This document shows positions 1-64,000 of a stretch of 64,000 nt of DNA, piece after piece. The first letter of the stretch is position 1, and each line of letters opens with the position of its first letter. This DNA is from Pontederia crassipes (taxonomy: Eukaryota; Streptophyta; Magnoliopsida; Commelinales; Pontederiaceae). The notes under the pieces were generated by a model, which searched no databases, was not told the origin of the DNA, and was given only the letters and a program-made list of their open reading frames with translations. The stretch lies in NCBI GenBank assembly GCA_030549335.1, contig CM060183.1, positions 35,338,768 through 35,402,767 on the forward strand, in the 5' to 3' direction. The position numbers and the translations under genes were made by a program.

Positions 1-1363
1 TAATGAGATTTTACGATCGAAAAAGATGCCTGATGATTGGAGATTAAGTACATTAATTCCTATTTATAAAAATAAAGGGGATATTCAGAATTGTGCAAAT
101 TATAGAGGGATTAAACTTATGAGTCACACAATGAAATTATGGGAAAAAGTGATTGAGCATAGATTGATAATGGAGACTAGTATTTCTGAGAGACAATTTG
201 GGTTCATGCCAGGAAGATCCACTACAGAGGCGATTTATTTACTAAGGGGGATGATGGAGAAGTATCGAAGTAGGAGAAGAGACACATATGGCTTTCATTG
301 ATTTAGAGAAGACGTATGATCGGGTACCAAGGGATGTACTTTGGAAAGCCTTGCAAAAGAAGAGGGTGAGTGTTGCCTACATTAAGGTAATACAAGATAT
401 GTACGATGGGGCATTGACTAGAGTTAGGACACCCGGAGGTGAGACAAATGAATTTCCTATAGGAATTGACCTACATCAAGGATCAGCTTTAAGCTTGTAT
501 CTATTTAACTTAGTTATCGATGCTATAACCGAGAGTATCACAGAGGAGGTACCTAAGTGCATGCTATTTGCGGATGATATAGTACTTTTAGCGGATTCAA
601 GAGAAGAGATTAATACAAAATTGGAAATATAGAGAAATACGTTGGAGTCAAAGGGTTTTCGTTTAAGTAGGAATAAAACAGAATATATGCATAGCAATTC
701 ACAAATAAACAACTTAGAGACGATTTGAAAGTTAGGCTAGGGGAGGATATAATTCCTCAAGTGACAGTTTAAATATTTAGGATCAATTGTAAGACAAGAT
801 GGTGAGATTGATGATGATGTTAATCATAGAATTCAAGCTGGTTGCTGTAAGTGAAGGAAAGCCACTGGAGTTCTTTGTGATAGAAAAGTACCCAATAAAG
901 TTAAAGGAAAATTCTATCGTACTGCTATAAGGCCAGCAGTGTTATATGGTAGTGAATGTTGGGCTATGAAGGGACAACATGAACGTAAAGTGGGGGTAGC
1001 CGAAATGAGGATGTTGAGATGGATGTGTGGTCATACAAGATTAGATAAGATTAGGAATGACCATATACGTGAACGAGTCGGAGTGGCTCCTATTAGTGAG
1101 AAAATGGTAGAGAATCGTTTGAGATGGTTTGGTCATGTTCAGAGAAGACCATTAGATGCGCCAGTAAGAAGAGTAGATCAAATAATCTGGAGTCCGATTA
1201 AAAGAGGGAGAGGGAGGCCAAGGCGGACACTTGGCGAATTGATAGAGCAAGACCTATTGGTGAATAATATACCGAAAGGTTTGGTTACTAATAGAGCGGA
1301 ATGTCGTCGTATGATCCATGTAGCCGACCCCACCTAGTGGGATAAGGTTTTGTTGTTGTTGTA
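1..1363 (+). mobile_element. RTE-type LINE, 3' part, degenerate
   Basis: Non-LTR retrotransposon remnant cut by the left window edge. Translated pieces show reverse-transcriptase text: PDDWRLSTLIPIYKNKGD near 26, FIDLEKTYDRVPRDVLW near 294, the catalytic block MLFADDIVLLAD near 560, and the C-terminal RLRWFGHVQRR near 1120. The 3' end is the family hallmark: GCCGACCCCACCTAGTGGGA followed by a short TTG-repeat tail. It is nearly identical to the copy at 27812-28792 but is broken: the reading frame shifts around 288-301, a stop replaces a Trp codon near 630, and single-base losses occur between about 700 and 930, so it is dead as seen. It lies on the strand opposite to the ATX-like gene, in that gene's last visible intron. 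Confidence 0.9.
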
Positions 1364-1559
1364 ATCCATCACTTACAAAAGTGATCTTTGCACACAAAAG
1401 CACTGGAAAGTCATTAATTAAATTAAGTCAAAGTCAGAACATACGAAATATGCATTAGGATAACAGTCACTCCTAGACTACGGTTAATTATTAAGAGAAA
1501 AACAATGGTAGCCAATAAGCCCAAGCCCCAATATCTCATAATAATCATGGTAGGCATAC

Positions 1560-4500
1560 CATTTCTCCTTCTTGAATATTCCTACGAGCAAAGAGGCCCC
1601 ATCCATGTATGCCAGATCTGCCACAACAAACTCTAGTATGCTCTGTCGACTGCAATTACGAGCATTTCCATTTATAAGGACATAATAACATGCAAACCTA
1701 AAAGGAAAATCGCAATATAAAATTGGCACCTGCAAGTAGCAAAGGCGCTCCCTGAAAGTAGAAAACGATTTAGCATTTTTCTCCTCCTGTGGAATAATCA
1801 TGAAATTAAGCATGTCCCATCTGTATATGAAAATTATCACATATAATGGAAAGAATAATACTCTTGGGACATTCAGATTTTGAATTGCTTCTAGAGAATG
1901 ATGACAAGGCCCCATCACCCTGTGAGCTATCGCTTCTCTTTCCCTCTGCGACAGAAAGTCCAAAAGTAAGAACTTTCAGGGAGACCTACTATTATCATTT
2001 TTGAGAAAAGAGATCTAATAATATTAGTTGTGAAAATTGAAACAAACAAATGACATTTGAAATATCTCAAGATAAACTTTCACCGATTTGCTAAAAAATC
2101 GGTCATAATACAATTCTTCCTATACAAGAACTTAAGTAATGAGAAATGTGAATAAGCTGACTAACATTTTAAGATCACCATTTACATTAACATAAACAAT
2201 GTGAATGAAAATGAACACAATGAAACAAAAAATGTTCACGTAAAAATTTCTTGTTCAAATTAACATGTATGCACTCATATCAAAGGAGTGCACACTTATA
2301 TGCATCTTAACAAGTTGTGGAAGTAGGCGCATATATGGAAATGTGAGAAGTTAATTTTCATGATCATACACACATCTAACAAGCAAATGTGTAGACCCCC
2401 ATGTTCCGAGTGCAGCTTTCACACAAGAGGATAGAAAAGGTAATGAAATGTGAAGCACATGTCACCAATAAACTATGCTAAAATATAAGGATAATGAAGC
2501 ATATAAAGGATACCTTAGTTTCTATCCTTTTGTAGACTAAACATCTCCTAGCAGAACAAAATTCTGAATTTTCAACCGGTAAACTTGTATCCTGATGGGA
2601 GCATTTCCTAATAAGTCTGGAGCCAGACTGCTTCTCTTTACTCTTGAGCAATGTTTTTGACGAGAACACACCTTGTGGTGTATGTATTACTAAGACAGTA
2701 TCTGGATTAGGAGCTCTGTCAGAATAATAAGAAAAAAGAGCATCAGAAATAAATATTTTTTTTGTTCGAGATTAAAAGGTCTCCAACATTGTAAATGGCA
2801 TTGTATGTGTATTTAGAAACAGTCGCTATATACGGAATCACTTGTAATCAATGCACTTTACATCAGATTAAACATGCACCAACCTCACAATGCACTTCCA
2901 ACGTTAGTTCGTTGTGTCCCCATTAAGAATTTTACTTTTAAGTTTCCTAATCCAACATCATGTACTTCCTAAAAATATGTTGTTTTGGACTAATTTTCAT
3001 CAAGTCATCAAGAAAGCTCACCTATGATGCGCACAATATGAGACCATATTTGTTATCTGATTTCCGTTTCTTTCCGAACAGTGCAACTGCAAAAGAAAAA
3101 GATTAGTTATTAGTTAATTTTTTGTTCTTTTGAAAAGGATTAATTATTAGCTTTACATGAAAGGATAATTTGAACGAGAAAATATATGACTGAAGAATCT
3201 TAATAAATGGAACATGACACTACACAGAAACTATACTAAAATGAATTGGAGATTAGGTAGTTGTTGGTTGGGGAGGGGGATAAATTCTTATCCCCCATTT
3301 TATACCCAACACAACAGTTTATCTATCAACACCGCCAATGGTAGGTCTGTCATAAGAAAACTGTTATCCCAATTTTGGAGACTGGACCTTTGGTACAACT
3401 ACCTTTCTTTCATTGAATTGGTACAATTATCCTTTTGCACACGTTCTGCCCATGAGTATATTTACATAAAGTCTCAATACCTGTGATCACAAACATTTTC
3501 ACAGCTATACCAATTAACACTGTCCTACACCGAAGAACTTTATACATGTCCGTAAAGCACAATCGCTGCACAAACTGGAAACTACACCTTCGTGAGGGAG
3601 CAGAGTTTTAAATATTTAACTCAGGAAGCTTTGTCAAGACTGAGATGTGTTTAACCTTCTGATGTTTAGTTTAAAATACTGAACATTTAGGATTCAGCAT
3701 ATAAAAAAAAACTTCTTTGCATAACCATATGATGCAACTAATACTTCAGAGTTCTGTGAGCACAGGAAGCAACGAGGCAAAAAACGAGCCTGTTTGGTTG
3801 CAGGAAAGGGAAATGAGGATATCAGTTTACCCTCATTTGGATGATTTTTTAATGGAGGGGGAGTCCCTTATATTACCATCCACATTCACCTCCAACACTC
3901 AACTTTTCTTTCAACTCGAAATGGGATGTAAAGGAGAGAAAGCTCTAGGTAAACAAAATTCCTGTTTGACCCTATTTAATTAAAAACACATATACATCTA
4001 TAAATGATACATTCATCCAAATAATATTACCACTTAAGTTTAATTTCTTTCCCTTTCACTTTAGATGTGTTTAACCTTCTGATGTTTAGTTTAAAATACT
4101 GAACATTTAGGATTCAGCATATAAAAAAAAACTTCTTTGCATAACCATATGATGCAACTAATACTTCAGAGTTCTGTGAGCACAGGAAGCAACGAGGCAA
4201 AAAACGAGCCTGTTTGGTTGCAGGAAAGGGAAATGAGGATATCAGTTTACCCTCATTTGGATGATTTTTTAATGGAGGGGGAGTCCCTTATATTACCATC
4301 CACATTCACCTCCAACACTCAACTTTTCTTTCAACTCGAAATGGGATGTAAAGGAGAGAAAGCTCTAGGTAAACAAAATTCCTGTTTGACCCTATTTAAT
4401 TAAAACCACATATACATCTATAAATGATACATTCATCCAAATAATATTACCACTTAAGTTTAATTTCTTTCCCTTTCACTTTAGTCTTATCATCTAAACA

Positions 4501-7500
4501 AGATTAGTATTTCACATCTATTGTCTTCCAGTTCCTTCTACTTTCCCTTTCCCTCCATTACCTCCCCCTTCACCCTTAATAAAATTTCAACTAAACAGAG
4601 CTGAAGCAACTATATGCTATTACCTCCATGCGGTATCCTGCTCTGGAAGCACACATAGCATGATAGTATGTTGAGCACTTGTAGCACTTTGTGCAAGAGC
4701 CATGCATTTGCCTGCATATAACACAAACCTGAATTGTGGAGATGAAAACTAGTTGTCAGAACTTTTTCCGCATTCAATATAAATCTACAAGGAAAAGTAC
4801 AAGCAATGGTGATTTATTATAGAATTTTTCCAAAATTATCTCCACACCTTTGCAAACGATTCTGTTGGGATGGACAATATACCAATAGCAGGCTCCATTG
4901 TTTCGTCACTTGCAAAAGAGACTTGAGGGTGAAACCAAGCACAAGTAACATGGACCCATAAGTTGTGAATGTCTGTTGGCTTCAAAGCACCGCCTAAAGG
5001 AATCCAACCAAATGGCATAACTAATGAATAATGATTCAAAAGGGAATACAACAACAACAACAACAATAATTTGAATTGAAATTTTGCAAATAATGTGATA
5101 AGATGCCACTTTGCATTAATTAGAGGGATAGTGAGCTCATTAAAAAGAGAATAGTGGATGGTTACAATTTATATTTTCATGTTGTCCATTATCAGTTATT
5201 TTATGTAGTTCCAGTAACTAATTCTTAATGTTATAAATACATTTATGGGTTGTACTTTTATTTCAAATATCGAAAATGTGATTATCAACTATGTTGTTAG
5301 AATTTGATTCACTCCACATGGACTATTTTATTATGGAGGTTTGCCCTCTTGGGCAGACAAGTTATTAATAGTAATCACGTTTAAAATTCTGGCACTTTTA
5401 CTAACTACTAATATCTATCCTATTTTTCGTTTCTATCACAATGACTACCATTTCTCTATGCCATTTTATCAGGTCATCAACTTTTTTTAGGTATGCGTCA
5501 GATCATCTTTTGGTTGGCAAGAAACGTGACTACCAAATTCGAAAAACTAAAATTTATCTCGTACAAATAACAATATCTTGACTTCCTTCTTCTTTTTTTA
5601 AGTAAAACTTAAAATCCTTTTAAATCTTCGAAAGCCAAATTTGAAATTTTTCATCCTTATAAAAATAGCGATGTAACTCCGCCTATGTTTTATAGCCGGT
5701 CCCAAGTCCGGATAAAGGAGGAGGGTTGTGTTAGGTCCCGACAGCCAGCGTAAAACCCTGTCGAATTTCATGAACATGGATCAACGAATCGGAATGGCGT
5801 TGTATGATCCATGTAGCCGACCCCACCTAGCGGGATAAGGCTTTGTTGTTGTTGTTGTTGTTGTTGTTTGTATAAAAATAGCGATGTCACATTCATACGT
5901 TGTAATCATAATGCAATTTATGTTTAAACAATACTAAAAATGTAATCTATTTTGAGGCCTAAGGGATTAATGTTAATATATGACAAACTAACACATAAAG
6001 TTTCTAATAAATCTCAGAAATATACCTTTTACAGGGCAAAGGCAACATTCCCTCAGTTGTTCAGGTGTTTCACATGCTCGGCAAACCCAGGATGTAAAAT
6101 CTTGCTTCCCCCTAACTCCATAGCATTCCTGGTGGACTGCCATTTGGCAACTGGAAATTTTTGTAATATGATTTGTTAATCATTATAATGAAAGTAGTAT
6201 TTTACACAATGATGCAAGTAGTATTTTATATCACCTTCTATTCTCAGAAAATCCTATACTACATTTACATTGCGAAGAGCACTCATAAATTTGAAATTTC
6301 CATTAGCATACCTGTTACATACTATTATTTTATTATAATCCCAATCTTCAACCCATCTGCAGATTGCACATCGTTCTGTTGTCCATTTAGCATATACTGG
6401 TTCATATGTTTCTGCAACAAAATGAATAATGAAAATTATTCTCCTGCAGGAATGTTTTCACGCACTTGAAAAAAAAATCAGAGCAAATTATGCTGAAGAA
6501 ACCATAGATGACAAACAGACTAACAGTATAAAAAAGGGATGTACCTTGCAAAAAAGCAAGTAGTTTTTGTTTCCCTACTTTTGCAGATGGACGTTTAGCA
6601 TGCTTAGAAGAAACTGAATCAGAACGGTAATGATCTATCTGCATATTGGCACGAGGGATAGTTACATATATAATTTTTTACACATTAAACCAATTGATCA
6701 AGTTGATTGCAAAATTATGTATTTATTGACATTGAAGACTAGCAGTAGCTAATGCACATGTCATAATATGGCAATCCAATACTAGAAGAGGAAAAAAATC
6801 TAGAACAGAAACATCACGACGAGTGAGTGCAACTGAAAACAGTGAGATAAGAGAACAATAAGTTATACCATAAGATGCATTGATTATCCATGAAGACAGA
6901 CATACAAAGAAGCATAAAATTTGAAAACAAAGGCATTCGAGACTAGTAGTAGCTAATGCACCTGACTTAATACGACAATCCAATACTAGAAAAGAGAAAA
7001 AAAAATCTAGACGAGAAACATCATGAAGCGTGAGTAGAACTGAAAAATAGTGATACAAGAAAGCAATAAGTTAAACCATGAGATACAGTGACTATCCATG
7101 AAGAGAGAGACATACAAAGAAGCATAAAATTTGGAAACAAGGACATCTATTTGCAGACCATGAGATACAGTGACTATCAATGAAGAGAAAGACTTACAAA
7201 GAAGTATAAAATTTGGAAACAAAGATATCTATTTGCAGTGTGATGATCATGCCTTTCCCCTTTGATTGTGACTTGTGAGTCCATGATGTGAAATAGCACT
7301 CCATGACAAAAACTCTTATTCATATGTTCAGCAGGTAGATGCAAACTTGGAGTCGGCACACGTCAATTTTGTTTTGGATCTACCTTGGTGCCCTCAAAAA
7401 GTATATATACTATCATGGACCGATCACCCATTGTGAGGAGTCGGCAGAGGATGTTTTTGGCTAATGTTTTGCAAGTGGAGGAGCTACGTAAGGCATCATG

Positions 7501-10500
7501 GTTGCATTTTCATTGGCATCAAGTTTGGTTGCTACAACGTGACAAGGGCCATTCAACTGTCATATGATTACTTATTTTAAAAAAAAAAAATCTTCAGTGA
7601 AAAAAAAAGTTGGAAAGGTGAATGTGAATCCATTGGTAGCTAGAGGTATCATAACCATCAGATGCAGAAATTAGGGCAATACTAAAATGAAAGAAAACAA
7701 TGTCACAAGGAGAGAAGAAACCAAGAAATACTAAAATGGAGAAATTAGGGCAATACTATGAATAGTGAACCACTTAAGACTACAAAAGTTTCTTCAGAAG
7801 AACTGACCCATTTTCCAAGTGCCAAGTTTGTACTTTTGACTTTGACACTGGACCTCCAATTTTTTGTTTTTGAACCAGTATGCCGCTCCCATTCAGTTAG
7901 CATAAATTTCGTGCCCATGCAAGAGCCACACAGACAAGAGATTCTGGACGAAGTAAATGACAATAATATTTAGTGGTTATGAAGTATGATAAGTGCCGAC
8001 CCCATCTAGTGGGATAAGGCTTTGTTGTTGTTGTTGAAGTATGATAAGTATTGGATGATTTTTTTATAAAGGGAGAAAGATTGGAATAATGAATATATAT
8101 ATATATGCATATATATTTTAAAATAGTGAAAACTCAATATCAGGTGAACTTCACACACTTCAGCATTTTGAGATGCCAAATGTGAGTCACATGAAAAACA
8201 AAAATCAGTTCAACCAACTTTAACTTATAAGGGGAACTTTTTTAGTTGTGTTTATTTTAAGTGACAAATTGAAGTTCAGAGAAACTTTTTAAGGGAAAGG
8301 GAAAATTTGGGCCGTTCATAATGCATGGCAGGAGAATTACATATGCAATTGTGCAATCTTTTTGGACAAAAATGGAAAATTAAGACTTCTTACACATGTT
8401 GCTCTGGAAGATATTTCCCCTCCATACCACATAAATGAACCATCACCTCATCAAAAACTAGTTGTGTGTCTCGCCAGTGATTATTATGACATCTGTTTAG
8501 ATACAAGTAATGAACAAAGGAGTTTATCAATAAACCTCAATATCAGAATGGAAGTTGAAGTATGCATACCTAGATTTTAAGTTCTTCTTATCTTCTGTAT
8601 ATGATAGTGCAAAATTCGACTTTATCTTGCACTTGGGGCAAAGGTATTCAGACTCCTGTTGGTCCTTAGTTACAAAATGTTTTTGGGGTCAGTAAGCTTC
8701 AATTTCATATTACTTGGACAATATCAGCGAAAATATCAGGAAAAGTGATAAAACAGACCTGAATATTCTTGTAATTTTTGTCACATTCCGCATGAACCCA
8801 ACTTTGACATCCAAAACAGTGCACCTAAACGTATTGAGTCCAAGCATTTGTTCTTCAGAAAGCAAGCTCAATTTTAAATTAACTAATAGTATTCTTCATG
8901 ATGTAAACCTCTTACCCATTTATTGTCATCATTAAAAGCTGAATTCTTCTTACAAATTTCACAATGCCGTTTTGCCCTAGGAAGCTGTAGTTGGAAGATA
9001 CGTGAATTTAAGATACTGGATAAATCGTCCAAGAATATTTTTGGCCTTGTACAACATCCAAACAAAAGATCATATCTGCATTTCACTTGCCTGGATATCT
9101 GATTGGCACTCCTGATCGAGGTTCGAACCAGATGCCTCCTGAACTTCTCTTGGAAAGCATGCATGTTCGCCGATAGAGCTCATGCCATCCACTTGCACTC
9201 CTAAGAAACCACGCTCTGCCAAAAATGCCTCCTCTATGGCTATCCTGAAATCACTGGGTTTGCACTTGTATAATTCTCTCTGACCCTGGAACCTACGATA
9301 ACAATATAAGGGTCTAAAAGCTAAAGAGCAACCACGTCAAATAATTTTTCTGTAGCCTCCGATCAGAATACCAACCTGTCTACGTTCTCCAAAAATGGGA
9401 AAGCACTGCCCTCCTTTACCCATGCATATTCCTGATTCAACCAAATGTATTGATACAAATAGAAAAGTGTCGTAGATATGGAACATGAACTAAGACAATA
9501 GAAAAGAATGGATTCAGCTTACCCTCAAGTTCCCATTTTCGGAACGACCAAAAAACATCACACAAATAGCTCCAGGGATGCAGGACTCAGCAACTTGTTC
9601 AGGAGCTTGCTGCAATGGGTCGATCACCATTGCAGGCCAAACAGGATACTTCTTCCCTATTCTAGCCCAAATAACCTCATCAAAACCGAACTCCTGGGAC
9701 CTGGGAGAGTGCTTCTTTTCCTCAGATTGGTGCCCAGTCCTCTGCTTGAACTTCTTGTTGTGGTTATTATTCTTTTTCTCCTTCCTTGGCAATTCCTCTT
9801 CCACCATCAAATGGTCATAGTAATCGTAAACCGGCCGCAACTTCTCCACTGGTGAAGTGAAACTCTCGTGAAGAGAAGTCAGAGTGCTCCCCGAGGAGGA
9901 GTACTTCTTCAGGCCAAAATTGTTGCAGGCTCTGTGTCTATCTTCATTGCCCTTGAACAATGAGAACGAATTGGAGAACGCGGAGATGAAGTCTGGTTTT
10001 TTGAAGTTCACGCGCTCATCTAGCGTCTCCTTTGCCACATTCTTGAGCTCCCAGTCGTCATCCATGGCCTTCGACTTTGGCTTATCCTTCTTCCACGGGT
10101 CAATCAAGACGGAATTGTTGAATTTGGAGGGCAATACCTGAGCGCGGCCCCTCAACGTCCTGACCACCGGCGGCCGGGAGTCAACTACGGGCGTCGTCTC
10201 CCGCGGCCGGTCCCCCTCCCTCGCCCGCTTGCTCTTGGTCTCGGAATCAACCTCGTCGGCGCAACACGAGACAGCGTCGATGCACCAGGTGTACGCCGCG
10301 GCCGCGCTCAGGACGAAGGGGACGTAGGGGAACCCGTCGGCCGCGACGTCCCCGAGCACCTCGAGCGGAAAGCATCCGCCCTCCCTCCGCCTCTTCCGCC
10401 TCCGGCTGGCGAATTCCCCGTCGTTGCATCTTCCGGCGGCCGCCCCGGCCGCTGCATTGCAACGCTTCAGCGTCGGCATTTGCGCCCTCTGGCTCCGCTT

Positions 10501-10509
10501 GATGATCAT
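1560..10509 (-). CDS. ATX3/4/5-like: ATX3/4/5-type histone H3-K4 methyltransferase (3' end outside window)
   Basis: Trithorax-group SET-domain enzyme predicted to methylate histone H3 Lys4 in the nucleus. Eighteen exons are read from right to left: 9523-10509, 9376-9431, 9091-9292, 8916-8984, 8759-8824, 8570-8664, 8394-8492, 7808-7943, 6545-6638, 6312-6411, 6026-6150, 4848-4993, 4624-4728, 3022-3086, 2514-2715, 1871-1945, 1730-1786, 1560-1649. Together they give 923 codons with consistent phase; the family is about 1000-1050 residues. The start MIIKRSQRAQMPTLKRC matches the family N-terminus. Domain order: PWWP (FDEVIWARIGKKYPVWPAMV), a first PHD finger (CEIC, CFGC, HAEC, CPKC), the conserved TEWERHTG block, an extended PHD (CAICRWVEDWDYN, HQECYG, CCLCP, WVHVTCAWF, HAMC), then the start of SET (GRSGIHGWGLFARRNIQEGE). 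The catalytic half of SET must lie beyond position 1. The third intron appears to use a GC donor. Introns hold several RTE-derived insertions and tandem repeats. I cannot tell ATX3, ATX4 and ATX5 apart. Confidence 0.93.
3643..4482. repeat. Recent 420-bp tandem duplication in an intron
   Basis: 3643-4062 and 4063-4482 are two head-to-tail copies with a period of exactly 420 bp. I see one difference by eye (AAAAACACA versus AAAACCACA near 3987/4407). The duplication lies in the ATX-like intron between exons 3022-3086 and 4624-4728. Each copy carries the same 88-codon open frame, which looks like chance. The unit contains GCCTGTTTGGTT, and AACTAAACAGAGC occurs near 4591, so a MITE-like origin of part of it is possible but unproven. 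Confidence 0.93.
5675..5870 (+). mobile_element. Short RTE-derived SINE-like element with 17-bp target duplication
   Basis: A 196-bp element with a 5' head (CTCCGCCTATGTTTTATAGC) and the RTE LINE 3' tail (CCGACCCCACCTAGCGGGA plus TTG repeats). It is flanked by the direct repeat TATAAAAATAGCGATGT at 5658-5674 and 5871-5887, an exact 17-bp target duplication. It has no coding capacity, so it was probably mobilised by the RTE machinery. It lies in an ATX-like intron. Confidence 0.88.
6730..7226. repeat. Intronic tandem repeat, about 2.4 units of about 205 bp
   Basis: Units start near 6730, 6932 and 7145. Each repeats the text AGCTAATGCAC, then CCAATACTAGAA, then GACATACAAAGAAGCATAAA; the third is a partial unit (last about 80 bp). 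Units differ at many positions, so this is older than the 420-bp duplication. It lies in the ATX-like intron between 6639 and 7807. The open frames on the minus strand here simply reflect the repeat. Confidence 0.85.
7995..8035 (+). mobile_element. 41-bp RTE tail insertion with 14-bp target duplication
   Basis: Only the last 41 bp of the RTE family (GCCGACCCCATCTAGTGGGA, then TTG repeats) are present. The insert is flanked by GAAGTATGATAAGT at 7981-7994 and 8036-8049, an exact 14-bp duplication. This is an extreme 5'-truncated retroinsertion in an ATX-like intron. Confidence 0.88.
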
Positions 10510-13360
10510 CTCGCCGGCGAGGAGAGATGCGAATCGCCGCTGCCCTCCTCAATCCGGTGGAGATAGATCGGGCGCCAATTTCCTACATAAGGATCTCGCC
10601 GGCCGGCGAAGCGAATCGATCGAGGACGACGACGAAAACCCTAGAATTGGAGTAGGAATCGGGTGCCAAGAATTGGGGGATTAAGGTTCCAAGAAGGCCG
10701 AGATCGGAGCAGTAGAAGAGAAGAGAAAGGTATCGTGGAAGCGCTTCTTCCTTTGCGCTCTCGCGTGACGGACTCCAATAAAAATTCACCCTTTTTTCCA
10801 CGATTTTTTTTAAATTTTATTGTATTTAATTCTTTCACTCGGCTCGTCCCATCTGATTTTTTTTATAAAAAAATTTGGTGCGATTTCGTGCAATTTTGGC
10901 TACCGATGGGAGGTAGGAGAAGCTTCGTGCATGTTCCAATTTTTTTGTTCTTTTTTTCTTTTTTTTTTTTTTGGAGTTCGATGTTGTTGTCGATGGAGGA
11001 GACTTGCAGTCCATGATCAATCACTTCCTTTTGGTGGTTGTACAAATTTTTATTTTTAGTTTTATTTTTGCTTAATCTTGTAGCAAATGTTGGGAGAGAA
11101 AAATATATATATATATATATATTCATGGTTGCAGTTTGTGTGAGCATGAATTTAACGGTGTTGGTCGGAAGAGTGTCCATTTATTTGGTTGGAATTGATA
11201 TTTTTTTTCTCCCTCTTTTGTTGATAAATGTTGCGTGAGTTTGGAGGTAGATTTACATCTTCGATGACGAGATTTTGACTTGGATTTGTTTTTCGTGCTG
11301 ATGAGATTTAACAGGTTTCCGTGTCGACGATGTCTGAGCTAAATTTGCCGTCCTAATCTTGTCGCACGGGATGGATCTGCTCAATCTGAGTCGTCTTCTT
11401 TGTCTGTTACATCAAATCTTTTCTTCCCCCTTTTTTTTTCTTTTCTGGTTTGAATCTATTGTTAGATTTTAAGGTCAAGATCTTTTACATGGCGGACGCG
11501 ATGACTGTTACGAGTACTTGATCTAGATTTATTTTTATTTTTTCTTCATTTTTTTGGATTGCTATTTGTTTTTTGCTAAGCGTGCATAAACCATCGGATC
11601 ATCGAGTTAGTGGCAGGAGCATTTTCCGGCGAGCATGGCAGCCGGAGATGAACAGAGAGGAAGGCGAAGACGACGACCAATAGGTGTTTTTTTTTTTACA
11701 TTTTTTTTTCAAATTTTGCTTCTCACGATTTTAATGGTTGATAGGCATTCCACTGTCGACACTCTCACTGATTAATTACTACGGTGGAATTTGCTTCCAC
11801 GGAAGAAAATCATGTATTAATCAATCACCATGAGAGTGAAATCAAACAAACAAAACCAAACAAAAAAGTCCGGTGAGCACTCAAAAAATGGATCATGGAT
11901 GGATCAGAGCAGCAGCAGCGTTAGGAGAGAGAGAGAGAGAGTGTGTTCAGATGGTGAGTGGTGTTTCATCTCATGTGTGGCGTCTCAGTCTCAGCTTGAT
12001 CAGTCTTTGGTATGTGGATGAATCCTCCTCAGATGAGTCCATGAGGTGACCCAACTTGATGCTGCAAATTCCATCGCAGAGTAGATGTTTATGATTGAAT
12101 ACTATTTCTGTTTGAGTTTATAGATTGAGTATATTTGAACAGAAATAGATTGAATCCTCCTCAGATGAGTCCATGAGCTGACCGACTTTGATGCTGCAAA
12201 CTCCATCGCAGAGGAGTCGATGGCAGTGCAGCCATACAATAACAAGTTAACAACGCCTCTCTTTTTTTGTTGCCTCCGAGACCTTCGAAAACAAAGAAAA
12301 CGAAAACTTTTTTTTATTGTTCTTTTTCCGACGCCGGTTGTCGTCTGACCTTCGTGTCACACGCCCCAGCTGAAGGCTTTGAGGTCCCCCGAGACCTTTG
12401 CAGGCATGTCTGTGAACCTTTTTTTCTTTTTGTTTTAATCTTTCAATTCATCTCCATCTGATAATTTTATAAACAAGTACGTAAATGATTCAAGAGCATA
12501 AAACATTCAAACAACACAATCATGAGTTTTGTTCTATTCCTGTCATATATCCAATTATTTTTTACCACAATAAAGGTGAGTTCAAAATGATTAATAAATT
12601 TCAAATATTATTTTAAAACACGAATATGCATTTCATCCATATCGTTTAGAAAATAATTTTTTCCTAAACACTTTAATTCATATTCCTCAACCCAATAAAG
12701 CAGACGTTGAGTGGAGGGCAACGAATCCTGTTTAGAAACATTTGAGTTTTAATTTTAGAACGTATTTTTTTTCCTTAATTCCTTTTATTCTCTTGCTTCC
12801 TGTATATGAATTTCTAATCCTTCTTTTACCCATCCAACAAGCCTCTTTATCTTTTTTTTTTTAAAAAAATCTATCTTGAAATTGAGAATAATCAGTTCTT
12901 TTCAACAATTTGATATTTTTATAGTTAAGTCAATGAGTGAATTTTTATTTATAACTGAAATGCCTTTCTTTTTTTCTTTTTAAGAGATGTTCCAACAGCA
13001 ACCCAAATTAGCAATCGCTCGCACACTTGTTTCAACAAATATAATTTGCTTTCTTTTTAAATAACTTGCTAAGAGAAAAAAGATCACGTGTTTACTAAAA
13101 TTATAAGCCTGAAGGAGGATATTAACTGACAAGGAACCATGCCAACACACGCACTGTATCCAATAGATAGAGGTGCGAGAGGGGAAAAAACTATACTACC
13201 CAAAATAATTTAGCGTACAATAAACAAAAATAAACAGAACCGGCCGCTAAAAATTATAGCATACAGACTCAAAAGGATGGCAGCATCCTGCTCCATGTTT
13301 CACAGACCATCATGGCAGAAAGAGGAAAAAAGACCCTTCACCATTTGATTGATAGGAACT
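10510..13360. other. Intergenic region: 5' flank of ATX-like gene and 3' flank of ARPC2
   Basis: No gene recognised. The first 250 bp to the right of the ATX start codon are GC-rich and probably its 5' UTR and core promoter. The rest holds T-rich tracts, a short TA run near 11105 and a GA run near 11926. Short open frames here lack homology I can recognise. Confidence 0.6.
12018..12222. repeat. Direct repeat of about 70 bp, two copies
   Basis: 12018-12086 and 12151-12222 share GAATCCTCCTCAGATGAGTC, GATGCTGCAAA and CCATCGCAGAG in the same order, with a few differences. The 65 bp between them is unrelated. The source is not recognised. Confidence 0.8.
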
Positions 13361-16300
13361 TCATGAATTTGAGTTTGATTCGTTTAGATTCTGCAAACAT
13401 AAGGAGAGAACCAAATGCAAGGTTAGAAGTATTTCATGATGACATCCATGTGTAATTTGGCGCTCTGAAGCTCACCAGCCGTTTAAACGATCGTTGTGTT
13501 GATGATTTCTTGGACTTCTCAGAGTCGGATTTCGCACGATCTAGAGCCTGGGTTACAACGTGATAGCATCATTAGCTACTATGTAGACAATTTTTCCTTT
13601 GGTATGAGGTATTGTGTGTTAATTCATTTGGATCCATGTTTTAATCCACCCGAACGAGCACGAACGTGCATGCAAACATATATTTGATTGGTCAACATCC
13701 AGATATGAATAGCATTTATCAATCTCCCTAAGAGGACCTACTGAACAGGTCTAGGCACAGAAACCTTTTGGTATTAATTCAAAAAACTAATCTCAAATTT
13801 TAGAGTTGAGTTGATCGATCTTAATCCTTTTGTTTTCTACATCTTTTTTGTCGAAGGCATCCCTAAGAGCTTGAAATTATGCTAAAAAGAAATAGATAAT
13901 TTACATCAGCACATGCAATAGCTCGAACGCAAATGTTACCTGAATTAGTGATTCAACTCGTCTTCTCATTCTTGTATGCATGAAACCCTCTGAGCACTGT
14001 GGATGAACGAAAAAAAATGAGTTTATGAAAAAGCTTTATGTAAGAAATAAAAGGAAAACTGGTACATAATAATTCTATAAAAAAGGATAATGCTTCCTAG
14101 ATGCTTGTTAAGAGCAGACATCACTAGTAGCCATGAATTGGTTTCTTACCATCATTTGATTATCAAATACGGAACATTCATATACAATGTTGCACTCAAT
14201 TTGGGGAAGGGAGGATTTCTAACAATATAGGATTTTTTTCATCCAACCGTCAGTGCAATAAGCATGATAAACCTTCCACGGTTGCACCTAGTACTTTTGA
14301 GAATCGAAATTCTACACTCTGGCTACATCTAAAAGCTAGACCTTTTCTCAAACTTCTAACTAAGATTAATTAACTTTTTTTAAGAGCAAGACTAATTAAC
14401 TTTGCGACCAATTCTTGCTCACTTCAATTCTTTGGTTGACTGATCCATATTTATTAGTCTAAAACAGATACAGTTGAATATGTCTTCCAATTGTGAAATT
14501 GAGCATTGTATATTTATATTTGATACAAGATTTTGCAACTTAGTGCTTACTAACAGCAACAAGAAAGATAAGCTTCACATTTGTATTAAACAGTAAAAGT
14601 TTCAGTATATGCATCACCTTGACAACAACAACATAAGATTCGACATGATTTTATGTTGGCTGTCGGGGCTTAACACAACCCTCCTCCTTTATCCGGGCTT
14701 GGGACCGGCTATAAAATATAGGCGGAGTTATGCATCACCTTGACAACAAACAACAACAACAAAGCCTTATCCCACTAGGTGGGGTCGGCTACATGGATCA
14801 TACGACGCCATTCTGCTCTTAGTAATTCGTTGATCCATGTTCATAAGATTCGACATGATTTTATGTTGGCTGTCGGGGCCTAACACAACCCTCCTCCTTT
14901 ATCCGGGCTTGGGACCGGCTATAAAATATAGGCATACTATGCATCACCTTGACATGAAATTTTATATTTGATACAAGATGTTGCAACTTAGTGCATACTT
15001 TTCTTTTTAAACTTAGTGCATACTAGCAGCAACAAGTAAAGTAAGTCTCCAAAACGTGTTAAACATAAAGGTTTCAGTATGTGCATCACCTTAACATGAT
15101 AACTGACATATGCATGAAAAGTAAGTAAACTCCAAACAGTTTTGTCTAGCTTTTTCCCTTCGACATGACGAGGCAAAATCACTGCACAATAACACAAGCT
15201 CAGAAATTCTGTAAACATTGACGTCAAACAAATAGTCCTACAGAGCTTTGCATTACCAAAAGTAACAAAGCCCGCATTTGCCGTAAGAACTTCAGCAGGC
15301 ACCCCTTTCAACTCAGGAGGGGACAGAGACCACGTACAAAGAGGTGCATAATTGAGGGTGGCAGCTCTTCTTGCCTCAACTAGTTCCTGCTAACATGATT
15401 TTATTAAAAGTGGACAAGCCCAAAGAATGCATTATCACTAAATAACAAACTACACAGTTCTATTTGGAAATTACCTGCAAGAAAGAAGTTGCCAGAACTA
15501 TATCGTTGGGATCCTGAAACCTCATAGGATACACAATGGTTACTTTTTCAGCCTGCCAAAAAAGATTCCACAAAGTTACATGTATTCGATTTTTTTTTTT
15601 TTTTTTTTTTGAGAGGTACATGCATCCTAGTGGCATATGCTTGATACAAAGTAATATGCATTAGCACAACAAAGCAAATATCAATATACCAGTTAGTAAG
15701 AAAAAAAGTAACAGTATTCAGCAACCAAGATCATGATATTGAATAGATTCTTCTTATGTTGAATAATTTGGGGATATTTATGTTGATACAATAAATCACA
15801 AGATACAGATACAAAGAAATGAATTCCAAGAAGCATTTGGATGTCTCTTTTCTTTCCAAAAGAAGCAATGTTTTTAGTTAAGTGGATCGTACAAACAGTG
15901 TGCAACATTATGAAGAAAAGAAGGTAGCTTAACCTGAGGTAGTAGAAAGAATGACTCCTTAGGCCGGTGCACAAGAGCAAGAAGCTGATCCATTTCAGGA
16001 GCAACAGTCTTAGTTGCAAGATTCTTCAATACCAGTCTCAATGGAGCACCTAAAACAACTTCCCTTATGGAGGCAATTTTAACCAAAACAGCTTGTTTCT
16101 GTTCTGAAACACCACAACCGCCAAAGAACAAACTAACATCAACTTATGGAACTGTGATGAAGAAAAATTGATGATTGCTTATTACAGTGAGCACGTAGAA
16201 GAACATAGTTGAATCATTAAAAGAACATAATCTGAAGTAAAATCAATCCAGAACCATATAACTGAACGACTAAATAAAGTTTTCCTTTTATTTCCTTAAA

Positions 16301-17113
16301 CAAACTATTCAATCTGTTGACCAAGCAGCCTATGATGAGTGCCATATGGAGAGAAAAAAGTATGCAATTTCAACCGAAACAGCTTGAAGAAAACTTCGAA
16401 CTGCAGTTTTGACTCGAGAGCAAATTAAGGCATCTGCGTTCCAAATCTTGAGAACTCTGATGGAGCAATCGGCAATGGACACTATTTTAATCTAAAGCTT
16501 ATAATGACCTTGGAAAGAAAACACGCTGAGGACCTTCATCTGGCGGGAGCTTCGACAGGTTGAGCTTCAGGGTGAGGTTGTAGCCGTCCTTGGGCGGATC
16601 CAAGATCTGCACCACCGCGCCATACGCCGATTTTATCGCTTCAATAGCACCGAACGGAAGCCCTTCTATAAAGATGGCCTCCGGCGGCGGGATCGGCAGT
16701 ACCGCTGAGAGCACCACCACCTGAGGGTTCCGCATCGAGAACTGCGCCCAAAAGATCCGCCGAAAAGATCGATCACTGAAGCATCCACAGCAAAAAAGGG
16801 GGCGAAAAAAAAACACGATCCCAACAATTACCAGTATGTGGTAACGCACGTCATCGAACTCGACCGAGTGGCAGTCCAGATCTACTCCCTTCTCCGGGCT
16901 GCCAACAACATCTCTTAATGTCAGATTCGAGATCAAGAGCGATACGACGGAATCATCATATCAGAACAAAAAAAAGAATCGATTTTTTTTATCAATAAGA
17001 ATGAACATTCGATCAAACGAGAGATAGTGCGGGAGGGAGAGTAACGCGTACTTAAGAAGTCGATCTTGGAGGATTTGAAGCAGGAATTTGGATGGAGACT
17101 GTAGCAGAATCAT
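13361..17113 (-). CDS. ARPC2A: Actin-related protein 2/3 complex subunit 2 (ARPC2)
   Basis: Structural subunit of the Arp2/3 complex, which nucleates branched actin in the cytoplasm; the Arabidopsis gene is DISTORTED2. Ten exons, right to left: 17052-17113, 16832-16898, 16534-16741, 15934-16103, 15475-15552, 15257-15386, 15090-15181, 13940-13996, 13476-13547, 13361-13390. They total 966 bp, giving 321 residues with stop; the Arabidopsis protein is of similar length. Diagnostic text runs in order: MILLQSPSKFLLQIL at the start, VEFDDVRYHIL, LPFGAIEAIKSAYG, ILDPPKDGYNLTLKLN, ASIREVVLGAPLR, TVAPEMDQLLALVHRP, NAGFVTF, PRHVEGKKLDKTVW, FHAYVSYHVK, CSEGFMHTRMRRRVESLIQ. All splice sites are GT-AG and phases join without a break. 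The start is chosen because it opens the conserved N-terminus; an upstream in-frame ATG at 17230 would add 39 residues unlike the family. The gene looks intact. The seventh intron holds RTE-derived insertions. Confidence 0.96.
14626..14937 (-). mobile_element. RTE-derived SINE-like insertions, one partial and one full, sharing a target site
   Basis: Two minus-strand copies of the short RTE-derived family lie in ARPC2 intron 7. The right one (about 14747-14937) is full length with the CAAC tail and GGTGGGGTCGGCTACATGGA; the left one (about 14626-14728) has only the head part. The sequence TATGCATCACCTTGACA occurs three times, at 14608, 14729 and 14938, bracketing both copies as target duplications. 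Confidence 0.85.
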
Positions 17114-17899
17114 TGCGGTAGTAATTGCAGTCCCCTTTTCCTCCTCTCTTCGTCTTCTTTGCTTTGCTCGCAAGCGAAGCGCGAGAAAGAGAAGCGCTTG
17201 CTGCTTGCTGTCGACTCCGGAACAAATCATGGCGAACAGATGATATAATTTGCTATGACGGTTTTGCCCTTCTACTTTGATGAGTTTGACGCTTATGTCC
17301 TCTCTTTTTTCTCTCCTCTTGCAGTCTTGCGGATCTCATTTTTTATCTTCCAATATAATTAATTATAGAAAATATAGATTAATAAACACTTCTTGCACAA
17401 ATTGACACTTTCGGTCCTATTTTTTTATCTCATTTTTTTTTCTATTTTATTTTAATTTTGAATTAACCAGGTGCTCATAATTCTCAATATCTAATGGTTA
17501 TAAAAAAAAAAGTTTTGATTAATGTGATTTTTACGATGTTGGTAATTTGATATAGAATATTGCCAAAAAATATTAGACCTATTTTTTTATTCCATGAGTT
17601 CTAGAAACTATAAAAATGGATGCCGTGATGATGGATGTTTTTTCTCTGTGATAATTTATTTTTGGGAGAAACTATGTTTTTTTTTGGGATATTTGCTTCT
17701 CCTTGATTAAAATTTTTAAAGGGCCTAAGGATTTCAACTTAAAAAATCATCACATTATTCCTTCATGATTTGAACATGAGTAGGCTGAAAAAAAGAAACA
17801 TACGCATTATTTATGTGCACCACAAATAGTAAGTGAAAAAAAAAACAACACAAACTTTTGTGAAAAAATTATTTGCTTATATGAAAATACAAATATCAC

Positions 17900-18755
17900 A
17901 TTTAAGCCATGATGTAAAACAAATAAAAGAAAGAAAATGAGATATAAAACTTGGCGTATTAATTAACTTTTTTATAGAATCAGTGTCATCAAATTCCAAT
18001 GATTTTAAGTTGATCAATTTTTTATTATAAAATAAAATTCAAAATATTAATTTTATCTACGAGGTAAAAAATGTGTCAAATTTATTGTCATTTGAAATAC
18101 GATTTAAGAAATACGTGGATTCAAAATATTAATACTGTTTTTATTGTTAGTGTTGAATATTCTAACTCCTATCTTATATAATAGAATGCAGTTGCAATAC
18201 TATTTTTAGTGCAAATAATGTCTTTATTGAATTAATTTGATGTAGAAGTAAAAAAACAATGATTTGTTGACCGGCTATGCAATTAAATTTGATTAAATTA
18301 ATAAACTTGATTTCCCTCTAGATCAATTCGGATTTGATTTAAGATAGAAAGTAGAATGTTAATAGAAACTAGTGCTAAATCCCGTGATATTACAACAATA
18401 TATAGTATATAATTGTAATATTATATTTTATGATAATTATCAAAACTATTTTATTAGTATTTAAATATCATAAATAGGTTAGTTAATTTTGAAAAGTTTA
18501 AAATTCAATTTAAATCTATCAAAACCTCAACTTTTGCTTAAATGTTTCTTAAATAATTAATTGTTTTTCCAAAAAATAGAATTTTTTTCTTATTTATGTT
18601 ATAAGGAAATATTAATTTTCATTGGACTCAGATTGAATTCTTTGTTGAAATTGTATGTTAATTTTGGAAATAAAATAATATATTCTAAAAATGAAATTGT
18701 ATACTATTTTATTATTCTTGTACATTACCTTTTAGAAAGAAAAGATTATTTAGTT
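17900..18755. repeat. Long direct repeat, copy A
   Basis: Shares about 850 bp with 20732-21598, for example AAAACTTGGCGTATTAATTA, TTGTTGACCGGCTATGCAAT and GAAACTAGTGCTAAATCCCG in the same order and spacing, with small indels. It ends near CTTTTAGAAAGAAAAGATTA. Confidence 0.85.
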
Positions 18756-18769
18756 TTAAACGGTTCAGC

Positions 18770-20727
18770 GGCAAAAAAAAAGGTGAAACGAATCATCACC
18801 GGACTCTCTCTCTCTTCCTCTCCCCTCTTCAATGGAGTTGATCGCTCACGGAGAGGGAGAGCAGGGGACGGAGGCCGACCTTAAAACTCCTCTCCCCCTC
18901 TCTCCCTCCCGGATTTTTCTCTCTCCACTTTCTCTCACTATGTTTCCCTTCTCCAACGACGCGCACGGCCAACAGAGGACGAGAGGGCGATGTTGACGGC
19001 TACACTCGGCGCAATGAACCGAAAAAGAATCATAGGCTAACAGGTGTGATTTCGAGATCAAGCAACGGACCTGAGGATGAGCACCTGCGCAATGAACCGG
19101 AAAAGAATCATAGGCTAACAGGTGTGATTTCGAGATCTATCTCATAGGTTAAGTTTTTGGACGAATTTATGCATGATCTCAAAAATTGTAGCTAGCTAAA
19201 ATCCATGCTTAGATGTTTAGAAATCACGACATATAAACTCCCGGAACTATAGACTCATTTCTGTGAATTTTAGGAACTCAACCGAACGATTTGCATGTCA
19301 AGTTTGAACTAATGTAAATGATATGTAGTTAGATAAAAATTGTATGACTTACATATGAAATGATGCTCCATCTTGCGTTTATGAACTTGTAAAATCTATG
19401 CCTAATTACTGTTATTACCGAGAAGAAACAAAATGATCAACTGTGAACAACTCACGCATTTTTCTACGTAGTAGGAACCCGACCTAGGTTGTTCATAACT
19501 CGGCTTGAATTAAACCAATCGGAACGACCTCATTCGCAACTCGATCTGATCCACCATCAATATGAACTCCGAGCTCTGCGTGAACCAGTGCCTCGCCCCA
19601 AGTTCAACAAGACCTAGCACTGGTTTGTCGCAAGAAAGATGATCATGCGAGACGATCATCTCGACCCGATTGCATCCCGACCCGCCCCTGGAATGACCCA
19701 AACCTAGGCCTGGTTTTCTACTCTGATCTTTCCGAGACTGATGCATCAGAACTCGGCCCGGGTTCTGACCAACAAAATGATAACTTTCATGAATTAAACC
19801 TTGATTGGAGCACTTGTTGTCTAATATATTTTGTAATGTTAATTATACTCAATAGATCTATACCTACCCTTTATGATTGGACTGAACCAATGAAATGTTA
19901 TATCAAATTTGCTTATGACTCTTCCTCGAATAAGAATGGTCATGATTTTACGAATAACCATGAAGTATGATTATGAACTATCATGAATTTTTAAGAAATG
20001 AAAGAAGAATGGATACAGAATGGTCGACTATTTTTCCTTTCGGATGACCACTGAATGGACTTAAGATGGATGACCGCTCATATGTGGATAGAAGAATACG
20101 ACATTAATCGAATCCCCCCTATTTAATAAGCTTCCGTTCACCTGATTGAAATCAAATTATATGAACTTAAAGATGATTTATTCGACCTAATTTTTCTGAC
20201 ATAACTGATATATAATTTATTCGAACTCACACTTAGTTTTATGCTAATGGTTGAGTTTGCTCTCCTATGTGAACCCCACTAGTACATGACGACGACTCGC
20301 GACGTGATAGTGTGTGTGGCGACTACACTTCGAATGACATGTGTACATGATCATGGTTGAGTCCAGTATAAGTCATATGTTTTTACGTTATGTTAGGTAG
20401 TACATCTATTTGGATGAGACATATCAGATCATGGCTGATCGCAGACTCTTTTATGTTTAGTACTAGTACATTTGTGTTCGTTACCTCATACTGAGACAGT
20501 TGAATGTATCTTTTGCTTCCGTACTTTACTTCGTACCGAGACAATTTGACGTATTTTTATCTATGTTATTTCCGCATTATCTTTTATTATTGTATTATTT
20601 TAATCATTAAGTCTTCCGTTTATGTGTCATTTTTCTTGATCATTTAGGTCAATAAAAAAGTTAAAGAAAAATCGAAGAAAGTAACGATTAAAAGGATATT
20701 TCGCCACGACAAAATCGAATTTTGAGG
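18770..20727. other. Insert-like segment between the two 850-bp direct repeats
   Basis: About 2 kb with base composition and text unlike the flanking AT-rich DNA. It contains its own 52-bp direct repeat (18997-19050 and 19088-19140, sharing AAAGAATCATAGGCTAACAG). No coding family is recognised. It could be an old LTR-type fragment or another insert; I cannot support a family. The direct repeats outside it could have arisen by segmental duplication instead. Confidence 0.35.
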
Positions 20728-20731
20728 ATGT

Positions 20732-21598
20732 TACATTTAAGTCACGATGGAAAACAAATAAAAGAAGAAAATGGGATATAAAACTTGGCGTATTAATTAA
20801 CTTTTTATAGAATCAGTGTCATCAAATTCCAATGATTTTAAGTTGATCATTTTTTATTATAAAATAAAATTCAAAATATTAATTTTATCTGCGAGGTAAA
20901 AAGTGTGTCAAATCTATTGTCATTTGAAATAAGATTTAAGAAATACGTGGATAAAATATAATACTATTTTTTTGGTAGTGTTGTATATTCTAACTCTTAT
21001 CTTATATAATAGAATGGAGTTGCAATACTATTTTTAGTGCAAATAATGCAATATTGAATTAATTTGACGTAGAAGTAGAAAAAAAACAATGATTTGTTGA
21101 CCGGCTATGCAATTAAATTTGATTAAATTAATCCACTTGATTTCCCTCTAGATAAATTCGGATTTGATTTAAGATAGAAAGTAGTTAATAGAAACTAGTG
21201 CTAAATCCCGTGTCATGAACGGATATCGAATATTACAAATATATATAGTATATAATTATGATATTATATTTTATGATAATTATAAAAAAAAATATTTTAT
21301 TAGTATTTAAATATCATAAATAGGTTAGTTGAAATTTTTAAAACTCAATTTAAATCTATCGAAAGCTCAACTTCTGCTTATTTTTTCTTAAATAATTAAT
21401 TATTTTCTAAAAATAGAATTATTTTTCTTATTTATTTTATAAATAAATATTAATTTTCATTGGACTCAAATTGAACTTTTTGTTGAAGTAAATTGTATGT
21501 TAATTTTGGAAATAAAATAATATCTTCTAAAAATGAATAGTATAATATTTTATTATACTTGTAGATTACCTTTTAGAAAGAAAGATTATTTATTTTAA
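20732..21598. repeat. Long direct repeat, copy B
   Basis: Partner of 17900-18755, in the same orientation. Differences are scattered substitutions and short indels, so the duplication is not recent. The sequence continues into AT-rich DNA that differs from what follows copy A. Confidence 0.85.
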
Positions 21599-23289
21599 TC
21601 ATACTCAAAATTAAATATTTATTTTTTTATTTCTTAAATAATACATCATCTTACAAAATAAAAGATTACCTTTTTATTATACTTGTTTATTATCTATTAA
21701 AACAGAGAAATTAAGCTTAATTTGGTCTCAAATTATTAAAATTTAATGACTTTTTAATGCAAAAAATAACTCATTATGTTTTCATTATTCTGCTACTATA
21801 CCTTTGAAAAACGAAAGATTATTTATTTTAATCATAATCAAATTGAATAATTTAATTTTCTGAAATAATACATTTTTAAAAAGGGAAATATTATTTATTT
21901 TATTATACCTGTCCATTATTTTTTGAGAAATTAAAGATTCAATCTTGGACTCAAATCAATTTCTTTATTTAAATTTATTTTTATTAAAAAAATAACATAC
22001 CTTTTAGAAAGGAAATGTTATTTAATCGTTCATTATCTTTTTTATAGGAAAAATTATTTATTTTAATCATACTAAAAATTCTGCTTCTAACTAATGATGC
22101 TATTTAATATTGTTTGATTTTTCTTACCTTTTTATGACAGATCATTATAATATAATTTTCATTTTGTAAATTTATTATACTTGTCCATTATCTTTTTTAA
22201 AAAAGAAAACATAAGGAAATATTAATCTTGATTGTAAACAAATTGAATTATTTATTTTAAATTTTTTGAATTCAATAGAATTCATTGCTCATTTTTTTCT
22301 GTTTTTTAAAAAATAATACATTTATCTTTTAAAATGAATGATTATTTCTTTTATCCTTGTACAATGCATTTCAGAATGAAATATTATTTTGGTTAATACC
22401 GAAAATAATACATTACTTTTTTTTATAAAGGGCGTATTATTTATTTTATTACATTTTGTGCATTAACTTCTAAAAAGATAAGATTATTTATTTTAACCAT
22501 ATTCAAATTTATATAAAAAAGATTAATCTTAATTTTGACTCAAGTTGAATTCTCTATTTTAAATTATATTTATTTCCAGAAATAAGAAATTAACTTTTAA
22601 AAGATATTTGATAAAGGAAGATTAATCTCAATTCCACTCAAATTTTTTAATTATTTTAATTCCAAAAATAATAAATTATCTTTTATGAATGAATTATTTT
22701 TTACTTGTGCATTATATTTTAGAAAGAAAATATTATTTATATTAATCACACTAAAAAAATCTTCTTCCAATCAAAATATGCTCATAATTTAATTTTCTTT
22801 TGTTTTTATTACATTATATAAGAAACTATTATAAGATCATATTTATTTTTTCTGAATAAATTAGATTTGTATATATACTAAGTGATATAAAAGTTTGACA
22901 CATATAATCGTTTTATGCTCTCGCGCTTTTACAGAAAATTTGTTTAGTATCGAGACTAATACATTGTTTTTATAAATTACTTATATTACGATTGAATTTA
23001 AACATATTAAAAATCTTAATCCTAATCAAATTATATTTACCTAAAAGTCATTATAATATATTTGTTTCTGTAAATAAATCCAAAAGTAATAATAGATTAT
23101 ATTATTATTTAATCCGACAGTATATACTTAAATATTTGGATTTTCAATGAATGCCTTCATTTCTTCCATTAATAAAGTCATACCAAAAATGCTTATATCA
23201 TGATATTATAATTTAAAATTTTATCAAAATTAAACTTTACCATGAAATATAATCAAACTCAAATAAAAGCATTAATAATCGTAATAAGT

Positions 23290-24430
23290 TTATATTTATT
23301 TATAATGAAAAATTGTTATATAAGGTAATTGTATTAAACATTAGGATCAAGATTTGAAAGATTGGATACGACGTGACACAGTAAATAAATAATTATATAT
23401 ATGTATATATATTCAGTTTTTATATTAGGATCACGCATTAGGATTAGTTTACTTTATATATTCAATTTCTCTCATGTAGTTAGATGAATTACAATAAGAT
23501 TACAATAAGGAAATTATTAATCTTAACAAACTCAAATAATAAAAATTACAATAAGGAAATGATAAATGTTAGATTAATTAACTTATAACTTAACTAATTC
23601 ATATTTTGATGTTATAATAAAAAATTAATTTTTTTTAGAATTCTAATCAAACTCAAATATCTTAATCGTAAGCAAACTGAAGTAAATGGATACCAATATA
23701 TATTTTAAAATCTTAAATCATATATTATTTTTATCCTAATATTATATATGTACATATATATAATTTAGTTAGGTTATTTTTAGGAGTACGATTGCATTTA
23801 ATATGAAATAATATTAATTTAGATATTGGAAAATTATTATTATCTTAATTTAAACATTTTTATATAAGGTAATAATAAATATTAAACATTAGGATTTGTA
23901 ATATTTATGCGAGACACAAAATTAATAATTTTATTTATATAGTCAGTTTTTAGATTAGGACACGTATTAGGATTAGTTTAAAATAATATTATATATTTGA
24001 TCAATATATATTATATTTTTCTCTCATGTAATTAGATGAATCGCAATAAGATTACAAATAAGGTAATAATTAATCTTAACAAACTCAAATAAGGAAAAAA
24101 ATACAATAATGAAACTAATAAAAACTAATAAGGAAATAAGAAACGTTAGATTAATTAACTAATAACTTAACTAATTCATGTTTTGAGATTATAATAAAAA
24201 ATGAAAATTAAGAATTCTAATCAGACTTAAAAGTCTTAATCGTAATCAAACTCAAATACATGGATACCAAAATCTGATTTTCAAATATTAAATCATACGT
24301 TAGTTTTATCCTAATATTAAACTTAAATCATATATTAGTTTTATCCTAATATTATATATATCTAATTTAATTAGGATATTTTTAGAAGTACGATTCTATC
24401 TAATATGAAATAATATATTAATTTAGATTT
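23290..24430. repeat. Degenerate tandem duplication, about 560-bp unit
   Basis: Unit 1 (about 23290-23850) and unit 2 (about 23860-24430) share TTAGGATTAGTTTA, CTCTCATGTA followed by TTAGATGAAT, GATTAATTAACT and TTTATCCTAATATTA in the same order. Unit 2 also has a 35-bp local duplication around 24290-24350. Confidence 0.75.
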
Positions 24431-24687
24431 AGGAAAACTATTATTTTCATCATTTAAAATATTATAATTTGAGGACATAATGCACTTATCGCGCTCTATA
24501 AATATTTAACTCGATTCTTATATTCAAAATAAATATCATAATAATTGAAATCGTAAAGCGACAAGGGCACAATGGTCTTTTCGAGTTTTATATCTGTCTG
24601 ACTCTAATAACGCCGCCGTCCTCTCGTTCGCCTCCCATCTCCGGCGGCGGGGGTTCCCGTTCGCTTCCGCTTCCCCGGCCGGCTGCC

Positions 24688-27600
24688 ATGGCCCGGGAAC
24701 GAGCCGCGAGGCGCGGGCTCCCGCAGACCATGTTGCCGTTGCGCACGAATCGCGCGTTCAACGCCGTCTCCTGCTGGTTAATCCTCCATCTCTCTTCTCT
24801 TGTTTTTTTTCCCTCTCTTTCCTCCTCAAGCTCATGCAAAGACAATGGGAAAAGTGGTTGTGATGAGTTTGATGCACGAAAGTATAAGTTTTTACCTCGT
24901 TCATCTCTAACCTTTAATAATTTTCTCAGTGTAATCTTGTTTCCTCATCTCTGTTGAAAAAAACGCATCATCTTAATCCATATTATGCCTTTCAGTATTT
25001 ATATTTCTATTTAAGAATCGACGCACCTTCCAGGTACTGCGACGCCAAGATCTATGTGTTCAACAATCACTTGTTTTCTTTTGGTCGGCGATATGCCAGG
25101 TACCTCTCTCGCTCCCTCTCCCACCCCCAACCCATTTCTTTTGTGTTAAAAAAGGAACGGTACTTAGTGTATCATCATGTTACTATATGAATTGCATTTA
25201 TTGAGTATCAAATGAGGAGCTTTGAGGTTGATACTTTTAATTTTCAATTGCTAGAGTGACAAATAGGTTCTAGACTAATATCTTGACTTTGTATAAGATC
25301 TCCTTCAATCGAACCAGAATTGTATAAGTATGTCGAATATACAAATGAATTTCTTCTGATTTACTTAATACTGTCACATAATTGTTGTTGAATCCTTCTC
25401 ATTGTACTGAAGCTGGGATATTTTTTTATTGTTTAGGTTCCTAAAGGTTTGGTTCACAGTGGGGACTGTCCTGAGTTGTGTGGCTCTGGCTGGAGTTTCA
25501 CTGGTTAGGATGATGTTATTCTACACTAATCTCTATGGCACATGATAATTCTATGAGGATCTAGCTGATCTTTTTTGTTATGTCTCAATGTAGTTTTTTG
25601 CGATTTAGTCTTGTTTAATATGTCAATTTTGCAAAAAAGAGTTTTGAAGTTTGAAGAATTGATATTACACTGGAAATAACTTGCTATTACTTATCAATCT
25701 TATACTTTTATTTACTGTGGTCCAATCAATTGCATTATTTGGAAATAGTACAGCTCTGAGCCGCATTAGTTGATATGACCATCAGGCATGTCAAAATGAA
25801 CAACAAACAAAGGTTTTTTTTTTGAGAGAAACTAGCAAAGATATCAGTGCCAGGTGTCATGTTTCTTGAGACTCACTGCAATATGATATTGTATGCAGTT
25901 CACTGGTAGATGTGTGCTATAATTTGTGTCAATTTCTTTCATTGTCAGCTTTGTTCAGTGATACCTAATTTAGACTTCTGGGGTTAACTCATGACTTTGT
26001 TGTTTCTTACATCTGGAATGCATTTGTGTTGTCACTTATTCATGGTTTCCCTGCTCCAATTGCTGTCCAGATGCTACTTTGGAATTTCATCAATATCCTC
26101 CACTCATACAAAGTGGAACTCAGATTTGACAATCATTCAATGAGATTGTTGTTTGGCTCCTTGGTTAGTGTTAGTTGAATAAATTGGGTTGTCTGGTTGT
26201 TGAATCAACATTAATCTTATTTGTGTACCACAGCTTCCTAAAATGAGCTTGTCAATCATGGATACCATTGTTATTGTGCTTTCCACATTGGTATCTGTCA
26301 GTTTTCATGAAGCTGGACATGCTGTTGCAGCTGCAAGGTCAGTATCAGCACAGACAGATTTTATTTATGAAACCATTGTGATGCTATGTCCTTTGACCTA
26401 TCAACCACATCTGTGCATTCATGCTTGTCCCGTCTATTATTATTTTGGCTAAGAACGTTGGTACTTGATTTATTGTTAACCAGTTGAAATATGTTGGAGC
26501 AGAGGTGTAACACACGAGTTCAGTTAACACATGATTATTTCTTAATTGCCACTGGTAATAGCAGAGGTGTAATACAAAAATTCAGAAACAACCTAGGTTC
26601 ATGCTCATCAAGATTGTCATCGATTTTGCATGTGTGATCTATCAAGGATGTAGTGAAAGTGCATACTTTATAGCTCTATAAATCATTTCTGCCATATTAT
26701 ATGCCTCCAAATTCTTGACTACTCCAATTGCTGAACATTTTTAGTACTTTAATTGCTGATTGTGCTCGGAGTTACCTTGATTGCTGATTTTGATAGCATT
26801 TTTTAAAAAACATTTTGCAAAAAAACTATCAAATGGTAAGGTGCTGAGTCAGTTGCAACATCATCTGTCATATAAAACAAAGTTTCACATCTTATTAACC
26901 ATGTGTTACAGATCACTGTCAAGGTTGCAGATGTACCTTAATTTCATTCTTTCAATGTTTTTTACATAAATGTAGTCAATTTCCTGCAACAATTTTACTT
27001 GTTGAACTATTTATGGGCATATGTTTGAGTTTCTGCTAATATTGTTTTATTGTTGTTCTAAAAGTGAGGGCCTAGAACTTGAGTACATTGCCATTTTCTT
27101 AGTTATCCTCTTTCCTGGAGCCTTGGTCGCTTTTGATTACCATTGGTTGAAGAGTTTGCCTCATTTCGCTGCTCTTCGAATATATTGTGCAGGGATATGG
27201 CATAATCTAATTGTAAGTCACATTTCAGAATTTATTGCATTCACGAGTTATATTTCACCTGGAACTGCATATTTGTTCCACCAAATTTACCCTTTTGTAC
27301 AAGTGAAGCTTGCTCATTTTGATGTTTGTTGTACCATAGAAAATAATATTGATAGAGATTTTAATCTCTTGTCATCTAGATGACTTTTCCTTCAATGAAG
27401 GCAAAAGAAAGTCTTATGGGTTATCAACATCATCTACAGGACATTTTTTTTACATTAAAAAATGTCCTGTCTTGTAGGTCTTGTCTGGGACCAAATCAAG
27501 ACATGATTAATGTTGCTGATGTAATTAAGGATGGCATCCGACCCTGTTCGGGGCAGGGGACACTGCCCCTGCCCCAACCCCGTTGACTTGCCCCTGCCCC

Positions 27601-30600
27601 AATTCCCCAGTGCGGGCGGGTGGGTGGGGGGTGGGGGGGAGAGATCTAATCCTCCACCCCAATCCCTGCCGGGCCCCGAACCCTTGTGGGGACCCCGATT
27701 CCCCCAATTTTTTTAGGTGAAAAATGTAAAAAATAAATTAGAAAATATTTAATAATTATACAATATTTATAATATATAATTAAATTTAACGAAATTTACA
27801 AGTTCCACAGTGTAATACAAGATATGTACGATGGGGCATTGACTAGGGTTAGGACACCCGGAGGTGAGACAAATGAATTTCCTATAGGAATTGGCCTACA
27901 TCAAGGATCAGCTTTAAGCCCGTATCTATTTAACTTAGTTATCGATGCTATAACCGAGAGTATCACAGAGGAAGTACCTAAGTGCATGCTATTTGCGGAT
28001 GATATAGTACTTTTAGCGGATTCAAGAGAAGAGATTAATACAAAATTGGAAATATGGAGAAATACGTTGGAGTCAAAGGGTTTTCGTTTAAGTAGGAATA
28101 AAACAGAATATATGCATAGCAATTTCACAAATAAACAACTTAGAGACGATTTGAAAGTTAGGTTAGGGGAGGATATAATTCCTCAAGTGACAAAGTTTAA
28201 ATATTTAGGATCAATTGTAAGACAAGATGGTGAGATTGATGACGATGTTAATCATAGAATTCAAGCTGGTTGGTGTAAGTGGAGGAAAGCCACTGGAGTT
28301 CTTTGTGATAGAAAAGTACCCAATAAAGTTAAAGGAAAATTCTATCGTACTGCTATAAGGCCAGCAGTGTTATATGGTAGTGAATGTTGGGCTATGAAGG
28401 GACAACATGAACGTAAAGTGGGGGTAGCCGAAATGAGGATGTTGAGATGGATGTGTGGTCATACAAGATTAGATAAGATTAGGAATGACCATATACGTGA
28501 ACGAGTCGGAGTGGCTCCTATTAGTGAGAAAATGGTAGAGAATCGTTTGAGATGGTTTGGTCATGTTCAGAGAAGACCATTAGATGCGCCAGTAAGAAGA
28601 GTAGATCAAATAATCTGGAGTCCGATTAAAAGAGGGAGAGGGAGGCCAAGGCGGACACTTGGCGAACTAATAGAGCAAGATCTATTGGTGAATAATATAC
28701 CGAAAGGTTTGGTTACTAATAGAGCGGAATGGCGTCGTATGATCCATGTAGCCGACCCCACCTAGTGGGATAAGGCTTTGTTGTTGTTGTTGTTACAAGT
28801 TCCACAGTATAATTAGGATGATAAAAATAGCAAAAAAAAGCAATCACCTCTGTGCTTAAAATTCAAGCCTTGAATACATATGTCAAACAAAAAATACAAC
28901 AACAACAAAGCCTTATCCCACTAGGTGGGGTCGGCTACATGGATCATACGACGTCATTCCACTCTATTAGTAACCAAATCTTTCGGTATATTATTCACCA
29001 ATAGATCTTGCTCTAGCAAATAAAAAAAATAGCACCTCTGTGCGTACACAGAGGGCCTTTGCCGGCCGGCCATTGTTTTCCGCCCTCCTCCCATTTCCGG
29101 CCTGAATCCGCCATCCGGCGAGCCCACTGAGCCAGACTCATTACCTCGGCATTGTCCCCGTCCACCGCATAAGCTCATACCGGAAGGTTGGGTCGGCGGT
29201 CAGTGACGACCTCCAGCATCACAATCCCGAAGATGTAGACGTCGGTCGAGGACGTAGCTCGCGTTGCTCCGTCCTTGTACTCCAACGGCATGTACCCGGC
29301 CGGCGACCTGCGTGGACATGTGCAACCGGGGCAAGTCAACCCACTGCAGCAGCCCGAAGTCGGCGATCTGCGCCCCGAAATTGGCGTCCTCCTCACTGGT
29401 GCCGCGGCCCTCCTGCGAGCCGCCGCCCTCGCCTAGCCGTCGTTGCCCAAAAGCGGCATTGTGCCATGAGCGCCGCACTTGTCCCTCAGCCCCCGAGCTG
29501 ATAGGCGTCATGGACGAGCTGATCGTCCGTCATGGTAGAAGAAAAACTGGCGTGGGAAGGGATCGGCCATCAAGTGGAAGAAAAAGGGAACGGATCTGCC
29601 GTTGGGTGGAAGAAAAAGGGATCGGCCGTCATGGTTAGGAGGAAGAAAGACAATAGAGTTAGGGATTTAGGGTTTATATTATATATCGGATAGAGTGGAC
29701 GACTGAGATTTAATATGTTTCATCTCAAAATTATAACAAAAAAATATAAAATTAGGGAGCGGGGATTCGGGGACCCCATGGGGCGGGGGCAATTCCCCCC
29801 ACCCCCATCCCTGAAAGAGGGCTGGGGGGCAATTTACCCCCCATCCCCGACCCCACGGGAGAAAATTCTCTCTATTCGGGGCCCCGATCGGTGATTCTCC
29901 GCGGGGCCCCGCAGGAGGCAGGGGATATTCCCATCCCTAGATGTAATGGATTTTTTTTATCAGTATATATGTCAAAATGCAGCTATGTTGATATCCTTCA
30001 CTTTATAGTTTTGTGCAGCATGTGCCCTCACACTATTGGCTCTTCCTATGATGTTGCATCCTCTGTACATGCATCATGAAGGCCCTCTTGTGAGTATTGG
30101 TGTGAACAAAAAATATAAGTCTTATACATTCTTGGTTCTGATTTATCTTATTTGGAACAGGTATTGGATGTATCTGAAGCATTTGTTATGCCAGGATATT
30201 TATCTCCAGGTGATGTTATTGTAGCAGTGGATGGAACAACTATAAAAGATCCTCATGATTGGATGACTAAGATGTCCGAGATTAAATCTCAACTGCTTCC
30301 TAAACTTAACACAGAACATACCCATAGCTTTGAGAACCTTACCCGTAACAAGGGATACTGTGTTCCTGTTGTTGCAATAAAAGAGAGCAGAAATTCTAAA
30401 ATTACAAATGACCAGTCCTCATATTTAACATCTTCATGTCCTGATGAACTTTCAGTTTTCATGAGCATATCATGCTCAAATTCAAGCCTACCATTTGAAG
30501 GAAACCATTTAGAAAATGAGATGACCAATTCAGTTGATGAACAATGCTTAATATCTAGGGAGGTAGTCAAGCTACAAAAATGTGGAAACGGTTGGAATTT

Positions 30601-31931
30601 TACTGCAGAGGAAACCAACTGTGGGTGCTCAGAGGTACTGTTTAATGTCTCCATGCATGTAAAGGATCAAAGGATTACTTTGTTATTTTCCTGTAATGTA
30701 GCAAATAAGATAAATTCTTCCTCAAACATGATAAAGTAGAAAATCATATCAAGTCGAGCTACTGTTTCTTTGTATCCAACACAACATTTAAGGAGTTTGT
30801 ATGTCAGTCATGTTAACATCAGTTAGTTTTGATCTTAGTTTTGCTAAACAGTTAGATCCTGAACACTTCTTGGTTAAACTTCATATTATTAGTAGAATGG
30901 TTCATTATACATTTTTTTTAATTTGCCTTCTTGCATGTTGTCACTAACTTTTACGATCACTTATTACAGGAAGAATTGTGCATGGCGCCACTTGAGATCC
31001 CACAGATGGCATGGGTAGAGATAACTTATTCAACCCCCTACTCGTCAAAGTTCTCAAATCACATTAGGAATGAATCAGCGTATGATATTGATGTTGATTC
31101 TAAGTCAACTGCTTGTGGAGGAAGTTTTGTTTATGTTGGTGACTTAGACTCTTTAGCGCAGTCTATTCAGCTATCAGCATATCGACCTAAGTGGGCATCT
31201 ATGATTGCCTTGGTATCCATACCATATATACTGGAAAAGGTTTTAGTATATAGCTTCCATGTTTCTGCTTCATTGGTTTTACTCAATGTATTGCCGGTAA
31301 GTTGTATGTGCTTGCTCTTTTTCAAAGAATATCTAATTAAAATATGCATTAAATTTGTTATCTCATTGTTCCTTTATTATATTTGAAAGATTTCATTTCA
31401 ATATGAAGGAAACACTAAATTTTCCCCTTTTTACTAATTGGCCATAATTTGTTATCGAATCTTTATCTGTTATAGGGCATAAGTATGAGGATATACTCTG
31501 GTCCTGATACCCTGTAGTTGCTTATAATTTAATCTTACATTCAGGTTGTGATAAATCTAGCAATCTATTGTCATCCTTGTTCTTTTTTTTTTTTGGAGTA
31601 AACATCAATTGTACCTTGCACACAAATATGATGACAAAGTGTAACTTGAAGTCTTTGACCTGAGAAAAAAAAGTTTAATTTGAACACGAATGGCAACATT
31701 TTTTTTAGGATATCTAATATGGAAATATTCAGACGTGATAACCTTGAACTTGCCACTTTATAGGTGTACTTTCTGGATGGTGAATCTATTTTGGATACAA
31801 TTATTTGTCTCATCACTTTACTTCGTCGAAGGCAGCAGCAGAAAGTTGTGAGATGTTTCCTTATTGCCGGAACTATCTTGTCCATCATTTTCGTCCTGCA
31901 AATTGTTTATTCGATATACAGTAGTTCATAA
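24688..31931 (+). CDS. S2P: Site-2 protease (membrane-bound transcription factor protease, M50 family)
   Basis: Intramembrane zinc metalloprotease of the Golgi that releases membrane-anchored transcription factors; in Arabidopsis S2P processes bZIP17/bZIP28 in ER stress. Ten exons: 24688-24776, 25034-25099, 25437-25503, 26071-26163, 26234-26337, 27065-27212, 30009-30089, 30161-30634, 30970-31296, 31764-31931. They total 1617 bp, giving 538 residues and a stop, with consistent phase and GT-AG borders. The zinc site HEAGH lies in SFHEAGHAVAAA (exon 5). The PDZ-like luminal part carries GYLSPGDVIVAVDG (exon 8). The second metal-ligand motif LDG lies in VYFLDGESI (exon 10). Hydrophobic stretches include IAIFLVILFPGALVAF and the C-terminal FLIAGTILSIIFVLQIVY. 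Intron 6 (27213-30008) is 2.8 kb because a hAT element has inserted; the splice sites around it are intact, so the gene should remain functional. Start chosen at the first ATG of a GC-rich exon, giving MARERAARRGLPQTMLPLR. Confidence 0.95.
27812..28792 (+). mobile_element. 5'-truncated RTE LINE with 16-bp target duplication
   Basis: About 980 bp of RTE LINE nested in the hAT element, flanked by the exact 16-bp repeat TTACAAGTTCCACAGT (27796-27811 and 28793-28808). An uninterrupted frame of 313 codons (27824-28765) covers the end of the reverse transcriptase (LFADDIVLLAD, YLGSIVRQDGEIDDDV) and the C-terminal domain (RLRWFGHVQRRPLD), ending IHVADPT just before the TTG tail. It lacks the endonuclease and the first RT blocks and cannot move by itself. 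The intact frame and perfect duplication indicate a young insertion. It nearly matches the copy at 1-1363. Confidence 0.95.
28891..29016 (-). mobile_element. RTE LINE 3' end fragment, reverse orientation
   Basis: The CAAC-repeat tail and GTGGGGTCGGCTACATGGAT mark the 3' end on the minus strand; it encodes only the last residues (LEQDLLVNNIPKDLVTNR). Flanks CAAACAAAAAATA and CAAATAAAAAAAATA look like an imperfect target duplication. It is the second RTE insertion inside the hAT element. Confidence 0.82.
29168..29520 (-). pseudogene. Captured receptor-like kinase fragment inside the hAT element
   Basis: Two minus-strand frames give the activation and C-lobe part of a plant receptor-like (lectin-receptor-like) Ser/Thr kinase. 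One reads GAQIADFGLLQWVDLPRLHM, with the DFG metal-binding motif; the other reads GYMPLEYKDGATRATSSTDV followed by YIFGIVMLEVVTDRRP, the region after the activation loop. The two lie in different frames, so the fragment is shifted, and the N-lobe and catalytic loop are not seen. The GC content is much higher than in the surrounding intron. It lies opposite to S2P transcription, so it would appear as antisense within the S2P pre-mRNA. A retained functional peptide is unlikely. Confidence 0.8.
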
Positions 31932-32065
31932 TTTTCATCATATGAACTCTGTCCATTTGTATGTGAGAAAACTCATAAATGTCAAATTCATAATGGTAGC
32001 ATTCTTCAGGGCTTTTTGTGAATCTTTCATCAATGACTAATTTCTTATTGATGAAGGTCCAAGTG

Positions 32066-32195
32066 GACAGTTTTTGTCGAATCTTATGAACATGGATCAA
32101 CGAATGGTTTAATTATTAATAAAGCGGAATGACGTCGTATGATTCATGTAGTCGATCCCACCTAGTGGGAGATAAGGCTTTGTTATTGTTGTTGT
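32066..32195 (+). mobile_element. Short RTE-derived insertion
   Basis: 130-bp RTE-derived fragment ending in CCCACCTAGTGGGAGATAAG and a TTG-rich tail. It is flanked by TGAAGGTCCAAGTG at 32052-32065 and 32196-32209 (exact 14-bp duplication). It lies just downstream of S2P. Confidence 0.87.
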
Positions 32196-32562
32196 TGAAG
32201 GTCCAAGTGAAGTTTGGTTGAGAGGTTGATTTGCAGCTCGATCTCCTTTCTCAAGTGACAAACTGTTGATTGGAACTTCACTGTTGAGTATTCATATCAA
32301 AGCAGTATTGAGTGTGCATCGGTTGGTTTGGGTGGAAAGTGATACGGGTATGTAGTGTGGTGGAAGCAAGCGTTTGAAAGGCAAAGGCATTAACTCGAGT
32401 TATAATATGTCTTCAGGAATGCATTACTCTTTCCATCAGATAAGTTTGACATGACAGACAGAACTCAAATGTTTTTTCTTTTCTCGAAATCACTGGCTTG
32501 AAACGAGATGCATAGGAAGGATGGATATCCAATTTATTCCATTTGCAAAGAATCAGTTCTTA

Positions 32563-32716
32563 ACTCCGTCTATGTTTTATAGCCGATTTCAAACTTAGAT
32601 AAAGGAGGAGGATTGTGTTAGTCTCGACAGTCAGCGTAAAATCAACGAATTGACGTCATATAATTCATGTAGTCGATCCCATTTAGTGGGATAAGGTTTT
32701 ATTGTTATTGTTATTG
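32563..32716 (+). mobile_element. Short RTE-derived SINE-like insertion
   Basis: 154-bp copy with the family head (CCGTCTATGTTTTATAGCCG) and a degenerate tail (TTATTGTTATTG). It is flanked by a 20-bp duplication with one mismatch at 32543-32562 and 32717-32736 (TTGCAAAGAATCA core). Confidence 0.86.
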
Positions 32717-33514
32717 TTGCAAAGAATCAATTCTTAGTTCTCAGAACGGGGAATGCAACGCAGACATGAAAAGTTATTGGAAGATGTCTGATTCAAGATA
32801 TTTTCTTTTTGAGAAAGGATTCATACCAGAGCATGATCAAGCCAACTAGATGTATGTGCTATCAGGATGATGGATGAGTGAATGGCATAGAATGACTCCT
32901 CAATGCAGGTAGAGATGTTTCATCCCAATGACATGGTGATCGACGATTGATTCATCACAATAGGCTGAGCAAGGCATCTGCTGAAATGATGCTGATGACA
33001 TTGACTATTTGTGAGTGCTTCCACCACTTCTGCCAGCCATGATTGTCCTCGAGGGGATCCATGACATGTTCAAAGTACTGTCCTTGGAGATCAGAATATT
33101 TGCCCCGTTGTTAAGGTGACAGAAAGTTTTGATGAGGATTCATGCGGTTATATGGACCTCTGGAACGCTGTCTTGTATGTCGTCTTTAATGAGGAAACTT
33201 TGCATTTACTTTCGAGTTCATGGTGGCCCAAGATCATTGACGTTGATGTGCTCGACCGATGTGAAGTCGGATTTCTGGAGGTCTTTACAAGGCAGATCTG
33301 AACCATCTTTAAACATTGTCGGAGGATAGTGTCATTGGCATGTGTTTTGGGATTGGGAACATGGTGTATGTTGTAACTATGTAATTATTTCTCCTTATTT
33401 TAATCTAAATAATATTGGATGATGACCACCTTTTATATACACCTTTTACATTGAAAAAGTTGTAGGTTGTGATGTCACCTCCATTTGACTCCCAGCGAAT
33501 CTGACATAAAGGTT

Positions 33515-33690
33515 AAGATAACTAGCCACGCTTTACCGTCACCAACACGCCACAAGGATGGGACGCTGAAGTTGGATGACCAGTAGCGTGTATGGACAAC
33601 GCTTCAACACACATGTAAGGTCAACGCTAATGAGACGCTACGATTCATTAACTACGATAACGCTACAAGTCGAGCTGTCAAGAGTTGAAA
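33515..33690. mobile_element. CACTA subterminal-repeat remnant
   Basis: Short stretch dense in GACGCT/AACGCTA/CAACGCT motifs, like those at 36.4, 38.2 and 48.6 kb. It is absent from the corresponding place in unit 2, so it is an insertion remnant downstream of the first FT-like gene. No clear ends. Confidence 0.5.
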
Positions 33691-34179
33691 ATAACCATTA
33701 AGACATTATTCATATCTGATTTTCACACCGAAAATAAAAAGTCATTCATTCAAGTTGAGATTAAGCATCTGTCTCATTTTTTTCCCCACGTGGAAGGATA
33801 ATCTTTACATGCCAACTCAAATTGTAAGTACTTAGGTTGCAACAAAAAAGATTGAGGGGTAATTATTCCTAATCAAGTTTCTAATTTTACTGGTACCAAC
33901 GCAATCATCATACATTTCTCACCTCTTTCTATGATAGCATGTGATCAGAAAAGCTTCCATTTTATTGATAACCAGCAATACATTTATATGCACCATTACA
34001 CTAATCATATATGTGCACGTATATTAATTAGTATGTATATATGCTCTTGTTCTTTCTCTTATTGCCATAACCAGCTTTGCTTTGCATAAACAAAGCTTCC
34101 ACTACTTAGGCCTTTTAGCAGAGGTCGGTCGCTATCATGCATACTGTAAGCAGGGAGATATATGAGCTTAATTAATTAT

Positions 34180-34475
34180 TTAGTTTGGGTACATTCTCCT
34201 CCCTCCACAGCCCGCTTCCCTGCGGCAGTTGAAGTAGACGGCAGCGACAGGAGCGCCGAGGTTGTAGAGCTCCGCGAACTCTCTGGTATTGAAGTTTTGG
34301 CGCCACTGCGGCGCGTACACCGTCTGCCGGCCAAGTTGCTCGAACAGCACGATCACGAAGCGGTGGATTCCCATGCTCGGCCGCGGACTCTCGTAGCAGA
34401 TTACTTCGTTGCCTTCAAACATATATATATGCAGGTTGATATATATGAACTCATTTGCTTGATATATAAGAACTA

Positions 34476-34506
<31 letters not shown>

Positions 34507-35350
34507 AAGAAGAAGAAGAAGAAGAAGAAGAAGAAGAAGAAGAAGAAGAACCTACCAAAGTTTGGTGCAGTTGTTGCAGGAATGTCTGTAACCATCCTGA
34601 TTCATTCATTCATGGAACAGTTGGTCAGCGTATAATGCAACCTCTTGTATCTTCATAGCTATTTGGACCACAAATAGTGCTACTATATACAGAAGTTATT
34701 ACTATCATAAGATCGTTGATCGATATATCTCTGCACTTCTTTAATTAGTTTCAGACTACACGTTCATGGCGAGAAGCTTAATTTCTAGGACACAGTAGTA
34801 TTAATTTCCTTATTTCACCATCGGCAATGTGATAGTTAGGTACGATAAATCTAATAGTGCATAGTGTAATATATTCGCAATTAATTACCAATGTAAATAT
34901 TCTCGAAGGCTTTGATTGCTTGGACTAGGTGCATCAGGGTCCACCATGATCTGCAGGACCACATATAAAAGGAAAAATGACTTTTTCTTTTGTTTTGTTG
35001 AAGAAAATGAATAAACGTATACAAATATCATGTCGAAGTATATCTAGCTAGTTATACAGTTGATCAAAAGGTTCATCGTAAATATACGTATATATACATG
35101 AAGAAGGTGTATCTGTAAAACTAAGGCGTTTATATGTATGCATGCATATATATACCAAAGTGTAGAAGGTCCTGAGATCGTCGCCTCCCACTTGAACCCT
35201 CGGTTGGGTGACGACCTCAGAAGGCTTAAAGTCGCGTCCGTTGGTGACGTCCTTGGCTGCGTACCTCGCTCTCAGGCTCACACATCTGTTGAAGGGATCC
35301 AGGACATCACCCACCACCCTCCCCACCACCAATGGATCTGTCTCTTCCAT
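34180..35350 (-). CDS. FT-like: FLOWERING LOCUS T-like PEBP protein, copy 1
   Basis: PEBP-family florigen-type protein; FT proteins move from leaf phloem to the shoot apex and bind 14-3-3 and FD to set flowering or storage-organ development. Four exons: 35156-35350, 34889-34950, 34556-34596, 34180-34412 (195, 62, 41 and 233 bp). The 62- and 41-bp middle exons are the classic FT exon sizes. The product is 176 residues. Motifs: [41 protein letters not shown] (Tyr83 here equals FT Tyr85), CYESPRP, LYN, and GGRRM at the end. The external loop reads YAPQWRQNF where FT has YAPGWRQNF, so the position equal to FT Gly137 is Gln (codon 34306-34308), while Tyr134, Trp138 and Gln140 equivalents are kept. 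Intron 3 starts with a (TTC)25 tract and a long GA repeat abuts the TATA box. No disabling change seen; activator or antagonist role is open. Confidence 0.96.
34477..34550. repeat. (AAG/CTT)n microsatellite in FT-like copy 1 intron 3
   Basis: About 25 perfect AAG triplets, read as TTC/CTT on the gene strand, beginning right after the intron-3 splice donor (34551-34555). They make up half of the 143-bp intron. The same place in copy 2 (46432-46449) has about six repeats and its intron is only 85 bp. Confidence 0.97.
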
Positions 35351-35485
35351 GGTTTCGGGAGATCAACAAAAAAAGTGCACGTGCCTATTATATAGAAAAG
35401 CCTGTCCAAGAGCACTTCCAGTGCGATCTGTGTTATGTCCTACTTCTGAGTTCTGCCTGTGGGTAGCTTCGTTGCCTTACATTAC

Positions 35486-35495
35486 CTATATATAG
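35486..35495 (-). promoter_or_regulatory. Probable TATA box of FT-like copy 1
   Basis: CTATATATAG lies about 136 bp upstream of the start codon on the gene strand and is kept at the same place in copy 2. The GA repeat begins nine bases further upstream. Confidence 0.65.
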
Positions 35496-35499
35496 AGAC

Positions 35500-35627
<128 letters not shown>

Positions 35628-35861
35628 GAGGGATCTGCATGACTTTCAGCAATATCTTCTCCTGCAGTAGATCAGAGTTCTTTGAAGGATCCGCTTTACC
35701 TTTCCATTGCATTCACCATTATGGTGTTTCACAGCTTAAAGGTGATAGTCCCCCGTTTATTCTTTCCCCTTTTTTTTCCTTTATTTGTACTGCGTACCTA
35801 TTTTCTGAATCAGATTTACTCCTAGATAAGCATATGGGGCATGCATGAATCTTTGCTACTG

Positions 35862-35865
<4 letters not shown>

Positions 35866-35909
<44 letters not shown>
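35866..35909. repeat. (AT)n microsatellite in FT-like copy 1 upstream region
   Basis: About 22 AT repeats, roughly 520 bp upstream of the start codon. Copy 2 has none at the matching place but carries its own AT run near 48030. Confidence 0.95.
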
Positions 35910-35911
<2 letters not shown>

Positions 35912-36789
35912 GCATCCTCATGATTCTGGGTTACCAAACTAATTAATTAATCTGAACTTTGTATATGTTAAATTGGTTGGGTTGTAATCAATTGGAAGTT
36001 AATGGTGGTGTCACCCAACTCGATCTAATTAATTTGATCACCGGTATCAAGTAATAATATATTTAACCCTCACACGCTTAGTGGGTAAGAAATAATTAAA
36101 CTAAACCTTTTATAGACCAACAAGCTATTCGAAAATAATATATTTAAATAAAAGGTTCGACAATACCAAATCTGATCATGAATCTTTATTCTGAAAATGA
36201 AATGGCAGGCCAAAAGGAATACTGTCCTCATCAAATCTTTGATAAGAAGCATCAGGTATTAATAAAAATATTAAGAATTCTCCTTTGACATGGAAAATAA
36301 TTATGCCAAATCTGATGTCCCTAATTAATCGATGATATTGTAGATATTTTTAAAGAATTTTTCACTAAAAAGAATCTGCCAATTACCCACACGCGTATGG
36401 TGTCACTAAATCGATGCTAAATCGTGGCTAAAAGAATTAACCACTTATTAGCGTCGACATAGTATCGCATCATTGGGACACCTGGATCTTGTAATCATTA
36501 GCGTCACAATGGCGCCAAGCGTGTGGACAATGCTAGTAGCATCACATGTTGACTCTATGACGACGTTACGATGACACGAAAAGTTTTGTTGTGAAGCACT
36601 CATGTGCATCTCTAATTTGACGCTAAAGAGGTGTTGATGTCGTGAATGCTAACGTGACGCCAACTAGACGCTAAAATGCAACGATACCGAAGCTAATGCG
36701 GCGATAAAAATAATCGCTACCTTGCCGTGCGGTACTTTGACGCTAATGCGTCGCTAAAAGCGGCAATGCCTTTGTGGCAATACTTCGAC

Positions 36790-38180
36790 TTTTCTTAGAA
36801 ATTTTAAGTTTCGATTGAATCCAAACTTTATCCTAAGCCTCAGTGATGATTAGGAAACATATTTGCTCATATTTGAAGTTTTAGATGATTTTAAAGATAA
36901 TTTTCTTGTTTAACATAAAAAGACTTCGAATCAAACTGAAACTCTACGAAAACTCTTAAGACTCCTACAAGATATATATAAAGGCCTTAGGAGACAGAAA
37001 ACAGTGTGCTTGAGACCTTGAGAGTCGTGCTTATTGCAGAAGAAACATATTCAGGTTGAAGAAGATTGCTGGAGAAGGAGGAGCAACTCAGCGTCAAGGC
37101 TTTGAGATCATTCCAGAGATCATCTAAAGAAAGAATTCATGTTCTCTTCTTATTGTTTAGATGCTCACTACCCATGATTTTTATGCTTAATTAATTATGT
37201 AATAGAGATCTTTAATCTTTACGAGAAAACTTCATGAACTCGATTGTTAGATCTGAACTAATATAGTTATTTTAATTTCTTTTATTTATGATTGTTGTTT
37301 ACTTACTGATATTATTCTATTCTAAGATAAGACTAAAAACCAAGTCTAGGGTGATTAGTTTTAGGATTTAACAATTTTCAGCAAATCGTTCTTTAACTTA
37401 AAATTGAAGCAATCAATCATAACACGTCTTGTAATTCATCGTTTGTGCTTGATTATGTGCAGTCAAATCGTTTTTACACAACGAGAATAATTAATTATTA
37501 GTTTAGGATATACAACTTAATGCATATTAATATCTTTCTTAACTGAAGTTCATCATTTGTGATCTTAAGTTTTGTGAGAGTTAAGATAGTTTGACTTACT
37601 CAGCGTAGAAGTCATTAATTTAGGTAATCATAATTCGTCTCAAGAACTGAATCTATTTATCATTGTTATTATTCAATCATCATCGTGATTCATGTTATTT
37701 AATCATCATCATTAATTATTCATAATCCTTAGGTTCAACACCAATTTATTTATTTTTTGTTATTTATTTTTTTTGCACATTTATTTTATGCTTTTATATC
37801 ACAACACTCTTTTTCTCTTAGTGAATTATTAGGATAAATTAGATTTGACTAATGTCTCGTGAGTTCGACACTCTACCCTCTACTTTATTACTTGATACAA
37901 TTAGTGCACTTGCTAGCAATATATTGACATGTGTGCATACACATCTAGGTATGTGTACTATGTCATATATATATATATAATATAAAGTATACATGTATGT
38001 ATATATAAATGTGTATATGTTTACATGCATCAATACATCGATATTTAGGAGTACATATGTAGGTAATACATATAATGAAGCTAACATATAGTATACGAAT
38101 ATATACGTAGGTAATACATATAATATAGGTAACATATATATATTTAATCTATTTATTCATTAAACTATAGTATAGGTAAC
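36790..38180. other. Possible LTR-derived fossil stretch
   Basis: AT-rich sequence with a TATATATAAAGG box near 36975, then a long non-coding run ending in CTCGTGAGTTCGACACTCTA-type text near 37860 and CAATTAGTGCACTTGC. That pattern is like the LTR or leader of old Ty3/gypsy elements. No protein domain is visible. From 37930 to 38180 it becomes TATA-rich simple sequence. Family assignment is weak. Confidence 0.3.
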
Positions 38181-38689
38181 ATATGGTATAGGAATACATA
38201 TGTAGGCGTCGACATAGCATTGTTATGTGACGCTAATTAGCGATCCAATTGTCGATGCCAAAATAGCACAAGATATCGGCGCCCATATCGACTTCGTCAT
38301 TAGCGTCGATATAGCATCCACGCTTTGTGATGCTAAGATAGCATCACGACCTATGGGAACTTAAGGAATGATGGAAGGGAATAAAAAGAAAAGAGACGAA
38401 AGAAAATCGAAATGAAATAATGAAATAAAAATAAAGAATAAAACAAAAAATTAAGTAGATAGAAAAAATAAGTAGAAGATAGAAGAGCCCAGATTCGAAA
38501 TGAACAAATTCAAACTCGAAAAGGATCTTTCTGATTCTCGAAGAATGAGGGGCAAGGGGATTGATCGAGAAAGATTTCTTATTCTTATTCTAATTAGATA
38601 ATTACAAGATCGTGATTTGATCCGCATATGTTTGGTAAAAAGAATAATCTTCCCCTTTGATCATAAATGGAAAGTGTTCAATTGGAACA

Positions 38690-38852
38690 CGAAAAACTTG
38701 GGGGGTGGTGAATTAGTAGCAGTAGGCGGCAAAGTCGCTTTGTTACCTATTCCATTAGGAACCGCGGATTTTCTAGTCCATCACATTCATGCATTTACAA
38801 TCCATGTAACTGTATTAATACTACCGAAAGGTGTTCTATTTGCTCGCAGTGC
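38690..38852 (+). pseudogene. psaA: Plastid psaA-like fragment in nuclear DNA
   Basis: An open stretch encodes [20 protein letters not shown], then [20 protein letters not shown] and KGVLFARS, an internal block of photosystem I protein PsaA (one of about 750 residues). It breaks off right after ARS, where PsaA would go on. The frame continues leftward into other text ([16 protein letters not shown], from 38617), and 38430-38690 also looks plastid-like but I could not place it. Stops and repeats on both sides exclude a working gene. It sits between two blocks of CACTA subterminal repeats. Confidence 0.85.
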
Positions 38853-39088
38853 CTGTCAACGTCAATATTGCGCTACAATCTATCATGCATTTTCTCATTT
38901 TCGCACTCGATAATAGCACCGAAGCAGCGTCTCTAGGGCGCCGCATTTAGTGTATGCGCATTGTAACGCCAATGCGGCACTAAGCTGAAGCTATGTTGAC
39001 GCAGTTAGCATCTCTTATTGGTGACGCAATGTCGACGCTACATGGATGGTATTTGCGCCGATGTAGTAATTGTCGCTGCTACTCGGCA

Positions 39089-40010
39089 CACTATAAGAAA
39101 ATGGCTAATTTGCGACGGATATTTTTCTAACGATATGAATCCTTCGCATTTTTTGACGGCAATTGTGACGGATAGGAAAATCCATCTGAATTACCGAAGG
39201 CCAAAAAGTCCTTTACTACTACGGACGGAAAAACTCCGTCGATACATTACCGACGAGTATAGCCTTCAGAATTACCAAAGGATTTAAATCCGTCTGTAAT
39301 TCGAAAGGTTAGACCCTTCGGTAACTATATTTATAATAATATATATGTAATATAATATAAATATATATCCAGTATTTTATTATTAAATTATTATTTTATT
39401 ACCGAAGGATAGTGCTGATAATTCCGAAGGATTTTACCCGTAAGTAATTAAAATAATATCATTTATTATCAATGTTTTTATATAATAATATTATTAAACA
39501 TTAATAATAGTATATGTATTGATATTAATTATATGTATTAATATATATATATGATTATAAACATTAGTAATATAATCTTATATTATAAATAATTTAAATA
39601 AATAAAAAAGAGATATGTACTATATTATAGACAATAATAATAATATATATTTTTATTTATCCAAGGATAGTGCCTTCGAAATTAGTGAAGGATTTAGCAT
39701 CCGTCGATAATTTGGAAGAACATTACTCGTCGGTAATTACCGAAGAATAATCGAAATTACTGAAGGATTAACATTCATCGGTAATTTCGAAAGAAATACC
39801 CGTCGATAATTAAAATAGTATAATTTATTATCAATATAATATGATATTATTAATGTTTCTAATCAGATATATTAATATGTTAATATATATTATTAAATTC
39901 GACCAAATTTCCACGGTAATTATAAATTTATATATTTTAAGTATTTCAATTAATTTTATTCAAAATTCTATTACTCCTATAAATTTTATGATTATTAATG
40001 TTTTTAGTCG
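39089..40010 (+). mobile_element. Truncated CACTA-like element (CCGAAGGAT family)
   Basis: It starts CACTATAAGAAAATGGCTAA, a CACTA-type end, followed by TTTGCGACGGATAT and repeated CCGAAGGAT/ATCCGTCGGTAATT motifs down to about 39800, then AT-rich text. No right end with CTTGTAGTG was found, and no coding sequence. Confidence 0.6.
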
Positions 40011-40370
40011 TATATGTTCAAAGTAATGTCCTTGGATATTAGAATATTTTCTAGATTGTTAAGGTGACATTTAATACGGTTAGATGGGCTCCTAGAATGT
40101 CGTGGCTTATATGTCGTCTTTAATAACGAAACTTTGCATGTACTTTGAAATATATGCATGGTGGCCCAAGATCATTGACGCTGATGTGAAGTTGATTTTT
40201 TATAGGACGGGCTAGGATGATATGAGGATAGTGTCATTGGCATGTGTTTTGGGAGTGGGAACATGGTGTATGTTGTAACCATTGCCTATACCGATACTTT
40301 TTTTTCAGACCCATTACCAATGCCGATATTAAGCAGCAGTCACAAATTTATATTCATTTTTTATGATATT

Positions 40371-42206
40371 CACTACAAGAAAAACGTGAATTACCGACGG
40401 TCCGAACCATCGGTAATCAGCCCGAAAACCGTCGGTAACGCAATTACCGACGGTTTTTCAGTCGGAATCGATCCGTCCGAAAAACGCTCGTCGCAAACGG
40501 ATTTGCGACGGTTGAAAAAAATTCGTCGAAAATATCGACGGTTCTGGCCGTCGGAACAGTCCCCGACGGTTCGACCCGTCAAAATTTTTCGACGGTTGCA
40601 ACCGCCGGAAAAGTCCCCGGCGGTTCGAACCGTCGATATTTCCGATGGTTCCAACCGCCGGAAAAGGCTGGCGGTCCGAGCCGTCGAAATTTCCGACGGT
40701 TCCAACCGCTGGAAAAGGCCGGCGGTTCGAGCCGTCGAAACTTTTCGACGGTCCCAACTGTCGAAACTTTAGACGGTTGTCGCAACCGTCGATCTTTTGA
40801 CGGTCGCGATCGTCGCAAATAATTTTTTAAATATAAAAAAATTAGCGGCCGGATCCGGCCCGCCAGGAGGCCGGATCCAGCCCGCCTGGCGGCCGATCCG
40901 CCACCAGGAGGCCGGATCCGCCGTCAGGAGGCCGGATCCAGCCCGCCAGGCGGCCGGATCCGGCCGCCTGGAGGCCGATCCGGCCGCTGGAGGCCGATCC
41001 GGTCGCTGGAGGCCGGAACCGGCCGGCTGGCGGTCGGATCCGGCCGGCCACGGCCGGATCTGGCCGAGAGAGAGAGATGCCGGCGCGGAGCGAGAGAGAG
41101 AGATACGCCGGCGCGGGAGAGGGTCGCCGGTGCGGGAGAGGGTCGCCGGCGTCCGGCGTGGGAGGGTCGCCGGCGTCCGGCACGCGGGAGAGGCCGATCT
41201 CGCGGCGTAACCGGCGTCCGTGCTCGCGGCCGGGAGAGGGAGAGAGAAGAGGAGGAAGAGAGAGAGGAGTGGAGGGAGGAGGGAGAGAGAAGAGGGAGGA
41301 GGGAAAATATATAAAGGAAAAAAAGTGAAAATAAAGCGGGAAAAAGGGAAAAAAAGCGGAATAACGAAATTTTAATTACCGATGGTTTTGATCGTCGAAA
41401 ATATAAATAATAAATAATTTTATTTTATTTAATTATATATAATATTTATTTTTTATTTTATCGACGATTTGAACCGACGGTAATCTTTACCGATGGTCAA
41501 AACCGTCGGTAATTGCGACGGTTTGGATATCCGTCGGAAATTGCGGCGGATTTATCGACGGTTACGGCCTTCGAAAATTGCGGCGGATTTTGCGACGGAT
41601 GGATATCCGTCGAAAATATCGACGTTCCTAATCGTCGAAAAATTAAATAATTATATAATTAATTATATAATTAATTTTTTTAATTTCCGACGGTCGTGAC
41701 CGTCAAAAAATCCGTCGAAAAAATTTAATAATAATATTAAAATATATAATTTTTTTATTTCCGACGGTCCTTACCGTTGGAAAAGTCGTCGGAAATTGCG
41801 ACGGATGGATATCCGTCGAAAATATCAACGTTCCTAATCGTCGAAAAATTAAATAATAATATAATTAATTATATAATTAATTTTTTTAATTTCCGACGGT
41901 CATGACCGTCGGAAAATCCGTCGAAAAAATTTAATAATAATATTAAAAATATATAATTTAATTTTTTTATTTCCGACGATCGTAACCGTCGGAAAAGTCG
42001 TCGGAAATTACGACGGATGGATATCCGTCGAAAATATCGACGTTCCTAATCGTCAAAAAATTAAATTATAATATAAATTATTTCCGACGGTCATAACCGT
42101 CGAAAAATCCGTCGAAAATGGAACCGTCGAAAAATCCGTCGCAAATAGCGACAGATTTAGAATCGTCGAAAATTATCCATCGGAAAATCGCGATTTTCTT
42201 GTAGTT
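40371..42206. mobile_element. Non-autonomous CACTA element, complete (CGACGG family, copy 1)
   Basis: 1836 bp. The left end is CACTACAAGAAAAACG; the right end is GATTTTCTTGTAGTT, with the last base changed from the expected G. The 3-bp target duplication ATT is at 40368-40370 and 42207-42209. Subterminal zones are packed with CGACGGT/ACCGTCG repeats in both directions, able to form many hairpins. The centre is a GC-rich GGATCCGGCC minisatellite and GA-rich text. No transposase; the long open frames across it are products of the repeats. Confidence 0.92.
40845..41075. repeat. GC-rich minisatellite inside the CACTA element
   Basis: Imperfect tandem units of about 20-25 bp around GGCCGGATCC(GGCC) with GCCTGGCGG or GCTGGAGG links. 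The same array type recurs in the sister element at 61815-62110. Confidence 0.85.
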
Positions 42207-42229
42207 ATTATGCATGGATCAGATATATT

Positions 42230-45200
42230 TGTTAATTAATTCCTTGAATCATACTTTAATTGAAAATTTGTTTGGATCCTAGGAAATAAAAAGAAACATG
42301 TCTGACATATTTTGTATATTTCTTTATATGAGATTGTTAAGGAATTGATTTATTTCCTTATTACAAGGTAGGTGTCCTATTAAGGAATTGATTTATTTTC
42401 TTATTACAAGGTAGGTATCCTATTTTTGGGATTAATATAGAGTCTTAGTTGGTCTATAATTCCTATCATCTGTTAAAGGGAGTGCCTATATAAACTTCCT
42501 AAGGGGTTCAAAGAGAAATCAATATGATTTTGTAATCCTCTTCTGTTTCTTCCATCTAATAAAATTATGCGTCGCCTTAAATTTATCGGATTTTCTCGCG
42601 GTGCATAATTTCTCTCGTGCAAAAATCCTAACAAACTGGTATGAGAGCGAGGCTTCAACGGCGATCCTTCATCAGGCGTAGAGATGGCATCGCACAATGT
42701 GAACATCGAGAAATTCACGGGACGAAATAGTTTCAGTCTTTGGCAGATCAAGATGAGAGCACTTCTGAAACAACAAAGAGTCTGGGCGTCGCTCGCGAAC
42801 ATGCCGAAAAACAAACCAAAGGAGGGAAACTCGAAGGGCAAAGAAAAAGAGTCCGACCTCATAAGTTTGGCGGCACAGGAAGAGAAGGCGCACTCAATGA
42901 TCTTGTTGTGTCTGACGGATGAGGTTATTATCGAAGTCGCTGATAAAAAAATAGCGGCCGGTCTGTGGTCAAAACTTGAGAGTCTCTACATGACCAAGTC
43001 TCTGACCAATAAGTTACTGCTGAAGCAACGTCTGTTCGTCCTCTGCATGCAAGAAGGTACCCCTTTGAAAGATCATCTTATTTAGATGAATACTCTGTTG
43101 ATGGAATTACGAAATATAAATGTGAAGATTGAATATGAAGATGCTGCCTTACTTTCGTTGGTGTCTCTTCCTCTGTCGTACAAAAATTTCGTTCAGTCTG
43201 TTATCATCGGAAGAGACATAATTACTCTGGAAGAAGCAAGATCGAGTCTACATACTCGTGAACTTCGTCATAGGGTATCTGGCAAGACTGTAGAGACTCA
43301 GACCGCAGGATTGATAACAACCGAAGAAGAAGAACATCATTCCGAAGGACATCTGCAACCACTGCAATGAACTAGGTCACTGGAAGAATGATTGCCCCAA
43401 GAAGAAGAAGAAAAATATGGTTGCTATAGTAGCTCACCAGAATATCGAATCTGATAATGATTTGGTTCTTATGGTATCTGATCAAAGATGTTTAGAGAAG
43501 AGTTGGGTTATTGACTCATGATGTTCCTATCATATGACTCTGCACAGATAGTGGTTCTCAACTTATCAGAATATTGATGGCGGAAACATCATCATGGGTA
43601 ATGATGCAGCCTGTAAAATAGTTAAAATCGGCTCAATTCAGATAAGAAGTCATGACAATCGGATGAGAACATTGACAGAGGTCCGTCATGTTCCGCAACT
43701 AAAGAAAAATATGATATCGTCAGGAGTTCTGAACTCGAAAGGATGTCGGATGGATGCTGCAGGAGATGTTCTCACGGTCACCAATGGTGATGTTGGAGTC
43801 ATGAAAGGAGTCAGGCAAAAATCCTTGTGTATACTACAAGGCACAGTAATTTATGACGTGGCTGTAGTAGGTAGTTCGTCCAAATCAAAATAAGAAACAT
43901 CCAAGTTGTGGCACATGCGACTTGGACATATGAGTCAGAAAGGGATGAACATCCTCATCAAGCGCAATTTTCTGGATGGTCAGAAGATATATGAAATTAA
44001 ATTCTGCAAGCACTGTGTTTTCGACAAGCAAACACGACATCAACTCAATAAAGTTGTGCACAAGACGAAGGCACTCGAAGCTTTCAAACAATGGAAAACT
44101 CTGGTGTAGAACTAAACATCGAGAAAGGTGAAACGCTTTCGTACAGATAACGGTTTAAAATTCTGTTCGTTTGAATTTGATTAGTTCTGCAAGGATGAAG
44201 GCATTACGAGACATCGCACTGTCAGAGATACACCACAGCAGAATAGTATAGCAGAACGTATAAACATAACTCTTTTGGAGAGAGCACGACACATGCTCTC
44301 TAATTCTGATCTGAACAAGCCATTCTTGACTGAGGCTATTAGCACAGCATGCTATCTTGTCAATTGGAATCCTGCAATTGTGATCGCGATCAATCTGAAG
44401 ACTCTCATTGATATATGGTCAGGAACCTCTGCTAATTATAATAATCTGAAAGTCTTTTGGCTGTCCAACATATTATATGTTAGTGAAAGAAAGCTGGAAC
44501 CAAGGGTCAAAGAATGAGTCTTTGTGGGATATGGTGCAGGTGTAAAAGACTTCAGAATTTGATCTCCCTCAGAGCACAAGGTTATTCACAGCAGAAACAT
44601 ATCTTTTAATGAGATGTCTATGCTCAAACAGAAATCAGATATTGTTGACTCAGCAGAGGAGAGTGTCAACAAACAGGTGGAGTTTGCATCAACTCAAATT
44701 CAGAATGGACTAGGAGAATCTTATCAGGTTGAACAACTAGAGTCTGAGGAGCAAACAGAAAAAGCAACAACAAGTCTAGCTGCAGAATGTGTTCGGAGGC
44801 AAGTAGGTCCTCCTAAGCATTAATGACTTTGAGGACATGGTTGCATATGCATTTCAAGTAGTTGAAGAGGTAGAATCGCCAGATCAAGTTACAAGGATGT
44901 TATCGCATGTGCAGAATCAGAACAGGGGTTGACGACGACAGAGAGTATTTGATATCTGATTGTAGGATTCAATTCAAGATAGAGATTTGTTAATTAATGT
45001 CTTGAATCCTACTTTAACTGAAAATCTGTTTGGATCCCAAGAAATAAAAGGAAATATGTCTGACATATTTTGTATATTTTTTTCTCATGAGATTGTTAAT
45101 GAATTTATTTATTTCCTTATTACAATGTTGGTATCCTATTTTTGGGATTAATATAGAGTCCCACTTGGTCTTTAATTCCTATAAGTTAAAGGGAGTGCCT

Positions 45201-45340
45201 ATATAAACTTCTTAGAGGGTTCAAAGAGAAATCAATCTGTAATTCTCTTCTGTTTCTTCCATCTAATAAAATTCTATATCACCCTAAATTTCTCAAATTT
45301 TTTCGCGATGCATAATTTCTCTCGTGCAAAAATACTAACA
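42230..45340 (+). mobile_element. Fossil Ty1/copia LTR retrotransposon
   Basis: Two direct LTRs, 42230-42633 and 44988-45340, begin TGTTAATTAAT and end CTAACA; they share most text but differ in length and many bases, so the insertion is not recent. A primer-binding site like that for initiator Met tRNA follows the left LTR. Recognised parts in order: gag, a CCHC nucleocapsid knuckle, a protease-like stretch, and integrase-like text (the HMRLGHMS and RTDNG regions). The element is broken in several places and is a fossil. I found no target duplication at its ends. It lies 23 bp right of the CACTA element, inside FT segmental unit 2. Confidence 0.9.
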
Positions 45341-46136
45341 GTAACCAAGTAATTATTTCTCCTCATGTTAATCTAAATAATATTGGATGACTACCACACC
45401 TTTTATATATAGTCGTCCTCTCTTCTTTCAAGGAAAAAAATACAACGTTGTTCTACCTCAAAAAAGTTGTAGATTGTGATGTCACCTCCATTTGACACCG
45501 AGGAATCTGACATAAAGGTTAGGGGCAAAGTTGATGAAGCTATCTCTAATTGTCTGTTGTGTATAAAGTTATTATCGCGGTGTTGCCAAACATTAATTAT
45601 ATATAGAGATTGTAGCTTTTATGAATGATGCAGAAGGAATCAGCCATCTAATTGATAATACTACTATGCAAATGGTATACTGCCAATTGTTGGCAACCGT
45701 TGCCTGGTTTTATATCGATTAGATCCTTCGTGATGATGCACGGAGAACTAATCATGTCTTACTGCAGGCTGTGATCAAGCTTTTCTGATAATCATGTGGA
45801 GAACTAAGTTTGAGATCAATGCGATGTGACTGCCGAAGCTTACTGGTACCAACACAATCATCATATATATATTTCTCACCTCTTTCTCTGATAGCATATG
45901 ATCGGAAAAGCTTCCATTTTATTCATAACCAGCAATGCATTTATATGTACCATTACACTAATCATATATGTGCGCGTATATTAATTAGTATGTATATATG
46001 TTCTTGTTCTTTCTCTTATTGCCATAACCAGCTTTGCTTTGCATAAACAAAGCTTCCACTACTTAGGCCTTTTAGCAGAGGTCGGTCGCTATCATGCATA
46101 CTGTAAGCAGGGAGATATATGAGCTTAATTAATTAT

Positions 46137-47266
46137 TTAGTTTGGGTACATTCTCCTCCCTCCACAGCCCGCTTCCCTGCGGCAGTTGAAGTAGACGGCA
46201 GCGACAGGAGCGCCGAGGTTGTAGAGCTCCGCGAACCCTCTGGTATTGAAGTTTTGGCGCCACTGCGGCGCGTACACCGTCTGCCGGCCAAGTTGCTCGA
46301 ACAGCACGATCACGAAGCGGTGGATTCCCATGCTCGGCCGCGGACTCTCGTAGCAGATTACTTCGTTGCCTTCAAACATATATATATGCAGGTTGATATA
46401 TATGAACTCCATTGCTTGCAATGAACTATACGAAGAAGAAGAAGAAGAACCTACCAAAGTTTGGTGCAGTTGTTGCAGGAATGTCTGTAACCATCCTGAT
46501 TCATTCATTCATGGAACAGTTTGTCAGCATATAGTGCAACCTCTTGTATCGTCATAGCTATTTGGATCACAAATAATGCTACTATATAAGGAAGTTATTA
46601 CTATAATAAGATCGTTGATCGATATATCTCTGCACGTCTTTAATTAGTTTCAGTCTACACGTTCATGGCGAGAAGCTTAATATCTAGGACACAGTAGTAT
46701 TAATTTCCTTATTTCAGGCATCATGAGCAGTGTGATAGTTAGGATAAATCTAATAGTGCATAGTGTAATATATTCGCAATTAATTACCAATGCAAATATT
46801 CTCGAAGGCTTGGATTGCTTGGACTAGGTGCATCAGGGTCCACCATGATCTGCAGTACCACATGTAAAAGGAAAAATGACTTTTCTTTTGTTTTGTTGAA
46901 GAAAATGAATAAACGTATACAAATATTATGTCGAAGTATCTCTAGCTAGCTATAAAGTTGATCAAAAGGTTCATCGTAAATATACGTATATATATACTGA
47001 AGAAGGTGCATCTGTAAAAGTAAAACAAAGGCGTTTATATGTATGCATGCACGTATGGATAATATATATACCAAAGTGTAGAAGGTCCTGAGATCGTCGC
47101 CTCCCACTAGAACCCTCGGTTGGCTGACAACCTCAGAAGGCTTAAAGTCGCGTCTGTTGGTGACGTCCTTGGCTGCGTACCTCGCTCTCAGGCTCACACA
47201 TCTGGTGAAGGGATCCAAGACATCCCCCACCACCCTCCCCACCACCAATGGACCTGTCTCTTCCAT
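46137..47266 (-). CDS. FT-like: FLOWERING LOCUS T-like PEBP protein, copy 2
   Basis: Tandem paralogue of the gene at 34180-35350, on the same strand. Exons 47072-47266, 46788-46849, 46455-46495, 46137-46369 (195, 62, 41, 233 bp) give 176 residues. Differences read by eye from copy 1: D5G in [11 protein letters not shown]21T, G38R, T48S, Q53L, a Gln-to-Pro change in [11 protein letters not shown], and E-to-G in [10 protein letters not shown]. All PEBP hallmarks are kept: [29 protein letters not shown]. It shares the YAPQWRQNF loop with copy 1 (Gln at the FT Gly137 position). Introns are 222, 292 and 85 bp. A TATA box and a short GA repeat precede it. It looks intact; the replacement of the acidic residue in NTRDF/NTREF by Gly is unusual for the family. 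Confidence 0.96.
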
Positions 47267-47404
47267 GGTTTCAGGAGATCAACACAAAACTGCACGTGCC
47301 TATTATATAGAAAAGTCTGTCCAAGAGCACTTCCAGTGCGATCTATATATATTATATCCTACTTCTGGGTTCTGCCTGTGGGTAGCTTCGTTGCCTTACA
47401 TTAC

Positions 47405-47414
47405 CTATATATAG
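47405..47414 (-). promoter_or_regulatory. Probable TATA box of FT-like copy 2
   Basis: CTATATATAG about 139 bp upstream of the start codon on the gene strand, matching copy 1. A run of about 11 GA units follows at 47429-47450. Confidence 0.62.
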
Positions 47415-48026
47415 AGAAGACCAGAGCCAGAGAGAGAGAGAGAGAGAGAGGGATCTGCATGACTTTCAACAATATCTTCTCCTGCAGTGGATCAGAGCCT
47501 TGAAGAATCCGCTTTACCTTTCCATTGCATTCACCATTGTGGTGTTTCACAGCTTAAAGGTGATAGGCCCCCGTTTATTCTTTCCCCCTTTTTTTTCCTT
47601 TATTTGTACTGCGCACCTATTTTCCGAATCAGATTTATTTACCCCTAGATAAGCATATGGTGCGTGCATGAATCTTTGCTACTGAAATAATATATCCAAC
47701 TAAATAATTAATTAATCTGAACATTGTATATGTTAATAATCCAATTATCCAATTAGAAGTTAAGGGTGGTGTCACCCAACTCGAGCTAATTAATTTGATC
47801 ACCGATATCAAGTAATGTTCGAGCCTTCAATTTTCCATCAGTTACAAATTAAAACCCTCACAAGTTTAGTGGGTATGAAATAATTAAACTCTAGACCTTT
47901 TATAGACCAACAAGCTATTCAAATAAAGGTTCGATAATAACAAATCTGATCATGAATCTTTATTCTGAAAATGAAATGGCAGACCAAAAGGACATACTGT
48001 CCTCATCAGATGTTTGATAAGAAGTA

Positions 48027-48029
<3 letters not shown>

Positions 48030-48076
<47 letters not shown>
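48030..48076. repeat. (AT)n microsatellite upstream of FT-like copy 2
   Basis: A run of about 22 TA units. From here to 48613 the DNA is AT-rich flank with no gene seen. Confidence 0.93.
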
Positions 48077-48079
<3 letters not shown>

Positions 48080-50339
48080 AAGAATTTTTCTTTGACATGG
48101 AAAATAATTGTGACAAATTTTTATGTCCCTAATTAATGGAGGGCATTGTACATATTATTAAAGAAAAATAAAATAAAAAGTAAAATGTTGAAAGGAATAA
48201 TAATAGTAATAATAATAACAATAACAGTAAAAACTGTGACCATCTTAAGACTATTTTGTATATTGGGCGTTTAGAGTTATTTTATTATAGTCAGACTTAA
48301 AATCGTAATAGTGCATAGAATAGAATTATCTAATGGATTTTAATATTTATGAATATTATATAAGGAAATAATATTTAATCAGAATTTGTAATCAAAATAT
48401 TTAAGTGTAATTTCTATGAAAATATTTAATTGATTACTTATAGGGGTTTATGTATGCATCAATGTGGTGCACATGTGAAAGGAGAGAACTTCTTTGAGCT
48501 CAGTTTTAATCATGTATAATAAGAAGATAAAATCAACTAATCGAGTTAAGTTCTATTAATTCTCTAATTAAAGAGGTTTATGGATGAGAAAAGAAAAAAA
48601 TGAAAGGTCCTATCACTACAAGAAAATGGGTGCTTAGCGATGCAATGTAGCGTCGCAAAAACCTAAGACGCTATATAGACGCCACTAACGCCTTTATAAC
48701 GTCTACTTCGCGTCTCGATAATGAGACGCTACTTGCCTCGATAGCGTCTCATTAACATCTTCTTAGCTATTCAGTGAATAGACGCTAAATTTGGCGCCAT
48801 CGAAACGCTACGCCAACGCTATTATTTCGCGCTATGAAGCGGAAATGCGCGGCAGCACCTAGCGCCGTTCTGGCGTCGACGACGTTAGATGCGAAACTAG
48901 CATCGCAAGTTGGCGCCTCTAAAGAGACGCTATATGGCGTATCCTAAATAAGCGACGCTATGTGGACGCTATTGTGTTACTCATAACTTATTTACATTTA
49001 GCTCGCTATTTGTTTTATATTTAAACCCTATTTATTATATATGTTAATCAATAAATTGATTAAATATTATATTAGTATTAATTACACGATTATCAATATA
49101 TTATCAATAGCGTATTATCAACATATATATGTATTAATTACACGATTATATATATATGTATTTTTACATGATAAGAGTGTTCCTAAATATATAATTTGTT
49201 ACCTATATTATTTATGTTATCTATACATATAATATATATAATATCTTAATTATGCATATATTATTATATACTTAATCATGAGATTATGATGGTTGATTAA
49301 GTGAGTGATTTGCTACCATTTTAGCGTCACAGTGGACACTCAATAGTGTGCACCTAGCGTGTAACTAGAGGCGTCGCTAGTGTTGACGCTATGGTGACAC
49401 TATTAGCATCTCTCTAGCGTCGAAAGATTGAGACGCGAAGAAGTTTTAGACGCTAGTTCGGCGCTACGGTGTCGCTAAATGAATCTAGCGACTTAATAAC
49501 GCCTGTATTGCGCCTCCTAAGCTGACTTTTTATTCCTCACTTAATCGGGCACATATAGACATACAAATACGCGTATATGCTATATGTAATAAGTGCATAT
49601 ATACATATTATTATAACTTAATCTGACACATATAAACATATACACATATATTCACTTCGAATACGTATACATATACACGTTATCTATATATATATGACTC
49701 GCACATGTATAGACATATACATACACATATATATTTATAATACATATAGATAAACACATTGTTATAACTTAATCTCCCACACGTAGACATATATATACAT
49801 ACGGATATATTACATATGTATATATATACACACACAATTTTGTTATATACACATATACATATAAATTTATAATTTTGTATACATACACGATAGATTGTCG
49901 GAAGGAAATAAAATAATTGGAACGGGGCACAATGCGATGAGACGCTACATTGATAAATAAAATTTCATACATACTAAAAAAATTTGAAGAAGACATTTAA
50001 TGAGCGTCTCAATGGCGTCGCATTCTCGGGACGCTAAACCCCTGGAAACTCCCCTACAATGCTATTTTGTCGCTACGTTATCTTAATGACACATTAGCTT
50101 CTCTATAGCGCCGCACTAGCTGAATTTTGACTGAGTCGGCACCTACATTGCGTCTACGTAGCGTCGCGTTCTTTGGCGATGCTAAAAAATTTACTTAAAT
50201 CCCTAACCCCACTTTTTCGTTTTCACTTTTAATGTTTACCCCTCTTACTCTTCTTCGACGATCGACGGCCGACCTTCGACCTCTGGCGCCGTTCTCGCCC
50301 GACGCCCGACCTTCGACGCTGGACGCCCAACCTCCGACG

Positions 50340-50960
50340 CCCGCCACCTCCACCGCGCCCCTCCGACGCCCTCCACTGTCGCCTCCGCCCTTCGCCCGAC
50401 GTTCGACACCCGCCACCTCTACCGCGCCCCTACGACGCCCGCCCTCCATCGCCGCCACCACCCTTCGAATCTGCCGCCCTCTGCCTCCACTGCCGCCCTC
50501 AGCCTCCACTGCCGCCCTCCGCCTCTGCCTCCACCGGTGCCTCCTCCTCCTCCTCCTCCCTCCGCCTCGTCCGCCCTCCACCGTCGCCCTCCGCCTCCAC
50601 TGCCGCCCTCCGCCTCTGCCTCCGCCTCCTTCTCCTCCTCCCTCCACCTCGTCCATCCTCCACGATGTCGACGTCCGCCTCCGCCGCCCTCCACCTCCAC
50701 TGCCGCCCTCCACCTCCACTGCCGCCCTCCGCCTCCACCGGCGCCTCCTCCTCTTCCCTACGCCTCCACTGCCCTCCGCCACCGCCGCCGCCCACCTCCG
50801 CCGCCGCGTCCGCCCTCCGCCTCGTCCACCCTTCGCCTCCACCGCCGCATCGTCCGCCCTCCGCCTCGTCCACCCTTCGCCTCCACCGCAGCATCGTCCG
50901 CCCTCCACGGCCGCCGACGTCAGCTTCCGTCGCCACTGCCCTCCGCCTCCACCACCGCCT
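50340..50960. repeat. CCGCCCTCCGCCTCCACTG minisatellite
   Basis: About 600 bp of imperfect tandem units around CCGCCCTCCGCCTCCACTG. Both strands stay open for more than 230 codons (Pro/Ser-rich on plus, Gly/Arg-rich on minus), which reflects the repeat and not a proven gene. In CACTA elements such GC-rich blocks can be part of a first exon, but there is no support here. Confidence 0.85.
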
Positions 50961-51002
50961 CGGCCACCCTCCGATTAAGAAGGTACTAGCCCGCCACCAT
51001 GT

Positions 51003-51310
51003 ATGTTAAGTTAATTATTAATGCATGAAGTTAAATTAAGTTATGAACTAATGCATGTTAAGTTAAGTTGTGAACCAATGCATGTTAAGTTATGAACTAA
51101 TGCATGTTAAGTTAATTATTACTTAATTACTCGATTGTTTTGCTGCATGTTAAGTTATGAACTAATGCATTTTAAGTTAAGTTATGAACTAATGCATGTT
51201 AAGTTAAGTATTACTTAAGTTAAGTTATGAACTAATGCTCGTTAAGTTAAGTATTACTTAATTACTTAATTACTTGATTGTTAAGTTAAGTATTACTTAA
51301 TTACTTGATT
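51003..51310. repeat. Tandem repeat around AAGTTATGAACTAATGCATG
   Basis: About ten irregular copies of a 20-30-bp unit with TTAAGTTAAG spacers, then TTAAGTATTACTTAATTAC units. It lies between the GC-rich block and the transposase frames of the CACTA element. Confidence 0.85.
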
Positions 51311-51523
51311 GTTAAATATTTTTTTTTTCATAATTCTAGAACCTCTTTTTTATCATGTTCTCATAAATTTTACTAGTGATGTACTTTCACATTTTTGGTG
51401 ATAAAATGAGATTATGATTCGATGATGAAGTACTTGAAACATGTGATTTTGGACTTCGTAAGTTCAAAATCACACGTTTCAAGTACACGAATTTTTTGAC
51501 ACGTCTTAATGTTCTTCGTTACA

Positions 51524-52225
51524 GAAATGATAAAACCAGATCGTAGTTGGATTCGTCGTTGGAAGGATAAACATGGCGTCCTAACTGAAGAATATAAGGA
51601 TGATGTTGATGAATTCATTAACGTGACATATCAAAATGAAGGTATTGCTTCTTCATATGACGAAATCTTATGTTCATGCCGGAAGTGCAAATGTTATCAA
51701 TGAAAAGTAAGATATGATGTGCATAAGGATTTATATTACAATGGTTTCTTACTGACATACACCAATTGGTTCTTTCATGGCAAAGAAAGATGGGCTAAAG
51801 AAACAAGTAATGTAGATACCGTTGTGGACGACTCGAGCAATCCGTACAGGGACATGATACGAGATGTAATGTTAGGAGAAAATGTTGACGAAACAATGAT
51901 TGAAGAAGACTCGAATCCTTCGACTTCTAAGTTTTATAATCTTCTCGAAAAAGCAGATGAACCTTTATGGGATAGATGCGTGAAGCAAACTACACTTTCT
52001 GCAGTGGCACAACTCATGAACTTAAAATCAGAATTTAATATCAGTGAAAGTTGTTTTGACCGGATGCTTGCCATTATTAAGAGTATGCTTCCAACTTTAG
52101 AGAAATTACCGGGACATTTTTATAAGTGCAAACGGTTGATGAGAGATTTAGGGTTGGAATATCAGAAGATTTATTCATGCCGCAATCATTGCATGTTGTA
52201 CTACAAGGAAAACAACTCACTTATG
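51524..52225 (+). pseudogene. CACTA transposase remnant (transposase-associated domain and TNP2 start)
   Basis: The first frame reads DRSWIRRWKDKHGVLTEEYK, then DDVDEFINVTYQ and CSCRKCKC, the plant transposase-associated domain (a zinc-binding N-terminal module of TNP2-type CACTA transposases). After an in-frame stop near 51701 the frame goes on with DLYYNGFLLTYTNWFFHGKE, a Glu/Asp-rich linker, and SCFDRMLAIIKSMLP, then CRNHCMLYYKENN, which is the start of the TNP2 catalytic region. It breaks off there. The acidic catalytic core is missing, so it is inactive. Confidence 0.86.
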
Positions 52226-52949
52226 AGTTGTTTTTTTTTATCATGTTCTCATATATATTTTGTTACATATAAATATGTCAGAAATATGTAAGCGCTCAGT
52301 ACATATTAAAATAATTAAGTTATAACAAATATAATGATGAATGAAGTAAAAAAGTTAAAAACATTTTTTTAAAAAATAAGGAAAAAATAGAATGAAGGAA
52401 AGAAGGAAAGAAAGAGAACTTGGAGTTGAGAATTGGTATGCAACTTTTACCACCATATATAAAAGATAAAAAGAAAACAAATCATGCATGGGAATATATA
52501 ATATGGTCGATATAGAAATGCTGCAGTAATCAGATTTCTTCTTCTTTTTATTTTTTGTGGTGGCAAAGGTTGCACATCTTAATATGTACCAGTACTATAT
52601 ATAGATATAGCTGCATGAGAGACTTGGGTCGATGCCTTTAGGAGAGATAGAGATATATCTGAAAGATGCATGTCTCATTTTATCAGGAACAAAAGAAGAA
52701 TACTGGCAAAGCTTTTAGGACCAGGCGATCGAAGTAACCACAACTTTAATTTCTGTTCATGCAACCGAGATTCTATTCGTAGCATATGGAAGAGGATCAG
52801 ATTATTGATTTCAACCAAGAAACATCACATGTCATTTCATGTACAGGATCAGCAGACGTCAATCTGATACAAAATGGAATATTGAACAGGAATACAAAAA
52901 TGGAGAAAGAAAAAGTTGACGTTTTGCTTTGCCAATATATGCAGCAAAT

Positions 52950-53795
52950 CAGTGTTATTAGAATCCGACCGGACCGGCCGATCCGACCGGTTCGACTGTC
53001 GATCGGTTGTTAAGACTGATCAGTTTGAAAGCTATAACCGGATTACCCTTTGGACCGAATTACACTTTGGACCGGATTAAATCGGTTAAACTCGGTCAAA
53101 AACCGAAAAAAATCGGGTTAAACCGGATTAAATCGCGATTTGTATGAATCGGATCTTCTACAGAGACGAGTGAGTGAAAGAGAGAACACGTGAGAGAGGG
53201 ATAGATATATATTGAAAATGTAAAAGATCAATGTGAATCATGGAGAAAGAGACTGTTGTGAGAGAGAGAAATATTATTGGAAATGCAAGAGATAAGAATC
53301 GGAGAGAGAGACGTGTGAGAGAGAATGAGAAACATTTGATACAGAGAGTAGAGATGTTGAAAATGAGAAATAGGCAGTTTGAATTTGGAAAGAGAGAGAG
53401 TGTGTTGGGAAGGAAAGAGATAATATGGGGTAACGAGAAAGAGAGCGCAAGAGACGTTGGAAATGTGAGAATAATGAAGGCAATAGAACTATTAAGATAT
53501 GTATAAGAAAATTTGAACATTTTTTATAAAAATATCTTATCTTAGAAAATTATTATGATTATAATATTTTATTTTATAATTTAAACCTGCTTGATTTCAA
53601 AATATTATGATTTAATTTTATTATAATATTTTTACCTTATTTTTATGTTTGATATATAAATAATTTAATATATTATATTAAATTATAATATTTTATTATT
53701 AAGCGATCCGACCAATCGGTCCAACCGGTTCGACCGGTTCAATTTAAAACGGAGACTTTTTTGATTCGTTATCCGATCCGATCGTGACATCACTG
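52950..53795. mobile_element. Non-autonomous hAT element, block copy 1
   Basis: 846 bp beginning CAGTGTTATTAGAATC and ending GATCGTGACATCACTG, with an exact 8-bp target duplication CAGCAAAT (52942-52949 and 53796-53803). Subterminal text is rich in GACCGG/CCGGTT. The interior is GA-rich; its short frames show no transposase. Confidence 0.9.
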
Positions 53796-54589
53796 CAGCA
53801 AATTAAATTCACGCATGCATAGTTCATCATGTATGTATGTTTGTATTTATGTGTTATTAAATTAGTTTGGGCTATATGCATGTACATGTGAATAAATCTA
53901 TCCTGATGGTGAGAGCTCTCCACTGCAGGAGAGAGAAAGTGAAGGGTTCACGAATCTAGCTAACCCAATCGCTATGGAATATAAGATGCCACGTTGGCCT
54001 TGGTAAATGGTTAAAACCACGTGGTCATTTAATTTTTTTTCCCATTTACGGATAATGTTTGGAAAATATTAGATATGTAATAATGTGCTCGACGTGTACG
54101 TCATAAAAGAACAAATGAATGCAATGGGTATAGGAACCTTTGCTTGTCTTCCATTTTATTTTGGTGCATAATTAAGCTTCTAATTAAAAAAAGTGAAAAT
54201 ATAGTGTTGTCTAAAAACTAATTACGTAAAATCCGACTGGATCGGACTGATTGAACCAATGTCCGGTCTTCAAAATAATTTGCGAATAAACTCAAACTTG
54301 TCCTTAAGATTGTTTTATTTTTATTCGATCAAATACAATTAAAATTCGAATTCAGTAGGTCAATCTGACGAGTTTGAATTATCTGGTCGAATCAAATTGA
54401 AAATAAATAATTAGGACAAAAAATTAAAAATTTTAAGATGCATTACTTGCATATTTATAATTATAAAAAAAAATCATCTTGTATGTAATAACTATTTAGT
54501 TAATACTTAGTTTCTTATATTATTTTACTTTTAAGCTATTTTATTTAAATTTATTATAATAGAACAGTAAGAATCAATTTTGACATACT

Positions 54590-55170
54590 AGAGCCTATAA
54601 AAAGAGTGTCACAGCTAGAAACAAAAGCATACATCAAAGTCTTGAAAAAAACTTCAAGTTATCGAAAGAAAACATTTTCCTTGAAGTTTTCATTTTAAGT
54701 TTTCTCTTCTTTCTCTCTTCTCCTCTTGTGAGCTTCGCATTGTAAAAGAGAGAAACATTTTATTTAGAAAAATACTGAGCTCCTGTGTAAAAGATGTTCT
54801 AAATTTTACATCTTAAGCGAAAGAAAAGATTAACTTCATTGGAGGAGAGATGAGTCTTACCTCTCGAAGCGGAGAAAAGGTGGTGGTGTAAAGGGTTTTT
54901 TCTTCCTTGCCTCATTTGGAATAAAAGAAGAATTCTAGTGGAATCTCCGACACTATCAAAGTCAACAAGTCGGAGCGGAGACGTATATCAAGGTGTGGCT
55001 GAACCTCGTCAACAACCATCGCGCTCATTGTATTTGAATTCTTTCTCTCTCTCATATTGTGTTTGATATGATCTGAGTTGTATTATTTTTAAAAGGATTA
55101 ACGAATCGATTTTAAGCTTCCGCGATAAATTTCGTGAAATTAATAGTTTTGTTTCAAACACCAACCCCCC
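54590..55170. other. Possible LTR-derived stretch, block copy 1
   Basis: Non-coding sequence (GAGTGTCACAGCTAGAAAC, CTTGTGAGCTTCGCATTGTA, TTTCAAACACCAACCCCCC) resembling the end part of a copia-type LTR. A fossil if so; no proteins and no second LTR seen. It abuts the CACTA element at 55174. Confidence 0.3.
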
Positions 55171-55173
55171 TCT

Positions 55174-56394
55174 CACTACAAAAATCCGTCGCAATTTGCG
55201 ACGGATTGAAATCCGTCGGGACGACCGACAGTTACAGTCATCAGAAATAAAAATAATAAATTATGCAATATGTTATATTATTATTTTATTTTTGACGATT
55301 AGGAACATTGAAAGTTCCAACGGATATCTATCCGTCGTAATTTTCGACGGTCCTGACCGTCGGTATATAATATAAGAAGTATTTTATTAATATAATTAGC
55401 GATAGTCCAAACCGTCATAATTTTTTACGGTCCTGACCGTCGATAAGTAAAAAATAATATAATATAAGGAGTTTTTTGTTAATATAATTAGCGACAGTCC
55501 AGATCGTCAAAATTTTCGACGGTGTAGACCATCAGTAAACTAAAAAAAAATATTCTATATATGTAAGTAGTATTTTATTATTATAATTAAATAATTTCCA
55601 ACAGTCTCGACCATAAGTGTCTTTAAAAATAATTAAATATTATATTCAAATATATCATAATAATATATATTATTGATATTTCCTATGTTTTCGACAGTCA
55701 TGACCGTCGGTAATTAAAAAATCACTCTCCCGCTGCTTCTTTTTTCATTATATATATATATATATCATCTTTCCCATCTTTCTCTCTCTCCACTCACTAC
55801 TTCTTTCCCTCTATCCTCTCTCTCTCCCTCTCTTATTTTGCCAGCGCGACGGCCTCTCGGACGATGACCCGCCGACGACCCTCTCTCTCTCTCCAGCTCG
55901 GTCTCCGGCTCTAGCTCCTTCTTCGTTCGGATGCCAGCGGCCGGATCCGGCCGCCTCACAGTCTGATCTAGCCGCGGGCGGCCGAATCTGCCGCTGGCAG
56001 CACCAGGTGGTCGATCCGTCGGCCGGCTATACCAGAGCCGGCTAGCGGCTGGCAAATTTTTTTATATTATAAAAATCTATTGCGACGGTTGTCACCATTG
56101 AAACTTTCGACGGTTGTGACCACCGAGGTTTTTCCATGATTGCTACCGTCGGAATGTTTCGATAGTTGCCGCCGCCGAAATGTTTTGATGATTACGACCG
56201 TCGGAGTTTTGCAGCGGTTATAACCGTTAAAACTTTTGACGAATTTTTTTGACCCATCGAAAATGGATATGCGAGGCCTTCTTTTTCGACTGAACGGATT
56301 CGTCGATAAATCCGTTTGAAACAGAAGTTTCAGATGATTTTCTTGGATTTTGAGACGGTTTGGACCGTCTGATAAAATCTCTTTTCTTGTAGTG
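55174..56394. mobile_element. Non-autonomous CACTA element, complete (CGACGG family, copy 2)
   Basis: 1221 bp, starting CACTACAAAAATCCGTCGC and ending TTTTCTTGTAGTG, with target duplication TCT (55171-55173 and 56395-56397). It has CGACGGT/ACCGTCG subterminal repeats and a central CT-rich and GGCCGGATCC-type part. No transposase. Confidence 0.92.
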
Positions 56395-56464
56395 TCTCTT
56401 TTGGTGCCCTTTAGGATTCATGTTGGTAAAAAAATAGCAATTTTTTTTTGTAGTGATGTATGTA

Positions 56465-56814
56465 ACTGGAGCATGATCAAGACAACTAGATGAGTATGTG
56501 CTATCAGGATGATGGATGAGTGAATGGCATGGAATGACACCTCCATGCACGTAGAGATGTTTCATCACAATGGGTTAGTGATCGACAATTGATTCATCAC
56601 ACAATAGGCTGAGCGCAAGGCATCTGCTGAAATGATGTTGATGACGTTGACTACTTGTGAGTGCTTCCACCACTTCTGCCGAGCATGATTGTCCTCGAGG
56701 GGACCATGAGATGTTCAAAGTATTGTCCTTGGAGGTTAGAATATTTTCTCGGTTGTTAAGGTGACGTTTAATGCGGTTAGATGGGTTTTTGTGGCTTGTA
56801 CGTCGTCTTTAATG
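56465..56814. repeat. Segmental duplication unit 3, downstream fragment
   Basis: Matches 32836-33190 of unit 1 (GCATGATCAAG, GTGCTATCAGGATGATGGAT, GTCGTCTTTAATG). The match stops at TTTAATGG, where block copy 2 begins. Confidence 0.85.
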
Positions 56815-57258
56815 GTCGATATAGAAATGCTGCTGTAATCAGATTTCTTCTTCTTTTTATCTTTTGTGGTGGCAAAAGTTTCACATCTTAATATGTACCA
56901 GTACTATATATAGATATAGCTGCATGAGAGACTTGGGTCGATGCCTTTAGGAAAGATAGAGATATATCTGAAAGATGCATGTCTCACTTTATCAGGAACA
57001 AAAGAAGAATACTGGCAAAGCTTTTAGGACCAGGCGATCGAAGTAACCACAACTTTAATTTCTGTTCATGCAACCGAGATTCTATTCGTAGCATATGGAA
57101 GAGGATCAGGTTATTGATTTCAACCAAGAAACATCACATGTCATTTCATGTACAGGATCAGCAGACGTCAATCTGATACAAAATGGAATATTGAACAGGA
57201 ATACAAAAATGGAGAAAGAAAAAGTTGACGTTTTGCTTTGCCAACATATGCAGCAAAT

Positions 57259-58071
57259 CAGTGTTATTAGAATCGGATCGGACCGGTCGATCCGACCGGT
57301 TCGACTGTCGATCGGTTGTTAAGACTGATCAGTTTGAAAGCTATAACCGGATTACCATTTGGACCAAATTACCCTTTGGACCGGATTAAACCGGTTAAAC
57401 CCGGTCAAAAAACCGAATAAAATCGGGTTAAACCGGATTAAATCGCGATTTGTATGAATCAGATCTTCTACATAGACGAGTGAGTGAAAGAGAGAACACG
57501 TGAGAGAGGGAGAGATATATATTGAAAATGTAAAAGATCGAAAGAGATGGTTGTGAGAGAGAGTAATATCATTGGAAATGCAAGAGATAAGAATAGGAGA
57601 GAGAGACGTGTGAGAGAGAATGAGAAACATTTGATACAGAGAGTAGAGATGTTGGAAATGAGAAATAGGCAGTTGGAATTTGGAAAGAGAGAGAGTGTGT
57701 TGGGAAGGAAAGAGATAATATGGGGTAACGAGAAAGAGAGCGCAAGAGACGTTGGAAATGTGAGAATAATGAAGGCAATAGAACTATTAAGATATGTATA
57801 AGAAATTTTGAACATTTTTTTATAAAAATATCTTATCTTATTTAGAAAATTATTATGATTACAATATTTTATTTTATAATTTAAACCTGCTTGATTTCAA
57901 AATATTATGATTTAATTTTATTATAATATTTTTACATTATTTATATGTTTGATATATATTGTATTAAATTATAATATTTTATTATTAAGCGGTCCGACTA
58001 ATCGATTCGACCGGTTCAATTTGAAACGAAGACTTTTCGATTTGTTGTCCGATCCGATCGTGACGACACTG
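57259..58071. mobile_element. Non-autonomous hAT element, block copy 2
   Basis: 813 bp, same element and same CAGCAAAT duplication (57251-57258 and 58072-58079) as block copy 1, so it was present before the block duplicated. The 25-bp end repeats share ATCGGATCGGAC after the CAGTGT start. Confidence 0.9.
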
Positions 58072-59451
58072 CAGCAAATTAAATTCACGCATGCATAGTT
58101 CATCATGTATATATGTTTGTATTTATGTGTTATTAAATTAGTTTGGGCTATATGCATGTACATGTGAATGAATCTATCCTGATGGTGAGAGCTCTCCACT
58201 GCAGGAGAGAGAAAGTGAAGGGTTCACGAATCTAGCTAACCCAATCGCTATGGAATATAAGATGCCACGTTGGCCTTGGTAAAAGGTTAAAACCACGTGG
58301 CCATTTAAATTTTTTTTCCCTTTTACGGATAATGTTTGGAAAATATCAGATATGTAATAATGTGCAAGACGTGTACGTCATAAAAGAACAAATGAATGCA
58401 ATGGGTATGGGAACCTTTGCTTGTCTTCCATTTTATTTTGGTGCATAATTAAGCTTCTAATTAAAAAAAATGAAAATATAGTGTTGTCTAAAAACTAGTT
58501 ACGTAAAATCCGACTGGATCGGACTGATTGAACCAATGTCCGGTCTTCAAACTAATTTGCGTATAAACTCAAACTTGTCCTTAAAATTGATTTATTTTTA
58601 TTCGATCAAATACAATTAAAATTCGAATTTAGTAGGTCAATCCGACGAGTTTGAATTATCTGGTCGAATCAAATTGAAAATAAATAATTAGGACAAAAAA
58701 TTAAAAATTTTAAGATGCATTACTTGCATATTTATAATTATAAAAAAAATCATCTTGTATGTAATAACTATTTAGTTAATACTTAGTTTCTTATATTATT
58801 TTGCTTTTAACCTATTTTATTTAAATTTATTATAATAGAACAGTAAGGATCAATTTTGACATACTAGAGCTTATAAAAAGAGTGTCACAGCTAGAAACAA
58901 AAGCATACATCCAAGCCTTGAAAAAAATTTCAAGTTATCAAAAGAAAATATTTTTTTTGAAGTTTTCATTTTAAGTTTTCTCTTCTTTCTCTCTTCTCCT
59001 CTTGTGAGCTTCGCATTGTAAAATAGAGAAACATTTTATTTAAAAAAATATTGAGCTTCTGTGTAAAAGATGTTCTAAATTTTACATCTTTAACGAGAGA
59101 AAAGATTAACTTCATTGGAGGAGAGGTGAGTCTTACCTCTCGAAGCGGAGAAAAGGTGGCGGTGTAAAGGGTTTTTTTCTTCCTTGCCTCATTTGGAACA
59201 AAAGAAGAATTCTAGTGGAATCTCCGACACTATCGATGTCGACAAGTCGGAGCGTAGACGTATGTCAAGGTGTGGCTGAACCTCGTCAACAACCATCACG
59301 CTTATTGTATTTGAATTCTTTCTCTCGCTCATATTGTGTTTGATATGATCTGAGTTGTATTATTTTTAAAAGGATTAACGAATCGATTTTAAGCTTCCGC
59401 GATGAATTTCGTAAAATTAATAGTTTTGTTTCAAACACCAACCCCCCCTCT

Positions 59452-60216
59452 CACTACAGAAATCCGTCGCAATTTGCGATGGATTGGAATCCGTCGTAAT
59501 TTGCGATGGATTGGAATCCGTCGGGACGACCGACAGTTACAATCGTCAGAAATAAAAATAATAAATTATACAATATGTTATATTTTTATTTTAATTTTCG
59601 ACGCTTAGGAGCATCGAAAGTTCCAACGGATATCTATCCGTCGTGATTTTTGACGGTCCTGATCGTCGATATATAATATAAGGAGTATTTTATTAATATA
59701 ATTAGTGATAGTCCAAACCGTCGAAATTTTTTACGGTCTTGACCGTCGGTAAGTAAAAAATAATATAATATATGAAGTTTTTTGTTAATATAATTAGCGA
59801 CAGTCCAGACCTTCAAATTTTTTTACGGTGTAGACCATCAGTGAACTAAAAAAAATATTCTATATATGTATGTAGTATTTTATTATTATAATTAAATAAT
59901 TTCCGACAGTCTCAACCGTAAGTGACTTTAAAAATAATTAAATATTATATACAAATATATCATAATAATATATATTATTAATATTTTTAAGTTTTCGACG
60001 ATCATGACCGTCGATAATTAAAAAATCACTCTCCTGCTGCTTCTTTTTTCATTATATATATGTATATATATATAACATCTTTCCCATCTTTCTCTCTCCA
60101 CTCTCTACTTCTTTCCCTCTATCCTCTCTCTCTCCCTCTCTTATTTTGCCAGCGCGACGACCCGCCAGCGACTCTCACTCTCTCCAGCTCGGTCTCCGGC
60201 TCGAGCTCCCACTCCG
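59452..60216. mobile_element. CACTA element, left part only (CGACGG family, copy 3)
   Basis: Starts CACTACAGAAATCCGTCGC and follows the copy at 55174 down to the CT-rich centre, then is cut off and replaced by FT unit-3 upstream sequence. The right end is absent. Confidence 0.88.
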
Positions 60217-60425
60217 ATCAAAGTTTCTTGAAGAATCCGCTTTATATTGCCTTTCAAGTTGCATTCACCATTGTGGTGTTCCACAGCTTAGGTGATAGGC
60301 CCCCGTTTATTCTTTCCCCTTTATTTTGTACTGCGCAATTATTTTCCGAATCGGATTCACTCCTAGATAAGCATATGGTGCATACATGCATGTTTGCTAA
60401 TGAAGTAATATATCCAACTAACTAA
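60217..60425. repeat. Segmental duplication unit 3, upstream fragment a
   Basis: Matches the FT upstream region at 35670-35860 and 47485-47695 (GAAGAATCCGCTTTA, GTGATAGGCCCCCGTTTATT, AGATAAGCATATGG). The TATA box, start codon and exons that should follow on the left are missing. Confidence 0.87.
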
Positions 60426-63400
60426 TTCGAAGATATAAAAAAAAAATGTTAGTGCTAAACTTTATTTCAGATCATTAACTAACAATAATTAATTTCTCAA
60501 AAATATATAATTTATTTCTTTTAACGCCCCCTCAATTTTTTCGCACCTGATCCTAAACTATAAACTTACAAATTTTAGTCATCAAATTTATCTAAATTTG
60601 ACACTTAGATCCTTTTGTTAAATTTTAACTAAATTTTATTAAATTTAATTGTGAAAAGTCCTTTTTACTCTTGGAATTAATGAACATGCTGCCCATTAAA
60701 ATGGGTAGCATTATGCTCCCTACATCTAATAGTTTTCTTTCCCTGCCCAAAATCGAACTGGTCCTCATCAACGTCGCCAAACAATCTCCACTGTTTGAAG
60801 TCACCGCTGCCTTGAATGACCTTGCTGAAGCCTACGCTGTCGAACGACCTCATCGCACAATTACGAAGAGGAGCTTTCTTCCTTTATTCTTCTGAAATGT
60901 GAGGCATCATGTAAACCCGGTGAGGAAGCTGACATATGGATTACACGGAGAGTTCTGTAAACAATAACTTGGAGGAAAATGCTGAGCTTGGAGACACGTT
61001 TAGCTGGAAAGATTAGGGACGTGTTATATTGGAGCTCCTATGATGAGATGACACGAGAGAATTTAGGATTTTTGCCCCTTCAGAATTTCCATTTTGATTA
61101 TCGAAGTTTTGATTCTAAAGATCACAGGATCATTTTTTACAAAATTTGTTTTGCTCACAAAGTTCAAATATTACTGATTTTTCTTATGTACTCCTTGCAA
61201 GGATTGTTTCTATTTCTCTACTTCACATCCCGTGTTCTTATGTGCTACTTTCATTGACTGCTAGGTGGTCCATTTTATTAGGCAATGTAGATTATGAAAA
61301 ATTCATTTTCAAGAGAAGTTAGAGAATGAGTAGATAAATTCTGGTACTCTTGAAATCTGAATTCCAAATGGAGTTGGAGTTTGTTGGAAGTTTCACTACT
61401 AGAAAAACGCTGATTACCGACGGTCCGGACCGTCGGTAATCAGCTCGAAAGCCATCGGTAACGCAATTACCGACGGTTTTTCAGTCGGAATCGATCCGTC
61501 GGAAAAACGCTCATCGCAAACGGATTTGCGACGGTTGAAAAAAATTCGTCGAAAATATCGACGATTCTGACCGTCAGAACAGTCCCGGCGGTTCGAACCG
61601 TCGAAATTTTCCGACGATTGCAACCGCCGGAAAAGTCCCCGGCGGTTCGAACCATCGAAATTTCCGACGGTTGCAACCGTCGGAAAAGGCCGGCGGTTCG
61701 AGCCGTCGCAACTTTTCGACGGTCGCAACTGTCGAAACTTTGGACGGGCGTCGCAACCGTCGATCTTTTGACGGTCGCAAACATCGTAAATAATTTTTTA
61801 AATATAAAAAAATTAGCGGCCGGATCGGGCCGCGGCCAGCAAGCCGGTCGATCCGGCCGCTGGGGCCGGATCCATCGCCAGGCAGCCGGATCCGAACGCC
61901 CGGCGGCCGATCCGATCGCTGGAGGCCGGATCCGCCGCCAGGCGGCCGGATCCGAACGCTCGGCGGCCGATCCGGCCGCTGGAGGCCGGATCCGGCAACC
62001 TGGAGGCCGGATCCGCCGCCAGGCAGCCGATCCGGCTGCTGGAGGTCGGATCCGGTAGCCTGGCGGCCGATCCGACCGCTGGAGGCCGGATCCGAACGGC
62101 CACGGCCGAATCCGGCCGACAACGGCCTTTGGCCGGAGAGAGAGACGCCGGCGCGGAGCGGGAGAGAGAAAGAGAGAGAGAGATGCTAGCGCGGGAGAGG
62201 GTCGCCAGTGCGGGAGAGGGTCGCCGGCGCGGGAGGGTCGCCGGCGTCCGGCGCGGGAGAGGGTGCTCGCGGCCGAGAGAGAGAGAGAGAGAGGAGTGAG
62301 GAATATATATAAAGGGAAAAAGTGGAAAGAAAGCGGGAAAAGGGAAAAAAGCGGGATAACGAAATTTTAATTACCGACGGTTTCGACCGTCGAAAATGTA
62401 AATATTAAATATTTTTATAATTACCGATGATTGTGACCGTCGAAAATATATTTAGATATATATAATGTTTATTTTTTATTTTACCGACGGTTTGAACCGT
62501 CGGTAATCGTTATCGACGGTCAAAATCGTCGGTAATTGCGATGGTTTGAACCGTCGCTAGTTATATTAATAAAATACTCTTTATATGATATTATTATACA
62601 TTTACCGACGGTTACGACCTTCGAAAATTGCGGCGAATTTTGCGACGGATGGATATCCGTCGGAAATATCGACGTTCATAATCGTCGAAAAATTAAATAA
62701 TAATATAATTAATTATATAATTAATTTTTTTATTTCCGACGGTCATGACCGTCGGAAAATTTTAATAATAATATAAAAAAATACATAATTTAATTTTTTA
62801 TTTCCGACGGTCGTAACCGTCGGAAAAGTTGTCGGAAATTGCGACGGATGGATATCCGTCGGATGTTCCTAATCGTCGAAAAATTAAATAATAATATAAA
62901 TTATTTCCGATGGTCATAATCGTCGAAAAATCCGTCGGAAACGGAACCGTCGAAAAATCCATCGCAAATTACGACGGATTTAGGACCGTCAAAAATTATC
63001 CGTCGGAAAATCGTGATTTTCTTGTAGTATTTTACTGCTATGGAGCCACTCTCACACGAGAAAAAAAAATTTACGCCAAAAGCAAAAGGAAAAAGGTCCA
63101 ATGTAAATAATCTTGTTGGGGTAATGTTAACAACTTCAATCCTATAAAACGAAGAACCTGACTAGGGCATAATTCGTCCTCAGGAGGAGAGCCGCGTGAG
63201 GAGAGAGAAAAGTTCTAATGAAAAGAAGTTAGCTGTTGAACCAAAAACCTGCTGAGCCGTGATCCACCGCTTGAATTGACACTTGAACCACGGCTTTGTG
63301 ATCCACCGTCCATGGATGATCCAACGTCTGTTGATGTAGGGAGCATGAAGCTACTCATTTTAATGGGTAGCATGTTCAGTAAATCCTTTACTCTTACATT

Positions 63401-63720
63401 CATATTACAATAAAAATATTTTTAAAATAAAAATAATCAATACAAGTAAAAGTACTAATTGATAATAATATTTTTATATAATATTATATTTATGTAGATA
63501 TTTAAAATTTTTTAATATTTTTTTATGTTAAAAATAAGAGGTAAAAATGATATTTCACACTTATTAGAAAAAAACTAACAAAGTTTAGATTAAATTTAAT
63601 TGAAAGATTTAAGTGTCAAATTTAAATAAGTTCGGAGAATAAAATTTATAAATTTATAGTTTAGGGTTAGATGTGAAAAAAGTTATACTTTAGGAGATGT
63701 TAAAGGAAAATTGAAATAAC
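60426..63720. mobile_element. Long-inverted-repeat element (possibly Mutator-like), split by a CACTA
   Basis: The insert separates two FT upstream fragments that are contiguous in unit 2. Its ends are inverted repeats: 60515-60735 and 63325-63707 (reverse) share CCTAAACTATAAA, AATTTGACACTTA and CATGCTGCCCATTAAAATGG / TGCTCCCTACATC, with the right arm about 160 bp longer. Long arms are typical of Mutator-like elements, but I see no transposase and no certain target duplication. Between the arms, 60736-61394 and 63033-63324 hold non-repetitive text with a short frame (LPKIELVLINVAKQSPLFEV) that could be a captured gene piece of unknown origin. Confidence 0.6.
61395..63029. mobile_element. Non-autonomous CACTA element, complete (CGACGG family, copy 4)
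   Basis: 1635 bp, starting CACTACTAGAAAAACGCTG and ending GATTTTCTTGTAGTA, with target duplication TTT (61392-61394 and 63030-63032). It is a close sister of 40371-42206: same CGACGGT/ACCGTCG repeats, same GGATCCGGCC minisatellite (61815-62110). No transposase. Confidence 0.92.
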
Positions 63721-64000
63721 CAAATAATTAATCTGAACATTGTATATGTTAAACAGGTTGCTTGGGTTCTAATCCAATTCGAAGTTAAGGGTGGTGTCAC
63801 CCAGCTCGATCTAATTGATTTGATCACCGATACCAAGTAATGATCGAGCCTCCAATTTTCCATCAGTTACAAATTAAAACCCTCACAAGTTTTGTGGGTA
63901 AGAAATAATTAAACTATATACCTTTTATAGACCAACAAGCTTTTCAAAGAAAGGTTGAGCAATAACAAATCTGCTCATGAATCTTTATTCTAAAAATGAA
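63721..64000. repeat. Segmental duplication unit 3, upstream fragment b
   Basis: Continues the FT upstream homology after the insert: TTAATCTGAACATTGTATAT, GGTGGTGTCACCCAGCTCGA, ATAGACCAACAAGC as at 35945-36230 and 47710-47960. It runs off the window edge. Confidence 0.88.

Follow-up and report, generated by a model that had tools for sequence, protein, structure and literature searches.

In FT proteins, single swaps have marked Tyr134, Trp138 and Tyr85 as essential (work cited in PMC7816854). Trp138 occurs in all inducer FTs of the alignment given in PMC10156061 and Tyr134 in most of them; both are likewise present in the gene cluster described here. Monocot FTs form three clades, segment B being conserved in clade I and variable, chiefly at Trp138, in clades II and III (PMC9847362). 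In the loop of sugar beet BvFT1 three residues are changed together, Y134N/G137Q/W138Q as stated in PMC9865765, in agreement with the original prediction for this locus, which had named Gly137 to Gln as one of three changes. Published results on residue 137 diverge. Replacement of Gly137 by Ala, Trp, Glu or Arg gave Arabidopsis FT zero repressive activity (PMC10156061, citing Ho and Weigel). R133G in the soybean repressor GmFT4 (FT137 by our alignment) allowed about two thirds of transformants to flower like wild type and does not create an activator, while H130Y plants (aligned to FT134) remained late-flowering like those with GmFT4 (PMC8107440). Residue 137 seems to modulate, without being decisive on its own. 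Nor do its neighbours settle the matter: DlFT2 and GmFT4 are repressors retaining Trp138, and PaFTL1 and PaFTL2 are repressors retaining Tyr134 (PMC10156061). Because some repressors keep one of the two, their retention is no proof of activation. Other records of a changed residue 137 are scattered. The designation 'G137R' occurs in a kiwifruit paper (PMC5441913), and for the longan activator DlFT1 a passage of PMC12787483 gives Tyr134, Gln137 and Trp138 as conserved P-loop residues; the printed Gln may be a slip for Gly, and DlFT1 is not counted here as an activator with Gln137. The strings YAPQWRQ, APQWRQN and YAPQWRQNF are absent from the literature text searched, where such strings are rare in any case, so that novelty is not implied.

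The window, that is the whole stretch of 64,000 nucleotides that was analysed, corresponds to positions 35338768-35402767 of contig C1 in a 1.13-Gb assembly of 43 contigs. It contains two FT genes, a flanking gene and the remnant of a further FT unit:

30119-31930, plus strand: 3′ exons of a flanking gene, probably site-2-protease-like (M50); its M50 and PDZ matches are weak and all fall short of the Pfam cut-off
34180-35350, minus strand: FT copy 1 gene, in the standard four-exon layout
35156-35350, minus strand: copy 1 exon 1, 195 nt, start codon at 35350
34889-34950, minus strand: copy 1 exon 2, 62 nt, with Pro80Gln, found in copy 1 only
34556-34596, minus strand: copy 1 exon 3, 41 nt
34180-34412, minus strand: copy 1 exon 4, with the segment B loop, the LYN triad and the stop codon
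34306-34308, minus strand: CAG (Gln) codon of copy 1 at the FT Gly137 position, plus-strand triplet CTG
46137-47266, minus strand: FT copy 2 gene, in the standard four-exon layout
47072-47266, minus strand: copy 2 exon 1, with Asp7Gly and Gly40Arg (FT numbering), found in copy 2 only
46788-46849, minus strand: copy 2 exon 2
46455-46495, minus strand: copy 2 exon 3
46137-46369, minus strand: copy 2 exon 4, with Glu146Gly
46263-46265, minus strand: CAG (Gln) codon of copy 2 at the FT137 position
60216-60413, minus strand: remnant of the upstream region of a further FT unit, with a further piece at 63718-64000

The PEBP domain of copy 1 is recognized by PF01161 with 44.7 bits against a Pfam cut-off of 24, and the four exons, with exons 2 and 3 of 62 and 41 nt, follow the pattern of the FT clade. 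Both copies were predicted to carry Gln at the FT Gly137 position (YAPQWRQNF), and this is what the CAG codons give when read in frame and aligned to solved FT and Hd3a chains: the Gln sits opposite the Gly of YAPGW in rice Hd3a (3axy) and Arabidopsis FT (6igg and 1wkp). Sequences for comparison were taken from these PDB chains and from the window's own assembly. Loci recur there on the contig pairs C1/C2, C3/C4, C7/C8, C9/C10, C11/C12 and C13/C14, which suggests that two haplotypes are present in the assembly. With exon 4 as query, 37 matches were obtained, 30 of which were read, the remaining seven (52-59% identity) being left out. YAPQWRQNF is found in seven of these 30 loci, four on C1 (L003, which is copy 1, L005, which is copy 2, L008 and L009) and three on C2 (L004, L006 and L007). 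All seven genes are intact, with GT donors, AG acceptors, 176 codons and a single terminal stop, and all use CAG for Gln137; with the identical codon in seven genes, a sequencing error was rejected as its source.

Elsewhere in the assembly the picture is different. A PGW loop, with Gly137, occurs in 16 further FT-type exon-4 sequences (L010-L025), in a YAPGW context in 14 cases and YEPGW in two, and five further loci (L028-L032) are TFL1-like. When the entire assembly was scanned with a degenerate pattern for the Gln loop, with no mismatch allowed, seven places were hit, all in this cluster; the backward control gave none. Gln is thus fixed in one FT clade, being present in 7/7 cluster genes against Gly in 16/16 of the FT-type sequences with a PGW loop, and the scan found no other place. 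As a separate observation, the second exon of six of the Gly-type loci (L016-L019, L021 and L022) reads REHLHW, with His, the TFL1-type residue, at the Tyr85 position, yet their loops are YAPGWRQNF.

A tree was built from the codon alignment of 18 of the 30 exon-4 loci, the other 12 having no complete four-exon model. The branch parting all 13 FT-type genes from the five TFL1-type genes has a support of 100, the seven Gln genes form a clade of their own (support 100) whose closest group is the sister pair L014/L015 (support 81), and the stem of the Gln cluster is the longest among the four FT groups. In the three FT groups that have complete models and Gly at this site, the Gly codons are GGC, GGG and GGA, each at least two base changes away from CAG. 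Since Gln occurs in all seven cluster genes, Gly in the 16 others and Glu in two divergent loci, Gln137 probably arose once and became fixed before the recent tandem amplification.

The array has its own history. The flanking gene, probably site-2-protease-like (S2P-like), adjoins the FT array on both C1 and C2, and the array extends away from it. In the tree of gene bodies the two genes nearest to it, L003 and L004, separate from the other five copies with a support of 100, a split that would be expected of alleles. Two genes on C1, L008 and L009 (G000:C1:35415259 and 35427291), lie 12 kb apart and are identical over 2031 aligned bases of their gene bodies; a longer aligned block of their units, of 5.9 kb, is only 98.2% identical, so that a mere duplicate of the assembly process is less likely, and the sequences point to recent duplication or recent gene conversion. 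Informative bases in the CDS contradict the grouping by gene bodies: L004 shares three with L007, and L003 shares three with L005, two of the latter falling in one codon. This conflict between CDS and gene-body topologies suggests that exon sequence has been exchanged between copies on the same homologue. Several other features of the region were recorded. Broken, partly repeated pieces resembling the S2P-like neighbour lie between FT copies at G000:C2:2585843-2586776. A long (AAG)n repeat occupies part of intron 3 of copy 1 (window 34478-34550) and a long (GA)n repeat lies immediately upstream of that copy (window 35505-35626), both much shorter in copy 2. Finally, a direct repeat of about 3.3 kb, 92-95% identical (window 52503-55851 and 56812-60159), adjoins the FT upstream remnant, beside which tblastn found no FT exons.

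Residues tied to FT function are largely maintained in the cluster. All seven genes keep D17, V18, R62, T66, V70, D73, S76, R83, E84, Y85, P94, F101, E109, R119, L128, R130, Y134, W138, Q140, Y151, N152 and G171; R62, T66, F101 and R130 among them are the 14-3-3 contacts. This list, which covers co-activation, movement and 14-3-3 contact, comes partly from PMC9865765, the source also for G171, which lies outside the aligned FT chain, while D17 and V18 come from PMC7693649. The equivalents of Tyr85, Tyr134, Trp138 and Gln140 are thereby retained in 7/7 genes, as had been anticipated from the two window copies. Tyr85 and Gln140 are marks of the FT clade, occupying the places of His88 and Asp144 of TFL1, and by all clade features tested the cluster genes are assigned to the FT clade of the PEBP family. 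Leu150 completes an LYN triad in all seven, as in Hd3a. Among the marks of activators, Tyr134, Trp138, Gln140 and the LYN/IYN triad are therefore found in every cluster gene, and Gly137 in none. Judging from the sequence, the retained Trp138 looks clade-I-like. The plant itself is probably a monocot, to judge by how many distinct FT groups it has. Gln137 is not the only fixed departure: the cluster differs at eight positions (FT4, FT6, V30A, L89M, F122I, G137Q, Q165R and S170C), and a stricter leave-one-out count gives six for the cluster against two to three per other group.

The explanation that appears most likely, and that is held with moderate confidence, is that these are FT-type genes in which Gln137 is tolerated and is not an antagonist switch. 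One old Gln137 substitution would have been fixed in a single FT lineage, and this lineage would then have been amplified in tandem to three or four genes per homologue. Through 14-3-3 and FD, its proteins would still co-activate in the manner of florigen, perhaps at an altered strength, Gln137 by itself being a tolerated change of the loop that may bring slight tuning. After amplification purifying selection would have relaxed, leaving single copies to drift. The sequence, its fixation, the intact frames, the retained residues and the selection pattern are direct observations. The protein activity and the flowering effect of the genes are what we infer from them, florigen-like activity being likely in view of the retention of all other residues that were checked for activation, docking and transport. 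Speaking against this explanation are the effect of R133G in GmFT4, the existence of repressors with Trp138 or Tyr134, the other fixed departures of the cluster and its relaxed constraint.

Selection on the cluster was followed with branch codon models on 12 of the 13 FT CDS (L009, identical to L008, being omitted). Omega is 0.333 within the cluster and 0.097 elsewhere (2lnL 11.8, p 0.0006). The cluster stem has an omega of 0.084, not above background; an adaptive burst on this stem was rejected, since a separate stem omega adds a 2lnL of only 0.27 (p 0.60). The raised cluster omega holds on both topologies, as the gene-body topology again gives 0.33 within the cluster against 0.070 at control haplotype-pair tips (p 0.003). 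The one-omega fit is far worse on the gene-body topology (lnL -2097.6) than on the CDS topology (-2069.7), probably owing to exchange between copies. Minimal change counts, made on six of the seven cluster CDS (L009 = L008) and on controls that are few, comprising three haplotype pairs, agree with these models: 19 nonsynonymous to 16 synonymous changes in the six distinct cluster CDS versus 6 to 24 in the controls (Fisher p 0.0056). Pairwise NG86 ratios range from 0.17 to 0.79 in the cluster (20 of 21 pairs, L008/L009 having no differences) and from 0.06 to 0.08 in the three FT control pairs; the three TFL1-type pairs reach 0.22-0.60, so the Gln cluster is not alone in having a raised ratio. 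At least one cluster copy is altered at 14 of 110 invariant positions. Some sites that do not vary in the comparison set carry changes private to a single copy (P80Q in copy 1, D7G together with G40R in copy 2, L124P in L007), all of which fit relaxation after duplication. Residue FT146 is Gly in copy 2, where the remaining cluster copies and the 16 Gly-type sequences have Asp or Glu. Our reading of this pattern is a functional gene long conserved under strong purifying selection, with constraint relaxed after duplication. The stem omega, no higher than background, makes it look as if the lineage was kept functional while it acquired Gln137.

Relaxed constraint would fit dispensable copies as well. 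According to this first alternative, the copies are redundant and heading for loss, are weakly or not expressed, and carry a Gln137 without consequence. It would account for the within-cluster omega of 0.33 against 0.07-0.10 elsewhere, for the excess of nonsynonymous changes over that in the controls, for the four copy-specific changes at otherwise invariant sites and for an upstream remnant without FT exons. It has more difficulty with seven intact frames and sets of splice sites, with an omega well under 1 following strong purifying selection on the stem, and with the TFL1-type pairs of the same genome, whose ratios are likewise raised. Redundancy is considered clearly less probable than retained co-activation.

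Another possibility is that Gln137 makes the lineage a floral antagonist of the BvFT1 type, competing with activator FTs for 14-3-3 and FD. Gln137 is common to BvFT1 (PMC9865765) and to HvFT4, a repressor from barley (PMC7816854), repression by GmFT4 depends in large part on the residue aligned to 137 (PMC8107440), and one of the two aromatic residues may persist in a repressor (PMC10156061). However, BvFT1 also alters Tyr134 and Trp138, and HvFT4 also lacks Tyr134, Trp138 and LYN, all of which the cluster keeps; G137E, G137R, G137A and G137W reportedly fail to turn Arabidopsis FT into a repressor (PMC10156061). Of the BvFT1-type marks, Gln137 is present in 7/7 genes and an altered Tyr134 and/or Trp138 in none, and membership with BvFT1-type antagonists was rejected on the retention of these two residues. 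The same genome also holds a far more antagonist-like loop in L026/L027 (exon 4 at G000:C9:21615735 and C10:61326852), where YAPESQENF provides Glu137, Ser138 and Glu140 and the LYN triad is lost; recognisable exons 1-3 lie upstream (L051:6543-7333 and L052:2132-2918), with Tyr85 retained. This divergent FT-like pair is, on its sequence, a stronger candidate for an antagonist-type gene than the window copies. The antagonist reading of Gln137 is weak, and this rival is considered unlikely. The original prediction, which saw in the protein a mix of activator and antagonist marks, is upheld in that the residue is real and fixed in one clade; its suggestion of an antagonist or special role is not, given the G137A/W/E/R results (PMC10156061) and the retained Tyr85, Tyr134 and Trp138.

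Slightly less probable still would be an intermediate situation, in which the cluster encodes an attenuated, dose-tuned florigen, or a competitor that binds 14-3-3 and FD normally and recruits a downstream co-activator poorly. As part of the same doubtful reading, the cluster would be a case in which nature has isolated a single loop residue associated with antagonists, all else in the background being of activator type. A role outside flowering, for instance in dormancy, bulbing or the control of storage organs, is improbable, for although monocot FT paralogues with such roles exist (for example onion AcFT1/AcFT4, PMC6274202) and tandem amplification would suit a function that depends on dosage, nothing in the sequence analyses run points to dormancy or storage organs.

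The distinction between these readings matters. If the Gln137 genes encode plain activators, as in the preferred explanation, they would confirm by a natural example that Gly137 can give way to another residue without FT turning into a repressor, and would warn against reading function off individual loop residues. In the case of attenuated or competing florigens, one of the three BvFT1 changes would be isolated on an activator background, where its separate effect is testable.

Among known systems, rice Hd3a and Arabidopsis FT are aligned with the window genes over nearly their full length (phmmer scores of 278, 272 and 270 bits for 3axy, 6igg and 1wkp), sharing the YAP-WRQNF loop apart from residue 137 as well as Tyr85, Trp138, Gln140 and the XYN triad; the cluster differs from them by Gln137, by other fixed changes such as V30A, L89M, F122I and Q165R, and by its recent tandem amplification. 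Eggplant SmFT-3 is a comparable natural FT altered at 137, in which Tyr85, Tyr134, Trp138, Gln140 and LYN are retained (PMC10156061). The sugar beet floral repressor BvFT1 also has Gln at FT137 (PMC9865765, PMC4707262), but combines it with Asn134 and Gln138 where the cluster retains Tyr134 and Trp138. The monocot floral repressor HvFT4 of barley has the same Gln137 as BvFT1, but is described as lacking Tyr134, Trp138 and LYN, with RFN in place of the triad (PMC7816854), whereas the cluster retains all of these. The soybean floral repressor GmFT4 shares with the cluster a residue other than Gly at FT137 (Arg133 in our alignment) and a retained Trp138 (PMC10156061); it differs from the activator GmFT2a at six of 14 loop residues (PMC8107440), whereas a single loop residue sets the window copies apart from FT and Hd3a.
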